NCBI RefSeq assembly: GCF_000219625.1
Contig: NC_018212.1
Coordinates: 2,436,501-2,500,500 of the forward strand
DNA from: Zymoseptoria tritici IPO323
Lineage: Eukaryota > Ascomycota > Dothideomycetes > Mycosphaerellales > Mycosphaerellaceae
Length of the DNA: 64,000 nucleotides
Direction of reading: 5' to 3'
This document shows positions 1 to 64,000 of this stretch, in pieces; the first letter of the stretch is position 1, and each line of letters starts with the position of its first letter. The notes beneath the pieces are model-generated. The model made no database searches. It was not told the origin of the DNA and saw only the letters and a list, made by a program, of their open reading frames with translations. The position numbers and the translations under genes were made by a program.

Positions 1-34
1 TCGTTGAACCACAGTTTGGGCCGCGTGTGCAAAG

Positions 35-96
35 GTGTGCTCAAACCTTATTTTTGACCCACTCACTTCCTCTCGCCGACGACTATATGAGTTACA
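35..96 (+). promoter_or_regulatory. Promoter element of F-box-like gene A1, shared with A2
   Basis: GTGTGCTCAAACCTTA (35-50) is followed 33 bases later by a TATA-like block CTATATGAGTTACA (83-96). The same two blocks in the same order and spacing occur before the next paralogue (1594-1655). The TATA-like block lies about 90 bases before the ATG at 174, which argues that upstream in-frame GTG codons are not the start. Confidence 0.55.
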
Positions 97-173
97 CCTC
101 TTCCCTTTACTTCTTATCTCTTCCCTCCACCATCCACCAGCAACCGTTTCACGCAACAGGCCAACTTCCACTC

Positions 174-1106
174 ATGATGGACTCATGCTCTGTCACTTCG
201 CGCGAGGTCTCAGTCACCAGCATTCAACTCACCTCCGAAAACCAACACTTCCCTCCAATCGATGAACCCACCCTCGCGACGGACAATTTTCTCCTCAACA
301 TGACCGACCTCGCCCGCACGGTGGACGAACTCCTTCCCTTGTTTAATGAGAGACCCGCCACCAATACTGTCCTCGGAATCCCAGAGCTCAAGGAACACAT
401 CATCCTGCAACTCTCCACCGACCAGATTCTGCAAGCAAAACTTCTCTCACGCGCCACGAAGGAGCTCATCGAGACCTCTCCGCTCATCACTCTGCAAACC
501 ATCTTTCCAGCACAGACCACCGCATCTACTCCGTTCGTGCCAAACATCATGGGCACCAACGAGTTCTTCATTACGGATGAAGAGCAATTTCAGATTATCA
601 CCCCTTCACCAACGCGTTCGCTGCACTACGCGCCATCTGCCGACGTGCCAGGCACCATGCAGGCATTCTACCACCTTCACCGCGAGTACGATGAACCAAC
701 CCTACTCCCGCCACTCACCAAAGGCCAAATGCAAACCACCCTTTTCCGGTACAACCCATCCACCCGCGTCACCGTCACGAACTGGAAACCGCTCTCCACC
801 AAGATCTGCGTCGGCTGGACCAATTTTACTATCCACGTCAAGTCCTGCCGCGTCGTCGACTTGGTGGCATTGGTGGAGAAACTCGGTGCAATTCTCGCCA
901 CCATGCCCGAGACCGAGGTCAAGAAGGCTCTGGCTGGCGGCGACTGGCTTGAGGGAATCAAGGAGCACCAGCTCGAGCTCCATAGCTGGGGCAAGCATCT
1001 GACTGAGGAGGAGAAGGCGGTGCTGGTGGAGGATTCAGAGCTGGAAGTCGGGTTCGAGGGATGGTGGTATCCTATGAGACGCGAATACTACGGCTTTGAT
1101 TTCTAG
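174..1106 (+). CDS. F-box-like protein, family A copy 1
   Basis: Single-exon gene of 310 aa. The start is the ATG pair at 174/177, downstream of a TATA-like box. Residues 66-108 form an F-box-like helix set (G-I-P-E-L-K-E-H-I-I, then L-Q-A-K-L-L-S-R-A-T-K, then E-T-S-P), the usual Skp1-binding fold of SCF ubiquitin-ligase adaptors. The rest has no domain I can name, but it shares blocks with the genes at 1738 and 3569: LPPLT, NWxPL, a FxIHVKSCR block followed by LVEKL, and a C-terminal LTEEEKAxLVxDSELEVGF segment. As in many fungal F-box proteins, the C-terminal part is probably a lineage-specific substrate-recognition region; that is inference. Tandem with two paralogues on the same strand. 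Confidence 0.8.
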   Translation: MMDSCSVTSREVSVTSIQLTSENQHFPPIDEPTLATDNFLLNMTDLARTVDELLPLFNERPATNTVLGIPELKEHIILQLSTDQILQAKLLSRATKELIETSPLITLQTIFPAQTTASTPFVPNIMGTNEFFITDEEQFQIITPSPTRSLHYAPSADVPGTMQAFYHLHREYDEPTLLPPLTKGQMQTTLFRYNPSTRVTVTNWKPLSTKICVGWTNFTIHVKSCRVVDLVALVEKLGAILATMPETEVKKALAGGDWLEGIKEHQLELHSWGKHLTEEEKAVLVEDSELEVGFEGWWYPMRREYYGFDF

Positions 1107-1593
1107 GTCAAGCTGCAAGAGAGTAGGAACCGGGAGTCTTTCAGGCTGCAGTTTGTGCCAGGATTAACTTGCGGAGATACCCAAAACGGGTTGAGAAGCA
1201 GGACTTGCAACTGAGGCCAAGAGCTTGGCTCAGGCAAAGTACGACCACAGCGTTGCTTTTTTTGTCTTGCTTCACCATGCGGCCAGAGCGGAGCGATCTC
1301 TTCTGAAAAACCTGCGGGCGGACGGGGAATGAGTCCTGTATTGCTTTTCTGCGTTGCTTTCTTGCTTCGAGTCACCCTCCGAGCCATGCTAGACGCAGGC
1401 TTAAGTCTCACACCAAAAGTACTGCATCAATCAACAGAAGAGATAAATGTCGCTTCAAGGTCCAGAACCGTTCCAGGCAGCCAGGATTATTACTGCGGAT
1501 GATTTACAAGCTCATTCACTCGCGTTGACGTCAATCCGCACAGGATTCTGGATCTGATTGTGGGAAAGCCGCTCGCTCCATCACATGGGAAAA
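1107..1593. other. Intergenic, 3' side of A1
   Basis: No gene seen. A phrase near 1246-1270 (GCGTTGCTTT followed by TTGTCTTGC) resembles sequence at 2965-2995 after the next paralogue, so some 3' flank was duplicated with the gene. Confidence 0.4.
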
Positions 1594-1655
1594 GATGTGC
1601 TCAAACCTTAATATGGATGCACCAAGTTCCGTCGCCAGAGCCTATATAAGTTACA
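1594..1655 (+). promoter_or_regulatory. Promoter element of F-box-like gene A2, copy of the A1 element
   Basis: GATGTGCTCAAACCTTA (1594-1610) and the TATA box CTATATAAGTTACA (1642-1655). Spacing between blocks matches the A1 promoter within one base. The ATG follows 82 bases after the TATA block. Confidence 0.6.
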
Positions 1656-1737
1656 GCCCCTCTCACATTCTTAGCCTTCTTCCCTTCATCGACCAGCACT
1701 CCGTTAACCCTAAGAGAAGGAGAAGGCCACATTCGCC

Positions 1738-2694
1738 ATGGAAGATCTCACCACCACCACGAACGAGCATGAGCTCTCCTCAACCACAACTCGATCCTAT
1801 GCTACGACGGAGGACCTCACCATCACGATGAACAACCTCTACCACATCTACAACCACCTTTTCCAGCCGACAGACGACTTTGTCCGCACGATGAACGATT
1901 TCTACCGCATGTATGATGACTTCTTCCTCGCCACGAACGCTGGGCCCGCCACCAACGCGGTCTACGAACTACCCGAGATCATGGAAAACATCATCACACA
2001 CCTCCCTACCACCAACATCCTCCAAGCTAAACTGATCTCTCAATACACCAATTCCCTCATCACGACCTCTCCATCCATCATTCACGAACTGCTCTTTCCG
2101 ACTGAGCAAGCACCTGCCGCCGCATTCGTTCCAAACGCGCTTGGGACCACGAACTTCTTCATCGTCGATCAAGAGAAGTGGTTCATCATGAAGCCTGACA
2201 ATCTCTGTTCTCTGCAACTTGCACCATCGGAGCGTGGTGACATCGAGCTCTACTACCACCTTCACCCCGAGCGTCACATCTCCACCATTCTACCACCACT
2301 CACGGACGCTCAGAAGCAAACTATCCTCTTCCCAAGAAAAGCCTCAACACGCGTCAACGTGACCAACTGGTCACCGCTCAACCCTAGCTGGATGTGGAAC
2401 GACTTGTGGATGACGTTCAGCATCCACGTCAAGTCGTGCCGTCTCCAGGATCTCACCAATCTTGTCGAAAAGCTCAACGTCATGCTCTATCTCATCAATG
2501 AGAAAGAGGCTCGCGAAGTCGAGAAGGCGGACGACTGGAAAATCAAGCTGATCGAGCTCGTGGAGGAGAAGAACGTCGTCCCCGGACCACAGCTCACCGA
2601 GCACGAGAAGGCGATGTTCGTGGATGGTTCGAAGTTGGAAGTCGGTTTCGGCCACTGGTGGAACGTGCTGAGGAACGAGTACCGCGATATCTAG
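1738..2694 (+). CDS. F-box-like protein, family A copy 2
   Basis: Single exon, 318 aa, starting at the ATG in GCCATGG at 1738. The F-box-like segment spans about residues 76-115 (ELPEIMENI, LPTTNILQAKLIS, TTSPSI). Downstream blocks match the first paralogue: LPPLT, NWSPL, FSIHVKSCR, LVEKL and a C-terminal LTEHEKAMF. The N-terminus carries an internal repeat: residues 31-43 (MNNLYHIYNHLFQ) and 52-64 (MNDFYRMYDDFFL) are near copies. This explains why its N-terminal region is longer than the homologous part of copy 1. Probably an SCF adaptor with unknown target. Confidence 0.82.
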   Translation: MEDLTTTTNEHELSSTTTRSYATTEDLTITMNNLYHIYNHLFQPTDDFVRTMNDFYRMYDDFFLATNAGPATNAVYELPEIMENIITHLPTTNILQAKLISQYTNSLITTSPSIIHELLFPTEQAPAAAFVPNALGTTNFFIVDQEKWFIMKPDNLCSLQLAPSERGDIELYYHLHPERHISTILPPLTDAQKQTILFPRKASTRVNVTNWSPLNPSWMWNDLWMTFSIHVKSCRLQDLTNLVEKLNVMLYLINEKEAREVEKADDWKIKLIELVEEKNVVPGPQLTEHEKAMFVDGSKLEVGFGHWWNVLRNEYRDI

Positions 2695-2949
2695 GTCATG
2701 GCCAGATTATGCGAGGGGAAGAAGGCCGACGGGTACAGGGCGGATCGCATCGAGAAGCTGTGAATGGTCCATGGCAGGTATTCGATCTCAGAGACGAGAG
2801 CCGAGCGCTGGCAGACAGCAGATCGGGAAGGCCAGCATGCGGTCTCGAATTTTCGCGGCTTTAATTTTGATTTGGTTCTCAACGTGAGTAGAAGATCAGG
2901 TGAGAACGTGCTTCGCTCAAGCAGGCCGGTTTTCTTTCTTCGGCCTGGT

Positions 2950-3320
2950 ATGGGCCTGCTTTGAAGCGTTGCTTTGTTATCTGCTTTGTCTTTGACACCC
3001 GGCTCCTGGTTCCGGCACCATCAGAGCTGTATGTATCAGCACACCCAAAAGCGATTTTCAACTTGTAACTGTTCGACGTGGCTCAAGGTGATTGTTCGAG
3101 GATGACGAGTCGCAACGGGGACGCAGTCCGCTGGCGAGGAGAGCTACACATTTGACTTGGCATGGGCCTGCTGAGGGTCGCCATGTTGTCGGCTACTTTC
3201 AGTCTTGTGCTCGGCTTGTCCGGTCTGGCACCAGCACCGCGGTATGTACCAATACACAAAAGCGAACACAAGCACTTTCCACTCTGTCTCTGGTCCAGGT
3301 GATCATTCCAAAGAGGCATG
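2950..3320. repeat. Two diverged direct copies, period about 212 bases
   Basis: Copy 1 (about 2950-3105) and copy 2 (about 3162-3320) share ATGGGCCTGCT at 2950 and 3162. They also share GTATGTA..CA followed by ACAC..AAAAGCGA at 3029 and 3242, and a GGT(C)CA-GGTGAT phrase near 3080 and 3295. They lie in the 3' flank of copy 2 and before copy 3. No coding potential was recognised. Confidence 0.5.
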
Positions 3321-3568
3321 TGGTCGTAGCAGCAGAGTCTCCTCCGTATTTCTGAAGTGACGTTCAAATCGGACCAGCTTCCGGCCTGAGGCACGGAACT
3401 CCTGGCTTCTCACTTCACCAACCTCCACGCTTTCTTCTTTTGCTGAACAACAACAACATCGTCGCCGAAACTCTTGCGGCAGAAGTTCGCCTCTCCTCCC
3501 GTTTCAGACACACCAAGCGCATCACCACCCCTCCATTTGTGCATACCGACTCCCCGCAGAAGAGGGAA

Positions 3569-4530
3569 ATGGCCGGCAAGAAGATTCCCTACCGCCCGAC
3601 CGTCCTCCACGGCCACAAACTCCGCCATCGCAAGCCATACCACGCCATTGACTCGCCGGACGCAGGGTCCAGAGTCGTGGAGACTGTAGAGCTGCTGGAG
3701 AACATCCTCTCCCGACTGGATGTCCACGGCATCCTGGCCGCCAAACTCATTAACAAGGTATATTTTCGACCGGATAATTTGTCTGATTTGGGACAACACT
3801 GACCTCTCCACCCTCGTAGCACGTCAAGCAGGTCGTAGTGACCTCCCCGAAAATCCTTCGCTCTCTCGTCCTCTTCGAATTCAACTCGGCCTCGACCCAA
3901 ATGCCCATCGCTTCTCCAGGAATCGTTCTGCCCCGCGCGGGAATATGGGACGACGACGGAGGAGAGCGTCAACAGAGGCGACCCTTCGCTCACGCCGTCA
4001 GCGCTGACGGCGTCCATCACATCGCCTACGACCTCCACAACACGGACTGGCGAGCTAGATCGATCGTACCTCTGGAGCAGACTCAACTCGAGCTGTTCTT
4101 CCTCCCACACAATACTCCAGTCCGCGTTCATGTCTTCAACTACCGGCAAAACCTGTCGATCTATAAGCGGTGGGCCGAATTCATCATCACGGTCAAGGGA
4201 TGTCGACTTGGAGAGCTTGTCGGGTTGGTCACCAAGATGGGAGTTTTACTGAGCGACAAGAATGTCCTGGAGCTGACGGCGTTGACGGAGGCAGGCGAGT
4301 GGAAGAGGGAGTTGCAGGTGACCGAGGAAGAGAAGCGGTTTTTGGTCAACGATGGAGAGTTCGCTCTGTCGACTCGTGTTCGTCTCGACTCCGAACATCC
4401 TGATCTGAGCGAGCAAGCGATCAAGTGCGCGAGGGCTGCTGGAACTTGGCAGGAGGAAGAGAATCGGCAGCAGTTGGCGAAGATTGGGCGGGAAGCGCAG
4501 CTCGGTCCGAAGGATAATAAGGGCCGCTGA
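3569..4530 (+). CDS. F-box-like protein, family A copy 3, two exons
   Basis: Exons 3569-3757 and 3820-4530 give 299 aa. The 62-base intron (3758-3819) has donor GTATAT, branch site CTGAC at 3799 and acceptor GTAG; it is phase 0. Splicing joins an F-box-like segment (VETVELLENILSRL, GILAAKLINK) to HVKQVVVTSPKI, rebuilding the helix that is continuous in the single-exon paralogues. The C-terminal half keeps the FIITVKGCR and EEEKRFLVNDGEF blocks, then runs on into a charged tail not present in the other two. A TTG-initiated extension to 3440 is open, but the ATG at 3569 is the better start. Confidence 0.75.
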
Positions 4531-5707
4531 GTTTGAAGCCGGACGCTAAGTTTCTTGAGGCCGGACGCTGAGTTTGAAGCCGTTATGCTGGCCTGGAGGG
4601 TGTTTTGCTGCTGTTGTTTCGCCTGTTCGCCGTTCTGTTGCAACTGCCCTTACGTGGCTGAGGGGCTTGGGAATGTGGCTTCTTGCCGATGACCCGGAAC
4701 GATCGATGCGAGACTGTGGTTGCTTTCGCGGATACATTCAGACCTTTAACACCTGGGTGAGTGTACGACGGCGAGTGTTTGCAAGACCAGCTGCGAGATG
4801 GCTGTGAGCGTTGTCGCAAGAGCAGTGGGCTACATAGTTCACAAAGGCGAGTACATTGGCATCATTGTACCTAGTAGTTTGTCAACGACCTCTAATTGCA
4901 GCTTCTTCAGTCTGTCGTCTCACACCTCTCCGCAGGTTGTTGTACCATAACTCCGCGGCACCGGCTTCGTTCACTGGACCTTGACTCGGGACTCCATAGT
5001 TGGGCTGCTTGAGGTGAAGCTACGGTCCGGTGGTTATGATGGACATATCTGGCTGGGTTGGAGATGTTGTCCTCCATTCGAGGAGATGCGACGAGATGGA
5101 AGTCACGCATCACTATATTTCAAACATGGTTCGGCAGAATTTGAAATACGAAAGGTGTGGCTTCTTGGTCTGGTTGTGAGGACGGTTCAGGACGGTAGTA
5201 TGTTCAAAAAACCTGTACGTTGCTGGCAAAGGAACAGTGTGCTGCGACGGCAAACGGTCAAGCAGGTCAGGTGAACATCGTGATGTAGACCAATGACGAT
5301 TCTCGCGGTAGACTTTGGGATGCTGATGTAGGTGCGAAGGAGCAACAGGACGCTGCGGACAGCAAAGACATGCGGGTACATTGGAGTCGAGGACAGCAAT
5401 TAGCGATTGAGTCAGTATAAGAAGTATAGCAGTTCATTTATCGTGAGCGTTTCGAAGTCAAGTCGCAATGAGCCAAACTCCTTTTCTCAGTACTTGCAGC
5501 ATCATCAACTCATCAAAGACCATGGTGTTCATGGCTTCATCCTCGCGTCCGACGCCGTGGCCGACAGCATGGTCTGCGACAATCGATGCAAGAGGAAGGA
5601 AGAAAACAGAAAAGCCACTCTCCAAACGCAGACAATCTCCAACCACGAAAACAGAACTCAAAAGCGAAGGACCGCAGCCTCCAAACGAAACACCCATTGC
5701 TTTCCTC
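4531..5707. other. Intergenic, about 1.2 kb, no gene recognised
   Basis: Only short overlapping frames on both strands. None shows a recognisable motif or a splice pattern joining neighbouring frames. Confidence 0.4.
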
Positions 5708-7341
5708 TTACCGCCCCCACTTCACCCGCCAGTTCCCAAAGATCGGCCCGTACGTGACCTCTGCTTGCTCGATGCGAGACGCCATGCCGACAGTCTGATC
5801 GGTCAACGGAAGAGGACCGGTCAGACCGGCAGGACGATCCTGCTCCCTTATGGCAAGAACAAGAAGGAGATCTCGCGTCGTTGCTCGCGCTTCGAGGATG
5901 TCTCTGACGCGAAGGTCGGTGTCGAGTTGCGTGCGAAGGGTATGTGCAGCCTTCACTGTGTCGACAAGGTACCGCTTGTCGGCGGAAGTCACGTCTGGCG
6001 CGTTGAATGTCACCACCAGTGGCTGCAGAGTGTTGAAGACCTTCAGGACCAGAGCATGGATGAAGTCCACGGCATCCTCCATCATCCTGCTGTCAGGGCT
6101 GGACCCAGTGGTGCAGCTCTCGAGATGGTCCCGCGAGAGCGCGAGGAAGGCGAGGATCTTGACGAGGAAGGCTCGGCGGCTTGGGTGGTGGGTGATATCC
6201 CAGTCGATCATGTTGAGAGTCACATCGCCTGGGCGAAGGCCAAAATGCGAGTGCATCTTGTATGTGACGTTGTTGGTCGTGATTTGGACCGATGTAGTTG
6301 ATGCCGCGAAGTCCTCCTCGGGGCTGAGCTCGTTTGGGCCACTCCAGCTGTTCGTCCGGGTCTCGGACTCCACCAATGCTCTGCGCAAGACTGCCTCCAC
6401 GTGGTAGTGGGTTGTGAGCGCTTTGAGCGCAGTTCTGACCTCAACGGGCGTTTTCTGACCCCACATCATGATGTCGTGGGCGCGGACCGTTGATGTGCAG
6501 AGGAGTGCCGCATTCTCCATCAAGGTCTCGAAGGTGGTGTAGGTGGCTGGATTGCCTGCCTTCCACGCTCGAAGCGCAGTCACGAACGCATCTTGCAGAG
6601 CTGGTTGTGCGGTGCGCCAGTTGTGGAGGCGGTCTGCTCGACGATCGGCCTGCGCGTGGAGGCGGGCTTGGTTGGGATCCATTGCGTCGTTTTGAGGTGC
6701 GGATAGGTGGTATGGGAGTTCGACTCGGGTGCCGTGTCGGAGTGCGAATTGGTGGTGTGGAACTTCGCCTCTGGTTCGGGAGACGAGGATGGCAGGACTC
6801 TGCGCGCGGTCGACAGGCCGGTAGTCGGCAAGGTTTTGAGCTCTAGAAGAACGGTCAGTGTGTAATGCGCAGGACGTTGATGAGGTGATCCCGCACCTGA
6901 CAAGTCTTCCTGGTCTAGGATCAAGTTCTGGGAAGTGTAGGTTCTCAGAAGCGTCTTGATCGTTCTCGTGTCTGGAAGTCTTGTCAGTACTCATGTCTGG
7001 TTCACGTTTCTTGCGCAAGCACTTACATTGAGTTTGGCGGAGGCCGGTATGGCGGTATATCCACCTCGTCGTCGAGGTCTTCGTCGAGATGTGTGCGAAG
7101 GTATGATGTTGGGTATTCGTAGTTGGTGGAAGAAAGGGCGACTGGAAGAATTACGTTGTGGCCGGGAAGAGTGGAACCTGTTCAATGCCAAGTCAGTACC
7201 TGCGTAGCGAGGAATCAAGCGTCCCGGACAAGGTAGATCCATGTTGGAGGACCAGGTCACTCGAGGGTACTCACGGCTTTCCTGACGTTCTCGCTCAAGC
7301 TCGGCCCTCTCTTGCTCACGCTGAATCGATGCTTCGTCCAT
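5708..7341 (-). CDS. Hypothetical protein, four exons
   Basis: Exons on the minus strand: 7341-7275, 7177-7027, 6971-6897 and 6842-5708, total 475 aa. Introns have donors GTGAGT, GTAAGT and GTGCGG, branch sites TACTGAC (introns 1, 2) and CACTGAC (intron 3), and acceptors ACAG, CCAG and CTAG; phases are consistent throughout. Exon 1 starts MDEASIQREQERAELERERQ, a short charged helix. Exon 2 contains an acidic stretch and a proline-rich run. The long last exon (from about residue 110) looks alpha-helical with many A/L/R residues and no domain I can name. The third intron is 54 nt, a multiple of three without a stop, so retention would keep the frame. No transmembrane segment or signal peptide seen. 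Function unknown. Confidence 0.7.
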
Positions 7342-8121
7342 GTTCGAGGACGTCTGTGTGGGAGAAGTGCTTGGAAAGCTGCTATAAAACAGATTGTGAA
7401 TGTATTGAAGGTTGCTTTCGTTGTTGAGTATTGGTGTCGGAGTGATGAAGTCTCTTGAGCAGAGGAGGCGTCTGATCTTTTGTCGACGACGATCATGGCC
7501 AGCAAACACGTTTCCTTCTCTTCCTTTCCTGCACAGCAGTTTGCTTTCTTTGTTCGGGTTTCTCGCAACCGCCCCAAAGCAAGCACCGAGTCGAGCGTCG
7601 AGCTCGCTGGAGTTGTAGGGAAGGCGTTCGAAAGTGATCGCACACGCTGGTCTGGGACAACAAGGAGGCAAGATGTGTTGTTGCATTTGGAAGCCGACGA
7701 CTGTGTCTCTTCTCAAGGAATTCCGGACCATCAGCTCATCTGTCAATGCGGCAAGCTCGATCCGTCTCTTGTTGTAGCCACTTGTCGTTCGCCATGCCGT
7801 CGTTGACCCCAACTCGTGTCCCCCCTTCATGCTGTAGACGTCTCGATCGTGCGAAAGGTAGCTGTGCGAATGGAGCGATTGGAGGTCGTTCAATGGTGTG
7901 CAGTGTTGAGGAGATGTGATTGCGATGTTCTTCCTTTCCGATGTGAGGCAGTGGCGACCCCGCGGGAGTGAAGTGAGCTGTCGTCAAGCTGGCGGAACTA
8001 TTGCCAAGACCGCACTTTTAAAGCGACGACGACGTGACAACGCTGCAGCAACACACCTTCAATACCACCACCATCTCCACGACCGCGACTTCGCCATCAC
8101 GAGAAGAACGATCACAGCGAG
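7342..8121. other. Divergent intergenic region (780 bases)
   Basis: Lies between the minus-strand gene starting at 7341 and the plus-strand gene at 8122, so it should hold both promoters. A TTTATA-like box lies about 45 bases before the minus-strand ATG (around 7384-7389). Nothing else recognised. Confidence 0.35.
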
Positions 8122-8787
8122 ATGGCCGCACCACCGCCAATGCCAGACATCATGGCCTGGCAGCAAGACCTTTGGGCAAGGACTGGGCGAATGCGGCTCT
8201 TGACATGGCAACAAGAGATGTACATGGTGCGGGGAGAGTGGTTGTCGGAACCGGGTGAGTTTACGGCCTGGGTGGACGGCTCTTTCATAATGGATACCTT
8301 CGGCGGATGTGCCTGGGTTCACCGGACAGCAGAGGGCGGGTACGTAGGCCGGTCCTACGCACTCGGCCGGTGCGAGAGTGCCACTGCCTGTGAGCTCAGA
8401 GCCATCCAGCTAGCCCTGGATCATTTTTGCGAGGGCCTGAAGTCCGGGACGTTCTCCAACCGGCACATAACGATCTGGACCGACAGCATGGACTCCAGTG
8501 TGGCAATAACGCGTTGTCTCGAGGACGAGATCGCGGGAAAGTCATGGAGTGGGCTTTATCCGCCTGACCAGGTTGATATCATTCGTGATATCTTTGAAAA
8601 CCTGGACACATTGCACGACCATGCTGTCGGCTGGAGAGTTCTGTGGAGGAAACGAGATGCTGGGCCGGAGATCCGGAAGGCGGATGAGCTCGCCAGTACC
8701 GGATCGCGGCACTGCGTGTACGCGATGCCCGTTGTGAGAAGGATCAAGCCTCTCTTGCACACGAGGTACGCTACTCTCACCTCTTGA
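8122..8787 (+). CDS. RNase H type-1-like domain protein
   Basis: 221 aa from the ATG at 8122. Residues about 48-192 fit the RNase H fold. The four acidic catalytic positions are visible: D52 (WVDGS), E91 (CELRAIQLAL), D121 (WTDSMDS) and D188 (KADELAS). Such domains cleave RNA in RNA-DNA hybrids, and free-standing copies are common in fungi, either as cellular genes or as relics of non-LTR retroelements. No reverse transcriptase or other element domain is visible nearby. The last 35 or so residues look unlike the family, and a neighbouring frame reads more protein-like from about 8715, so the 3' end may be shifted or hide an intron. Catalytic residues are intact, so the domain could be active. 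Confidence 0.7.
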   Translation: MAAPPPMPDIMAWQQDLWARTGRMRLLTWQQEMYMVRGEWLSEPGEFTAWVDGSFIMDTFGGCAWVHRTAEGGYVGRSYALGRCESATACELRAIQLALDHFCEGLKSGTFSNRHITIWTDSMDSSVAITRCLEDEIAGKSWSGLYPPDQVDIIRDIFENLDTLHDHAVGWRVLWRKRDAGPEIRKADELASTGSRHCVYAMPVVRRIKPLLHTRYATLTS

Positions 8788-11700
8788 TCAGCTCTATGAA
8801 TCGGCGACCAGGTCACAGGTCGACCGTGACGAGCAGCACCAAGGTCAACACGAAGACCTGGCGGAGTGGTGCCCGATCCAGGCATGGAGACCAAATCCTA
8901 CTCTCGCCTCCAAGTTGGCGGTCCTCCGGGCAATGCCTTCCCTCACGGGTTGGTAGCGAAGAGAGAGGTCATGATGCGGGACACTACCCATCATGCTGGA
9001 CGGCGAAGTCGGAAGCATGACATTGATTCAGCGAGGCTCCCAACACCCCTCTCCTGGATTATCATCATCGAACCAGGCTCATCAGCTCATCGTCCAACCC
9101 TCAAGCCGGTCCTTTCATCAAGAGCACACCTCCAGTCACTCCTTCGATAACTGCGATCCTCTACCAGGGTCACATCGTTCGCATCACAAGCTCAGCCTCA
9201 GTCCCTGGTCAAGAAGCGATTTCTGGTCTTTTCTCCAGCACTCACAACGCCAATGCCCGACTAGGTCCACAAGGTCCGAGCCATACTTCCGACCAGATCA
9301 CGCAATCCAGAGTACGTTGGAATCATCACCTCCGGGACTCAAGCACTGGACTCAGCTCGCAAACACGATGTCAACCATTTGAACAATGTCTCGGTTGGAA
9401 GCATATTGTCAACTTCTTCCTCCAACAACCATAATACCCGATCAAGCTCACACGGTCCTCATCGAAACCGAGCCCATCTGCTGGCCGACAAACTCATTTG
9501 CAGTCTTTCCTCTGACATGTGCATCATCCGAAGTAGATCACAACGTCCATTCCAAACTCGGAAGCGGACTGGGGGAACAAAAGCCCGCTGCGAGTCTCTT
9601 CTCCAGGAACTACAAGATCCGACTCACCTCATGCGGTCGATGTTAAACTGTGGAGCACTCCAGCCGACCATCAAATCCTTGCAAGCTCTTTCCTTTGAGG
9701 CTAGCAGCACTGCATTCGACTCTCCACGATCAACATCAAGGCACAAATGCGAATCTAGTTCTTGAATGGTATCATCATGCCATGTCTTCCGGTCTGGCTT
9801 ATATTCAAGCTTCCGCTACACCAGTCTCGGTCGACGTACAACGGAAAGGGTCAATGTGACTTTGGCCCTTCCCCCACCTCCACCTGAAGACATCTCGGAA
9901 ATCTTCCTGTTGCCCAAGCTCCTCGACGTCAGCCCAGCAACTGGCCTTCATGCTCAAACTGCCAAGCTGGTCTAGTCTTCCAAGTATGCTCGCCCGCCGC
10001 ATGCTCAAAGCCACCTCCAGCTCGCCGCTGCGACCATCAAGCTCAAGCCTCAGCATTGTACTCGAAGGCTCCCTGTCATGTCGACATCCAGCCACACTCA
10101 TGTACCAGTCCGGACTGCCTGACCCTCATCTCTTGCAGCTATGCACCCCGATCGTCACATCCTCATAGACTGCTGGCGTGGAGTAGCTACGTGAGAAGAA
10201 CCGTCGGCTTGACCAGCTTGGCCCTTTTGCTTGTACACACACTGCTTCTTCAAGATTGCAACATGTCAGTCGACTCAAGCTCTCCGCGGCAAGTGTGTAG
10301 CGGATCCTTCCATCTGGAATATCGCCTCCCGCTGAGCGCCCCAGGCCGCAACATGCTGCAGGCTGTTCCGAATTCAACTTCCGAACTTCGCTCACCGCTC
10401 ACGTCGGTCACACCAGATGCTTTCTCAACGCTGACAATGGATCACTGTGCTGCGCCACCTGCGCATGTTCTCCAGGGATTCGAAATTGGACCCATTACAC
10501 TCAGCGACCAAAGCCCACGAGCAAACTCGAAAAACCATCCAGCCTCCGCGCTGCTCTCGGCACATCGCCCACTGTCGACCTCCTCCTACCCAATTCCAGG
10601 CCGGAGACTTTTCGGCACACTTTTGACATCCTGTCATCTCGACCATACTCAGCTTCCGACTTGTCCTGAACTGCCCCTCCTACGACATCCAGGTCAAGTC
10701 GTCATCTCACAAGCTCCACTTCAAGACCCGGATACCAGGCCTCGTGGGTTTGTAGTGATGACGTCGCTCAAGCGGAGACCGCGGCCCATGGCTGCACTCA
10801 TCTTGCTTACCCTTCTTGCTTACCCTGTCGACATTTCAATGCTCCTGACTCAATCGATGTCCTCTCAACTCCGGACGCAGATGCAAGACGACCCAGGACA
10901 TGACCAATCTTGTACCTTGCACCCAGGTTCATGGCGACAACTCATCCTCGCTTTATGGCGACAACATCGTCATTTACTACGACTCAAGTTGAGTGTCCTG
11001 ATACTCCAACCACCACGCAGACGACATTTGCTGGACGGCTTTGACTTGTCCGGACAACATTCGACTTGCTTGCTCTACACATAGCCTCCGGCCCAAGGCA
11101 TCCCGCCGCTCCTGAACTTGGCCGCAAGGGCAATCATCCGGTCGTTTCGAGACTTCTCCGATCACGAGTCGTCGCACGCTGGCCTGACCAAATTTATTGT
11201 TGACAGCCACCTAACGCTGACAGGTCAAAGCGGCTCATCTTAATATATCACCCAAAGAGCTCCATGGAACACGACCTGAGGACTGTATGTTCCCACAGGA
11301 CACTATCTCCGCCGAACTCATTGAAACCTCATGGTCAAGCATGCAACCAAAAGCCAAGTCGTCGCTCCACCGGAACATCCTGCGTCGACCGCAGCTTGCG
11401 ACACCGACGATGTGAATTCACCTGTGGCCGGCGTCATTCTACTCTTCGCATCTGGACCAGTGGTGATTGCTTTGACCAACGCTTCCACCTTATCGCTTTG
11501 TCCTCTCACCGACCCAATAAAATGCCCTTTGTTCCCGCCGACCTCTTCCGGCCACACTGTCAGCCAGACGCCGGTTCTAGCAATTACCGACACTTACCTT
11601 TGTTACTGCCGGCCTCTTTCAGGCATACCATTCAGCAACACGCCGCTTCTGGCAGTCTTCCACATTCCTGCATCGCTTCTGGAAATTTGTCATGTGCAGC

Positions 11701-12193
11701 ATCAGCCATGCGAGATGTGATGCCAAGACTCTTCACTCGATGTGAGCTTTGCGACGAGGTGAAGTCAGGATAAGCTCACCGACGCAAAGGCTATTGTCGC
11801 AAGCCTGAGGCATCTGCCAACAGCATGGCCTTGACACCTGACGCCGACGAGTGCTGGCCATCTCCAGCATAATCACCAAGGACCAGATTTGACAGCCATG
11901 CTACAAGGTTGGATGTACCCGCAGCGACCTTCCAATAACCGAGTGCCACTCGATTGATCGGCCCGGTGCCTACACTTTGGAACTGACGATCTGGTCGCTT
12001 TTTGAGACGTACGGTCTCTCCTCCTTCGCATTCCTCGTTGATCACAAGCTTGCGAGGAGACAATACTTGCGACGAGCCGGAATCCTCGATACTTGACCAG
12101 CATCCGGTCCGTGTTCAGAGATGGGAAGGGACGATGTCATGAACCGCAGACAGGGAGGGAACGGAGGCTTGATGGTTGGGAGGAATGAATACT
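8788..12193. other. 3.4-kb block without convincing genes
   Basis: Open frames exist (the longest spans 10056-11084 on the plus strand), but they have low-complexity S/L/P/H/R-rich products, no recognisable domain and no splice pattern. The top strand is visibly C-rich and G-poor through roughly 9.0-11.7 kb, which by itself keeps frames open. It may be non-coding RNA, old decayed coding DNA or a decayed mobile element; the sequence does not decide. Confidence 0.35.
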
Positions 12194-12514
12194 TCAAGCT
12201 CGCGAGGAATCTGTCGGGACTCTGGTGAAGGATGTGCATCGGTGCAAGACGTCATTGAAAGGAAATGAGGGTGAAAACACGGAGATGTGATTGCTGAGAG
12301 GCGGGTTGAGCTGGAAGAGCACGATCTGGGAGGGCGATTGAGATCGAAGGCCACGTTGCGAGAGTTCAGTAGGCGGTGCGATGAAGGAGTGTTCAATGGC
12401 GGGAGATAGAGCTGAAAGGATGATTGAGACTGCCGGGTACGAGAGATGAAAAGCGATACTCAGGATCAATGCTTCAACTTCTTCTTCCGCGTACACTTTG
12501 TTGATGTCTGGCAT
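12194..12514 (-). CDS. Possible gene fragment, hypothetical
   Basis: 106 aa from the ATG at 12514. The first 35 residues (from MPDINKVYAEEEVEALIL) look like a genuine helical protein start. The rest becomes S/P-rich, and a second frame (12115-12396) takes over protein-like character near the C-terminus. This suggests a frameshifted or intron-containing gene. No domain is named. Low confidence. Confidence 0.3.
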   Translation of the reverse strand: MPDINKVYAEEEVEALILSIAFHLSYPAVSIILSALSPAIEHSFIAPPTELSQRGLRSQSPSQIVLFQLNPPLSNHISVFSPSFPFNDVLHRCTSFTRVPTDSSRA

Positions 12515-12947
12515 CCTTGACAGGTCTGTCTTTGGTGTCTTTGTATAACGCCTTGAAGCTCCGTGGCCCGGTATTCTGTTCGGTCTGCTCCAACCGTTGC
12601 TACGGCGGTGCTGGCCATACTGCGGCTGAGCATTGTTGAAAGCTCTCCGCCTGGAGCCGGGGCATATCAGTCCAGGTTATGCCTGAGGCAGACATTGGTC
12701 GCTTGTCCGTCTCTTTGCGCTTTCGACTTCACCAACTTCCTCCATGACTCGATCGCCAACGCAGCACATCTCTTTGCCGCCCGCTTCCGCCTTAGCATCA
12801 TTCCTCCGTCGCATACAGTCGCCCTCGTGAGTACAGCCATGGAAACTCACGATAGCGCGCAAAAGCTGACACTTCTGCCATCCCAGCTCGAACAAAATAT
12901 CGTCTCCGAACAGCGATCTTCTTGACCGGCTCGCGCCTTCCGCCACC

Positions 12948-13646
12948 ATGCCTCTCGACCGAGCTCGCTTCATCGTTGACGATACCACAAATGTCGTCAC
13001 CATCTTCGAGCCGCCTGCGCCTAGCCGCGGAAATCTTGAGGCCATACCAGCAGAGCTGAGGGAGATGATCTGGCAACACTGTCTCGGCGGCTCAGATTGC
13101 CACCTCCCGTTACCTCGACTCACTCTCCTCCGTCCCTTCAACTTCTTTGGTCCCGCAATGCCGTTGCTGCGCGTCAATTCCACAATCGCCCAGGAATACC
13201 TCACCTTCATGGTCAATCGAGTCGGACCTGGCATCTTTGTCACACTCGACCGCACCTTCCAACCTTCCGCACCCTACACGCATGCCTTACATCACATGGG
13301 TCTCTGGTTCATCATCGACTTTCCGTATCGATGGAGTCCAGGAAAATACAGCCAGGCGGTGTCCGAGAATATCCGGACTCTGCTCCAATTGCTGACAGAA
13401 GTGCCGAACCTGAAATGGCTGGGCATCACCGGTAGAGTGTACGATCAAGCCGGAGTCAAGGCCAGCATTGCCATCGTGAAGCTTCTCATGCGGCAGGCGA
13501 GCAAGTCTGCCAATCCACAGCAGCTCATCGCTTGGATTTGTTTCGGTCGCGAGGAAGAGTCGTTCTGGCGGAGGAAGTGGAGTGCAGGCAAAGAAATGGG
13601 GGGCCAGTCGAAAGAGCCGGCGCAGAAGTTGATTACGTGGGTTTGA
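12948..13646 (+). CDS. 2EXR/F-box-like protein
   Basis: 232 aa, single exon, with a strong start context (CCACCATGC at 12945). Residues about 30-47 read LEAIPAELREMIWQHCL, the LPxELRxxIY helix that opens the fungal 2EXR/F-box-like domain. Then comes a hydrophobic P-L-L-R-V-N segment, where related proteins have L-L-x-V-C-R. The C-terminal half is mixed alpha/beta, with a leucine-rich helix near residues 140-155 (ENIRTLLQLLTEVPNLK). Members of this group are expanded in plant-associated ascomycetes and their biochemical role is unknown. It shares only the N-terminal motif with the other 2EXR-like genes here. Confidence 0.7.
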   Translation: MPLDRARFIVDDTTNVVTIFEPPAPSRGNLEAIPAELREMIWQHCLGGSDCHLPLPRLTLLRPFNFFGPAMPLLRVNSTIAQEYLTFMVNRVGPGIFVTLDRTFQPSAPYTHALHHMGLWFIIDFPYRWSPGKYSQAVSENIRTLLQLLTEVPNLKWLGITGRVYDQAGVKASIAIVKLLMRQASKSANPQQLIAWICFGREEESFWRRKWSAGKEMGGQSKEPAQKLITWV

Positions 13647-14273
13647 ATATTGGTGGCGGGACAAGGCAAGCATGGGTGGCCCCGAGATGAGTAGGTTCTT
13701 TTGCTTCATCTGGCCTAGCATTTCGACCGGTACACAACCGCGAACCATGCTACCAGGCTTCTTCGAAGCTGTGCAGATACCACGAGGCTCATTCTAGGAG
13801 TGGTGCGCTTGCACCCGGTCATTGATGGTACTAGGCAAACCTTCTCAGAGATGGACTCATCATCCGATTTATCAAATATTGCATTACAGCTCGCGGTCCC
13901 TCGTGCTGCTAGCCTTTCAACAACATCTCCAAGAATGCCAACGCCCGACTGCTGTCGCTCAAGTGCTGACCGGCTCGTGGACATGGCAGATAAGGACAAG
14001 ACTATTGTACTCCTTTGTTCATTCGTTTGGCCCAACACAGTCTCGATATCACAGAGCACACGACACACGCCATGCCGTACTCTTTTCACAACAAGTTCTT
14101 GGCATCTTCAACAGATTCACTTCAGGATTCCCCATTTATATCACGATCGCAATACACTGCACTCAGCTATACGACACACGGCACCTCTTCTTCCTGCTCC
14201 GCTCCTTCAAAAGCACAGCTGTCTTTAACGGTTCCGTCAGAACACTCTCTTCTCTTCCCACACCCTACTCAAA
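13647..14273. other. Intergenic, 627 bases
   Basis: No gene recognised. A minus-strand frame at 13715-14089 has no good start or motif. The last 200 bases before 14274 are pyrimidine-rich, as expected for a fungal promoter/leader. Confidence 0.35.
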
Positions 14274-15335
14274 ATGTCAAACCTCCGCCTCCTAATCCGA
14301 AAACGCAACCGCGCCCTCATCCTCGCAAACCCCAAGGCTCCACCTCCACCACCTCCCCTCCCCACCTCCTTCACCGCCGAAATCATCTTCCACCCCAACA
14401 CCCACCCGCAAGAAATCCCCCTCCCAACCGGCCTCCGCCGCGCCACCCGCACCGTCACCCTCACAATCGACTTCCTCTCCTCGATCGACAACGACTCAAC
14501 TCACGGCGTAGACAGCATGCCGATGGAAGAACTCGCTAACTCCGTCTGTCGTGGACCAGAACACCTCATCGTGTACTGCAAATTCTCGAAGAAGAAGAAA
14601 TTCTCCCTTTTCCGACATTGGGTCTTGATGCAGCGGTTTGAGAAGGCTTTGGTGGAAAGTGAGACGTTGAAGAGGTATGAGATTTACTTCGATCATCCTG
14701 GTGCGAGTGGAGATGGGGGGTGGGATATGCTTAACCAGCGTGGTGAGGGTGGGGAGTGGACGAGACCGGCGGTATACACGGACAGGGATTGTAGTGACGA
14801 TGCGATGTTCTCGCCGGTGCAGTCGCCTACTAAACTGGGTGATGAGACTGCGACGACGTCTGAGGATGTGAGCTATATGGTCAACAACACCCTTCGCAAG
14901 AGACTGCACAAACTCACCGAGTTCACTGCCACGGTCGTCGTTCGAGCTGGTGCACCGCCTTCCGACCTCGTCATCGTCCAACCGCCGCCGCAAGCTAAAC
15001 ACGTCCACTTGAGAATCGAGTTCGCCAACCACTCCAATCCGGACAACGCGTTCGGAATGGAGACTGTGCCGATTGAAGAGCTCGCGACGGCGATTTGTAC
15101 CGGACCGCGGGATTTGTTGGTGAGTTTCCACTTCCCGAAGGGGATTGCGGAGGAGCATTGGGTGTTGGTGAGGAGCTTTAGAGATGTGTTGAGAGGGAGT
15201 GAGGGGTTGAGCGGGTGGAAGATTCTGGTGTTTGCGTGTGGTTGTGGGAAGGAGGCGGTGAAGGTGTGGTCGAGTAGGAGGGGTGGGGAGGACGGGGATC
15301 GGGAGGGGTTGGTGGAGGCGATGGTGTTGGGATGA
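14274..15335 (+). CDS. Internally duplicated 2EXR-family tail protein
   Basis: 353 aa, starting at AAAATG (14274). It is built from two copies of one module: residues about 33-139 and 217-320. Matching landmarks are FTAEI/FTATV, a VxLxI(D/E)F strand, (S/T)(M/V)P(M/I)EELA followed by (V/I)C(R/T)GP, and HWVL with a following F(E/R) and (K/D)(A/V)L. The same module forms the C-terminal half of the protein at 15739-16405, which also has the N-terminal LPVEVKEKIYEHAA motif; here that motif is absent from both copies. The linker (EGGEWTR at about 157-163) matches exon 2 of the gene at 16794. Function unknown; likely an offshoot of the family by unequal exchange that lost its F-box-like half. Confidence 0.7.
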   Translation: MSNLRLLIRKRNRALILANPKAPPPPPPLPTSFTAEIIFHPNTHPQEIPLPTGLRRATRTVTLTIDFLSSIDNDSTHGVDSMPMEELANSVCRGPEHLIVYCKFSKKKKFSLFRHWVLMQRFEKALVESETLKRYEIYFDHPGASGDGGWDMLNQRGEGGEWTRPAVYTDRDCSDDAMFSPVQSPTKLGDETATTSEDVSYMVNNTLRKRLHKLTEFTATVVVRAGAPPSDLVIVQPPPQAKHVHLRIEFANHSNPDNAFGMETVPIEELATAICTGPRDLLVSFHFPKGIAEEHWVLVRSFRDVLRGSEGLSGWKILVFACGCGKEAVKVWSSRRGGEDGDREGLVEAMVLG

Positions 15336-15738
15336 AGGGAGATTGTCGGCGATGCGAGATAGGGAGGCGGTCGGATTTGCTTTTGGCCTCGGTCTCCCTC
15401 GTTTTTGTACAATGACTTCAATGTCATGGATAGATTTCGCGGCCTTCTCGGTTATCCACTCGCCGGGGCAGGACTCGGAAATTCCGATCAGTGGCAGATT
15501 GACATGCGGCGTGAAGCGGAAGTCGCGCATGAGTGCGTCGGCCGACTGTCCGGGCGTGAAGTAGTAGTTGTTCTGCTCGTGGAATGAATCAAGACGTGCA
15601 TTTAGTCATCGGCTTCAATATACCATTGGAATCCAATCAGTCGCTCTCCGTCCCGTCTCCAGTGTCCCTCCGCATCTCATTCGTATTCTACACTCTTCTA
15701 TTCGCCCATTTGCACTCTCCTTCTGCGTCCTCAACCTT
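15336..15738. other. Convergent intergenic region (403 bases)
   Basis: Between the 3' ends of 14274-15335 (plus) and 15739-16405 (minus). No gene or repeat seen. Confidence 0.4.
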
Positions 15739-16405
15739 CTACTTGTGAGTCAGTCGATGGCTGCAGTCTTCCTCATCCTGCGAGACAGCTTACCTTTCCA
15801 GCCCACTCCTTGCTCGCCACTACCTCGGACGTATACGCAAACGCCTGAATCTTGTACCCTCGCAGGCTCCCAATGCTCCGCAAGCTACGCTCGAATTGCT
15901 CGATCATGCTGACATGCTTGGCCACGATCTTGACACCCTTTGGAAAGTGGAATGTCACCAAAACATGGCCCGGTCCCGTACCCACAGCCTGCGCAAGCGT
16001 CCAGACAGGCAAGATCCGAAGCCGGGACGCTTTAACGCCCTTGGCAGGTCGGAACGTCTCCATCTCGACCCTCAGATGGATGTGCTTGGCATGGATCGGA
16101 ATGCGAGGGATCGGAAGATCTGAAGCCGGAGCGCCCTCGCGCAGGACAACAGTGGTGCGGAATTCGCTGTGCTTGTCGATGGCTTTTGCCATTTCTGCTT
16201 CAATGATGGCGTTTGCGTTGGGAAGGCCTGCCGAGAGGCCGGTGGCTGGCTCCATGGTATTGATGGCGGAGGAGTTGCCGGGAGTTGTGATGAATGTGGT
16301 GCTCCAGGGGATGGCGATGTTGGCGGCGGCGTGTTCGTAGATTTTTTCCTTTACTTCGACGGGCAACAAGTCGAACAGGCCGCATGATGGGCGAGGGAGG
16401 GACAT
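15739..16405 (-). CDS. 2EXR/F-box-like family protein, stop codon created by splicing
   Basis: Exons 16405-15794 and 15741-15739 give 204 aa. N-terminal LFDLLPVEVKEKIYEHAA (about residues 10-27) is the 2EXR-like opening helix. The C-terminal half has AKHIHLRVEME, GPGHVLVTFHFPKG and a final LRGYKIQAFAY block. The 52-base intron (15793-15742) has donor GTAAGC, branch CTGAC and acceptor AAG; it falls at the same place and phase (0) as the terminal intron of the genes at 16794 and 21871. Exon 2 would contribute only TAG. Without splicing the frame runs on to a stop at 15773-15775, changing only the last few residues. Head-to-head with the paralogue at 16794. Confidence 0.65.
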
Positions 16406-16793
16406 GTCGGCGGTGATCGCGGCGGAGAGGAGATTGGGAGAGCAGATCTGGATGGTGTTGTGAGTCGGAGAGGAAGATAGTCGAAAGCTGCTAGGGACTG
16501 TAGGCGTCGAACAGCGTATATCGAGCTCGGCAACGAAGTTTCTATACGAATGTCGAGTGCAGTATGTTGGTGTAGTATGTACGTTGGGAATGGTGCGTTT
16601 GATTTTCAAAAGCTCCAGACGTTCGGGCTGAAGTCCGCCTTGATGTGTCTCACTCGCCTGAGGTCCCAGAGTCGAGAATTCCGGGCAAGCACACGACACA
16701 AACAAATGCCAGACTTCATCTCTTCGTCCATGGGTACAACGCTTCGCCACAACAATACCATTCAACGCTTTATTTGACAACCATTCCAGCAAC
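16406..16793. promoter_or_regulatory. Shared divergent promoter of two 2EXR-like paralogues
   Basis: 388 bases between the ATGs of 16405 (minus) and 16794 (plus). No clear TATA pair was seen; a TTTATTTGACAA stretch lies about 25 bases before the plus-strand ATG. The arrangement would allow co-regulation. Confidence 0.4.
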
Positions 16794-17536
16794 ATGACAG
16801 CTCTAGGAACACTCGAAAAGCTCCCTCGCGAGCTCCGCGACCTTGTCTACGCCCACGCCGCCGCCCACATCACCACACCCTACCACGGCCAAGCACTCCC
16901 CAACATCAACGGAACTCCTCAACTTCCACTCCTCCACCTCCACCGTCGCCAAGGCGCCACCTTCTCCCTCCTCCTCTCCAACAGCGCCATCAAGCGCGAA
17001 CTCGAATCCGTCCTCGACACCGCCGCCGCCTTCTCCACGACCATCGACTTCCGCCTCTTCAACCGCAGCAGCGAAGCCGTGCCCTCCATCGTCCGTCCGC
17101 CAGCACACGCAAAATCTGTGCACTTGACGATCTACTTCAAGCGCCTCCCGCCGATCAACTTCACTCCGCCGAGTATGCGCAACGACCTGGCTCCGGCGTT
17201 GACGTTGTTGGCGGTGTACACCCGCCGCTACCCGGAGTGCTTGAAAGTGGAGTGCTGGACTGATCACGCGGGACGGTATAATGGGAAGTATGCGGAGATG
17301 ATGGAGTATTTTGAGTGGGCGTGTCAGAAGGGAAGTCGGAACAATTTGAGGAAGATCGAGGTTGTGTTGAGGAATGAGGTTACGGGAGTGTGGAGGGAGA
17401 CGAGGAATGAGGTATGTTAATTCTTCGCGGATGAGAAGGTGGATGGAGACTAACGGATCGATAGCGGAATGAGGGCGGAGAGTGGACGAGAGAAATTTCG
17501 CAGGCACGGGCGGCGGAGATCATGGATACTCCTTGA
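16794..17536 (+). CDS. 2EXR/F-box-like family protein, two exons
   Basis: Exons 16794-17411 and 17465-17536 give 229 aa. The 53-base intron has donor GTATGT, branch ACTAAC and acceptor ATAG; phase 0. N-terminal LEKLPRELRDLVYAHAA (about residues 7-23) is the family helix. Further blocks are FSTTIDF, AKSVHLTIYF and a C-terminal LRKIEVVL. Exon 2 reads RNEGGEWTRE, which matches the linker inside the duplicated gene at 14274 (EGGEWTR). That match supports the splice model. Function unknown; possibly an SCF-type adaptor. Confidence 0.75.
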
Positions 17537-17847
17537 GATTGTTGGGGTTTTGAGGAGAGCATGGCAAGGGAGGTTAAAGATGCGAACGGACCACAGCGAT
17601 CATGCTGCCATACGTTGAGACAGCAAGTCGAAAGGGCAATGCGACCAGGAAGCAGATAGCCTTGAGAACAAAGCTCGAGGACTGGCCGAAGTCCTGAGAC
17701 TTTGAATCTTTCCATCTCACGAACCGCAGATTCTCGTCTCAGTCCGACCTCACCTCCAATCATGTTTATATTCCTTTGCGGTGTGGTCCCTGAACTCAGG
17801 CCGAACGATCACGCCGTCTTCCACGGCGACATGGGAACAGGCATTGA

Positions 17848-18069
17848 GTACGACGTACGCACATTGTGAGCTACGATGAGCCGGTCGACGGTGCGCTAGA
17901 TTATTACGGTGACATTGGACTTTCTCCGAATTCATCCATCGGAGAAGCCGCAAAAGCATACAAACCTCTCAACCGTCAATGCCGTCCAGACAAGCCAGCG
18001 AACCGCACCAAACATGTGGCCTGTGTCCACAATGTCCTCACGAAAGTCCAACATGCGGTCCACCTTTAG
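17848..18069 (+). pseudogene. J-domain (DnaJ) relic
   Basis: From 17890 the frame reads LDYYGDIGLSPNSS, then AAKAYKPL and CRPDKPA, then KVQHAV. That is the layout of a J domain (D-Y-Y-x-D-L-G-L, A-Y-K-K-L, H-P-D-K, F-x-K-V-Q-x-A). The invariant HPD is here R-P-D, and loss of that histidine abolishes Hsp70 stimulation in known J proteins. There is no in-frame ATG near the start, and the frame ends at 18069 before the domain is complete. A donor-like GTATGA and a CAAG acceptor follow, so an intron is possible, but the missing start and broken HPD favour a relic. Confidence 0.45.
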
Positions 18070-19043
18070 CTCCAGCTTCAAGCTCGGTATGAGATTTATC
18101 CATGCTTTCACATTACAAGGTGCTAATTGGCAAGCTCATAGAAGCCACGCTGTCGACGGAGGGTGACTTGGATGCCATGACTCCGACAGTGGTGAAACGC
18201 GTCCGGTGTGCGGCGGACGACGAGACCGTGTTGACAGAAGATCGCCCGGCTCTGCAGCGCGCACTCAACACATATCGCTATATGGCTGACCCTGGCCAGA
18301 CACATCGGATGAAGCGGCTGCTGGTGGAGGCCGAGAATGCCCCGGACGCATCACCTTACCTCTACCCTGAGGAATCACGATCCGAGCGAGCCTCTCCGCG
18401 TGGAGGTGCTGAACACTCGATGAGATACGATTGTCTCGCGACGGAGTAGAGAACACAGACAGAGCTCACCCCACGACCAAAGTACCGGAACCTCACACCG
18501 AAGCCTATCAACAAGGCTCATCCTCTTCCGCCTCTTTGCTGATTGGCTTGGGTGGTTTGGCAGGTGTGTTCGGTCCGCCCGGCACCTTCTTTTCCTTGTG
18601 CGACTTGCACCCAGCGTTCTAGAGGACGCAAAAGGAGTCCAAAACATGCTGCATAGCCATTGCGCTCTCGGACAGCCTCCCATCGTAGCTGTTGCGTTCC
18701 AAGATCATGGTCTCGTCGTACCCGCATGAACAAGAACGTTCCATTGCCAGTCTCGGTCATGCTCTACGATCCACTGCTGGCGTTCACCGCGTTGGGCGCA
18801 ATTCGACAAATATCTGCGAATCAGGGGAATGATAACGTGTGGGATGGAACGATGCTCACGCCTCCTCTTCTGCACACTACGTCAGCCCACCAACCAGCTG
18901 ATATCTAGCCCTGGACCTCAGTTCACCCCGACGCGGTACCGACACTACCTTTGCTCTCGTCCCTTTCTTTCTCTTGTTCAAATCCAGGTGCATCACCGTA
19001 CCCATCTCCTCGTCCTCACTGTCCCTCATTCAGCTCATCCACC
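18070..19043. other. Possible continuation of the relic, then intergenic
   Basis: The frame 18102-18449 reads protein-like (charged, with a VLIGKLIEATL helix and TVVKRVRC) and could be a following exon of the J-domain relic or an unrelated decayed gene. Nothing recognisable between 18450 and 19043 except short frames. Confidence 0.3.
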
Positions 19044-19343
19044 ATGGCAGACTACCAGGGTTACACACGCAACGACGATGAGGGAGGGCTTCGCCCACCA
19101 CCCCACATTCACCAAAGCCACGAATACTACGAAGCACTCCGGCATCAGGAACCACCAGAAATGATACTACTACAGCGTCTCTCCGAGACAGAGTGCATTG
19201 CGCGGAAGCCCATCAAGGTGGCCTGGATGTTTCGCGTCAAAGCGTGTTCCGAGATGTGGTTCCTCGGATCGAGATCAGCTCTCTCTGCCGTGGTCCGCGC
19301 CGTGTCCGGACCTGGCTTCCGAGCTCCACGACTCAACGCGTGA
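19044..19343 (+). CDS. Possible small protein, perhaps truncated
   Basis: The ATG at 19044 has good context (CACCATGG). The product is 99 aa, hydrophilic at first (ADYQGYTRNDDEGGL, then SHEYYEAL). In the second half, protein-like character passes to another frame (19193-19540, with VTLQLTDRKHN and LARGIIVAFHERN). That pattern suggests a one-base shift or unseen intron. No domain is known. Confidence 0.3.
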   Translation: MADYQGYTRNDDEGGLRPPPHIHQSHEYYEALRHQEPPEMILLQRLSETECIARKPIKVAWMFRVKACSEMWFLGSRSALSAVVRAVSGPGFRAPRLNA

Positions 19344-19601
19344 CCTTGCAGCTCACCGACAGAAAGCACAACGTTGCTCAGACCGCACTATGCGTCCTGC
19401 GAAAGCGGAAGCCTGACAAGGACGGAGACGCCGATGCCACTGCTCGCCATCGACACGGTTATACGGAGCTTGCGAGAGGAATCATCGTTGCATTTCACGA
19501 GCGGAATATTGCTCCCGCGAACATCATTCATCGACGTTGAAGGCACCGCGGCATCGTGCCAGAGATGGAGTGGACGATAGAAACAAGCATCCAGTCTCTC
19601 C

Positions 19602-19916
19602 CTACAGGCTATAGATACCAGCCCGTGATGAGACCACGAGCTCCGTTTCTAATGCGTACTCTTTCCTCACAGACCAGCTAGTCTTCATCTGAGTGTCCTG
19701 TCTCCCAATTATGGCGATCCGCGTTATGACAGTCGTCTCGCCGACCACCATTCCTCCCGAGAGCATCGAAACGAACAAAGATTCGAAGTAGACCGTCGTC
19801 TGATCAACTTTCCTCTTGCTGTTGTATGAAAGGCAAGCGCATGCCTTTAAGGTTAACGGCAATGACTCGCAGTCTGCCAGATCGAGAACACGTATAACAT
19901 CGGCATCAAAACACAT
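19602..19916 (-). CDS. Possible small protein, hypothetical
   Basis: 104 aa from the ATG at 19916. Composition is balanced, with hydrophobic segments (ESLFVSMLSGGMVVGETTVI) and few low-complexity runs. No motif, no visible promoter and no paralogue in the window. Confidence 0.25.
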   Translation of the reverse strand: MCFDADVIRVLDLADCESLPLTLKACACLSYNSKRKVDQTTVYFESLFVSMLSGGMVVGETTVITRIAIIGRQDTQMKTSWSVRKEYALETELVVSSRAGIYSL

Positions 19917-19987
19917 TCGCAACCCAAGCACCTGATGTCCACGGAGAATGAGCGCAGACTGATCGAACAGCCGCGTGTCACCCAAGC

Positions 19988-20827
19988 ATGGCACCTATGT
20001 TCAACGCAATCGAGAACGGTAGAGCATCGGAGCTCGACACCGAATATGACAGCAGCGCGTCTCGCGTGCGCATCGCCCAGAACGCGGCTGCGAGCGCAGC
20101 CGCTTCAGGAAACACATCCAACCGTGGTTCGTCTGCTCCCATTTAACCTGGACGCGGACGCTGCAAGCCAGATGTGTCATTCAACAAGGACCTGCTCGAC
20201 TAGGTGTTTCTGACGGGCGCACCCAGGAAGCAGGTGGGAAGACTATTCGACCAAGCAAAAAGAATCGACAGCACGCAATGGGACCACGGCCTTGGCTTAC
20301 CCGCGCCGGATGCCTGCTCCCAAGAACGTGCCAGCTCGGAGTCGCGGATTGATTGGCAGAGTGGCGGAAGCTCTCTGGTTCGTTCGTCCGTGGTCAAGTT
20401 GTCATCGCTGTCGTCTTGGCTGTCCTCCTTGCGATCTTGTTTGTTGTCACCCTTCGCCAGCGTTCGTCACCTCCTTCGTCAGGACTGAATTACTCAGTTG
20501 GAGCGGTGTCGGGGAAGTAACCAAGACATTCTTGCCAAAGCGAACACATACTGCACGGGCGTAGCGTGGCGGCAAGGCGAAAGCATCGTACAAGCAGATC
20601 AGCAGCCTGTCAAGCAACGCCAGTGAGGGCGATCAGGAGGCGAACGACAGCGACATGGATGTGCAGGACCCTCACACGCCAGACGATATCGCCAACGACG
20701 ATAAGACTAGTACCAAGACGCGGATGGCGACACCGATCAGCATCAGCCAACTCCCACGACCGTAGCGATTTCGACAGGACAAGACCCGCCCATGCGTATT
20801 ATCATCCCGCCCCGCTTGCCGAACTAA
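19988..20827 (+). pseudogene. Broken gene for a single-pass membrane protein
   Basis: From the ATG at 19988 one frame reads protein-like to about 20390 but is cut by TAA (20144-20146) and TAG (20201-20203). Segments on both sides (ENGRASELDTEYDSS; SFNKDLLD; GAPRKQVGRLFDQAKRID) look like one protein. Another frame then carries a textbook transmembrane stretch at about 20398-20448 (VVIAVVLAVLLAILFVV). After that come an acidic segment (GDQEANDSDMDVQ, about 20625) and a C-terminal MRIIIPPRLPN ending at 20827, with a further one-base shift near 20715. At least two stops and two frame changes are needed. Some could be introns, but no good donor/acceptor set was found. Confidence 0.45.
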
Positions 20828-20852
20828 GTGCGGCCATTCTTGCGCTCTTGAT

Positions 20853-21188
20853 ATGCTCGTCCAAAGGCTGAACAATGTGAATCGATTCTTGCATCGTTGA
20901 CTTCCTCCGCCTCGTCAACACAGAGTCGAGCAACTCGAAGGCATAAAGCGCGAAGTCGATGCTACGCGTATCCTCGGTAGTGTTAGCCCCTTCATCCAGG
21001 CGACCGTGGACCAGATGAATAAGAAGACTCACGCCCATGGTGAGGAATTGCGACAGGCTCTTCTGGGACACACCGGAGGACTTTCGGTTGGCGAGGCGGT
21101 TGTGGAATACCTCACCCGCCGCGTCCAGGAGAAGCTCGACGCCAACGGTGCTCCAGCAAGCGGCACGAACTTGACGGAATGGGAGTGA
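20853..21188 (+). pseudogene. Coiled-coil gene with one in-frame TGA
   Basis: From the ATG at 20853 the frame spans 112 codons to a TGA at 21186, with one internal TGA at 20898-20900. After that stop the sequence is plainly coding: RVEQLEGIKREVDATRI, ATVDQMNKK, GGLSVGEAVVEYLTRRVQEKL. The helix before the stop (LDMLVQRLNNVNRFL) continues the same heptad character. A CGA or TGG codon changed by one base would explain the stop. A spliced model removing the stop was tried (GTGAAT to CACAG) and gives the wrong phase. Confidence 0.45.
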
Positions 21189-21870
21189 AGGATGGGCACA
21201 GCTACTTGTGGACAATGATCGGCATGGGTTCTGGTGAGGAGTGATCGGGAGACGAGACTACATGTGTGTGATAGTGTTGGCGAGGAGTGGTCTCGCTCTG
21301 GAATGACGATTGAAAGGGTGAGTCTTTCTTTGTCCACGAGGCTTCTTGTGATGTTCGCGGGCGTCGCAGCTTTCTAGATCCGTCGTCTTGGTAGGTTTGC
21401 TGATTGTGGCGTTCCACCTTGGTACCTGAGGGTGTCATGCCTCCTATCGTAAGCAAGTGGAGAATAGCCAGGAAGAGTTTACCGGCGTGCTCTTCCTTGG
21501 TCCTGCCGTATGCGCAAAGGTTGTCCTCAGTGGACTTGGCGTCGAGCTTCCATCGTAGATCATCGCGTCGGTGTCTATACTACTGACACAGATGACGGCG
21601 AGAGATCGAATCTGGTCAGAGAGCTCTCGCGAGACTCTTCTCAAAGGCCATACTAGTCGCGGCCATGATGGTGGTGAGCAGTCCCACATCTGACGACGCG
21701 TAACTTGATCATATGGCCCTCTTCGCGCTGGACACCCGATCTCCGCCCTCCGCCGGTCCGTCCCGGCTTATTTGCCCGGCTTCAAGTTCCAACTTCCTCA
21801 CCAGGCTTTCTTCACAACTCTTCCTCGACCCACCGACACCGCAAAATCAACAATCGACGCCGCCAACACA
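21189..21870. other. Intergenic, about 680 bases
   Basis: No gene recognised. The last 150 bases form the promoter/leader of the gene at 21871. Confidence 0.35.
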
Positions 21871-22484
21871 ATGGAGCATCTCGGCGCCTTCGGCAAGCTC
21901 AGCCCAGAGCTGCGCAACATCATCTACGAACACGCCGCTCTTTCCGCCACCACTCCCTTCTCCACCACCCAGTACTACAACCGCCGCGGTCCCACCCTCG
22001 CCCTCCTCTCCACCAACAGCACCATCAACAACGAGTTCGAAACCGTCCTCGACGCCCGCGCAGCTTACAGCACCACCATCGACCTCAACAGCCCGAGCTA
22101 CGATACCTTCACCGCTCCACGCGCCGAGGAAGCGAAGAACTTGACGGTCAAGGTGCACTTGGCTCCTAAGCTGTCGGCCGAGAATCCTCACTGGAGGCAG
22201 CTCCGCGAGCCGTTGTGCATCATCGCCGCGACCAGCGTAGAGGGACCAGAGTCTCTGCGCATCGAATGTGTGGTGCTGGATGACCGGGAGGACGACGGCA
22301 CTATGAGGGCGTTGGGGGTGTTTTGTAAGAAGAGCGATACGCTTCGCGAGTATGAGATCGTCTTCAGGGACGATTGTTTCGGGCGGAAGTACACTATGAG
22401 CAATAAGGTAAGTTGTGCTCTTGAAAGTAGAGCAACGAAGATGACTAACATATTCGACAGCGCGGAAAGGCCGGTGACGAATAG
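21871..22484 (+). CDS. 2EXR/F-box-like family protein, two exons
   Basis: Exons 21871-22407 and 22461-22484 give 186 aa. The start is AATGGAG at 21871. The 53-base intron has donor GTAAGT, branch GACTAAC and acceptor ACAG, phase 0, at the same place as in the genes at 15739 and 16794. N-terminal FGKLSPELRNIIYEHAAL (about residues 7-24) is the family helix. Then come YSTTIDL, AKNLTVKVHL and LREYEIVF, aligned with the paralogues. Exon 2 adds RGKAGDE. Confidence 0.75.
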
Positions 22485-23196
22485 GACGAGGAGGAGCCCT
22501 GCATTGTGAGCGGTGCGATCGAGGGCTGCAAAGAGGACGAATAAGACGGACGAGGTTCCAAGATATGTGTGTTCGAACGATCGTGTCGGACAGTTGCGGA
22601 GGACCCGGGCGTGGATGAATATGTTTCCGGATTCGCTCATACACAAAGGAAAGCGGTGGGGTTTACTGCTGTGCTGCATTCGACATGAAATCTGCTTTGT
22701 TCTCTCGGCAACTTGAAGCAAGAAAAGCGAGCAGCCTCCTTCACGGAAGAAGCATGGCACGAGTCCCAGGGGTGCAAAACACACGTTCTAGAATTCCAGA
22801 ATGCAGTGTTGGCTACGACTCTGCCGTAGGTTTGCCTGCAGAATCCAATGCACATCTACTCTCAGCGAGTGACGAGGCTTCAACCCTGTGATTTATCGAC
22901 CGCCTCGAGCTCCGTTCTGCCAGTATGAACGACTTCATCGTGTGACGATCCTGCGGTACAGTATAGACTGACCTTCCACTAAATTGTCTTGCTACCTACT
23001 GACCGTCCGTCAAATCCATCTACGATACCATCGTGAGGCCACGACTGATTCACAGCCACGTACGCATCCCAACAGCAAGTCCTCACCCTCCCTTCCCGGT
23101 AAATCCCCGCCCCGCCCCGCAGCCGTAACCTGATGTGAATAAATACCCCTCCATCTCGTCTCGTCTCCAACGAATCAAATCCAAATTTGCAACAAC
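22485..23196. other. Intergenic, about 710 bases
   Basis: No gene recognised; short frames only. It precedes the tRNA-like element. Confidence 0.35.
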
Positions 23197-23328
23197 AGCT
23201 GGATAGTCAAGTGGTATGACGCCCCATGTACAAGCCCGGTGAGGGGGTGAGTATTACCCTTCGGGGTGCGGCGTCCTGTGATCCGGAGGTAGCTTGGGGA
23301 GGCCGAGGTTCGATTCCTTGTCTAGCTA
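23197..23328 (+). tRNA. tRNA-like element with a roughly 60-base insert
   Basis: A 7-bp acceptor stem pairs AGCTGGA (23197-23203) with TCTAGCT (23321-23327). A D arm is formed by GTCA/TGAC around AGTGGTA, and a T arm by CGAGG-TTCGATT-CCTTG. Pol III box A (TAGTCAAGTGG) and box B (GGTTCGATTCC) are present, and a T-rich stretch follows (TTTCTTTTT at about 23333). CCCCA (23222-23226) can pair with TGGGG as an anticodon stem, but the 7-base loop then lacks the universal U33, and about 61 bases lie between the halves. The insert contains a UUCG tetraloop hairpin (ACCC-TTCG-GGGT). It may be an intron-bearing tRNA, a tRNA pseudogene or a tRNA-derived SINE head; the amino-acid identity cannot be assigned. 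Confidence 0.5.
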
Positions 23329-23383
23329 TGAGTTTCTTTTTGGTGTTTCGGTGATTTCGGTGATGTGAGTGGCGAAGAGGAGA

Positions 23384-23438
23384 GGGAGATGGACGCGGCT
23401 CGAGTAGGGAGATGGACGCGGCTCGAGTAGGGAGATGG
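23384..23438. repeat. Short tandem repeat, 23-base unit
   Basis: Two perfect copies (23384-23406, 23407-23429) of a unit starting GGGAGATGGACGCGG and ending CTCGAGTA, plus a partial third. It lies just 3' of the tRNA-like element and may be its tail. Confidence 0.75.
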
Positions 23439-24437
23439 GATGATCTTTTTGCCTGCTGAAAGGATGCTTTGTCGATATCGTGGAGTGTGCCGGCGAATTG
23501 GCTCGTATTTGCCAGTCTGGTGGCGACAAGGACGCGTTGGGAGGAATGCACGTTGGCACCGAGGGACGGGCCCAGCTGGGGTCACATCTCGATAACTTGA
23601 TCTCCTACAGAGTGCGGGTTTCTCGGTTCGAATGAGTGGGTACTCAGACGATTTCAATCGCTACTGGACGCGAGGTCGTTCGACTTCCCACTGCTCCGCT
23701 CACTGTTCCGCCGGGTTCGCACTAACCCCGTGAACGAAAGTCTCGTACGACCACGACGATAGCGTGCATCAACAGACTTCATGCTCCTGCTCTCGATTGA
23801 CTGAGGCCCACAAGAGCAATTTCTTACGTCTCGCGACGATCCCGTCACCGAGTGAGAAGTACGAGATCGTTCCTACACCAACGTCTACAGCTCGCGAGAT
23901 GGCGGACACCAAGCGTTCGAACCAACAGTACTTAGACATTACCGAGCAGCGGCTGGTGGACGGCCACATTGCTGCCGTTGCTCATGATCGCAGTGGTGCC
24001 AGTAATGCCGGTGTGGGCATCGGAGCTGACAGTGTTGTCGTTCTGGCCAGTGGTGTCGGCGGCGCTGACTTCTGGTTGGAGTCTCCACTTGGGTTATCGG
24101 TGTTAACGTGAGCGGTCGTGTTGGGAGACTCCTCAGCTTCCCAGCTGGATCTTCACTTAACGGAGCTTTTTGACAGCAGTGGCGAACACGTCGGGAGGAC
24201 GTTCCTCGAACATACGCTACGAGGAGGACATGAGGCATATAGGAGGTTACCCGGTCAAACCGCTTTTGACGGCAACCCGTGGTTCAATTAATTGCTCGAG
24301 CGCGGGCTAGGATAAGATGTGTACGTACGGGCACACCGTAATCGGAGCTCCCTGTCAGCCAACGCTGCCGTCATCCCCCTAGGGTGCAACTCAAACCTCG
24401 TAAGACCATCGATGCAAGCCAACGTGGATAATCCTGG
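23439..24437. other. Gene-poor stretch
   Basis: A 70-codon frame from the ATG at 23899 (MADTKRSNQQYLDITEQRL) is the only protein-like segment. It has no motif, and its second half is a low-complexity V/G/A run. Nothing else seen. Confidence 0.3.
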
Positions 24438-24629
24438 GTGAGCCTTTCACAAGTATTAAATTCAACCGGCCACAAGCTCACATTTCATCGCACTGCCATA
24501 CAGTCTGCTGGTCCAATACCACCGCACTCGCTCTCTGACTTCGCTGTTACTACAACCGACCTGCCCTCCACTTCCTCTCCTCCGCTCGAGACGATCTCCG
24601 GCCAAGTGACCGTCTTCAGGTCATCATAG
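24438..24629 (+). pseudogene. Fragment paralogous to the gene at 41505
   Basis: Codons 31-63 of this frame (LSDFAVTTTDLPSTSSPPLET and onward to a TAG at 24627) align with residues 36-68 of the 41505 protein (LSHFATSPSDLPSTTSSPFET). The two also match at the DNA level (TTCCTCTCCTCCGCTCGAGA here against CCTCCTCTCCTTTCGAGA there). The frame has no ATG and stops where the intact gene continues for about 150 more residues. Confidence 0.5.
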
Positions 24630-25701
24630 CTAGTCGCAACGGGAGCAAAGGTAGGTATCGGATGTATCCCGGGCGTCGCTCTTCTCTCGAGTTTCGGTCG
24701 GCCGGCGAACAATGCTTGCTACAGTTTGTTGACGGTCTCTTCGAAGATGTCTTCGGCATCGTAGAGTGGAATGCTGCGTCCAGCTGAGAGATCCCTGCGT
24801 GTGCATCTTGTGGACGGCAATTCAAGGGAGGGAGCGATCGGTCTTCCTAGCGAACACGAAACGGGCGAGTCATAGGGTTTTCGGTCAAGGTGAATGCTGT
24901 ACTTTGAGCTAGAGCAATCTCAATCCTTGGCCGACATGTTGATATATTGACAGGATGGTCAGTACCTTGGTTCCTTGAGCAGTAAGTCAAGACGCTAGGC
25001 CAATGTGACTTTCCTCCTTTCCTGCCAAGTAGGTCGTGTTCGTTGTTGCTAGGCATGGGCACATGGAACTTTGTCCATCGAAGCAGCGATGTTCAGACTG
25101 CAGGATTACCCTAATAAGACTCTTATACTGCTCTCCGACTCTGCTACTGGTTCGACCACTGATAATGTCTACCACTGCCATCGGCTCGAGACAATCCCAG
25201 CTTCGTTCCTGCTGCCAGGTCGATTGCAGCTGAAGTATGCTGGCCTCGATGAGAGATGTAATCGATAAAATCCTGTCTAGCATACGAGAGCAGAACGTCG
25301 GGACGAAGGAGCGAGCAGGTCCTGAGTCTGCGGTGCTATCTTCGGAGGGTAAGACGCAAACTGCTGTGTCTGGGAAGAGGGCGTTCCAAGATCGTGGGAA
25401 AGGGCAAATGGGAAGAAGAGGTCCATCTTGCCTCTTGTGGAGGCATCGCTGACCGGAACTCCTACGCATTTAATCAGAGCAAAGCAGGTATATACACCCA
25501 TTTCGAGACTGGAGGATACCGCGAGTCAGTCATTTCTGCAATGACCATCTTCCATCCCCACCAGCTCTCGACCGCCACTCATGTCGCCATTCCCATCTCA
25601 AGTACCCAACTCCCCATTCCCGGCTCTCATCCTCTCCACCTCCCAATTGACGTCCATTCAGTACACCACATCCTCATCAATCCATCTCGTCTGGCCGTCT
25701 C
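24630..25701. other. Intergenic, about 1.07 kb
   Basis: No gene recognised. The plus-strand frame 25394-25837 is mostly the antisense of the gene at 25702-26161. Confidence 0.4.
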
Positions 25702-26161
25702 CTACCCCTCCGCCCTCCCACCCGCAAAATCCACCATCCGATCTCTGATCCAAGGTGCGGGAATCCCAGGTCCCAGCAGCGGACCAAGCCTCGCATCCAG
25801 CTGCTTCGAGATACGGGTCTCCTCATCCTCTCGGTAATAGAAATCGCGGCGAGCGGGTTGGGCGTAGGCCTCGGCGGCGGCGAAGCAGCGGCTTTGGTGC
25901 GTGTTGTAGGACTGTGAGATAGGCGTAAGCAGGGTATGTGAGGGAGAAGTGAGGTGGATGGAGTATGATTAGAGTAGGAGTACGTACGGCTCGCGCTTCA
26001 TCGTAGATGGCAGTGCAGGTTGCGAGGAGTTCGACGTTGGAGGCGGAGGCGAAGACGAGGTCGTAAATTTGCAAGCGGATCTCTGGCGGGATTGTTTCGA
26101 GGAGGGGACAGCGGGCTGTTGGTGTGGCGGCGGGAGGGTTGCTGTGGTTGATGGACGACAT
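25702..26161 (-). CDS. Short 2EXR-like protein, family D copy 1
   Basis: Exons 26161-25988 and 25911-25702 give 127 aa. The 76-base intron has donor GTACGT and acceptor CACAG; phase 0. Exon 1 carries CPLLETIPPEIRLQIYDLVF (about residues 18-37), the 2EXR-like opening helix, then LLATCTAIYDEAR, the second helix of that domain. Exon 2 begins SYNTHQSRCFAAAEAYAQP and ends in a basic/proline segment (LGPLLGPGIPAPWIRDRMV). The whole protein is little more than one domain. It lies in tandem with two paralogues sharing the intron position. Confidence 0.78.
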
Positions 26162-26448
26162 AGTGGAGAGCGTGGTAGTGATGTGGTTGAGAACGTCGGG
26201 AGTGAAGGTGTTTTGAGAATTTTCGAACTTGGTCAAGGTTGGAGCTTGGCGGGCACGGGAATGTCGGTATGTGCTACGATCCTTCGAGTCTTCGAAGCGG
26301 CAGAACGATATGGAGCTCGTATGGGCAGCTGAACGAGATATGTTGAAGACATCGAGCATTAAACCGCTGGAGATCACAACGAAACGAGATCATGGCATTC
26401 TATTCAGGACACTGAATCCATAGCTCTCTCGACCGCGCATCGCCTGCC

Positions 26449-27025
26449 CTATCCTCCTACCAACTTCAACCCTCCCTCCTCATCCTCCTCCCAAACCGGC
26501 CAATCCTGCGCCTCATCCGCCTTCTTCCACCCCTCCACCGCCTCATCCATGTCCGGCCAGTACGCAATGTCGCCCATTCCCGACGGCCCCATTGGGTGCC
26601 ACTCCTCCAGCACCATGGCCACCATCTCGTGCTTTCCCTCTGCTTTCAACGCCTTCTCCCACACCCACGGCGGTGGGAGACCAGGCCCGTGGAGCTCACC
26701 CACTTTGGGTTCACCGATGCGGCGGGGATCTTGGAGGTTCTGTTGGCGGTGGAGGCGGGCCTCTTAGAAGGCGTTGTAGACCTGCCAGGCACATGTTAGC
26801 TGTGTAAGAGAGTGGTTTGGGAAGGGGGCGGGAAGGACGTACGACATGAGCTTCATCGAAAATGAGCCTGCAAGTCTTGAGGATGTCGAACGGGGCGTTT
26901 TTCCAGCCTTTGCCGAAGACGTATTGGTAGATTCGGACTCGGAGCTCGGGAGGGATTTTCTCGATGAGAGGGCAGCCGGTGGTTGGCGGGATGGAGGGGT
27001 TGGTGGCGGAGTTGGAGGACGACAT
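26449..27025 (-). CDS. Short 2EXR-like protein, family D copy 2, with an in-frame TAA after the conserved splice site
   Basis: Exon 1 (27025-26843, 61 codons) carries CPLIEKIPPELRVRIYQYVF and DILKTCRLIFDEA. The donor is GTACGT, as in copy 1. The acceptor matching copy 1 (GGCAG at 26784-26782, 15 bases after a perfect CTAAC branch) opens exon 2 with V-Y-N-A-F and then TAA (26766-26764), giving 66 aa. The same frame stays open for 104 more codons after the stop and is clearly coding (LPPPWVWEKALKAEGKHEMV; DIAYWPDMDEAVEGWKKADE), ending at 26449. An alternative acceptor (AACAG ending at 26740) would skip the stop and give 157 aa. Pseudogene, readthrough and alternative splicing are all possible. 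Confidence 0.6.
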
Positions 27026-27369
27026 GGTGGAGAGTGTTGTTGTGGTGGAGGAGGTTTTGGAGATGTTCAGCTGGAGGATTCAGCGTTGGCCATGGGAGAA
27101 GCTTGGCGAGTCGCCGGACGTCAGCCCGCATGATTTGCGCAGAGTCGAGTGTTCAGGCTGAAGTCGAGCAAGAGGTACCCGTTGGGGATCAGGAACAATA
27201 CATGTGAGAGATGCAGCGACAAAGCAGAGACCCATTGCTTCTAGTATCATAGACACTTGATGAAATAGCAGCATGCGCACCCAAGTTCATTTCCAACTGC
27301 GAGAATGTACGCCTCCTCACCTCGCCCATCTATACAGTCCACAGCCTCCTCCCCTCCTTCACAAACATC

Positions 27370-27763
27370 TCAATTCTCGCCATCCTCCTCTCCTCCAGCA
27401 ACATACGGCTTCTCCGGGTCATAAGTTCCGTCAATAATCGAGTCCATAACCCCCAAGCATCTCTTGGCTTCGGCCATCACTGTTTTAACGCGAAGGCGGG
27501 CACAGTGACCGAAGATCTGGGGAGGAGGAAGAGACGTTAGCGGGATCATACCCGATTCGCGCAACGGTCTGGACTTGACTTACGGGCTTTGCTTCGTTGT
27601 TGATGACAGAACAGGTGCGTAGCAGTCCTAAGCCGGGTTTGAGAGGGCCAGGACCAAAGGTGTACTCGTAGATTCGGAGGCGGAGTTCTGGTGCGATCTC
27701 GAGCAGGGTGCAGTTTGTTGGTGGCATGGTGGTGGGATGGTTGCTGGAGTTGGAGGTGACCAT
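27370..27763 (-). CDS. Short 2EXR-like protein, family D copy 3
   Basis: Exons 27763-27584 and 27516-27370 give 108 aa. The 67-base intron has donor GTAAGT, branch GCTAAC and acceptor CCCCAG; phase 0. Exon 1 has CTLLEIAPELRLRIYEYTF and LLRTCSVINNEA, equivalent to the other copies. Exon 2 is different: IFGHCARLRVKTVMAEAKRC, then an acidic end. The second exon therefore diverges much faster than the domain-coding first exon across the three genes. Confidence 0.75.
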
Positions 27764-28416
27764 GATTGAGGATGGCGCGTCCAGCGATGTTGTTGTTGGG
27801 ATGGAGAGAGAACTCGTTTCAGCTCATATGATCCGTCGCTGGCGGATTCGGGCGGGAGTCTAAGCTTAAGTGACTGTCTCGACGTCAGCCCGCATGTTCC
27901 GCGGCTGTAGTGAGCGGAGATTTCCAATGGGGTGGGACAGTTGTGAGAGCCTCGGGCCAAGTGCCCGCATGGCGAACAGTAGGACGGGCGCTGGTCGTCG
28001 ATTGGGTTCATCATTTCCGGAGAGCTGGGCAGACTAACTAACCATAAGTTTGATGGATGCAGCGATATCGTGAAGTCGGAGATGGGAGCATGTGTGTACA
28101 CAATCTCTGTTTATTACATCGAGAAGCGGATACACTCTTTGTTAGCTACCAGGCACGATTACTGCGATGCTACAGCCGGACGCTATCATTAACGTACTTC
28201 CACTCGTCCAAATGAGCCGTGCTGGCTGCGCAAAGACGGCTGAAGCCGTCCCGGTCCGGGTATCCAGTCTTAAGATTCGCTTCCCTAAACCTCCAAACCC
28301 CACAGCGTACAATCGTGCAATCGTCCCTTCGTCGTGGACTTCAACTCGCTGGCCACGACTCTACCTTCGCGATCTTTGCCGTCAGACTCTCGCCAACCTC
28401 CACTCACTCCCGCACC
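27764..28416. other. Divergent intergenic region (653 bases)
   Basis: Separates family D (minus) from family B (plus) and should hold both promoters. An open plus-strand frame before 28417 lacks any conserved block, so it is leader rather than coding. Confidence 0.4.
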
Positions 28417-29507
28417 ATGAACATGTCATCCGCCACGGTCGACGGCACGGTGTCATCAACGCCTGGACAATATGCCGCAGCCGAAACGACACTGAGCGCT
28501 GCCGCGCGGTTCTTTGAGATCTACGAGATGACGGAAGAAGTCCTTCAATACCTCGATCCGGCGCAAATTATGCGAACTCAGGGAATCATGCGCAAGTTTC
28601 GGGAAGTCATTGGCTCCAGCCCTGTTGTACGAGAAGCGGCATTCCTGAGGGAGCACAAAGTTCCAAACAACATCATCTGGGAGGTCGGATACAAGAATCG
28701 ACGACCAAAAGAAATCAAGTCATTCTCGAGCGCAACTTCCGACTGGAACCCGAACGTACCCAAGCATCTCGGTCGGTACTGCGACACTGCGGGCCGTCCG
28801 AGGGCCTACAATTTCGAAGATGGCTTCTTCCGCTACGCCGTCCACGAGATCAATCCAGCTGTGCTGTCTTCACTATCCGCCCATCTGCCAGGTACCGGAT
28901 TGTGCAGCTGTCCTGTATGCATCATGTCCAAAGACATTGGTGTGACAGGAGACATGCGCAATGCCGGCGTGCATCCCGTGCTGAGTCGGAGCAAGTCAGC
29001 ATCACATTGCACTGGCTCGCTCAGAAGGAAATGCTCGCGAAGAACGCCTCTTGCCTAGAGATGTTCCTCTGCGATCCACCGGTCAAGACTGCTGTGGTTC
29101 TCTATCGTCGGCCACAGAGGACGTCGTTCGACCCGGGCGAACGCCCCATTTTCCGCGATATGGATGAGGAGGGCGGGATTAAGGTTCGTCATGTTCTCGA
29201 ACCTTTGGAGGGCATGGCTGCCGGTGTTTGTGCCGGAAATGTGTTTTCGCGAGGTCATTACTTTGCTGCTCCTGGTACTGCGGAGCGAGTTGAGGCGTGG
29301 AAGCCGGGAATGGGGTGTCAGGTGAACTCATACCTTCAATCGTCGAAGAATTCTTACAAGCACGGACGAGGCCGACCCGATCCCGTGTCAATTCCCGACT
29401 TCAGTGCGCCTGGTGACACCCTTGAATCGACACCACTTTGCGAGTCTCCTCCGTACCTTACGCACCACTTCTCTTGTCACTCAATCTCGTTCTGCAAAGT
29501 GTCATAG
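28417..29507 (+). CDS. F-box-like protein, family B copy 1, two exons
   Basis: Exons 28417-28939 and 28996-29507 give 344 aa. Residues about 28-70 (ARFFEIYEMTEEVLQYL, DPAQIMRTQGIMRKFREVI, GSSPVVREAAFL) are the F-box-like domain. A CSCPVC motif follows at about 163-168. The intron (donor GTGTGA, acceptor GCAAG, 56 nt) is inferred from the frame change. Splicing gives KDIVSITLHW, which aligns with RQIVPFTLNL of copy 2, and leads into the conserved KNASCLEMFLCDPPV. If no intron exists, the copy is frameshifted. The last 60 residues are not conserved and end 25 bases before the next ATG, so the true 3' end may differ. Confidence 0.65.
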
Positions 29508-29532
29508 CTTTCAGCTTTACTATGATACAAGC

Positions 29533-30459
29533 ATGATGGCGCATTTCGAAACCACTCTTGCACTGCGTCCTCCATCTCCGGCGAACTCGACGGCCACGAC
29601 AAAGCAAGACGCCATGGCACAATCTCCCAACGCTGCGGCGCGATTCTTCGGTATCTACGAATTGGTCGAGGAAGTCCTGCAATATCTTGCGCCTGCGCAG
29701 ATCGCACGGACACAACGAGTCTCGCGCACGTTCCAAGATGTGTTGAAGAGAAGCCATCGTGTGCGACAAATCGCCTTTCTCGAATGGACCGGGAAGCAGG
29801 ACGTATCCATCTGGCAAATCAATTACCAATATCATCAGGCGACGAGTATCGAAGTCCACGACTCACCACCAAACGGCTACGACTCTCAACAAGACTTTCT
29901 CAACCACAGGTTCACACCACCGCCGGGTCACAATTTGTTCTCGATCTTGAGCAGCTGCTTCTTCCGCCTGCCGACTTTTCGGCCAAATCCGAGCCTTCTG
30001 CAAAGCGACGCTCATCTCATGTCTACAAACATGCTATGCGGCTGTCCTTCATGTGCGGTGCCAACCCCAACAGCCCGGCAGATCGTCCCATTCACCCTCA
30101 ATCTCCGATGCCGGAACGCTCTGGACAAGAACAGTTCATGTCTGAACATGTTCATTTGCGATCCGCCGGTCTGCGCAATCGGTGTCAAGTATCTTCGATA
30201 CTCGCCGACGAATCGTCCCAGCAACAAGACCCGATTCATGATGCTGAATATCTTCAAGTCAAGTGGCATTACTGTCCGGGACATTCTGGAGCCGATGCGA
30301 AAGGAGCACTCTGGATACTTTGTCGAGTCGATATGGCTGCATGAAGGCCGTTTTGTGTCCGCAGAGTCGCAGGAGCAAGTCCGGTCGTGGGAACAGGGAA
30401 CGAAGTGCAGAACGGTGATGAAGATGGAAGAAGAGAAAGAGAGGATGCTTCAGAAGTAG
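29533..30459 (+). CDS. F-box-like protein, family B copy 2
   Basis: Single exon, 308 aa, starting at tandem ATGs in GCATGATGGCGCAT (29533), a context shared with copy 3. F-box-like domain at about residues 36-77 (ARFFGIYELVEEVLQYL, PAQIARTQRVSRTFQDVL). Further family blocks are LCGCPSC, DKNSSCLNMFICDPPV, GITVRDILEPM and a C-terminal SIWLHEGRF with EQVRSWEQG. It ends in a short charged tail (MEEEKERMLQK), which in copy 3 has grown into a long coiled coil. Confidence 0.82.
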   Translation: MMAHFETTLALRPPSPANSTATTKQDAMAQSPNAAARFFGIYELVEEVLQYLAPAQIARTQRVSRTFQDVLKRSHRVRQIAFLEWTGKQDVSIWQINYQYHQATSIEVHDSPPNGYDSQQDFLNHRFTPPPGHNLFSILSSCFFRLPTFRPNPSLLQSDAHLMSTNMLCGCPSCAVPTPTARQIVPFTLNLRCRNALDKNSSCLNMFICDPPVCAIGVKYLRYSPTNRPSNKTRFMMLNIFKSSGITVRDILEPMRKEHSGYFVESIWLHEGRFVSAESQEQVRSWEQGTKCRTVMKMEEEKERMLQK

Positions 30460-31239
30460 ATGGGTCGCAACCAAGAGATCAGGGAATATGCATAGGCGGA
30501 AAGAACTGGAAACATGGAAGCATCAAGAATATCGAGGGAGAGCAGGACCTTTGAGTTACACTGTCATCAGCCGGGCGATAGAGCATAGACTCAAGGTTAC
30601 AGGGACAAGGCTCAAATTTGTCAAAAGCGGAACGAACTGAGTGTGGTTGGCGGTGAATGAACAGTGCCGGTGCATGCGATGCAGAGTAACGACACTTACA
30701 TGCTCTCACCATGCTTTTCGCAATCTTATTTCGAGCAAGAATCCCAGAGCAAGGAGCACTCTAATGTGTCCCACGAGTTAGAACGTTGGAGAAAAACCGC
30801 TGTCCAGCCAGCGGTAAGTAGGTGTAATCAGTCAGAGCTCACCAAGTAGACTGAAGCCGCCCCGAAGACGAGTCCGTTCTCACCCTGCTTCCCCCTAAGT
30901 TGGGTGTCTTCATTTTCCTTGCTGTCCTTGATTTCTACCGTAGGCGTGATTGTTCAGGCCAGATTCCTTCAAGCCATTCGGCAGAGCTGGCGCGAGGTTT
31001 CAAACCTGAAGCCCATCACCAAGCCGCCAGCGGCGTGGACCAGAGACAGCTTCGCTCGTTGGCCATATGACCTAGACTGCCCATTCACTCGTCGGACCAG
31101 TCACGTTACGGCCTGTGCCGTCCCGATCCCGTTTGTCTTCTCGACTGACTCCCTCCCGACCCTCCTACAAACGGGACCACTTCTCCAACTGTATTCCGCC
31201 GCCTCGTACCCAGGTTCTTAGCTTTGAGAAAATACCGAC
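30460..31239. other. Intergenic, 780 bases
   Basis: No gene recognised. It should contain the terminator of copy 2 and the promoter of copy 3. Confidence 0.4.
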
Positions 31240-32505
31240 ATGATGGCGCATGCAAGCTTTCCGTCCACATTGCCTTCGGCAGACATGGTCACCGTGCCGG
31301 AAACGTCAAACGCTGCAGCGCAATTCTTCGGGATCTACGAGATGGTCGAGCAAGTCATGCAATACATGGAGCCTGCGCATATTCTACGGAGCCAGAAAGT
31401 ATCGCGCACGTTCCGAGAGGTTGTTCGGTCCAGTCCTCGCGTACAAACAGCCGCGTACCTGAGACCGCCAATTGATGCCAGGAGGCCCATCTGGCAAGTG
31501 GTATATCGAGGAAGTCAGCCGTTCAAGATCATATATCACCCATGCCGAAGCACATATCGGAAAACCATGGATCGTTCAATGGCGGAGAGAGTCACGAGCG
31601 GACCCATGCGCCACATCGACTACACCGGCGAGAATGGCCAGTTGAACATATCTCCTGCCCAGCCAAATCCGAGCATTCTGAGGTTCTCCAAGCCTCTCAT
31701 GACCGACGTCACTCTTTGCGGCTGCCCGACCTGCATAATGTCGGAGGACGTGGGCTGGCGCTTCCGAGAAGGCGAGAACGACCGACAACCACGGATCATG
31801 ACTACCACTTTTCCCAGCATCCCGCTGCAAGACCTGGTAGCTAAGAACAGTTCGTGCCTGGGCATGTTCCTGAGCTCGCCACCAATCACACGCGCCACAA
31901 TCATCCTCGCACTAACAGGCCCAGAGACTATCAAGGGAGTATTCCCGACCTGCAGACACCACATGGCAAGACCCGGTGGAATCACGGTGCGGCATCTCCT
32001 TGAAGCTGCAGAGCGCCGTGGTCCGAAGCTGGTGATTCACTCGATATGGCCGCACGGCGATTACTGCTGGGCCACAGAGCAGACGCAGGAGCGGGTTCGG
32101 CTGTGGGAAGTCGGAGCGCCATGCAAGAAAGTCCTGAGAGACAAAGCGATGAGTGAGCAGGAGGTCAAAGAGCAAGAAGTCCGAAAGCAGGAGCTCAAGC
32201 AAGAAGAAGTCAAAGCGCAGGAGGTCAAAGAAAAGGCACTCGCGACGAAAGAACTCGAGCAGCGAGAGGCCAAAGCGAAGAGAGTCAAGGAAGCCGAGCG
32301 TAGAGATCGAAAGCTGAAAGAAGCTGAGTTCAAAGCCAACATTATGAGGAACCAGGAGAGCGATCAAATCAGCGAAGCTAAAAAGAGTTGTCATCGACCT
32401 ACGGCGCCGCATACTCTCGCAAAGTGCCTGATCTCCGACGAAGGCAGGGTGAAGGCCAAGCCAACTCAGAGCAGTGATTGGAGAGGATTTACATTTGGAG
32501 CGTGA
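31240..32505 (+). CDS. F-box-like protein, family B copy 3, with coiled-coil tail
   Basis: Single exon, 421 aa, starting at ATGATGGCGCATG (31240). F-box-like domain at about residues 26-68 (AQFFGIYEMVEQVMQYM, PAHILRSQKVSRTFREVV). Then LCGCPTC, KNSSCLGMFLSSPPI, GITVRHLLEAAE, and SIWPHGDY leading to ERVRLWEVG. From about residue 300 there is a highly charged K/E/Q repeat tail (units of the type EVKEQEVRKQEL and KAQEVKEKAL) that should form a long helix or coiled coil. Copies 1 and 2 lack it. It may give dimerisation or a partner-binding rod; that is inference. Confidence 0.82.
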   Translation: MMAHASFPSTLPSADMVTVPETSNAAAQFFGIYEMVEQVMQYMEPAHILRSQKVSRTFREVVRSSPRVQTAAYLRPPIDARRPIWQVVYRGSQPFKIIYHPCRSTYRKTMDRSMAERVTSGPMRHIDYTGENGQLNISPAQPNPSILRFSKPLMTDVTLCGCPTCIMSEDVGWRFREGENDRQPRIMTTTFPSIPLQDLVAKNSSCLGMFLSSPPITRATIILALTGPETIKGVFPTCRHHMARPGGITVRHLLEAAERRGPKLVIHSIWPHGDYCWATEQTQERVRLWEVGAPCKKVLRDKAMSEQEVKEQEVRKQELKQEEVKAQEVKEKALATKELEQREAKAKRVKEAERRDRKLKEAEFKANIMRNQESDQISEAKKSCHRPTAPHTLAKCLISDEGRVKAKPTQSSDWRGFTFGA

Positions 32506-33642
32506 TCAGTACCATCGTGGCGGATTGTTGAAAGATCGGCTCTCTGTGCATGGGATCAGACGGCAGACTTGGAAGGTGCCAAGACTGGGAATGACCTGAC
32601 CTACAAGTCGTTGAGTGATGGCCTGGACACATTGCGTCTGGTCTGGGGAAGACGGACAGCAAATGGAGGACTGAGAAGACATTGGCGATTCAGAAAGAGG
32701 ACGGAGAAGACACTGGCGGTTCAGATACAGGACTGAGAAGATACTGGCGATGCCCACGAAGGAGTTTGCGATTACGAAGCTCTTTTGCAAGTTCAGGGCG
32801 ACCTGGAGTTTCGGGAGATCGAGCTAGTCCGCACTGTACTGACAAGGTGAGATACGGTCGAAGCGGTTTCAGAGAAATCGTATAGGAACTGCCTTCCTCC
32901 AGCATTCGTTCAAACTTCCGCACCTCGTTCCGTTCACACATCATCTCGTCCACGCCCATTAGCAACGTCCAACCTCTGATCCTTCCCCAAACACTTCAAT
33001 GTGGATCGGAGGAGCCTGGGACACCGTAATCAATGGAAACAACGCTTCACTGTCAGGGCCATGTTGGCTAGATTTGAGGCGTAAGGGGTCTCATGGAACG
33101 AGCGGTTGCAATTTGGTGTGGTGTCTTTGCTTTTGCGAGTGCATCTGATGGGTACCTTGCACCTGTCAATGGTTTATTGTGTTACTGGGACCGCGGCGGT
33201 GGAAGGAGAGAACTTGGATGCGGTTGTAGCGGGCATAGTCTGGGCATGGGTTGAAGCATGGCTGCTTGAGGCTTCATGCTCGATGTTCCAGGGTTGACAC
33301 TTCGCAGCTGTGATGGTTGGAGAGTCCAGATTGAATGCGAGAAGTCGAGAGGTCAACATCGAGTAAGATCAGTTCGTTGGGTACATAAACCATGGGGAAC
33401 AAATCGTCTGCTTGATGCATCGTTCTATAGTACTCACACACTAGCATCGGGTACCTGCGAAGGTATTCGCCAGAAGGCGTCGTCTGCGAATTGTGTTCCT
33501 CGCGTTGTCGATTGACACAGCTTCCTCTCAAGTTTGATCCTTTCGAGGCCGAGCGAGATCTCATTAATGAGCCTCGTCATTCTGTCGTCGACAACCCAAC
33601 CACAGTCGTGCCCGTGTCTCGTGAAACCCTTCCTTCCATCAC
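32506..33642. other. Intergenic, about 1.1 kb
   Basis: No gene recognised. The first 260 bases contain several GACTGAGAAGA/GACGGAGAAGA phrases (around 32660-32745), a weak irregular repeat. Confidence 0.35.
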
Positions 33643-34141
33643 CTACGTCAGCCACACCTTCAACTTGCCTACCACCTTGCCCAACACGCCGCCCTTAACC
33701 CCCTCTCCCACTTCCTTAGCCTGCGTCGCGACACGCGCGCGTTTCGCCTTTTGCTTCGCGCCCTATCGAAGCAGATCAATACCACGCCACAGAAGGCTAG
33801 GAGTTCGCGAAACTCACCTTCATCTCCGCAGTAACCTTCTTGATCTTAGCCTCAAGCACGCCAATTTCACGTCCCAACTTGCGACGCTTCTCGCAAAGGC
33901 TGGAGTACTCGCCGCTGCGGGCTTCGGACATGCTGGCGCCTTCTGCGGTCTGGTGTTCGAAATGATTAGCTTGGTTGAGGTGAGGTAAACGAGGATGGTA
34001 GCTGAGAAGGGAGAGGTAGAGGCTGACCTTGATGCGCTTGTTCAGAGCCTTCATGTCGCGTTCGCGGTTGGTGAGGAGGAAGTGGTCGGCCGTGAGGCGG
34101 CTGTCGTACTCTGCGAGCAAGGCGCAGTGAGAGGTAGGCAT
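33643..34141 (-). CDS. Small coiled-coil protein, three exons
   Basis: Exons 34141-34028, 33949-33818 and 33762-33643 give 121 aa. Intron 2 (55 nt) has a perfect donor GTGAGT and acceptor ATAG. Intron 1 (78 nt) has donor GTCAGC, branch GCTAAT and acceptor CCAG and is a multiple of three, so retention keeps the frame. All phases are 0. Residues 1-38 and 39-82 form a helix-rich, heptad-like segment (TNRERDMKALNKRIK; EKRRKLGREIGVLEAKIKKV). Exon 3 is basic (KQKAKRARVATQ), then small and glycine-rich. It is possibly a nucleic-acid- or partner-binding helical protein. No family recognised. Confidence 0.7.
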
Positions 34142-35377
34142 CGTTGCGATCGTATCGATGCCGTTGATGTGGTGGTTGGATGGTGTGGTTTGATGAAGCA
34201 ATTGTCTTCTCCGCGTTTTGACGCGTTCTGAAAGTGGTTTTGACGGAGTTGGGTTGGTGCTGATGCTCGAGAAGAATCGAACTTGGCTCGCGCGTGAATG
34301 CATTGGCTGCGTAGCATGTGTTTTGTGACGTTCGGCTTGGATTCACTCCTAATGGCTTTGCGACATCTGAGAGCTTTGCTGGAGGCTGATGGTCCGTATA
34401 TGTGAATTGAGTCCAGATATCGTACCATATCGTACCAATCGCCAGAATCTTTACATCACCGTTTGGGCTTGTATGGGTGTTGAAGAGGTTGTATTGCTGT
34501 CGCACTCGACTCCAGACTCAATACATGGCTGTCCTGCTCGCTATGACCGTGATGCAGACGATCGAGGTGTCGCTTTCTGCGCTGCGAGTCTTGCATAGAG
34601 GTCCACAGATCGCCATACTCACAGCTGCAGACCTTAAAGCAGCCTTCCATGTCTTCGATTGGAAAGTCTTACTCATCCGTCGGCGCCTGTCGTACGGGCC
34701 ATACTGCAACGTCCGCAGTCCCGCGTTTATGCTGCTGTTTTCAATTCGCTCTCGGTCTTCCGCATACAATCTTCCGTTCCGTCGCTTCCTGCAGTCACGC
34801 CGGTCTTCAGCTTCAGCTTCACCGGATCCGTTTCTCTTCGTACTCATGCTGCGAGGAAGATGGAGCTCGCAAGATATGCAGGAACGCGTCCGAGAAGCAC
34901 CTTGACCTGAATCTCCCTCGTCTCGCTTGTTTCGTGCTTTCTATAGCGCTGGATGAAGCCAGCTGAACGAGTCTGTTGGAAAACGGATCCTAAGGTGTTG
35001 ATCGGGAGCTCGCTCGTCAGCGCCCTGAGACCGATGTAGGATGCCGAGGGTGATCCTCGTAGGCTTGTTCTGGCAGAGCGGGCTTGGTGGCACGAGAGGT
35101 CCAGGTATCGTAGGTGGTGTAGTTCTTCGTCGAATCGTTGTCGAGAAAGAGTGAAAAGATGGAGGCCTGGTCAGACTACTTGGGAGCTGGCAGCATGTGT
35201 ACGAAGCTCATCATCGAATTGACTCTATCTGTCCCTCCGCAAGGACCATCCTGGACCACCGCCTGCTGACGAGTCTAATATGTCTTCCGACGCTTTTGCC
35301 TAGAAAAGGTTGTGTCGTCACGCCGTGGCTGCAGCTGCAGCCGTGACAGTCCTGTCGCTGTCCACCGAGTATATCCT
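34142..35377. other. Intergenic, about 1.2 kb
   Basis: No gene recognised. Opposing frames of about 100 codons at 34477-34966 have no motifs. Confidence 0.35.
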
Positions 35378-35759
35378 TCATCTTCCTGCCGGTCGTTTGA
35401 CCTGTTCTTCATGCACATTCATTTCCTTCTCCAGTGAATGAATAGCCGCTGCTCTTTCTACATCCGCCTGAGCGCGTTTGGTTTGGTCCGCAGCGACGAT
35501 GCGGAAGTTTGATTCGGCGGCAAGAGCGTTCGCGCCAACGGTGCCATGCGACGTCGTCGTGGCCGAGGCCTCGTGTATGCACTGCAGTGGTTCTTGGAGA
35601 GTGGCGAGCACAATTCGATGTTCGAGCTCGGATCGAGAATGGGGCGGCGTCAAAGTTGTTCGACGTATCCTTCAATTCATCACCCAAAGCTGTGATGATT
35701 CGGAGATGTGCGGGAAATCGTGAGACGGTCAGATCGCTGGTCGGTCGGTCGTGGGTCAT
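35378..35759 (-). pseudogene. Frameshifted small helical protein gene
   Basis: From the ATG at 35759 the frame reads RFPAHLRIITALGDELKD and NNFDAAPFSI to about 35640. Coding character then moves to the next frame: LEHRIVLATLQEPLQCIHEA, DQTKRAQADVERAAAIHSLE, stopping at 35378. The total length is one base more than a multiple of three. No intron of the required length with proper ends was found, so a one-base insertion (or a two-base loss) is the simplest reading. Confidence 0.45.
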
Positions 35760-36104
35760 GAGACTTGGCCACGGCGGCGTCCTGGAAGAGATGATCAGCA
35801 CACTTGAAATGCAGTCTCATTTCATACGTATGAATGTGGGATACTGCCAGCTAACGCGAAATGGACGAGGGTGTCGTTCCCATGACCGTGATGACTTTTG
35901 TTCGCCGCCGCGTCGATACTTCCCGCACCAACCACTGGCGTCAGCTCTCCATGGAGTTCCTGTAACCACGGGCCGGCACCGATCAGAATCTTTCTCGGAG
36001 TTTCCGTCTTTTGCAGGCTGCCAACGGCCACGTTGACTTCATGAGAAGCTCAACAAGCCGTATACAGCCCTCGAGCAACATGGACCTGACGTAGAAATTA
36101 AAAA

Positions 36105-37260
36105 CGGAAGAGAAACTTCTTCTCCAGCCACCAGCCCTCAAGCTGACGCACCGATGAGAAAGATTGGAGTAGATTCGTGAGAATCCCTCATTATAAAAGC
36201 AAAAATTGTGTGAAGATCAGCCTCCGCCGTTCCAGCTGTCCGTGAAGCGGAGAGCGCGAAGTGCAATGCGTCTCCGTTGCCCCAGCGTCCGATGAGGATT
36301 CATGAGCTCTCACCCCTGTGATGAAGAATGTCAGTGTTGTGTTCGTTTGAATGAAAGATGGACAGAGTACTGACCTGTTCACAGCCATGGAACCACCTCC
36401 CCGAAGGAAGGGAGCCCCGCTGCGAAGAAGGAAGAAGAAGAAGAAGAGGAAGGAACGACCGTGGAGGAAATACTTGTGCTATTGACCACGGGAGCGGGTG
36501 AAGGGCGCTCCCGCGGTGACGAGACGAACGCACGACGGTACACGATCACAGACGACGGTGAGGGTTGAGGAAGGTCAAGCGAGGTGTAAACAAGCACAGG
36601 AGACGTGGCAGTTGAGAAAAGAGTGAAGAAGGAGATTCTTCTCCAGGCACCAGCTCGAAAGCCAATGATCTGATGAAAAAGATGGTCGCAGAGCCGACTC
36701 CCAGCGCTCTCACGCGGATGTCTGACTCTGTGAAGTGTCATTGCGAGCCGACTCCCGGCGCTTTCGAGCCAAGTATCGCGTCTCTGTTGACGACAAGTGA
36801 GTTGTTTGAGCCGACTGGCGTCGACTCGGGTTGAAAGCAAAAATTGCACAGAGGCGGTTGCCAACCCCCATGAGGTGACCGCGGCGTGCAATGCAGTCAG
36901 TCTCAAGCAACGGGAAGATTCATGAGCCAATCCCGCCTGTGAGAGGTGTCAGTATGATGTGATGATGTGAAGAGGAAGGAAGGTACTGACCATCTGCTGA
37001 GCGGTCCCGGAGGAGCGCTCTGCCATGAGAAAGAAAAGAAGAAGAAGAGGAAGGAACGAGGGAGAAGGCAGATATTTAAACCATTAGCAAGGGGACGGGA
37101 GCGGAAGGAGCGGGAGCACGCGTTGTGATGGGGACAACGCAATGGCAGTATCGGGATGGAGCAAAGACGACGGCGACAGGGGTGCAGAGAGGGCCCGAAT
37201 GACGATCGCGGTGGAGCTGAGGTGTCGGGAGAGGTCGGAGCGAGAGGAGGAGACGTTTTG
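36105..37260. repeat. Diverged tandem duplication, units of about 0.5-0.65 kb
   Basis: The unit near 36105-36600 and the unit near 36620-37260 share an ordered set of landmarks: TTCTTCTCCAG followed by CACCAGC; a GATGA(A/G)AAAGAT; AAAGCAAAAATTG; ATTCATGAGC; a spliceosomal-intron-like block (GTCAGTAC to CACAG on the minus strand); a GAAGAAGAAGAGGAAGGAACG purine run; and GGGAGCGG near the end. The match is good enough to order by eye but too diverged to call recent. Confidence 0.6.
36379..37026 (-). CDS. Doubtful spliced gene within the duplicated block
   Basis: On the minus strand the ATG at 37026 opens 12 codons (MAERSSGTAQQM). A 54-base intron follows (donor GTCAGT, branch ACTGAC, acceptor CACAG), then an in-frame exon from 36936 to a stop at 36379, 197 aa in all. 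The product is S/R/L-rich with ESAGSRL repeated, then a serine run coded by the purine tract. The twin unit keeps the intron-like block but stops a few codons later. More likely a spliced non-coding transcript or a relic. Confidence 0.25.
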
Positions 37261-37815
37261 GGCGATGGTGCGATCATGCAGGTTCGAGATGCAGCGATAT
37301 GAGTGGTGACGAAGGATTCTTGTAGTCTATGGCAGTGTGTCTTCTAGTCATTGATGTGCTGACTGGTTCACGATTGACCACATTGCAATGCTCACACTAA
37401 AGAGAGAAGCCCCGAAGACTGGGTGCTTTGTTCAACGTCAATATCCACATCATCACATCCAAAAGTTGAAGACTGAAGCAAACGATGAGCGGCAGTGGCC
37501 TGCTGAGTTCGCCGTGACCATTCTGCGGTGAAATGTTGACAGAGCAGCAGCATTGATCAAGGTCGTTCAGCGAACGACTATAACTATTCCCGTCCACAGC
37601 AAATGCATCTCGTTCTCCAACTTTCTGAGCGTGATTGAGCCCTCTTCCAGGGTCTTCGACTTCGACGAACCACTCTTTGATACGCTGAAGCGCACCGCCA
37701 ACGACCACTGTCTCATTCTCTCAACTACCTGCCCCCTGCCCGAGACCCCAACCTGGCCTTTAGCAGTTCGAATCATCTCTGCCAGCGCTCGCAAAGCTCA
37801 GCGACCACCGCAACC

Positions 37816-39074
37816 ATGACTCCGACAATTCTTGCCGAAGAATCGATCCGACAGACAGCTGCGAAGCCTGTTCGACCCCGCCCGCCAAAGCCACCGCAGC
37901 CTCGCGATACTGGAGCCAGCCGTGGAGGACGATGAAGGCAGGTCATGAGAAGGTGGCGTCGGCAAAAGAAAGAGCAGTAGATGGACGGAGGAGTAGATCA
38001 GGAAGGCAGGCACGACCGAGACGAAGTGGACCAGGATGCTTCAAACCCGAGAGAGGAGGACAGAGCATCATACTCCACGACCATAGCGCGAGGCTCTGCC
38101 GCTCGATTGAACAATCGACGCATCAGCTTGCATTCTGCCATCGGGACGCCCATACTCCGTAATACCTTCCAGGACATCCTTGCTTTCACCATAACTCGCA
38201 CGCCACCTGCTGGAGCTCCCGAAAGAAATCGTGGCACAATCAAGGGACACAGACAGGCAGTTGATAGATTCAAGAGGAGCCTGGCAAGATCAGACAGTGG
38301 AGAGGGCAAGAGCAGTCCAGAAGTACGATCAGATATAGAGCATCAGAGCGGGTGGAAAGAGCAGATTTGTTTGTCAACACGGCTGGAAAGAGTGGCAAAC
38401 TCGCATCGATGTAAGCTTTGTCTTGGACTCATGGCTCCAATGGTCTTGACGGCGAGATGCTCCAGCAGCATATTCAAATCAACTTCTACACTTTCACGCA
38501 CGAAATCTCTGCAACCCGCCGGACGCAGGAGGAAAGTCAACACCCTCCATCGACCAAGCCCTACAATTCGCTCCATCAATTCTGGCTTCAAGCCCACATC
38601 GGACAACGCAGTTCAGCTGTATGTGCGGAGGGAGGATCGCATCCCATCGGACTCGAACGCCAAGGTCCAGCAAGGCTCCGGCATATACATGCGTACAGGA
38701 ACATCTCGCGAGCCTAAGCGCTGAACAAAGCTGCTCTGAGACCACCGGCTGCTCCAGCATTCTCCCCGAAATACACACAGGTCCAATGGTCCGACATTCT
38801 GGCTGGGCCAGAAGGATCAAGAAGAAGGATCGAGAAGGAGATTCAAGAGAAAGGGCAAGCTTGGAGGACATTGACAGCGGCCAGAGGCGAGATGCTGGCT
38901 CATGTCCTCGACACTGCGAGTCCGCTATATAGCCCTCATTCAGCACTGGAACATCGGACTGCAATCTCGGGAGCTCGAAACGGTCGTCGAGTTGAGCAAT
39001 TCTCAAAATCAGGCCTTTTGCATATGGGCCCTCACCACAAATGTGCGCCGGTCTGGCCTTTTGTGCAAGATTGA
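37816..39074 (+). pseudogene. Decayed gene of about 400 codons
   Basis: From the ATG at 37816 one frame reads MTPTILAEESIRQTAAKPV, then a proline/arginine run. It meets TGA (37933-37935) and TAG (37978-37980) and continues as protein-like sequence (EVDQDASNPREEDRASYS; PILRNTFQDILAF) to about 38340. Coding character then moves one frame over (HIQINFYTFTHEISATRR), crosses a TAA at 38715-38717 and continues (PKYTQVQWSDILAGPEGSRR; QAWRTLTAARGEMLAHVLD) to a TGA at 39074. That makes three stops and one frame change. No domain recognised. Confidence 0.45.
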
Positions 39075-39499
39075 AGGGATTCACTACCGGCTTGAAGATC
39101 GTCTTTGAGAGAGGTCGTGACGAACAGACTATGGGACAGGCTTGCCGGTTTCAACATCAGCATCGCAGCACCATGGTCTCAGCAGCGATCTCCGACTGTA
39201 GGGCGCACGAAGGCATCAGTGATGAGACTACTGAGAGGGAAAGTTGAGAAGAGTACTGCCGGCTGGTGCTTTCAAGTCATCGCTCTTCGCCCTTCCTGCC
39301 ATCATCCTGCTCCTGCCCCGCACTCATCGCAAAATCCAGCTGGTCTTTGACCATGTCCAGCAGTGCGATCCCGCGAGGTCAGGCTGGCTCTCTACTACAT
39401 TCGAGTTCGGTCCGTGTTGAAGGGGCACGTCAGCGCTTCGTAAACATGCGGCCAATTTAGCACCGCGATATGCATCGTCCACTGCCGGTACCGTCGTCA

Positions 39500-39960
39500 C
39501 GCACCGCCGAACGGTCCACGAGGTCGCCACGCAAGCTCGCGTGGCAGGAGGTTTCGACGGTCAGAACGGCCACCAACGGTCGCATCGGTCAGCCGTTGAG
39601 ACGTCCAACCACCGAACTTCACGTGCAACGGGATATTCTCTCGTCTGAGTAAACTTCTCTTCAACTCCGTTACTCCAGCCGATACCCTGCTGTGAGGGCC
39701 ACATACATTGACCTGGGAAATAGCGGGAGTATATATACCAGTAGCCGGCGCCGCCAGCGTCGCGCACGTTCGAATGATCCATGAGGTTGCCACGCGAGCC
39801 GCTGTAGCTGGATCTTTTCAACGGCCAAAACGGTTACTAACGCTCGCGACGGGTTCAGCTGCCCAACCACCGAGCCTGACATGCAACAGGATGCTTTCAA
39901 GTCTGGAATACATTCTCCTCCTTGTCCAACATTACACTTACTGCCGTACTGCATGTATTC
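39500..39960. repeat. Two diverged direct copies, period about 263 bases
   Basis: Shared landmarks are AGGTCGCCACGC at 39521 and AGGTTGCCACGC at 39784, GG..AACGG..AC(C/T)AACG, and CCAACCACCGA followed by TGCAACRGGAT. Read on the minus strand both copies give related frames (LAWRPRGPFGG; LAWQPHGSFE), hinting at a duplicated short coding segment, but neither is a credible gene. Confidence 0.5.
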
Positions 39961-40318
39961 TTATCCACAAGAACCAGGAGTTGCACGAGCCGACGAGGAA
40001 AGCCAACGTCAGTCAAACACGAACAGCTATTGTCAAGCATCACACAGGCCCGGGAGATGAGCCCTTTCATCCTCTTTCACGATCATCATCTGCACTTCTT
40101 TGTCTACTCCACGTGGGTATCAAGGCTTTCTCGTGGGAACAACGAGGCACACGTGCGGCCATTGTCATCAGCCGGCGGGCATTGTCGGCCTCGACAATGG
40201 ATTGACATGCGCCAATCTCGAATCTTCACGCTCAAGTATATTCACGCATCCGCAGCTGCAGGTGACTTTGCGTGAACAAGTCTGATAGCACACGCCACGA
40301 GACCACGAGTCATCCGGC

Positions 40319-40473
40319 CTTTTTATATGCACTGCTTTCTGGAATAACTCCAAACGAACTTAACCTTCACAACAACCTTCCAGCGAACATCTCATACACC
40401 CAATACAACTACAACGTACAACTACAACAATACATCTACAACCCATACAACTACAACTCAGACAACCACAAGA
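40319..40473 (+). promoter_or_regulatory. TATA box and CAA-rich leader of the secreted protein gene
   Basis: TTTTTATATGC at about 40320-40330 is a TATA-like box. From about 40365 to the ATG at 40474 the sequence is almost free of G and is built from CAACTACAA-type phrases. Such unstructured CAA leaders are typical of efficiently translated mRNAs; that they act so here is inference. Confidence 0.55.
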
Positions 40474-41073
40474 ATGCAGCTCACAACCATTCTCCTCGCC
40501 ACCTTCGCGGCCCTCACAACGGCCCTCCCCACCTCCTCTCTCCCTACTACCCAAAACCTCACCGCACGCGCCGACGACACCTTCGAGATCCTCATCATCA
40601 ACCGCTGCAAATGGACCAAGTCCTTCGCCCTCTACAACATCGAGCAACCCTCCTTCACAATGGTCGAACGCTCCAAACCCGTCAACATCCCCACCAACGG
40701 CCAACACACCCTGCGCGCTCCCTTCCACGGCCTCGGATACCGCCTCTCCGGGCACGCGGAATGGGGCACCGCCCGCCAATGGGAGCACCAAGCACTCTTC
40801 GAGTTCGGTTTCAGCAGCTACATGGGTGTGGACGGCACAGCGTACAATTTGAGTGTCATGGAGGGCAGCGACAAGGATATTGGAGTCAGGGTGTGGCCGA
40901 TTGGCAATGGCAAGGGGAGTGGACAGTGTCCGAGGAAGACTTGCTGGCCGGATAATTGTCCGCCGAGTCAGGGGTGGACGAGCCCGGATCAGGATAAGTT
41001 GGGGAGTCCGGCGGATACGGTTTGTTATAAGGGGAAGACGGGGTTTAGGGTGGTGTTTTGTCCGATTCCGTAG
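40474..41073 (+). CDS. Secreted thaumatin-like protein
   Basis: 199 aa, single exon. Residues 1-18 (MQLTTILLATFAALTTAL) form a signal peptide. The mature part begins with a short T/S-rich spacer, and then FEILIINRCKWTKSFALYNI, the first strand of a thaumatin-like fold. The segment ALFEFGFSSY, then DGTAYNLSVMEG and RVWP, matches the family's A-x-E-F ... Y-D-V-S-L-V-D-G-F ... P core. Six cysteines (45, 152, 157, 162, 184, 196) should form three disulphides, fewer than the 16 of plant PR-5 proteins. It acts outside the cell, possibly at a cell wall or on glucans. The family assignment is by motif order and moderate. Confidence 0.7.
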   Translation: MQLTTILLATFAALTTALPTSSLPTTQNLTARADDTFEILIINRCKWTKSFALYNIEQPSFTMVERSKPVNIPTNGQHTLRAPFHGLGYRLSGHAEWGTARQWEHQALFEFGFSSYMGVDGTAYNLSVMEGSDKDIGVRVWPIGNGKGSGQCPRKTCWPDNCPPSQGWTSPDQDKLGSPADTVCYKGKTGFRVVFCPIP

Positions 41074-41146
41074 AGGGTTGGACAAGGAGGGATTGGCTTC
41101 AGTACTTGTTTTTTGATTTGATTGCATACGGGCTTGATCTGAAGAG

Positions 41147-41282
41147 CGACTTGCATTGGACAGCGACTTGCTTTGGGAACGCTTTGGGTCCAGGAGCGTC
41201 TTGCATTGGGATGCATGCTGTTTTGAGCATTATCTTGCGTTAAATCTCATGCTACATTGAGAGGAATCTTGCATTGGACAGC
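41147..41282. repeat. Short dispersed CTTGCATTGGACAGC copies in a 3' flank
   Basis: CTTGCATTGGACAGC occurs near 41149 and again near 41268, with shorter CTTGCATTGG/GCATTG variants between and after. It lies just 3' of the thaumatin-like gene. Confidence 0.5.
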
Positions 41283-41504
41283 AGCAGCATTGATTCCAGC
41301 GCACATGCATTGTAACGACACATTGAGCATAAATTAGCAGACACCTAGTATCAATTTGACGTACTTACATACCACCCCTGTTTTCCCACAGTCCTCCTCA
41401 TCTTCTCCACCGGACCTTCAGCTTCGAGGTCTTTCGCGTCTGCTGTATTTCATGCTAGCAACTAATATGACCTCTTGGGCCGAGAGGCGTGTCATTGAAG
41501 CAGC

Positions 41505-42253
41505 ATGGGTAAACCTCGGACATCCACCAAGTCCAGTCGACCACCAGCAAATCCACCAGCACCATCAACTCCTCCTCTCCCACCGCCATCAAGGGTCTCC
41601 AACATGTGGCTCTCCCACTTCGCCACCAGCCCATCCGACCTACCTTCGACCACCTCCTCTCCTTTCGAGACCATCCTCGCCAAATTGACCTGCTTCACAA
41701 CCTCCCGCCGCTTCCTCAAGCCCGTCACAACCATCATGAATCGCGGCCAAACGCCCACAACCCAGCAGACGACCCGCCTAGCCATCGACATCCTGATCTT
41801 CCGCCTCGAACTTCTCTCCGCCGGCGACAAGCTGCCATACTCCCTCGGCGAAGACCTCATCGACTTGCAAAACTGCATCTACGTCTCCCGCTTCTTTCTC
41901 GACTTGGCGAAGGTCGTATTTCCGATCTTAGACGGTGAACAAGATCCTGTCCTCCCGGCGGCAACAATGCACAAGTTTGTGCATACACTAGAGGTGTTTC
42001 CCAGCGCGCCGCATCGATTTCGGCGAGGACTGCGAAAGACCCTGACGTTCATCGTCTTTTGGATCTGATCAACGTCAAGCCGTATGAGGAGGTGTTGGAG
42101 AGGGTGGCCGGCATGAAAGGTTGTACTAGAGCTGAGATTGATCTCGCGGCGATTACGTTTGGAGAATTTGTGAGGGATACGGAGGAATTGGAACTGGGGG
42201 TTGAGGTGGAGGACGATATCGATGAGTGGATCGCTGGCGGATATGAAGAATAG
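41505..42253 (+). CDS. Hypothetical protein, probably two exons
   Basis: ATG at 41505. The best model joins 41505-41915 to 42005-42253 (219 aa). The intron (donor GTATTT, acceptor TTTCCCAG, 89 nt) is inferred because coding character moves between frames; a donor three bases earlier also fits. The N-terminus is proline-rich. Residues 34-137 are helical (LPSTTSSPFETILAKLTCFT; RLAIDILIFRLELL; DLIDLQNCIYVSRFFLDLAK). Exon 2 continues DPDVHRLLDLINVKPYEEVL with an acidic end (VEVEDDIDEWIAGGYEE). No domain recognised. A partial copy lies at 24438-24629. A frameshift instead of an intron cannot be excluded. Confidence 0.55.
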
Positions 42254-42259
42254 CGGAGG

Positions 42260-42690
42260 GCTCGGAGGCAACAGCAGGGATAGACGAGAACCAAGCAGAT
42301 CAAGAGAGACCTGGATGTATAGAATCAGATCATGCTGGCGAAGCAGAAACGTGCGAGGCAGCTTTGGATTTGTTGAAGTGTATAAAGCCCGAGTGCCAAT
42401 CTCGTAGTATGTGCTGTGCCTATACGGATATCGCAGGGATTGGGCAGCAGGGGAAGTGGCTCATAACGAGGCCGAGCATAACATCGAGCTCGGTCACATC
42501 TTTCGGGATGTACCATATGCTCATACCTCGTTCTGTGATCAGAGTTCAAGCGAGAGAAAAGAAGTCTCCGTATCTACTCGGCAACTCGAGAGAGCAGCGT
42601 GAGCAAGCACGAAGCAGACGGGCACTAAGCTGGTACAGCGATTCTTGAAGGCACAACATTGGATCATGCTGGCGAGGAAGAACCATGACG
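42260..42690. repeat. Diverged direct repeat, period about 320 bases
   Basis: A block near 42262-42350 and one near 42580-42690 share, in order, GGCAAC followed by AG(A)GAG/AGGGA, AAGCA and AGACGRG/AGAGAG phrases, and GATCATGCTGGCGA at 42329 and 42662. Translated pieces (GNSRDRREPSRSR; GNSREQREQARSR) show the same. Not recognised as part of a known gene. Confidence 0.45.
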
Positions 42691-42895
42691 CGATGCATGG
42701 AGCTCTTGCGGAATCGCTTTCCGCGAACGATCTGCCAGCGAACTACCATGGTCCATCCTCGGAATGCGGACCTGACTATTCCGCATGGGTAGTGACCAAC
42801 GACGGTTCTATCTCGACGGCTCACCAGGATGATTGTTCCTGTGAGCTCGTTTGAGTCGTGATGACCGACATAGTCCACCTGAACAGAGGCGTCCT

Positions 42896-43154
42896 ATGTC
42901 CACTCCTAAGAAAGAGCCCGACCCGGCAAAATCGAGGTCGAAGAACATCATGACCAAGCCGTGTGAGTCCGAATCATCCAGATTATGACTTGCTGACATT
43001 TTGTCTGGTTTTGGATAGCGTAGAAGTAGCCATCCCAATCTGGCAGAGCGACAGCGACCGGTATGCGACAATGAACAATTTCTGGGCGATTATCCTCGAG
43101 TCCTTTGGAGTCCATTGCGATACATCTATGCAACGTCCTTCAAATCCAGATTAA
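42896..43154 (+). CDS. Small hypothetical protein, two exons
   Basis: Exons 42896-42960 and 43019-43154 give 66 aa. The intron is 58 nt, with donor GTGTGA, branch GCTGAC and acceptor GATAG; phase 2. Exon 1 is basic and proline-rich (MSTPKKEPDPAKSRSK). Exon 2 reads VEVAIPIWQSDSDRYATMNN and ends with the stop at 43154. The frame is open a little upstream of the ATG, so a further 5' exon is possible. No family recognised. Confidence 0.5.
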
Positions 43155-43826
43155 TCTCCATTCAGCAGCATACATGGAGACTTCGAGATCTTGTATAGTA
43201 GTTCAATCGCATGTAGACTGAGAGAGATGCTAGACCATTGAGATTGAGTTTAAGTTGCTGAGCTTGGATTGCAAGGTCACTCCGACACTGTTTTTATGTC
43301 CCTTCTACAGCTGTGTGACCTACCACTAACGATGCTACTATACCTACCTACTATCGTCCTCCGCTTAAGGCGAGACCAGGTCAATACCCGCCGTCAGACT
43401 AATTCCAGGGCGGGGTGGAGATCGGCCGTACTTTGGCCCATTTTTCGACAAGTGAACGTCCATTTCTGGTCACAAAGGCACCTATCAACGAAGGAGCAAT
43501 GGGTATGAGTTGAAATGCACTTGATTGACTCTACAACAAGCTCTGGCAGTCAAGGACATAGTATACAAGGCTGCAGAGAGCAGGTCATTGCTCCTGGAAG
43601 AATTGCTGAATTGGGACAGATTCCAATTCAGCAGAAGAGATGCTTGTACCTCGTCCATGACAAGCGGACTCTTCCGGTTCCCCAAGCGGCTGCGTATTCG
43701 AAGAGTCGCTGAAATACGAGTCTCATGTCGCCATCGCTCGCCTTCGGACCCAGCGTGTTCGACAGGGGCGCGAAGCTGTGCTGTCCAAATCCCGACCTCT
43801 TGCTTGCTCGCTTCGCTCGCCCTCGC
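43155..43826. other. Intergenic, about 670 bases
   Basis: No gene recognised. Plus-strand frames entering 43725 and beyond are antisense to the gene at 43827-45182. Confidence 0.4.
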
Positions 43827-45182
43827 TCACTGGCCCTGCTTCAGACCTCCATCCTCGTGGCCGTCGGCAGAGTCGTCCACCTGCTCATTCTCGAGCGCGG
43901 CAGCCACCTCCTCGATGACCACATCCTGCGAGCTCTCCTCCTCCTGCTCAACCGGGAAACCAGCCAGCATCCGCTCCGCTTCACGATCGACAATACCCTG
44001 GAGCATGGCTTCGTGTGCATTGTGGTCAAGTTGCATCTGCTCGAACTTGACATCGAGCTCGTCTTGATCGTGCTTGTTGTTGGCGTGAATCGCAAGCTGT
44101 GCCGCCTCTAGATCGAACTCGGCCTCTTGACCCTCACCAACCAACTGCTTCTCGGCGTCAAGAATTGCCTGCATGTCGAATCTGTTGCTGTCGACAAGCT
44201 CCTGCATTTCCGCCATCTTCTCGTACACTTGCTCTTGCAGTGCTGCCTTGTCCTCGTCGGTGAAGAGCTGCATCTTCGCAAGGCAGCTGAGGCCTTCAGG
44301 ACCTGCCATCCGAACAGCCTGCAGGGTTTCGGGAGACGTGAAGTGGCCACCGACAACCCAGAACCATGCGATGGTCAGATTTGGCTGACCCTTGACCTTG
44401 TCCATATACTCTGCAAGTTCAAGCAAGTGACGAACCGTGAGACCAGGCCCATGGGAAACCTCGATACCAGCCTCTCCGCCGGGAATGATGTCGCCGGAGC
44501 CACGCTCGGCGAAAAAGATCCGAATCTTGGTGATTGGAGGGCTCGCGAGCTGCATGTCGAGGAAGGAATGGTTGTTGGCAAGGGCCTTTTGCAGCGTGAC
44601 GTGATCGAGTTTGACTAGCATGGCCTGCAAGGCGTTTCCGTGTTGGAGCTCGTCGAAAATGCTGCATGGCTTGCAGTTGTGGATCGTGCTCATTGAACGT
44701 GTGTTCTCAAGCTCGAGGGCAGCGGAGTTGTAGTGGTGGATGGTCATGCGCAGGGTGCTTGAAATGTCTGGAAGGGAGTATGGGTAGACGCTCCAACGCG
44801 CGCCGTTTTCCAGGCCTGAGATCTTGCTGCCATTTTCTGCCCAGTGTGATGGGACTTTATCGTGCGAGATGAGTTGACTGATTTCCTGGCCGGCGTGGCT
44901 GGCTTCCCACGCGTAGGCTTGAGTCGTCGACTTGAGAAAGGCTGCTTCGCGCACGGTCGGACTGGTTTCCACCACGTTGTGCCAAGTTGGTGAAACGCGC
45001 TTGTTGACGATGATTTCGCGAGGTACCAGGTGGACCACAATCTTGGCCACAAGCTCGTACGTGCTGAGGACCTTGTTCGCTGGGCTGCGGCGCGAGATAT
45101 CTTCAGCTACGCGTTGCGCAGCGATGGTGGAGATGTAGGTGCTGTCGGCAGCGGCGAAATCGCAGAACGGGAGGAGAAGCAT
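43827..45182 (-). CDS. F-box-like protein, family B copy 4, coiled-coil C-terminus
   Basis: Single exon, 451 aa, ATG at 45182. The F-box-like region at about residues 38-82 (LSTYELVAKIVVHLV, PREIIVNKRVSPTWHNVV, ETSPTVREAAFL) follows family B. Other shared blocks are HNCKPC (the first cysteine of the usual C-x-C-P-x-C is missing), NNHSFLDMQLASPPI, GLTVRHLLELAE and a W-x-V-x-G-G-H-F segment. From about residue 310 a long acidic helical tail follows (DEDKAALQEQVYEKMAEMQE; DELDVKFEQMQLDHNAHEAM), ending D/E/G-rich. It lies 11 kb from its nearest relatives and on the other strand, so it is an older or relocated copy. Confidence 0.8.
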   Translation of the reverse strand: MLLLPFCDFAAADSTYISTIAAQRVAEDISRRSPANKVLSTYELVAKIVVHLVPREIIVNKRVSPTWHNVVETSPTVREAAFLKSTTQAYAWEASHAGQEISQLISHDKVPSHWAENGSKISGLENGARWSVYPYSLPDISSTLRMTIHHYNSAALELENTRSMSTIHNCKPCSIFDELQHGNALQAMLVKLDHVTLQKALANNHSFLDMQLASPPITKIRIFFAERGSGDIIPGGEAGIEVSHGPGLTVRHLLELAEYMDKVKGQPNLTIAWFWVVGGHFTSPETLQAVRMAGPEGLSCLAKMQLFTDEDKAALQEQVYEKMAEMQELVDSNRFDMQAILDAEKQLVGEGQEAEFDLEAAQLAIHANNKHDQDELDVKFEQMQLDHNAHEAMLQGIVDREAERMLAGFPVEQEEESSQDVVIEEVAAALENEQVDDSADGHEDGGLKQGQ

Positions 45183-46030
45183 GTTTGCGAGCTCTTGCCG
45201 TTGCGCAGTGTTGATGGCGGAAAGTCTTGTGGATGCGAGGGTGCGCGAGAGGGAGGCCTTGTTGTTAATGACCTGACGTTTGGGAAATGTCGTGGTGATG
45301 TATTTGACAAAGAGTAGAGGAGCTGAGAGGAAGAAGAGGGCGAAGAAATGGAGAGAGTGTTCACGAACAGTGCGCGGAGCGGAAAAATATAGTTCCCCGG
45401 CGCTAACGTGCTGGGTGATTTTGCGAGTAGATCAAGTGTGTATATGTCGGCAAGTTAATCGCAGTATGGAGCGAACGCGATTGAATGAAATGATTGATGA
45501 TTCCTCGCAGTAGACTGGAAGTCTCATGGTTCCTGTAAGTGCGTCTCTCCCGGGACGAATCCGTCGCCACTGCTAAGCTGCATCAGACTGTGTCGAAGCA
45601 GACACGGTAGATCCAGAAAGTCTCGTGAAAGACAGCCGGATAATAGCAGATTGCTGCGGGCATACTGACTCCGCCATCATCCCGTCGACAACTTGGGAAG
45701 GCAAACTTGTCCTTGACACTGCAGAGACGCCCATTTGTTGCGAGCCGTTTCCAGGCCAATCTCGACCCCTCGTCTGGACACTGCCCTGTTCTTAGCCGAC
45801 CGCGAATGATGCAGTGCTTTCCGACCAAGCCGTGCTGCAGGATCCAGGTGACGGTGGTGAAGTATAACGAGAGGCCACTTGATGGGAAGACTGTCATCTA
45901 TCAAAATATTCAGCGGGATACATATCTCAAATTCTGCATAATGTACACACAACAAATGAAACGCCGTACATAGCCCTTTCAACCGCACAGCCTCAGTCTC
46001 CTGTCGAACGCTATCGGGAACAAAGTCTGA
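45183..46030. other. Intergenic, about 850 bases
   Basis: No gene recognised. The left part is the promoter of the minus-strand gene starting at 45182. Confidence 0.4.
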
Positions 46031-49000
46031 CTACTCAAGAGTCTCCCACCTATTCTGCATCCTTGTCACGGCATCCACCATGCTGGTCGTTGCCTCTGCG
46101 GCCATCCGTATCATCTCCTTGTACTCCCTGTGTCGTTGAACAGTACACCTCTCCGGTCTCTTCTCGCCAGGCTCCCTCTTCCTCCGGGGCGGACCCAAAG
46201 CTGCCTTCTCCTCGTCACACTTCTTCGCCGCAGCCGCGAGAGCATCTGCCTGATTCTTCTTGCATCTGGCGTGCTCGGTCTGCAGCTTCTGTAGTTTCTC
46301 AGCGGCAGTCTTCTTTTCCTTCTCCAACTCTGCTTGCTTCTTCTTGCTCTTCTCTAGATCGGTCTTCGCGGCTTCCTCAGCACCCGCCACGGCGACCATC
46401 TGCTTCTGGCCACACTGATTATGCTCAGCCTGCACTATGGATGCCTCCTTGTAAAGCTCATTGTTCTGAGCCATCAACTGAGCAGCCTGCTCTTTACATT
46501 CTCGCAACTTGGTCTCGGCAGCCTCCTTCGCAGCCTGCAAGATGTTCTGAGCAGCTGAATGTTCACCTCTGGCAGTCTGCAGATCCCCTTCAGCCTTCAG
46601 CGCGGCTTTCTTGGCCTTTTCCAGATCTTCCTTGGCTTTCTTCAGATCGTTGTCCATGCCGTCTTCGCCCATCTCGACGTCGGCATCCTGTTCTGGCGGA
46701 GGTGACTTTGCGTACATGCTGTCCTTAAGTCCTTGAAGTTTGACAGGACCAGGATTGCTCGTCTTGCTACTCGGGGTCGTGCTCTGCACAATCTTCTGAT
46801 TATCCTTTCTCAAAGGCGTGCAATCCTGGTGCTGCGACTTGAACGCGTCGAATTCCGCTCTGACCTTTGCAAGTTCCTTCTCAAGTGTAGTGCATTTAGC
46901 CTTACACTTCTCGGAGTTCTTTTCCTCGGTCTTCCCGGCCTTCTTCGACTCGTCGAGTTCTCGCTTCATCCTATCGTAGTCTTTGACCTTGTCTTTGGCT
47001 TCAGCTTCGCTCTTCAGGGCGACGTTGATCTTTTTCACCAGCTCATCATGGTCCTCGTCCCCGCATGTCTTATACGGCTCCATTGCTGTGTCACGGACTG
47101 GAGGAAAGTAGTTCCCGCCGAAAGGATCAGTAGACTCCGGAATTCTGGGCGTCGTTGAAGGACCGTTGCTTCCGCCCACGCCTGACGTGGTCGCATCGTT
47201 CGAATTCCTTTGATACTCCGGGTCGTACGTCGCGGTCCTCCCATATGACGGTTTGCGTGGGGTTAGTAGATCGCGCGGAGGACTCTTCGGATAATATCCA
47301 CCACTGCTGACATTCTGTAGGTTCTCCTTGGGGCCTCGGGACGCTTCCTTATTACTGTCGATCTCCATTTCCTCCGGCTTGGGATAGGTCGAAGGGCTCT
47401 CCGGCTGATACCGCGGGCTCTCTGGCTGTACTCGCGGGCTCTCGGGCTGTACTCTCGGGCTCGATACTCCGTCATGTTCCATTGGATCTTCGTCGAATCC
47501 CGATGGCGGGATGTTCCTCGTCGTCTCGGTATTCGAATCCGGCCCCGTCTTCATGGCCTGGTCTCCATCGCGATCGACTTGAGGCGGTGCGGCTGACTCG
47601 ATCGTAGGAAGCGAGTTTCGCAAATCAGTGACTCCGAACGCATTTGGTAACGCGGTCTCAAACTTGCCAGTGGAGTAAGGGTTCACGGTCTCAGGCCCCG
47701 AGTCTATTATACTTTCCGCTCGGATTCGGTCGGCATTCCTTCTGCCTGCTCTGGGCCTCACCGTGTCACCACTCTTTTTCCGCTCTGGGACTCTTCTTGT
47801 TCCCGCGGTCGAAGAGTGATCCATTACAGGCGTCAAGGATACGGCTGGAGCAGATGGGCCAGGATTGGCACCTCCAAGGCCCAAAAGTTGTGGATCAATG
47901 TTAGATGGTTGAGCAGATTCCCTCCCTGGCAGTGGCGCTGCAAAATCGAACCCGGATTGCGGAAAAATCGGACCCGATGGCGGACCCGACTCACCTGAGG
48001 GAAATTCTCCGAACCCAGGCATGCCCTGCGCACCGTGCCTTGGGTCTGGTGAGAAGGCACTGGTATAGTTCAAAGCAGAATTCGGTCGAGGTGCCACATT
48101 GTAAGGGGAGGTGTTCTGAGGATCCTCCTGTGGATCAGGGTAGGAGAAAGGCGGGCCGTCGGATGTGTTGACGGTCAAGTTTGGACCTGTTTGAACGGCA
48201 AACTGATCGGGGTCGGAGTACGCTCCAGAGTTGTCGTCGCCGACTGCCTGTGGGTCATAAGGAGCCGGCAGGTCACCGGTGGCCAATTCGACTTCCATAT
48301 TATCCTTGTCTCTTGCCTGGACGGCTCCATTACCCTGAGGGAATGTCTGAGGTGTGGAAGGGTCGGCTTGCTGATTGAAATTTGCGAAAGGTGATTCACC
48401 TGGACCAGACACGTTGGCAGCACTGGCCGGACCACCTGCACTGCCGGGTCTTCGCGGCCTTGGCTTCGCAATCTTTCGTCCTGGAGTTTCCTGCGTCTGC
48501 TCCGTTACCCGTTCTTCTGGCCCAGGCTCGGGCTTCTTGTTGCTTTTCTTCCTGTCATAATCGCTGGCTACGCCAATGTGGTCGCTTGGAGGGCCTCGCA
48601 GCAGCAGTGCAGGGTTGTCCAATGTGACGGGAGCCTTGAAGTCCTTGTCGATATCGTCCTCTACGTCAGCCAAAATTCTGGCACTCTCACGATCTTTTCT
48701 CGCTTGGTGCTGCTTCTCTATCTCTCTCTTCTGCTTCAGATCGTCTTGGCTTTTCGCTTTACCATCTTCTACACTCCAACGCGCCCTTCTCTCGCGCTCT
48801 TTACTCACTTTCTCCGCATCGCGTGCCTCCGTGTCCACACCTCCGACGCCCCCTTCTTCGATGATCAGGTCTTGAATGGCGTCATACAAAAGTTGACTTT
48901 CGACGCCTTGAAGAGCATCCTCGCCGTACTTCTTGTACCTCCTGAACGCCTTGGTAGCAATCTTGTCCCTGTAGGCTTCTGTATGTTCTCCGTCGCTGTA

Positions 49001-49345
49001 GCAGTTCTTTGGATCGTCGTCCTCGTCGGTGTCGTCTTCGTCGCTGCTGTATCTGTTTGGTGTACCGTGATTGTATGCACTATCGAGACGTGTGGAAGGC
49101 GTTGGAATCGATGGCGCTCCTGCTGGTGTATTGGGAGTGAGCCGAGCTCCAACATGAGTATTGATTGGTGGCTGCGGTGGCTGAGTCGGTGTTCCACTGC
49201 CGGCCTCAGAAGCTGACTTGCTGGCCGGCGTCTTGCCCTTCTTGTTCTTCTTGTTGCCGCCCATGTCCCAGATTTTCAAGGAACCTGGCTCGATCTTCTC
49301 TCCCTCAGGCTTTCCTTTATTTTTATCGTTCTTCCAATGATGCAT
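46031..49345 (-). CDS. Long disordered/coiled-coil protein, unknown function
   Basis: 1104 aa from the ATG at 49345; a second in-frame ATG at 49264 (MGGNKKNKKGK) is equally plausible. The N-terminus is lysine-rich. An acidic run (SSDEDDTDEDDD) lies at about residues 100-111. A short folded-looking segment follows (AFRRYKKYGEDALQGVESQL, about 133-152). A long S/P/G/D-rich disordered middle then runs to about residue 770 and includes three SPRxQPE-type repeats. From there to about 1060 is heptad-rich coiled coil (RELDESKKAGKTEEK; LEKELAKVRAEFDAFK; AELEKEKKTAAEKLQKL). The end is basic. No enzymatic domain seen. It resembles scaffold or chromatin/cytoskeleton-associated proteins only in composition. 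Single exon as far as can be seen. Confidence 0.75.
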   Translation of the reverse strand: MHHWKNDKNKGKPEGEKIEPGSLKIWDMGGNKKNKKGKTPASKSASEAGSGTPTQPPQPPINTHVGARLTPNTPAGAPSIPTPSTRLDSAYNHGTPNRYSSDEDDTDEDDDPKNCYSDGEHTEAYRDKIATKAFRRYKKYGEDALQGVESQLLYDAIQDLIIEEGGVGGVDTEARDAEKVSKERERRARWSVEDGKAKSQDDLKQKREIEKQHQARKDRESARILADVEDDIDKDFKAPVTLDNPALLLRGPPSDHIGVASDYDRKKSNKKPEPGPEERVTEQTQETPGRKIAKPRPRRPGSAGGPASAANVSGPGESPFANFNQQADPSTPQTFPQGNGAVQARDKDNMEVELATGDLPAPYDPQAVGDDNSGAYSDPDQFAVQTGPNLTVNTSDGPPFSYPDPQEDPQNTSPYNVAPRPNSALNYTSAFSPDPRHGAQGMPGFGEFPSGESGPPSGPIFPQSGFDFAAPLPGRESAQPSNIDPQLLGLGGANPGPSAPAVSLTPVMDHSSTAGTRRVPERKKSGDTVRPRAGRRNADRIRAESIIDSGPETVNPYSTGKFETALPNAFGVTDLRNSLPTIESAAPPQVDRDGDQAMKTGPDSNTETTRNIPPSGFDEDPMEHDGVSSPRVQPESPRVQPESPRYQPESPSTYPKPEEMEIDSNKEASRGPKENLQNVSSGGYYPKSPPRDLLTPRKPSYGRTATYDPEYQRNSNDATTSGVGGSNGPSTTPRIPESTDPFGGNYFPPVRDTAMEPYKTCGDEDHDELVKKINVALKSEAEAKDKVKDYDRMKRELDESKKAGKTEEKNSEKCKAKCTTLEKELAKVRAEFDAFKSQHQDCTPLRKDNQKIVQSTTPSSKTSNPGPVKLQGLKDSMYAKSPPPEQDADVEMGEDGMDNDLKKAKEDLEKAKKAALKAEGDLQTARGEHSAAQNILQAAKEAAETKLRECKEQAAQLMAQNNELYKEASIVQAEHNQCGQKQMVAVAGAEEAAKTDLEKSKKKQAELEKEKKTAAEKLQKLQTEHARCKKNQADALAAAAKKCDEEKAALGPPRRKREPGEKRPERCTVQRHREYKEMIRMAAEATTSMVDAVTRMQNRWETLE
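47395..47465. repeat. Short tandem coding repeat (24-base unit)
   Basis: Three imperfect 24-base units inside the 1104-aa gene code for SPRVQPE/SPRVQPE/SPRYQPE on the minus strand. Confidence 0.7.
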
Positions 49346-49828
49346 GGAAGTGAGCCAACGTCGCTGCTGTGTGTCGAGAAAGTACTGATATGATCGCAGG
49401 TCGAGATTCGTTCTACTCGCTCGTACGACATGTTTGCAGCGACGTGAGGGATACTCTCTGACAAACAAAGGAGTGATTTGCTGGAGGTGTTGCTTTGAAG
49501 TCGCCGGATGTGGTCATTTTCAGCACAACTTGGAGAAGAAGAAAGGAAAGCCTTTGTCGCGGTACGTGGACTTGCGGCACCGTGGATTTTGGTCAACAGC
49601 ACAAAGAGAGTTCTCGACTTGCTCCATATCTCGTAGCTTTGGATATCGTTGCATTGTGCACAGGCAAATTAGAGCTGGGTTGATCTGCTGACGACACGCA
49701 ATCATAAGCAAGCAATTAATTGAGCATTATCTCCAAGTTACCTCGCCATGGAGCCGACTTTGGAGTCACGCGGGATCTTTCAAGGTCCTTCAACAATACC
49801 AATCAACCTCGTACTGCCGCAGCAAACC

Positions 49829-50152
49829 TCAATACCACGAACCCCACCATACATTCCTCCCATCTCCATGCACAAATCCGCCATATCCTGGCTCGACTCC
49901 TCCGGCATTGTCACCGCCTTGCATGTCCAGCCACTACATTTGCCAGTCTTGGTATCTTTGCGCTCCCCCACTGCCGGCCCAGCCGCCGTTGTATTGAAAG
50001 ACTGCCTCCGGATGACGAGGGTAGCGAGCACCGTAGCGTTGGTAAAGCTCATCGTGGAAATTGCTGTTTTGTGGTTCGCGTGGATCGTCGAACCATTGTG
50101 TGCGCGGCGGGTAGGTAGGGCGGCCAGGAAGGGTATTCCAGAAGTTGGACAT
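49829..50152 (-). CDS. Small paralogue of the 53321 protein, interrupted by TAG
   Basis: From the ATG at 50152 the frame gives 72 aa ending at TAG 49936-49934. It contains PPRTQWFDDP, ELYQRYGARYPRHPEAVFQY and GAQRYQDWQ. It aligns throughout with the protein at 53321-53620 (PPGVPWYEGH; DPDVIFHYTGG; AQQRYRDWQ). After the TAG the same frame continues for 34 codons (WLDMQGGDNAGG; GYGGFVHGDGRNVWW) to a TGA at 49829, matching the intact relative's QFLDLQ and HGGFVHGGGWDLW. So either the last third was lost by one base change at a glutamine codon, or the stop is read through. Family unknown. Confidence 0.6.
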
Positions 50153-51503
50153 GTTCGTCGAATTCTGATGGAGATTGTCTGAATCGCTTCGATGCTGATG
50201 AGTCGAAGTGTAGTGCGAGTATCGATGATGTTGCGATAGCCTCTGTTGTTTGGGGAGAGCTAGTCGTCGATTAATGAAGATTTGCAGACCTTGCTGATAT
50301 TTTGTTTGTAGGTGGGAGAGTGAATTGGGATTGAATGTTTTCCGTGATTCTCAACGCTTTTGTAGAGCAAAAATCGATATCGCCTCATTCACTACAACTC
50401 TGCCTGTTGATCACGCTGCAACAGTTTGGCCTTTTCGATGAGCGGAGAGAGTGCATGCCGCAATTCCGAACGATGGCATAACTCGAGCAAATCCTGGCCC
50501 ACGAGCTGCCTGCGTCAGGCTCTACCACGAGTGCCCCTGGTTCTTGGAAGGCTTTGCAGCCATTCACTGCGGAATTCTCATGCAGGCGACCGTCATCGGG
50601 CGAGCACGATATGGACCATGGGGACACACGAGTCCGATAGCTGCAATCATTCGTTCGACGCTGGCCATGTAGCATTCGGTCTCAAGCCGCGATGCTGCGC
50701 TTCAGAATTTCTGACTCCGACTTCAGACCCGTCATGGTGTGCCAACGCTGAGTCGTAGACGATGATTCGATCCTTAATTGCTGGCCGGACAGAGTGTTCA
50801 TTACTTCACACCCTCGACCTCTTTACAGCTTCGCGGCAAAAAATGTAGCGTGCAGAAACCTCAACGAATGACATCCTGGAGCATCAGACTATGACGACGC
50901 TTCATGCCCTGAGCGAAAGCTTCTGACGTCTTCCTTATGATCTGTCGAGAATCAGGTCGGTTGATCAAACTTCATATCGTGGGCGGACATGCTCCGCTGG
51001 TCAGCAGTAAGATTCAATAGCATCGAGTCAACGGCTAACGTTGACAACATTCCTCGACGTCTAGCAGCCAGCTTAGCTTGATCGAATTCGACGCTCTGCT
51101 GAAATCCCACCTGACTGGTAATTGTGACCGTCGCACGCCAAACTGCGTTGATTCACGCGTCCAGGTCTAAGCTGGAACAGGCTAGCGCTAACTTTAGCGT
51201 CCGACGCCTTTCGTCTTCCTTCTACCTCGCAAACTTTCTGTGAACAAACTTGCGCTTGACACGCACCCTTCGCGATACACACGCGAGTCAGCGCACAGCA
51301 AAGCGCACAGCATACGAGATCGGCGTTTCTCGTGCCTTCCTCCGGGCAGCACCAATTCTGCGCTGAAGCGTGCTCCTCCTCTTTCGCACCCGCGCACACC
51401 AAGGACCAAGAAAACATCATCAAGCAGACAAAAACATCCACCACCTTCATCCGGCGCGAATCTTGAACTGCAAGTATCAAGACAAACACTCCCAGCCACC
51501 ATC
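50153..51503. other. Intergenic, about 1.35 kb
   Basis: No gene recognised. The frame that runs into 51504 from 51240 is leader; it has no conserved block. Confidence 0.4.
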
Positions 51504-52541
51504 ATGCCGCGTCCCAGCAATGACACTTGCCGGCTCGAGACGATTGTTGTGCGCACAAAGGACAAGCAGGCGACCTTGGAGAGGGAGCTGAGACTACTGG
51601 AGCTCAGAACGGCTGGGACCAAGCAGGCATTGAAGCACGCAACTCGTGAGAACGAGGCCGCCATGTCTCGACTGAAGGAACACAAGGCAGTCCACTTGCG
51701 GCTCATTGCTTTGCCGATCGAGATCCTGATTCAGATCGCTGGTCATCTCCTACCGCCCTTCACTTCGGCTCAAACGATTGATCCAGCGCGCCAGACGACC
51801 GAAGACTTGGAGTCGTTCATCGACGACGAGACTGTGGAGGGACACCGCGATTGGAATGCACTCAAGCAGACATGCAAACGCTTGATACCTGCGGTCCAAG
51901 AGGCCTCGCGTGAGCGGCTCCACGCTCGTCGCGCGCCGCTCAAAATTTCCTTCATTCATCCGCGGTCTTCATTTCCGACCAACACTGCTTTTCGACAAAT
52001 AAGCGACCGCCACCGGTGTCTGGCCGCTTTCGATTGCGTGGAAGTCGTCGTGGTCATCCCTTTCGGTCGGAGGTTCAAAAAAATCCTCTTCGAAGGACGA
52101 ATGATTGAGTTTGACATTGCTGTCAAGAAGCTGACCATCAAAATCGGCCGCACAGTCCCGGCCCGTTGTTGGCGGCCAGAGTATGTCTGCTTGGAAACGC
52201 TCAGGGCTCAGGAATATTTTGACAGCAGCATGCTGGAGCTTGCTATAATTGAGGACGCCGTGATCGATAGCATCTGTCGGAGACTGGGCGCGGCACTGAT
52301 GTCGCTTCGCGGAAAGCCTCTGCTACAAGGATATCAGATGCTTTGCAATTTGATCGCAGACATGATGGAGGACTGTAAGCAATATCGCGTAGGGTCAGGC
52401 CTTCGTGAAAAATGGTGGATGCTGAGACAGTCTTTTCTGAGGTTCAACGACGATCCCGCCGCGAATGAGCCTGAGTTGTACATTTCCCCGGGGCCGGCCA
52501 AGAAGCTAGGATGGAGGGGAAAGCGGCCTTCTTCGAAGTGA
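51504..52541 (+). CDS. F-box protein with N-terminal coiled coil
   Basis: 345 aa from the ATG at 51504 (CACCATCATG). Residues about 20-60 form a leucine-rich coiled coil (ATLERELRLLELRTAGTKQA). The F-box follows at about 67-125 (LIALPIEILIQIAGHLL, then DWNALKQTCKRLIPAVQEAS). The C-terminal 210 residues are mixed alpha/beta, with a WRPEYVCLETLRAQEYFD segment and a tryptophan-rich helix (REKWWMLRQSFL). Probably an SCF adaptor that could self-associate through the coiled coil. It shows no close similarity to the other F-box-like families in the window. Confidence 0.78.
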   Translation: MPRPSNDTCRLETIVVRTKDKQATLERELRLLELRTAGTKQALKHATRENEAAMSRLKEHKAVHLRLIALPIEILIQIAGHLLPPFTSAQTIDPARQTTEDLESFIDDETVEGHRDWNALKQTCKRLIPAVQEASRERLHARRAPLKISFIHPRSSFPTNTAFRQISDRHRCLAAFDCVEVVVVIPFGRRFKKILFEGRMIEFDIAVKKLTIKIGRTVPARCWRPEYVCLETLRAQEYFDSSMLELAIIEDAVIDSICRRLGAALMSLRGKPLLQGYQMLCNLIADMMEDCKQYRVGSGLREKWWMLRQSFLRFNDDPAANEPELYISPGPAKKLGWRGKRPSSK

Positions 52542-52574
52542 TGGGAGAGACAACGACCATGGCGAGAGGAAACT

Positions 52575-53156
52575 ATGGCGAAAGATGGCAAAGCGCACGC
52601 ATCACAAGACGGAGGAAGTCTACTTCGGCGAACACCGGCAGAAACGATCAGACGAAAGCAAGATTCGATTTTGATCCTCGGGGTCAGAGCGAAAGGGAGA
52701 TTGACATGGGCGGACATGGCGGCTGCACCCCATCAAGCAAGTCTCCTAAGAACGCTGGGTCTCAGTATTATCCTCATCACGACTGGGAAGCATGGTATGC
52801 TGCTAGCAGACGCTACCTGCGTACTGGCTTCTGGATTACGACTTGGATTACTTTGCATTTTGAGGCATGATGGATTCACACCATTGAACACGGGCGTTTG
52901 GGAACCTACCTCTGGCGCTCAACAGCCACGACGATTCAAGGTTGCAATACTCGAACGTTCTAATGGATGTCAGGCGCTCTGCATTCCTGAGATACTGCGA
53001 CGGGATGATATGACTACACGGAGTGCCGGGCGCTTGGGGATGATTTGTTCGATCTTTCAATTGGCGACGAGACGTCGTCCATTACGCAGGTATTTGTTTG
53101 TTAGCGAAACACGAATCAAAGGTCGGTCTTTCTATGCTCTCTCAGCTGGCCTATGA
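52575..53156 (+). CDS. Doubtful open frame, hypothetical
   Basis: 193 aa from the ATG at 52575, 33 bases after the F-box gene. It has a hydrophobic stretch (LGLSIILITTGKHGMLLADA) but no motif, and base use is not clearly coding. It could equally be the 3' UTR of the preceding gene. Confidence 0.22.
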   Translation: MAKDGKAHASQDGGSLLRRTPAETIRRKQDSILILGVRAKGRLTWADMAAAPHQASLLRTLGLSIILITTGKHGMLLADATCVLASGLRLGLLCILRHDGFTPLNTGVWEPTSGAQQPRRFKVAILERSNGCQALCIPEILRRDDMTTRSAGRLGMICSIFQLATRRRPLRRYLFVSETRIKGRSFYALSAGL

Positions 53157-53320
53157 GATCCCGCTTGCAAAAGTTTGGCCTCGCTTCTACCCGCGTTTAG
53201 GCACGCAGCAACCTTACTGTGAGATTATCATTGCATCCTCATTCTCAGAGATTGGCTTGTTATCCATAACTTCATACATTCGCAACGCCCTCAGCACTGT
53301 GCAAGTCCGCTACATACTCC

Positions 53321-53620
53321 TCACCACAAGTCCCATCCGCCTCCGTGCACGAATCCACCATGATCTGGCTCCATGGTCGCTCCATATTCCTGCAAGTCCA
53401 GAAACTGCCGCTGCCAATCGCGGTACCTCTGCTGCGCGCCAGGTCCGTCCCACCCACCGGTATAGTGAAAGATCACATCCGGGTCCCTTCGATAGTACTC
53501 TCCGTAGTCTCTAATAAGTCTGCGGTGGAACTCGCGATCTTGTGGCTGACCGTGGCCTTCGTACCACGGCACGCCGGGAGGGTACTGGACTTGGCCGGGG
53601 ATGTAGGCTCTGTAGGGCAT
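53321..53620 (-). CDS. Small tyrosine/glycine-rich protein of unknown family
   Basis: 99 aa, ATG at 53620. Segments are MPYRAYIPGQVQYPPGVPWY, then FHRRLIRDYGEYYRRDPDVI, FHYTGGWDGPGAQQRYRDWQ, and a C-terminal HGGFVHGGGWDLW. No signal peptide or membrane segment. It is the intact relative of the interrupted copy at 49829-50152. Conservation of the W/Y/G pattern over the whole length between the two copies is the main evidence that it is a real gene. Confidence 0.65.
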   Translation of the reverse strand: MPYRAYIPGQVQYPPGVPWYEGHGQPQDREFHRRLIRDYGEYYRRDPDVIFHYTGGWDGPGAQQRYRDWQRQFLDLQEYGATMEPDHGGFVHGGGWDLW

Positions 53621-55650
53621 GGTTGTTTCTTGTTGATGAGGGACTGATTGATCGATAAAGGATTTTGCTGACTGACAATACGTTGATTCTTTCGACGCTC
53701 GGCGATCTTGTTGGTAGGAGAGTAAGAAAGTGTTCTGAAGCCATGGCCGCTGTTATGTGCTGTCTACCCTCTAGAGACTTATTTACTGCGTGGTCGAAGT
53801 ACAACCTCAAGCTCCATTCAATGTGTACAGGTGGGATCGGATCGGCGAGGCATGCAGTAGTGAATGAATCATCGTTGATTATGTCCCCCTCCTCATCTTC
53901 CTCTCCTGCTGTCCGGCTGAGCTGAACGGGCTGTGCTCGTCTCGCTCGAAGGGTCGGACTTGGAGAACATCGACTGGATATATCATGATGGACCATAGAG
54001 GGTGAACTGCGGTAGTCGACCAGAGTTCTGAGTGTGATATCTCAGGCCGCTGCTATTCTGGCAGGGTGGGCTGGGTCAATCGACCTGGCCACGGGCTCAA
54101 CCATCGAGTATGCTGACGCTGTTCAGGCAAGCCTGTCTCCGTTTACAGACCGGTGGATGTCGCTCTCGTCACGTGTTGATGCCTTATTTTGTGCCTCATC
54201 CTCAAGCTTCACCCACCGTGTTTGGTCATCGACTTGGGATCCAAGTTTTTTGGTGGACGGATTTGGTGCATTGATCGAGGGCTGGAACAACCACTTCCTA
54301 ACGCCGCATAGACAAGCATGCAATTGGAGTGGATAGAGCGTCCTCTAGCGAGACTCCTCGTGCAATTAGTTTGTGGGATAGTAGTGTGGTATTAGCATGA
54401 TAAATAGCGACTTTCAGAAGCCATTTAGTACTAGATAGATGTCCTTTTTGGCATAGCAGTTCCTAATTTACTAAGCCTGCAGTTGTGCACGTATAAAAAT
54501 GAAATCTATCGCGTTGAAATCGCCGTGAAAAACTGCACAGCCAAGGATAGGTTGCACATTAGTGCGAGTGTTGGGTGTTGGGTGGTATTTGCGTACATGG
54601 CTATCTGGTAACACGGATATGTCCCTTTTGTGCGAATATTCCTCAGACGCTCCGCTGTAGAGTCCAGCCAGCCCTATATATAGAGAAGGAAGGTAGTAGT
54701 AGTGGAAGGTGGTATAGATCGTGTGGAAGGAAGTTATCGGATCCGGTAATTTTCGTCACGCAGTGACGTAAGCTGGCAAAGGACTCGGAACTGGAGCGAC
54801 TGAACCGGAGGCAGAGGCAAGCAACGTATGGCCGAACATCGGCGTTGAATTCTCCACTAGCCATGAACATCCCTTCAGTGCTGCATCGAACAGTCAGCCT
54901 GGATTCGTTCTCCGTTTTCCGGGAGAGCACAGAGTACAATGCCGAGATGCGGAGACAAGGTCTTGCCAATGCGATGACTGGAGTGCGGCGCGATGGAAGG
55001 AGCACGAGTTTATGGCTCACGCTCTACTCGATGTAGAGTCAACGATCTCGAAAGCTGTTATGATCGCCGGGACGACTGAGACACAGCGTAGGTCGTCGCT
55101 GGCTTCTGGAAGCGTGCTACGTCTCACCCAACGCCGCATACGAGAATCTCTTGAATGTCACAGGAATTTAGCGTACCACACTTGTGGTGGACTCTTTTTA
55201 TCGAGAAGGTGGTGTGCTCGTAACAACGCCCTTAAGCAAAGAGCGATCTTTCGAATACGACTCTCTTTCGACTATCTTTAGACAAGCGAGCCGACCGAGC
55301 GAGGTAACGAGAGACGGAGGGAAGTGAGTACTAAGGAGCCCGAGGAAAGAGTCTAATCGCGGGCGCTAAACTTCCGTGACATTCAAGGCAAACTGTCTCG
55401 GCGCTGAACCAAGGAATGCTGACATGCAGCTGTCGTGCAACGCCACACCAGCCCTTGTGCGACGGAACCGACTGAAATAAAGGGCCGCAATCTCCCACAG
55501 TTAAAGCACTGTCCGAAGCTCAGTATCACAGCCTGAACCATAAGCGGCAACGTCACAATCGTCGGCATCCAACCCTACATCGAAAGACGTTTCAGCATCG
55601 TCATCCTCGCCTAGACTCAACATCAGTGCCTCGACGCCTCCACCGCCATT
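53621..55650. other. Gene-poor 2-kb region, A+T-richer in its middle
   Basis: No gene recognised. A perfect inverted repeat CGTCAC-GCA-GTGACG lies near 54755-54769. A GAGCCGACCGAGCGAGG stretch (near 55285) and following A/G-rich phrases look like the edge of an old mobile element, but no terminal repeats or target duplications could be paired. A short minus-strand frame (54123-54323) has no motif. Confidence 0.35.
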
Positions 55651-55956
55651 ATGCCTCCAGCCATCAGCCTTACTATGCTGGCCTTTGCTGGTCTCCTCTC
55701 TTATCAAGTTCTCGCGAAAGGGCCATCTGCCTCGTGCACTACCACTATGACCGAATTTCCAGGCTGCTGTCCATCCTACCCGGGAGCCACGACAACATCG
55801 TCCATACCATGCGGAGGATGTGCCTTGGAGAAAGTCACCGAGACCGTGCAATGCTTTGCGCCTTGCGAGACGACCACCTTGACGGATCTGGCTTTCACGA
55901 CGACGGAGTGGGCTTGTGCAGCTACGGGAGATTGTGGAAAAGTTGGAGGGAAGTGA
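55651..55956 (+). CDS. Small cysteine-rich secreted protein (candidate effector)
   Basis: 101 aa, ATG at 55651. Residues 1-22 (MPPAISLTMLAFAGLLSYQV and following) form a signal peptide. The mature 79 residues hold nine cysteines (29, 39, 40, 54, 57, 68, 72, 89, 95) in a T/S-rich context, including a CC pair and two C-x(2-3)-C pairs. Small, secreted and Cys-rich fits the definition of a fungal effector candidate. No known family recognised, and the odd cysteine number leaves one free or in an intermolecular bond. Confidence 0.7.
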   Translation: MPPAISLTMLAFAGLLSYQVLAKGPSASCTTTMTEFPGCCPSYPGATTTSSIPCGGCALEKVTETVQCFAPCETTTLTDLAFTTTEWACAATGDCGKVGGK

Positions 55957-56283
55957 GGGAGGAATCAAAGTGTTCGACGGATGAAGAGGAAGACATCATG
56001 GGCATGAGAATGAGCATGCCTGGATATGTCGACTTTTGATATTCGCAGAATTGGTACTTTTGTCGTCGCATCTACGCCGTTGCTATGACTGTCGTGCAAC
56101 AGTCTCGAAGGCGTAGTATTTATCATCGAGACATCGATAAAATACGACTTCTAGCTCAGATCGGTCGAACATTTCATGTTTCCCAAAAACACCAATTCCA
56201 TTCCGACTCCAAACAATTTTCCTCACCCAAACGCCTGCGCTGCTGTTACAAACAAAGCAAAGTACCCCGGAGTCCAATGACTA

Positions 56284-56912
56284 TCACTCCGAATCGTCCT
56301 GCTCCTCCTGCTCCACATCATCCTCCTCAGACTCCTGCTCCGAAGAGTCTTCCTCCCCAGTGCCTTGCACCTTGACTGGCACTTGAGTAGCACGTCCTTG
56401 AAGGGAGCCACTGTCGCGTATTGGAAGACTCATCAACGCCTGGTTGCTGGTGTCGGCTGGCGCGTACTGAAGACCACCAGCTCTACGATCGACTGGCGTG
56501 ATCGCTTCCGTGGTAGGCTGCGCAGCTGGATTCACAGCTTGGGTAGGAGCGGCAGGGAGTGCGGTTCCGCCGGTCGAAGTCGTGGCGGCGGCGGCGGCGG
56601 CTGGAGCAGCAGTGCCTTGGCTATAAAGATGTTAGCACATTACTCACGGGTACATTCTCCTCGACGCAACACATACTCTCTGCACAAGTGCGGTCTTTTG
56701 ACGCGAATACATCTGCCGCAAGGACGACCAGGATCGCATGGACGATGGCCACGGACACACTCAGTGCAGCGCGCGCGCTTGCCCATCCGAGTCTTCTTCG
56801 ATCCCTTGGACGGCGGGGGAGGTGACTTCCTGCTCTCTTTCTTGCTGCTGTCGTTCGAGCCCATGCCGAAGTTGAGCTTGCCACGGGTGCCGTAGGTGTG
56901 CGCGGTGTCCAT
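56284..56912 (-). CDS. Mini Zn(2)Cys(6) zinc-cluster protein 1
   Basis: Exons 56912-56677 and 56620-56284 give 190 aa. The 56-base intron has donor GTATGT, branch GCTAAC and acceptor TATAG; phase 2. The N-terminus is basic with SPPPP (30-34). Then a C6 cluster follows with C49, C52, C59, C65, C68 and C77, spacing C-x2-C-x6-C-x5-C-x2-C-x8-C, which fits fungal binuclear zinc-cluster DNA-binding domains. The usual lysine/arginine run between C2 and C3 is replaced by VRGHRP. Exon 2 starts D-Q-G, runs through an alanine tract, and ends with LMSLPIRDSGSLQG, VKVQGTGEED and an acidic tail. There is no room for the large middle homology region of classical factors. Probably nuclear, either DNA-binding or interfering with larger factors; inference. 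Confidence 0.75.
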
Positions 56913-57134
56913 GGTGAAGTCGAGAGATTGAGCAGACTGTGAGGGTATTTATGATGACGACTTCCGGGACGCGCGCTGGTTTCAGCGAATGAAGTACGCG
57001 TGAGTCTGCCGAGGGAGGTTGGTGTCGTGTTCGGTGAAGATGTAGCAGATGTGTCGTGAAAAGATTTGTATAAGCGAGAAGAAGAGTGCTGAAGAACGGC
57101 TGCTAGCGCCCCCCAGAGTACGGAGCGGGCCATA

Positions 57135-57162
57135 TTCGGCTTGCGAAGTGAATGACAATAGC
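57135..57162. promoter_or_regulatory. 28-base element upstream of zinc-cluster gene 1
   Basis: TTCGGCT at 57135 followed by TGCGAAGTGAATGACAATAG (57142-57161). It is identical in 27 of 28 positions to 58434-58461. It lies about 220 bases before the ATG at 56912. Confidence 0.6.
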
Positions 57163-57815
57163 GTTTCTCCTACCCAGTGTCCAAAAGATAGATGCAGCTA
57201 TGCAGAGGCACATCGAAACAGACGCAGGATAATCGAAGACGTTTTCTAGTCTCTCTGATATACAAAGAGCGGCCCTGGCAAATCAGCGATGCAAAAGAAG
57301 CCGCAGGAAGCATTTGCGCGTATCGTGTCTAGTAGTGCGACAAGCAAACATGTCGGACAGAGATCGCACTTTGTCATATGGTACCTTCATTAGGAGACTG
57401 GATCCCCACACAAAGCGTGAGAATCGTATTTCACAAATGAGCACCGTTTGCACACGGAAGGCGACGTCACTGTTTTACACAGTTGAAGAAGCCGTTCAGA
57501 TTCGGAGTAGCATTACTATCCCCTCCCAGCTGCTGTCATGCTCCGTGCGCTAGTACGAAGTTCGGTAGCAAGGCTGCAACGAGCCTTCAGTATATCCTCC
57601 TCGCAAGCAAGTGTTCGGTCTCAAATCCTAAAGCAATGGAACACGTCTCCACCGAAGACACGATCTCATCTTGTCAAACGCAATCCCCAAACACCTACGC
57701 TATGCGTTACGAAAACAAATGCCGCTTCAAATCATTTCCGCAAAACCATGCTACTCCTTCCCGCTTTCAGCATCGCCTATGGACACGCCGCTCCCAGCAA
57801 CGACTCCAATGCAAG

Positions 57816-58261
57816 CTACGAGCCAGAACTGTTGGCCGCGCCAGTGTTGCCTGCGCCCGTGGTACCTCCGCCAGTGTTACCTGCGCCAGTATTGCCAGAG
57901 CCGGACGCGTTGTTCGTCGAGTTCGAACCGGCAGAGGGGAGAGGAACGCCCTGACTAAGGGACTGTCAGCTTACGATCTCCGACGCGCAAAAGCACAAAG
58001 GTGGAATCGAACTCACTCGACACAATCTTCAGGTCGACCGACATGTATGCATCGTCCGCATGGACGCGCACCGTCGCAGTAGCGATGACCTCTCAGACAC
58101 TCGCTGCAACGAGGGCCTTTCTTCACCGGGACGGCCTTCTTCTTTGGCGGAGGTGGTGGTGGCGGCGGAGACTTCTTGTGCTTGTTGCGGTTCTTCAGCT
58201 TGCCATCTTTGAAGAGGCTGACGTCGCTCTTCTTTCTGCCGGTGTGCCAGCTTCGCGCCAT
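57816..58261 (-). CDS. Mini Zn(2)Cys(6) zinc-cluster protein 2
   Basis: Exons 58261-58017 and 57954-57816 give 127 aa. The 62-base intron has donor GTGAGT, branch GCTGAC and acceptor TTAG; phase 2. The N-terminus is basic (KDGKLKNRNKHKK), with eight prolines at 32-39. The cluster is C52, C55, C62, C68, C71 and C80 with the same spacing as gene 1; the sequence RCSECLRGHRYC is nearly that of genes 3 and 4. Exon 2 opens D-Q-G-V-P-L-P-S-A-G, then is a low-complexity N/T/G/S tail of repeated NTGAG/NTGGG units. This is the shortest of the four. The tail is probably unstructured. Confidence 0.75.
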
Positions 58262-58433
58262 TGTTGAGCTGAGGTGAGGTGAGTGCAGAGTGGTAGACGA
58301 TGGTTGGATGGAGTCGCAAGTGTTGGGCGCAAGTTCCCACGTGTAGAGGTGTCGTGACAAATTTGTCGTGGTGAATTTGTACAGGCGAGGAAAAGCGCGG
58401 TCGACGTGATTAGCTAGCGTAGACCGGGGTTTC

Positions 58434-58461
58434 TTCGGCGTGCGAAGTGAATGACAATAGC
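58434..58461. promoter_or_regulatory. 28-base element upstream of zinc-cluster gene 2
   Basis: TTCGGCG at 58434 followed by TGCGAAGTGAATGACAATAG (58441-58460). It is the twin of 57135-57162 and lies about 175 bases before the ATG at 58261. Confidence 0.6.
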
Positions 58462-58874
58462 AGGACTGGACTGGGTATTCCAGGAATGCTGGATTTGGAC
58501 GACATGGACATATACGCCGTTATAGACGTGTCTAATGGACTAGGAAAACGAACAGGCGCTCTTCAAACTCCAACTCCACAGAGACGTGCTCCGAGAACTC
58601 GATAGTGGAGCAATGCCGTCGGGAAACATCCACGGGCAAAGTGCCAAACAACATTGCAAACGAAGCACTACATGCAGTGTCGGAGATGAAGCTCTCTCTC
58701 GGAAATGAAGTCTTCTCGACCATAGCAAAGCTCTACCCAGGCAACTTGAACTGCACAGATGGTGGTGGTCTCAATAAGTATCTGCTCGGTCTCGATTCGC
58801 AGACCAAGACTAGCAACACCTATACGTCAAGATACCGACAGCGAGAGAAGCCTTTCAAATACATGTATCCGCTC

Positions 58875-59383
58875 CTACTTCACATCTACCTTGTGAGAAC
58901 CCTCCTCCTCCGGCACATCATCTTCGCGTTTGGCGTCGTCCGTGTCCGTGCCATTCCCAGGGTTGTCTGCATCGTCATTCGGCCATACGAGCGAGTCTCC
59001 CGCGCCGAAAGCGTTACCCGTCAACGCGGTACTGGAACCGGCGTTGTTGTTTCTCGCAGACGGAAGTGGCACACCTTGCCTGAGAATTTGTCAGCTCGTT
59101 CCCGCATAAGTGTCAACCCGCCGCTTACTCACTCAACGCAGTTTTCTGGACGGCCCACATGGATACAACGCCCGCATGGCCGCGCTCCATCACATGCCCG
59201 GTGGCCTCGTACGCATTCGCTGCATCGCTTGACTCTCCTCCCAAGGGTATTGTCCGTTGGCGGCTTCTTTGGCGGCGGTGGTGGTGGGTCGAACTCTTTC
59301 TCTGTTTCAGGGAGGTCCGGGTTGTAGGGCTTGTGGAGGCTGAGGTTTTGCTTCTTCCTGCTAGTCTCTTTGAGACGGTCCAT
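58875..59383 (-). CDS. Mini Zn(2)Cys(6) zinc-cluster protein 3
   Basis: Exons 59383-59133 and 59079-58875 give 151 aa. The 53-base intron has donor GTGAGT, branch GCTGAC and acceptor TCAG; phase 2. N-terminus MDRLKETSRKKQ, with six prolines at about 33-38. The cluster is C54, C57, C64, C70, C73 and C82 (RCSECVRGHRAC, DGARPCGRC, IHVGRPENC). Exon 2 opens E-Q-G-V-P-L-P-S-A, then N/T/G residues, then an acidic end (NGTDTDDAKREDDVPEEE). The acidic tail could be an activation segment or a partner-binding region; this is not shown by sequence. Confidence 0.75.
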
Positions 59384-59875
59384 TTTGATCGTAGGCCACG
59401 ATACGTTTGAGTTGGAATGAGCGGAGAGTAGTTGAAGTCCACTGGACTTGGAGTGATGTGGTTGGGCTTTGTGATGATAGCGTGCAGGAAAGAGAAGAGT
59501 GGAAACAAGCAGCATGCCGGGGAAACGACGAGCATCGCATTAGCTTCGCCGCGAATGATCTAGCAGAACGAATTGAACTGCTTCGCTTGGCACGTAGTCA
59601 AGAACAGATTCCAGTATCACGCAAGCCGAACAATGTTGTGAGACGGGACGGCAAGATCGAGAGCTTTCCATTGGAATTCCTTGAGTCGGACACGTTTTGT
59701 CTGCTCGTTTGCGAGATCAATGGCATAGCACGAACGAATCGCCGCCGAGAGCTCATGCCATGGTCAAAGAACCAGACTATCGTGATCTTTGCCCACTTCA
59801 AATCCACCCAAGACTCCACTCCAAACGCCGTGAACCCAAAACGCCCGCGCTAATCCCAAGAGACAATGCCAAACT

Positions 59876-60425
59876 TCAATCATCTCCCCCCTCCTCCTCC
59901 TCGCTTCTCGGCGGCGAGTCATCTTCTCCCGTCCCCTGCACTTTCACCTGAACTCGAACACCAGTTCCGGTGAGGGCACCGCCTTCACGAATGGGAAGAC
60001 CCATGAGACCTGGGTTGTCCGTGTCGAATGGGTGGTACTGAACACCGGTGGTAGGCTGTCCAGTTGTCGTGCTGTTTGTGCCGATGGTGGCAGGGGCGGT
60101 CCTGGTCGTTGCCGAAGCGGTTGCAGTCGGAGCGGTGGCAGGAGCACCGGCAGAGGGAAGAGGGACGCCTTGGCTGGAGAGATGAAGTCAGTACCTTATC
60201 TCGTGCAGATGTAGCGCGGCCTTTGACTTACTCGACGCAGTCCTGTGGACGTCCGACCTGAATGCACCGTCCGCATGGGCGCTGTCGGTTGCAATGGCGG
60301 TGTCCGCGCAAACACTCGCTGCAGCGAGTAGGGACGATGGGCGTTTGAGTGGGTGCTGGAGGAGGTGGTGGCGGCATGGTGCCTTTGCCAGAGTTCTTCT
60401 TGCCAGTTCCACGAGTGCGCGCCAT
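59876..60425 (-). CDS. Mini Zn(2)Cys(6) zinc-cluster protein 4
   Basis: Exons 60425-60232 and 60173-59876 give 163 aa. The 58-base intron has donor GTAAGT, branch TACTGAC and acceptor CCAG; phase 2. N-terminus MARTRGTGKKNSGKGT, with six prolines at 18-23. The cluster is C35, C38, C45, C51, C54 and C63 with the same spacing as the others. Exon 2 opens D-Q-G-V-P-L-P-S-A-G, then an A/T-rich stretch, then VQYHPFDTDNPGLMGLPIRE, VKVQGTGEDD and an acidic end. The last block matches protein 1 at the other end of the array rather than its neighbour 3. Confidence 0.77.
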
Positions 60426-60587
60426 TTTGACGGATGGTGGAAGTGGAAGTTGTGGAGAGAATGAAGGAAGAAAGATTATAAGTAGTGAAGCAGAAGTAGT
60501 CGACGAGGAGGCAGAGCTGGCGAGCACGGCCGTCGGCGGACCATCCCGGAGTGGTAGGTGAATTTGTTGCATTGTGTATAAGCGATC

Positions 60588-60866
60588 GACAATCAGAAGG
60601 AAGCATAGGTGAACGACATTCACTCTCGTACTTTGCTGCATTTGGAGAAACGATCGGTGACTTGGTAAGTATAGGCGAGGAACAAGTCGCCCTCCCGGCA
60701 TGTCTGAGGGAGATGGTGGTATGTTGTATGCACGAAGCATAGCAAGTCTGTCGACCATGTACAATAGAAACGAACATAGAAATAACGTAGCTAAACTATC
60801 TATGAACAATGTATAAGAGGCAATCAGTAGTAACATGTTAGACAATCAGAGGAAACATAGGCAATG
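60588..60866. repeat. Short duplicated phrase upstream of zinc-cluster gene 4
   Basis: GACAATCAGAAGGAAGCATAG at 60588 recurs as GACAATCAGAGGAAACATAG at 60841. The region between has short frames only. Confidence 0.5.
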
Positions 60867-60892
60867 CTCCTAGCCGCAAGTCCCGTCGAACA

Positions 60893-61138
60893 TTATTCAT
60901 ACATTGGTTTGCTGCAGCCTTGGGCGGTCATGGAGTCACTGTTCGAATGTTTCCCTGGCTTCGGCAAATGATAGCAAGCCTCGCATCGTGCAGAGCACAA
61001 ATTAATATGGACTCCAACTCTGTCAGCTTGAGGAATAACGCACCAAACATCAGCATCTTCGTTGATAGTGTTGGTACAAAAAGCACATTCTCGAGGTGCA
61101 CTGAACAGATTGCAGTCCGCCAGAAAACAATCTGACAT
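60893..61138 (-). CDS. Possible small cysteine-rich (zinc-ribbon-like) protein
   Basis: 81 aa from the ATG at 61138. Nine cysteines include CAFC, a central WC and an LCSARCEAC block, i.e. C-x2-C ... C ... C-x3-C-x2-C, which could bind zinc. There is no signal peptide, so it is unlike the secreted cysteine-rich protein at 55651. It lies directly upstream of the zinc-cluster array on the same strand. It could be a chance frame; the only support is the ordered cysteines and a good ATG. Confidence 0.4.
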   Translation of the reverse strand: MSDCFLADCNLFSAPRECAFCTNTINEDADVWCVIPQADRVGVHINLCSARCEACYHLPKPGKHSNSDSMTAQGCSKPMYE

Positions 61139-61930
61139 GGAACCGCTTGCTTGCACTGTCGTCCGTGTTCCTCATCAAACGGGGACACGGTTGAGGCCGA
61201 CATTCCAGGAGCGCAGCTTCATTGAGAGCCATAACGCTGTAAACACCCCATGCAGCTGCCGAATGCTACTATATCGTCCGCATCGTCGATGCGGCAGAGG
61301 GAGAGTACCCTTGCCAGCTAAGCGTTACTGAACACTTATGCCATCGCTGTACTTCAGCAAGCAGAAGGGGTGGAGCGATAATGCGGTGCCGATCAGCACA
61401 GTCAAACCGGAATGGGTCACTTTAACAGGTAAGTTCATCGATGCAAAGTGGCATGTGATAACGTCTAGCGTGAGACACGTAACCCTTTGGCGAAGCGCCG
61501 CATATCGTGCTGTCAGATCCAACGATATGCTTAACGTCGGGCTGAGCAACGCATGAATTTATGCTTGCATCTTGGCCGTACACCCAGTGTAGACCGGAGA
61601 CATTCATTCGCAGGTACCAGAACGATCACTTCAATGCTTTGGCTTTAACAGCACCATACGTCGGGATGAAAAGCCTCCCTGCTCGTTTTGGTAAGCTGCA
61701 CACGCTGCACGCATTTGGTTTCCGGACAAGGAAAGGAAATTTCCGCTTCCGGCTCCGAAGGTCAAAGAGCGCTATCTTCTCGCCGAGAGCAGTGGAAACA
61801 CAATTGGTAGTACTGTTGCCCCAAATTCCATTGCATTTGTTCATGTACGTCGTGGAGCACTTGTGGTTTTTTTCAGGTGTGTAGCCATGTTCAAAATGTT
61901 CTCGATCTCGCAGCAGCGTCCAGCTCCACC
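61139..61930. other. Intergenic, about 790 bases
   Basis: No gene recognised. The long minus-strand frame reaching 61626 is read-through of the xylanase intron and 3' flank, not an extra gene. Confidence 0.45.
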
Positions 61931-63235
61931 TCACTTCTTGCCTCCGCACAGAATTCCATCCAGGAATCTCTGGTAGACTGTCTTCTTCTTCTGCAGATTC
62001 TCGTCCCAGACATCCGCGGAACCTTCTCCGGGAAAGGTACCAGGAATCCAAGAGTATTTGTCGGAGACGCCCTGTTCGCAATTGGTCAGCGAGCCGCACG
62101 ACCTTAATCTGAGATGGAAAGACAATAGGACTCACCCAAAGGGTCATACCAACACATCTCTTCGTCGCAAGACAACTGGACGAAACATTATAGTACACCT
62201 CAGCCTGAACCGCCGTCTTCGCCGGAGTCGCGGGAGTATTCATCCTCACATCCAACTCAGTATAAGCAACATCCACACCCAGAGCAGTAAAGCTCTGCAG
62301 TCTGTTCGTGAGTTCGACTCGTCCTGGTGCAACACCGCCTCCGCTAGACGTGGTCGGCTCAGAGGTGAGATGTGCTTGAAATCCGACGCCATGAATTGGT
62401 CCACCCTTCGACTGGATGTATTTGACGATGCGTTGGGCTCCGGCGGCTTTGACGTCGGAACCTTCGAGGCTGTAGTCGTTGTAGAAGAGTTTGGATTTTG
62501 GTGAGGCGGCGTGGGCGAGCTTGAAGGCGATGGGGAGGAAATCTTCGCCGAGGACGCGGTAGAAGACGCTGTTGCGGTAGGTTCCATTTTCTTCCAGGGC
62601 TTCGTTTACGACGTCCCATCTGTACGTCGAGAGATGCAAGGGTTAGCGTTGACTGCCGAAAGAGGCTGACACTGGACGACTTACCTCGTGCAAACGTCCT
62701 TATACCGCCCCGCAAGCGTATCAATATGATTCTTCATAACAGCAGTGAGCTCAGCCTTGGTGAAGTTTCCATTGGCAACCCAATCAGGCAGCTGACTATG
62801 CCACACCAAATTATGGCAATGGATCTGCACGCCGTGCTTCCTAGCGTAGTCGGCATACTTGTCCGCGCCAGCGAGGGTGAAGTTGTTTTGCTGAGGCTCG
62901 GTGAGACCCCACTTCATGTCGTTCTCCGGAGTGATGCTAGTTGTCGATCGTTAGCAGATATCGGGAAGCTGGAGATATGGATCGATGTACGAGTTGAAGT
63001 CAGCTTTGTTGCCGTAGATCGATGCTTCCACTGTGTCGTTGCGGAATGTGACGGCGGTTCCGATCCAGTCGCGGCCGCGGGATTGCATGGCTTCCCAGAG
63101 ACCTTTGGGTTTCGGTCTATTCGCTGTCAGAGATGAACCAAGGTCGACGATGGTGATTTTTGCTCACGCATGTGGCGTTGCGACGGCATTGCCAGCCATC
63201 GCCAAGGCGGCGAGGACGCTGTTTGTGAGAAGCAT
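61931..63235 (-). CDS. GH10 endo-beta-1,4-xylanase, secreted, five exons
   Basis: Exons 63235-63168, 63116-62991, 62936-62685, 62619-62136 and 62071-61931 give 356 aa. Introns are 51, 54, 65 and 64 nt, all with GT...AG ends and consistent phases (2, 2, 2, 0). Residues 1-20 form a signal peptide; an in-frame ATG 42 bases upstream (63277) is an alternative start. The GH10 barrel spans about 26-345. Landmarks are ITPENDMKW, the HCHNLVWHSQLP strand, the acid/base E155 in WDVVNEAL, FYNDYSLEG, GVGFQAHL and the nucleophile E270 in YTELDVRM. The enzyme hydrolyses internal bonds of xylan in plant cell walls with retention. No carbohydrate-binding module is present. All catalytic parts are intact. Confidence 0.93.
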
Positions 63236-64000
63236 GATGAAGTCGATATGCTGTGCGGTCGTGTTGGTCAACAGCATGGCAGGATGAATAGCGACATCTT
63301 TATATGGAAAGTCTGCGATTGCACATTAGCCTTTGAAGTCGGTCTCAATTTTAGCCGTGAGGTTGACCGCCAAAACGGATGAAACGAATCGTTGCCACCA
63401 AGCCGTATACCTCGATGCCTACCTTTTCTCGCCTCCTCCATATCCGGACTGAACTTGCGGGTAAATGCTCAATTCGGTTGCGACGGTCCGGTACGCCATG
63501 CAAGCCTGCCCCATTCATTGGCGAGCGTTCTCGTGACCCTGCATGTGGTTGTGTACAAGCTGGATGTTCCTGCGAAGATCTCCCGTCGCTTGGAACCTGG
63601 AGAAAGTCTGGGGAGAAAACGGTGGTGGTCGATCCGGGTAAATTTGCACGAGACGAGCTCGGATCGTGGCGAGGACTGCGGAGAAATGGATGTTGATTCA
63701 GCCTTACACCATCTTCGAGTTCGCCGCACCGAGAAGGACTTTTGCTGCCGGGTGATTGTACAGCACGGCTGTGCGGATGCAATTCGTGGCGCCTGCATGT
63801 CTTCTATTCTGGCATTACTGACATCTGCCTTGCTTCGGATCGGGCAAAGAGCGAGAAGTGTATGTGCGAAACCCCGTTCGTCGATGTCTGCAGGCTCTTA
63901 GGTGGATGACGGCACAGTCTGCCGCCGTTGAAAGTCGCAGAGAGTGCGTGTGCCATTCTAGCGCACTACTCCCGAGCCCAACACTTTGAAGACTCCATCT
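63236..64000. other. Upstream of the xylanase to the window end
   Basis: Contains the promoter of the minus-strand xylanase. Several overlapping open frames lie on both strands at 63351-63901, but none has a motif or a credible start. Confidence 0.35.

What the first reader, a model, noticed from the sequence alone, without database searches (positions are those of the whole stretch)
56284..60425. Array of four mini zinc-cluster proteins without a regulatory domain
Four co-oriented genes within 4.2 kb each code for 127-190 aa. All share one architecture: basic start, proline run, one C-x2-C-x6-C-x5-C-x2-C-x8-C cluster, one phase-2 intron, and a short variable tail. Classical Zn(2)Cys(6) factors are several hundred residues with a large middle region; these carry the DNA-binding module almost alone. 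They could be stand-alone DNA binders, natural competitors of full-length factors, or modules co-opted for another use. The cluster motif is seen in sequence; the role is inference.
Basis: partly seen in the sequence, partly recalled or inferred. Interest (0 to 1): 0.87.

Follow-up and report, generated by a model that had tools for sequence, protein, structure and literature searches.

The report
Tandem mini zinc-cluster genes, shared tail
A wheat-blotch fungus carries four neighbouring genes, plus a distant fifth, for very small proteins built around a DNA-binding-type zinc cluster, and two of them end in a tail also found on a PHD-finger-like protein, which suggests small adaptors rather than broken transcription factors.

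Summary
Four minus-strand, two-exon genes (190, 127, 151, 163 aa) lie at 56284-60425, each with C-x2-C-x6-C-x5-C-x2-C-x8-C and a phase-2 intron just after the cluster. The window is Zymoseptoria tritici IPO323 chromosome 7, inside the published H3K27me3-marked, almost silent right arm. Zn_clus support is borderline: one of the four passes Pfam's cut-off. A fifth paralogue, on C3, passes clearly.

They do not look like pieces of larger factors: spacers are 0.5-0.9 kb, no Fungal_trans match lies within 0.8 Mb, and deposited proteins of C, D and E are equally short. Cluster codons are conserved (pN/pS 0.06-0.39) while synonymous sites approach saturation.

The tails of A and D are one ~55-residue module, shared with a PHD-like protein on C9. 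And the public model of A removes the whole cluster with a longer intron.

Best reading: mini DNA-binding adaptors. DNA binding, expression and partner are untested; silent relics remain a serious rival.

The parts
56284..56912 (-). Gene A, 190 aa: exon 1 56677..56912, intron 56621..56676 (56 nt, GTATGT..TAG), exon 2 56284..56620; cluster 56682..56768
   Evidence: Spliced model; cluster; Zn_clus 10.8 bits. Deposited model P0007 instead ends exon 1 at 56761 (donor GTGTGT, 140-nt intron), removing the cluster.
57816..58261 (-). Gene B, 127 aa: exon 1 58017..58261, intron 57955..58016 (62 nt), exon 2 57816..57954; cluster 58022..58108; no shared tail, Gly/Asn/Ser/Thr-rich end
   Evidence: Zn_clus 21.5 bits (cut-off 21); not among the proteins returned, so apparently unannotated
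58875..59383 (-). Gene C, 151 aa: exon 1 59133..59383, intron 59080..59132 (53 nt), exon 2 58875..59079; cluster 59138..59224
   Evidence: Zn_clus 19.7 bits; strain ST99CH_3D1 protein P0001 differs by one residue; Z. brevis orthologue P0005 (171 aa, different end)
59876..60425 (-). Gene D, 163 aa: exon 1 60232..60425, intron 60174..60231 (58 nt), exon 2 59876..60173; cluster 60237..60323
   Evidence: Zn_clus 20.8 bits; P0003 (99% identical) and Z. brevis P0004
59891..60049 (-). Tail module of D (the 53-residue query)
   Evidence: Matches A's tail (57%) and a frame on C9 (65%); place G000:C7:2496391-2496549 minus 2436500
56323..56475 (-). Tail module of A
   Evidence: G000:C7:2492823-2492975; also matched by the C9 protein (59%)
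58011..58113 (-). Best-conserved DNA stretch of the array (cluster plus donor site), reference copy; other copies 56671-56773, 59127-59229, 60226-60328
   Evidence: the repeat finder: 60, 71 and 76% identity to the reference; spacing 1340/1116/1099

Best explanation
An old tandem family of miniature Zn(2)Cys(6) proteins. Each has a basic, proline-rich N-terminus, one binuclear cluster and a conserved linker, with no fungal_trans middle domain found. The cluster most likely binds a single short DNA half-site as a monomer. In A and D a C-terminal module, shared with a PHD-finger-like protein, would dock a common nuclear partner, so these work as small DNA-binding adaptors; B and C, which lack it, would bind the same class of site without recruiting that partner. 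Shown here: gene structure, paralogy, conservation of the cluster, sharing of the tail, absence of a detected middle domain nearby. Inferred: zinc and DNA binding, monomeric mode, nuclear location, partner docking. The locus lies in a chromosome arm published as silenced, so any expression is probably conditional.
For: Same exon plan and phase in 5 of 5 paralogues. All six Cys and the RGHR and RPCxRC blocks invariant in 5 of 5. pN/pS over 40 codons 0.06-0.39 in all 10 pairs, with pS 0.64-1.01. In the neutral simulations, made for 5 of these 10 pairs, 0 of 1000 runs fell to the observed ratio for four pairs and 2 of 1000 for A-D. Z. tritici versus Z. brevis: cluster+linker 38/40 (D) and 37/40 (C) residues identical, against 22/34 for D's mid part and 28/59 for C's end. 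Tail shared by D with A (E 7.1e-13) and with the C9 protein (E 5.2e-12) in the own genome; D's tail keeps 48/56 residues in Z. brevis. The nearest Fungal_trans/Fungal_trans_2 match (E 0.01 or better) is 819,720 bases from the array and 114,544 from E, whereas 68 of the best 100 of 138 Zn_clus matches have one within 4 kb downstream. Best match among solved structures is the Pho7 DNA-binding domain, E 3e-4; the Pho7 paper gives monomeric binding as one of two possibilities and cites AlcR as a monomeric case (passages).
Against: Three of four array proteins fall under the Pfam cut-off and none of the four is listed by the genome-wide Zn_clus search. The deposited A proteins of Z. tritici and Z. 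brevis omit the cluster. B was not returned by the protein searches. The end of C is poorly conserved and of another length in Z. brevis. The tail is not better conserved between species than the rest of its protein in A (52/61 against 43/49 and 42/49) or in the C9 protein (47/55 against 129/154); tail pN/pS is 0.37-0.45 and was not tested by simulation (ratios). The segment is described as almost untranscribed, and loss of H3K27me3 alone did not raise the number of expressed genes in this fungus (PMC6510446, passages). AlphaFold models were too poor to use (mean pLDDT 46.5 and 36.3). No relative outside Zymoseptoria was found, so function cannot be borrowed. 32 of the best 100 Zn_clus matches also have no detected middle domain nearby, so that lack alone is not rare.
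Confidence: 0.5

Rival explanations
1. Natural competitors: the minis occupy half-sites of full-length Zn(2)Cys(6) factors and so damp them, without recruiting anything.
For: B, C and E have a cluster but no shared tail; no middle domain detected nearby.
Against: No full-length factor in the genome was found with a closely similar cluster: the nearest are at E 0.0018 and 0.0033 with 41-43% identity, so there is no obvious target. A and D keep a shared tail, which pure competitors would not need.
Confidence: 0.2
2. Silent relics: a tandem family in facultative heterochromatin that is decaying and seldom or never makes protein.
For: Location in a segment described as nearly untranscribed (passages); C's end differs in length in Z. 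brevis; B apparently unannotated.
Against: Cluster codons conserved while synonymous sites are near saturation; intact frames and introns in 5 of 5; cluster+linker 37-38 of 40 residues identical between species in C and D.
Confidence: 0.2
3. The cluster has been co-opted for something other than sequence-specific DNA binding, such as RNA or protein binding, or zinc buffering.
For: Zn_clus scores are weak, and A's deposited model drops the cluster while keeping the tail.
Against: GAL4-type spacing and Arg/His residues between the second and third Cys are retained, and the best match in solved structures is a DNA-binding domain.
Confidence: 0.08
4. Mis-called fragments: the true genes are larger factors whose other exons were missed.
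For: Mis-predicted Zn2C6 genes are common in fungal annotation (CeGAL paper PMC10141177, abstract and passages).
Against: Spacers of 492, 613 and 903 bp; no Fungal_trans match within 0.8 Mb; the same ends in deposited C, D and E and the same short plan at an unlinked locus.
Confidence: 0.02

Closest known systems
Zn(2)Cys(6) binuclear cluster (Pfam PF00172), GAL4 type
   Same: Six Cys with spacing 2-6-5-2-8 and Arg/His residues between the second and third Cys
   Different: Three of four array proteins are below the Pfam cut-off; no fungal_trans middle domain detected; 121-190 aa in all
Pho7 of Schizosaccharomyces pombe (PDB 6o19; 6e33 matches almost alike under the name C27B12.11c)
   Same: Closest solved sequence: RPCxRCI block and first half of the cluster (E 3e-4); its site holds a single CGG and no symmetry (PMC5559640, passages)
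   Different: In Pho7 the Zn2Cys6 domain is central and an N domain precedes it (passages); its last Cys spacing is two residues shorter in the alignment
CeGAL family (Zn2C6 plus middle homology domain)
   Same: Shares the type of DNA-binding module
   Different: The family is defined by the Zn2C6-MHD pair (PMC10141177, abstract); no MHD detected here
PHD-finger-like protein at G000:C9:131867-132577 (+), P0009/P0010/P0011
   Same: Carries the same C-terminal module as A and D
   Different: N-terminal part is PHD-like (PF00628 21.0 bits, cut-off 24), with no Zn(2)Cys(6) match
Single-domain 'microproteins' that titrate larger factors (recalled concept, from no call)
   Same: A DNA-binding module almost alone, as in B
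   Different: No parent full-length factor identified; A and D have a further shared module

Membership tests
PF00172 Zn_clus | Six Cys with GAL4-type spacing | tested here: met
   4 of 4 array genes and E
PF00172 Zn_clus | Score over Pfam's gathering cut-off (21 bits) | tested here: inconclusive
   B 21.5 and E 31.2 pass; D 20.8, C 19.7 and A 10.8 do not; genome search lists only E
PF00172 Zn_clus | Binds two zinc ions and DNA | not testable with these tools
   Needs purified protein; AlphaFold model too poor
CeGAL (Zn2C6-MHD transcription factor) | Fungal_trans / middle homology domain in the same protein | tested here: not met
   Nearest PF04082 or PF11951 match is 819,720 bases from the array and 114,544 from E; Pfam finds none in the five proteins
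Dimeric GAL4-type factor | Coiled-coil dimerisation helix after the linker | not tested
   No coiled-coil program was run; exon 2 looks rich in Pro/Ala/Gly/Thr/Asn by eye, and the structure model shows no helix but has low confidence
PHD-finger protein | PHD finger | tested here: not met
   The five proteins show no PHD match; only the tail of A and D is shared with the PHD-like C9 protein
Ran-binding domain (Nup2 type, name recalled) | Tail homologous to a Ran-binding domain | tested here: inconclusive
   Profile match to ABR034Wp E 0.02 only; D's tail alone E 0.91, A's tail no such match; no Pfam match in 5 of 5 tails; against the genome's own Ran_BP1 match on C5, 33, 46 and 72 of 500 shuffles score as well

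The most novel reading that the evidence does not exclude
A two-branch adaptor family in Zymoseptoria: a ~55-residue docking tail is carried either by DNA-binding mini zinc clusters (A, D) or by a PHD-like chromatin reader (C9), so that one partner is brought to DNA sites or to histone marks; tail-less B and C are built-in competitors, and gene A switches between a DNA-binding and a cluster-less form through two phase-matched donor sites.
Probability: 0.17. Interest if true: 0.78.

Novelty: new variant of a known kind. Interest (0 to 1): 0.52.

Why it matters
Zn(2)Cys(6) proteins are a very large fungal regulator class and are usually thought of as large factors with a middle domain. A conserved family that keeps the cluster without that domain, and in two members adds a tail also found on a PHD-like protein, gives a natural test of what the DNA-binding module can do by itself. 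It also gives the silenced chromosome-7 arm of a wheat pathogen candidate small DNA-binding genes.

Tried and rejected
Onward splicing into larger genes: rejected on spacer sizes, absence of Fungal_trans matches and deposited proteins. Chance motif: rejected. Recent duplication: rejected; synonymous differences are near saturation. Origin from a full-length factor in this genome: none close; the nearest are L016 (frame with a Fungal_trans match) and L017 (frame with a HKKRGRPRLREE stretch, recalled from PAS-type factors), E 0.0018 and 0.0033. Tail as a Nup2-type Ran-binding fragment: looked at because of a profile match at E 0.02, not upheld; the three rows against the C2 locus were read on the wrong strand and are dropped. 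Structure prediction: two jobs, both unusable, so no fold search was made. Literature: no paper naming the deposited loci I tried; listings on mini or small Zn(2)Cys(6) proteins and on Zymoseptoria showed no title on such genes (listings only). That is absence by these terms in one open library.
Full report
Where it is. The window lies at C7:2436501-2500500 of a 39,686,251-base genome in 21 contigs. Schotanus et al. [quoted passage not shown] the array, at about 2.493-2.497 Mb, is inside it. Passages of PMC7448473 report like hallmarks in the matching regions of Z. pseudotritici and Z. brevis and say that the genes there are mostly species-specific; one of PMC6342133 reports silence in three isolates; one of PMC13221638 high H3K27me3 overlap on chromosome 7. 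Passages of PMC6510446 say that removing H3K27me3 did not raise the number of expressed genes, so that mark alone may not be what keeps the array quiet. I did not see expression values for these genes.

The genes. All four are on the minus strand, so in the direction of transcription the order is D, C, B, A. Coordinates are in the parts list. Each intron is 53-62 nt with donor GTATGT (A), GTGAGT (B, C) or GTAAGT (D) and falls in phase 2, splitting the second codon after the sixth Cys. The strict Cys spacing is found at exactly these four places in the six frames and in none of 100 Markov-simulated windows. DNA similarity between the copies is greatest over the 103 nt of cluster plus donor (60-76% to the reference copy); A and B also share 40 nt (85%) upstream.

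A fifth member. A protein search of the own genome finds five loci, the fifth (E) at C3:2139370-2139576. It has the same two exons and phase, 121 aa, and the strongest Zn_clus score, 31.2 bits. The E model was cut at the wrong acceptor base; one search has the right one. A 121-aa protein with one residue different is deposited from strain ST99CH_3D1 (P0002).

How firm is the family assignment. Against Pfam's cut-off of 21 bits, B (21.5) and E pass; D (20.8), C (19.7) and A (10.8) do not. The six-frame genome search with the same model gives 138 matches, E among them and none of the array genes. The Cys pattern, the paralogy to E and the Pho7 match carry the assignment more than the Pfam score.

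Selection. Over the 40 codons of cluster and linker, the ten pairs have pN/pS of 0.06 (B-C) to 0.39 (A-D), while pS is 0.64-1.01, near saturation. I simulated neutral change for 5 of the 10 pairs: in four no run of 1000 was as low as observed, in A-D 2 of 1000. The simulation ignores codon and base bias and is a rough null. Between Z. tritici and Z. brevis, cluster plus linker keeps 38 of 40 (D) and 37 of 40 (C) residues, a larger share than the other parts of either protein.

No middle domain. Of 91 Fungal_trans and 40 Fungal_trans_2 matches (E 0.01 or better) in the genome, the nearest to the array is 819,720 bases away and the nearest to E 114,544. As a base rate, 68 of the best 100 of 138 Zn_clus matches have one within 4 kb downstream on the same strand (the other 38 were not used). 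So 32 of 100 also lack one by this crude test, and the lack by itself is not special; the short spacers, the like ends of deposited C, D and E, and the repeated plan at C3 are what make the minis convincing.

The tail. The last ~55 residues of A and D align well. A genome search with D's tail gives three places: D itself, A (57%, E 7.1e-13) and a frame on C9 (65%, E 5.2e-12). The C9 protein is PHD-like (PF00628 21.0 bits under a cut-off of 24; 22.1 for P0009). Two of its three deposited forms (P0009 from Z. tritici, P0011 from Z. brevis) are named PHD-type, and searching the genome with it returns the tails of A and D again. None of 5 tails matches a Pfam family. Tail pN/pS is 0.45 (A-D), 0.42 (A-C9) and 0.37 (D-C9), computed without simulation. 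Between species the tail is the second-best kept part of D (48/56), but in A (52/61) and in the C9 protein (47/55) it is kept no better than the rest. I read it as a partner-docking module; that is inference.

Gene A. The deposited A protein of IPO323 (P0007) is reproduced exactly if exon 1 ends at 56761 with donor GTGTGT and a 140-nt intron, which removes the cluster; the Z. brevis protein (P0008) reads the same across that junction. The two donors are in the same phase. This may be a gene-finder choice, perhaps copied between species, or real alternative splicing. The conserved cluster codons of A (pN/pS 0.32-0.39 with the others) argue that the cluster is, or was until recently, translated. 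I could not see the DNA of Z. brevis.

Relatives. The alignment search scored the 7,991 candidates sharing most words, from 5.77 billion proteins, and returned 8, of which 7 carry a name and all 7 are Zymoseptoria; the eighth (P0006) has no name and is a frame holding E's first exon. The region search with B's cluster had 4 candidates, all of them among those 8. B itself was returned by neither. Z. brevis has three neighbours, TI39_contig4202g00015, 16 and 17, matching D, C and A. With synonymous sites near saturation the family is probably older than the species splits in the genus, so absence elsewhere is either loss or limited search reach.

How it may work. The nearest solved sequence is the Pho7 DNA-binding domain (E 3e-4). 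Pho7's site holds one CGG and no symmetry, and monomeric binding is one of two options its authors give (PMC5559640, passages). With no middle domain detected, and no dimer helix that I can see by eye, monomeric half-site binding is the simplest reading for the minis. A and D would add recruitment through the shared tail; B and C would not. None of this is tested, and silent relics remain a serious rival because of the chromatin setting.

Verdict. A real, conserved, tandem mini Zn(2)Cys(6) family: a new variant of a known kind. The shared tail and the two possible forms of A raise the interest above an ordinary duplicate array; lack of any expression or binding evidence keeps it moderate.

Noticed in passing
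G000:C9:131867-132577 (+), loci L020, L021, L023: PHD-finger-like protein with the same C-terminal module as A and D; the one protein search made with it returned only Zymoseptoria proteins (3 of 3).
   Followed up: partly
window 56761..56912 and 56620: The public model of gene A uses a GTGTGT donor inside the cluster, in the same phase as the GTATGT donor used here, giving a protein without the zinc cluster.
   Followed up: partly
L004 1206..1346 (-): The frame of paralogue E stays open for 47 codons after its stop, with many acidic residues; a strain ST99CH_3D1 protein (P0002) ends at the same place.
   Followed up: partly
L004 559..765 (-): Frame near paralogue E that looks by eye like the start of a galactokinase; no family search was made.
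   Followed up: no
window 55651..55956 (+): 101-aa Cys-rich frame with what looks by eye like a signal peptide, convergent with gene A; no Pfam match at E 0.001. Looks like a small secreted protein.
   Followed up: no
window 61629..62917 (-): Glycosyl hydrolase family 10 (xylanase-like) exons just upstream of gene D (152.6 and 91.1 bits).
   Followed up: no
window 57538..57954 (+): 138-aa open frame antisense to exon 2 of gene B, which may be why B was not annotated.
   Followed up: no
window 31228..32502 (+): 425-aa frame with an F-box match of 22.5 bits (cut-off 20.5).
   Followed up: no
window 55150-55173 and 55364-55387: Inverted repeat, arms of 24 nt, 88% complementary, 190 nt apart.
   Followed up: no
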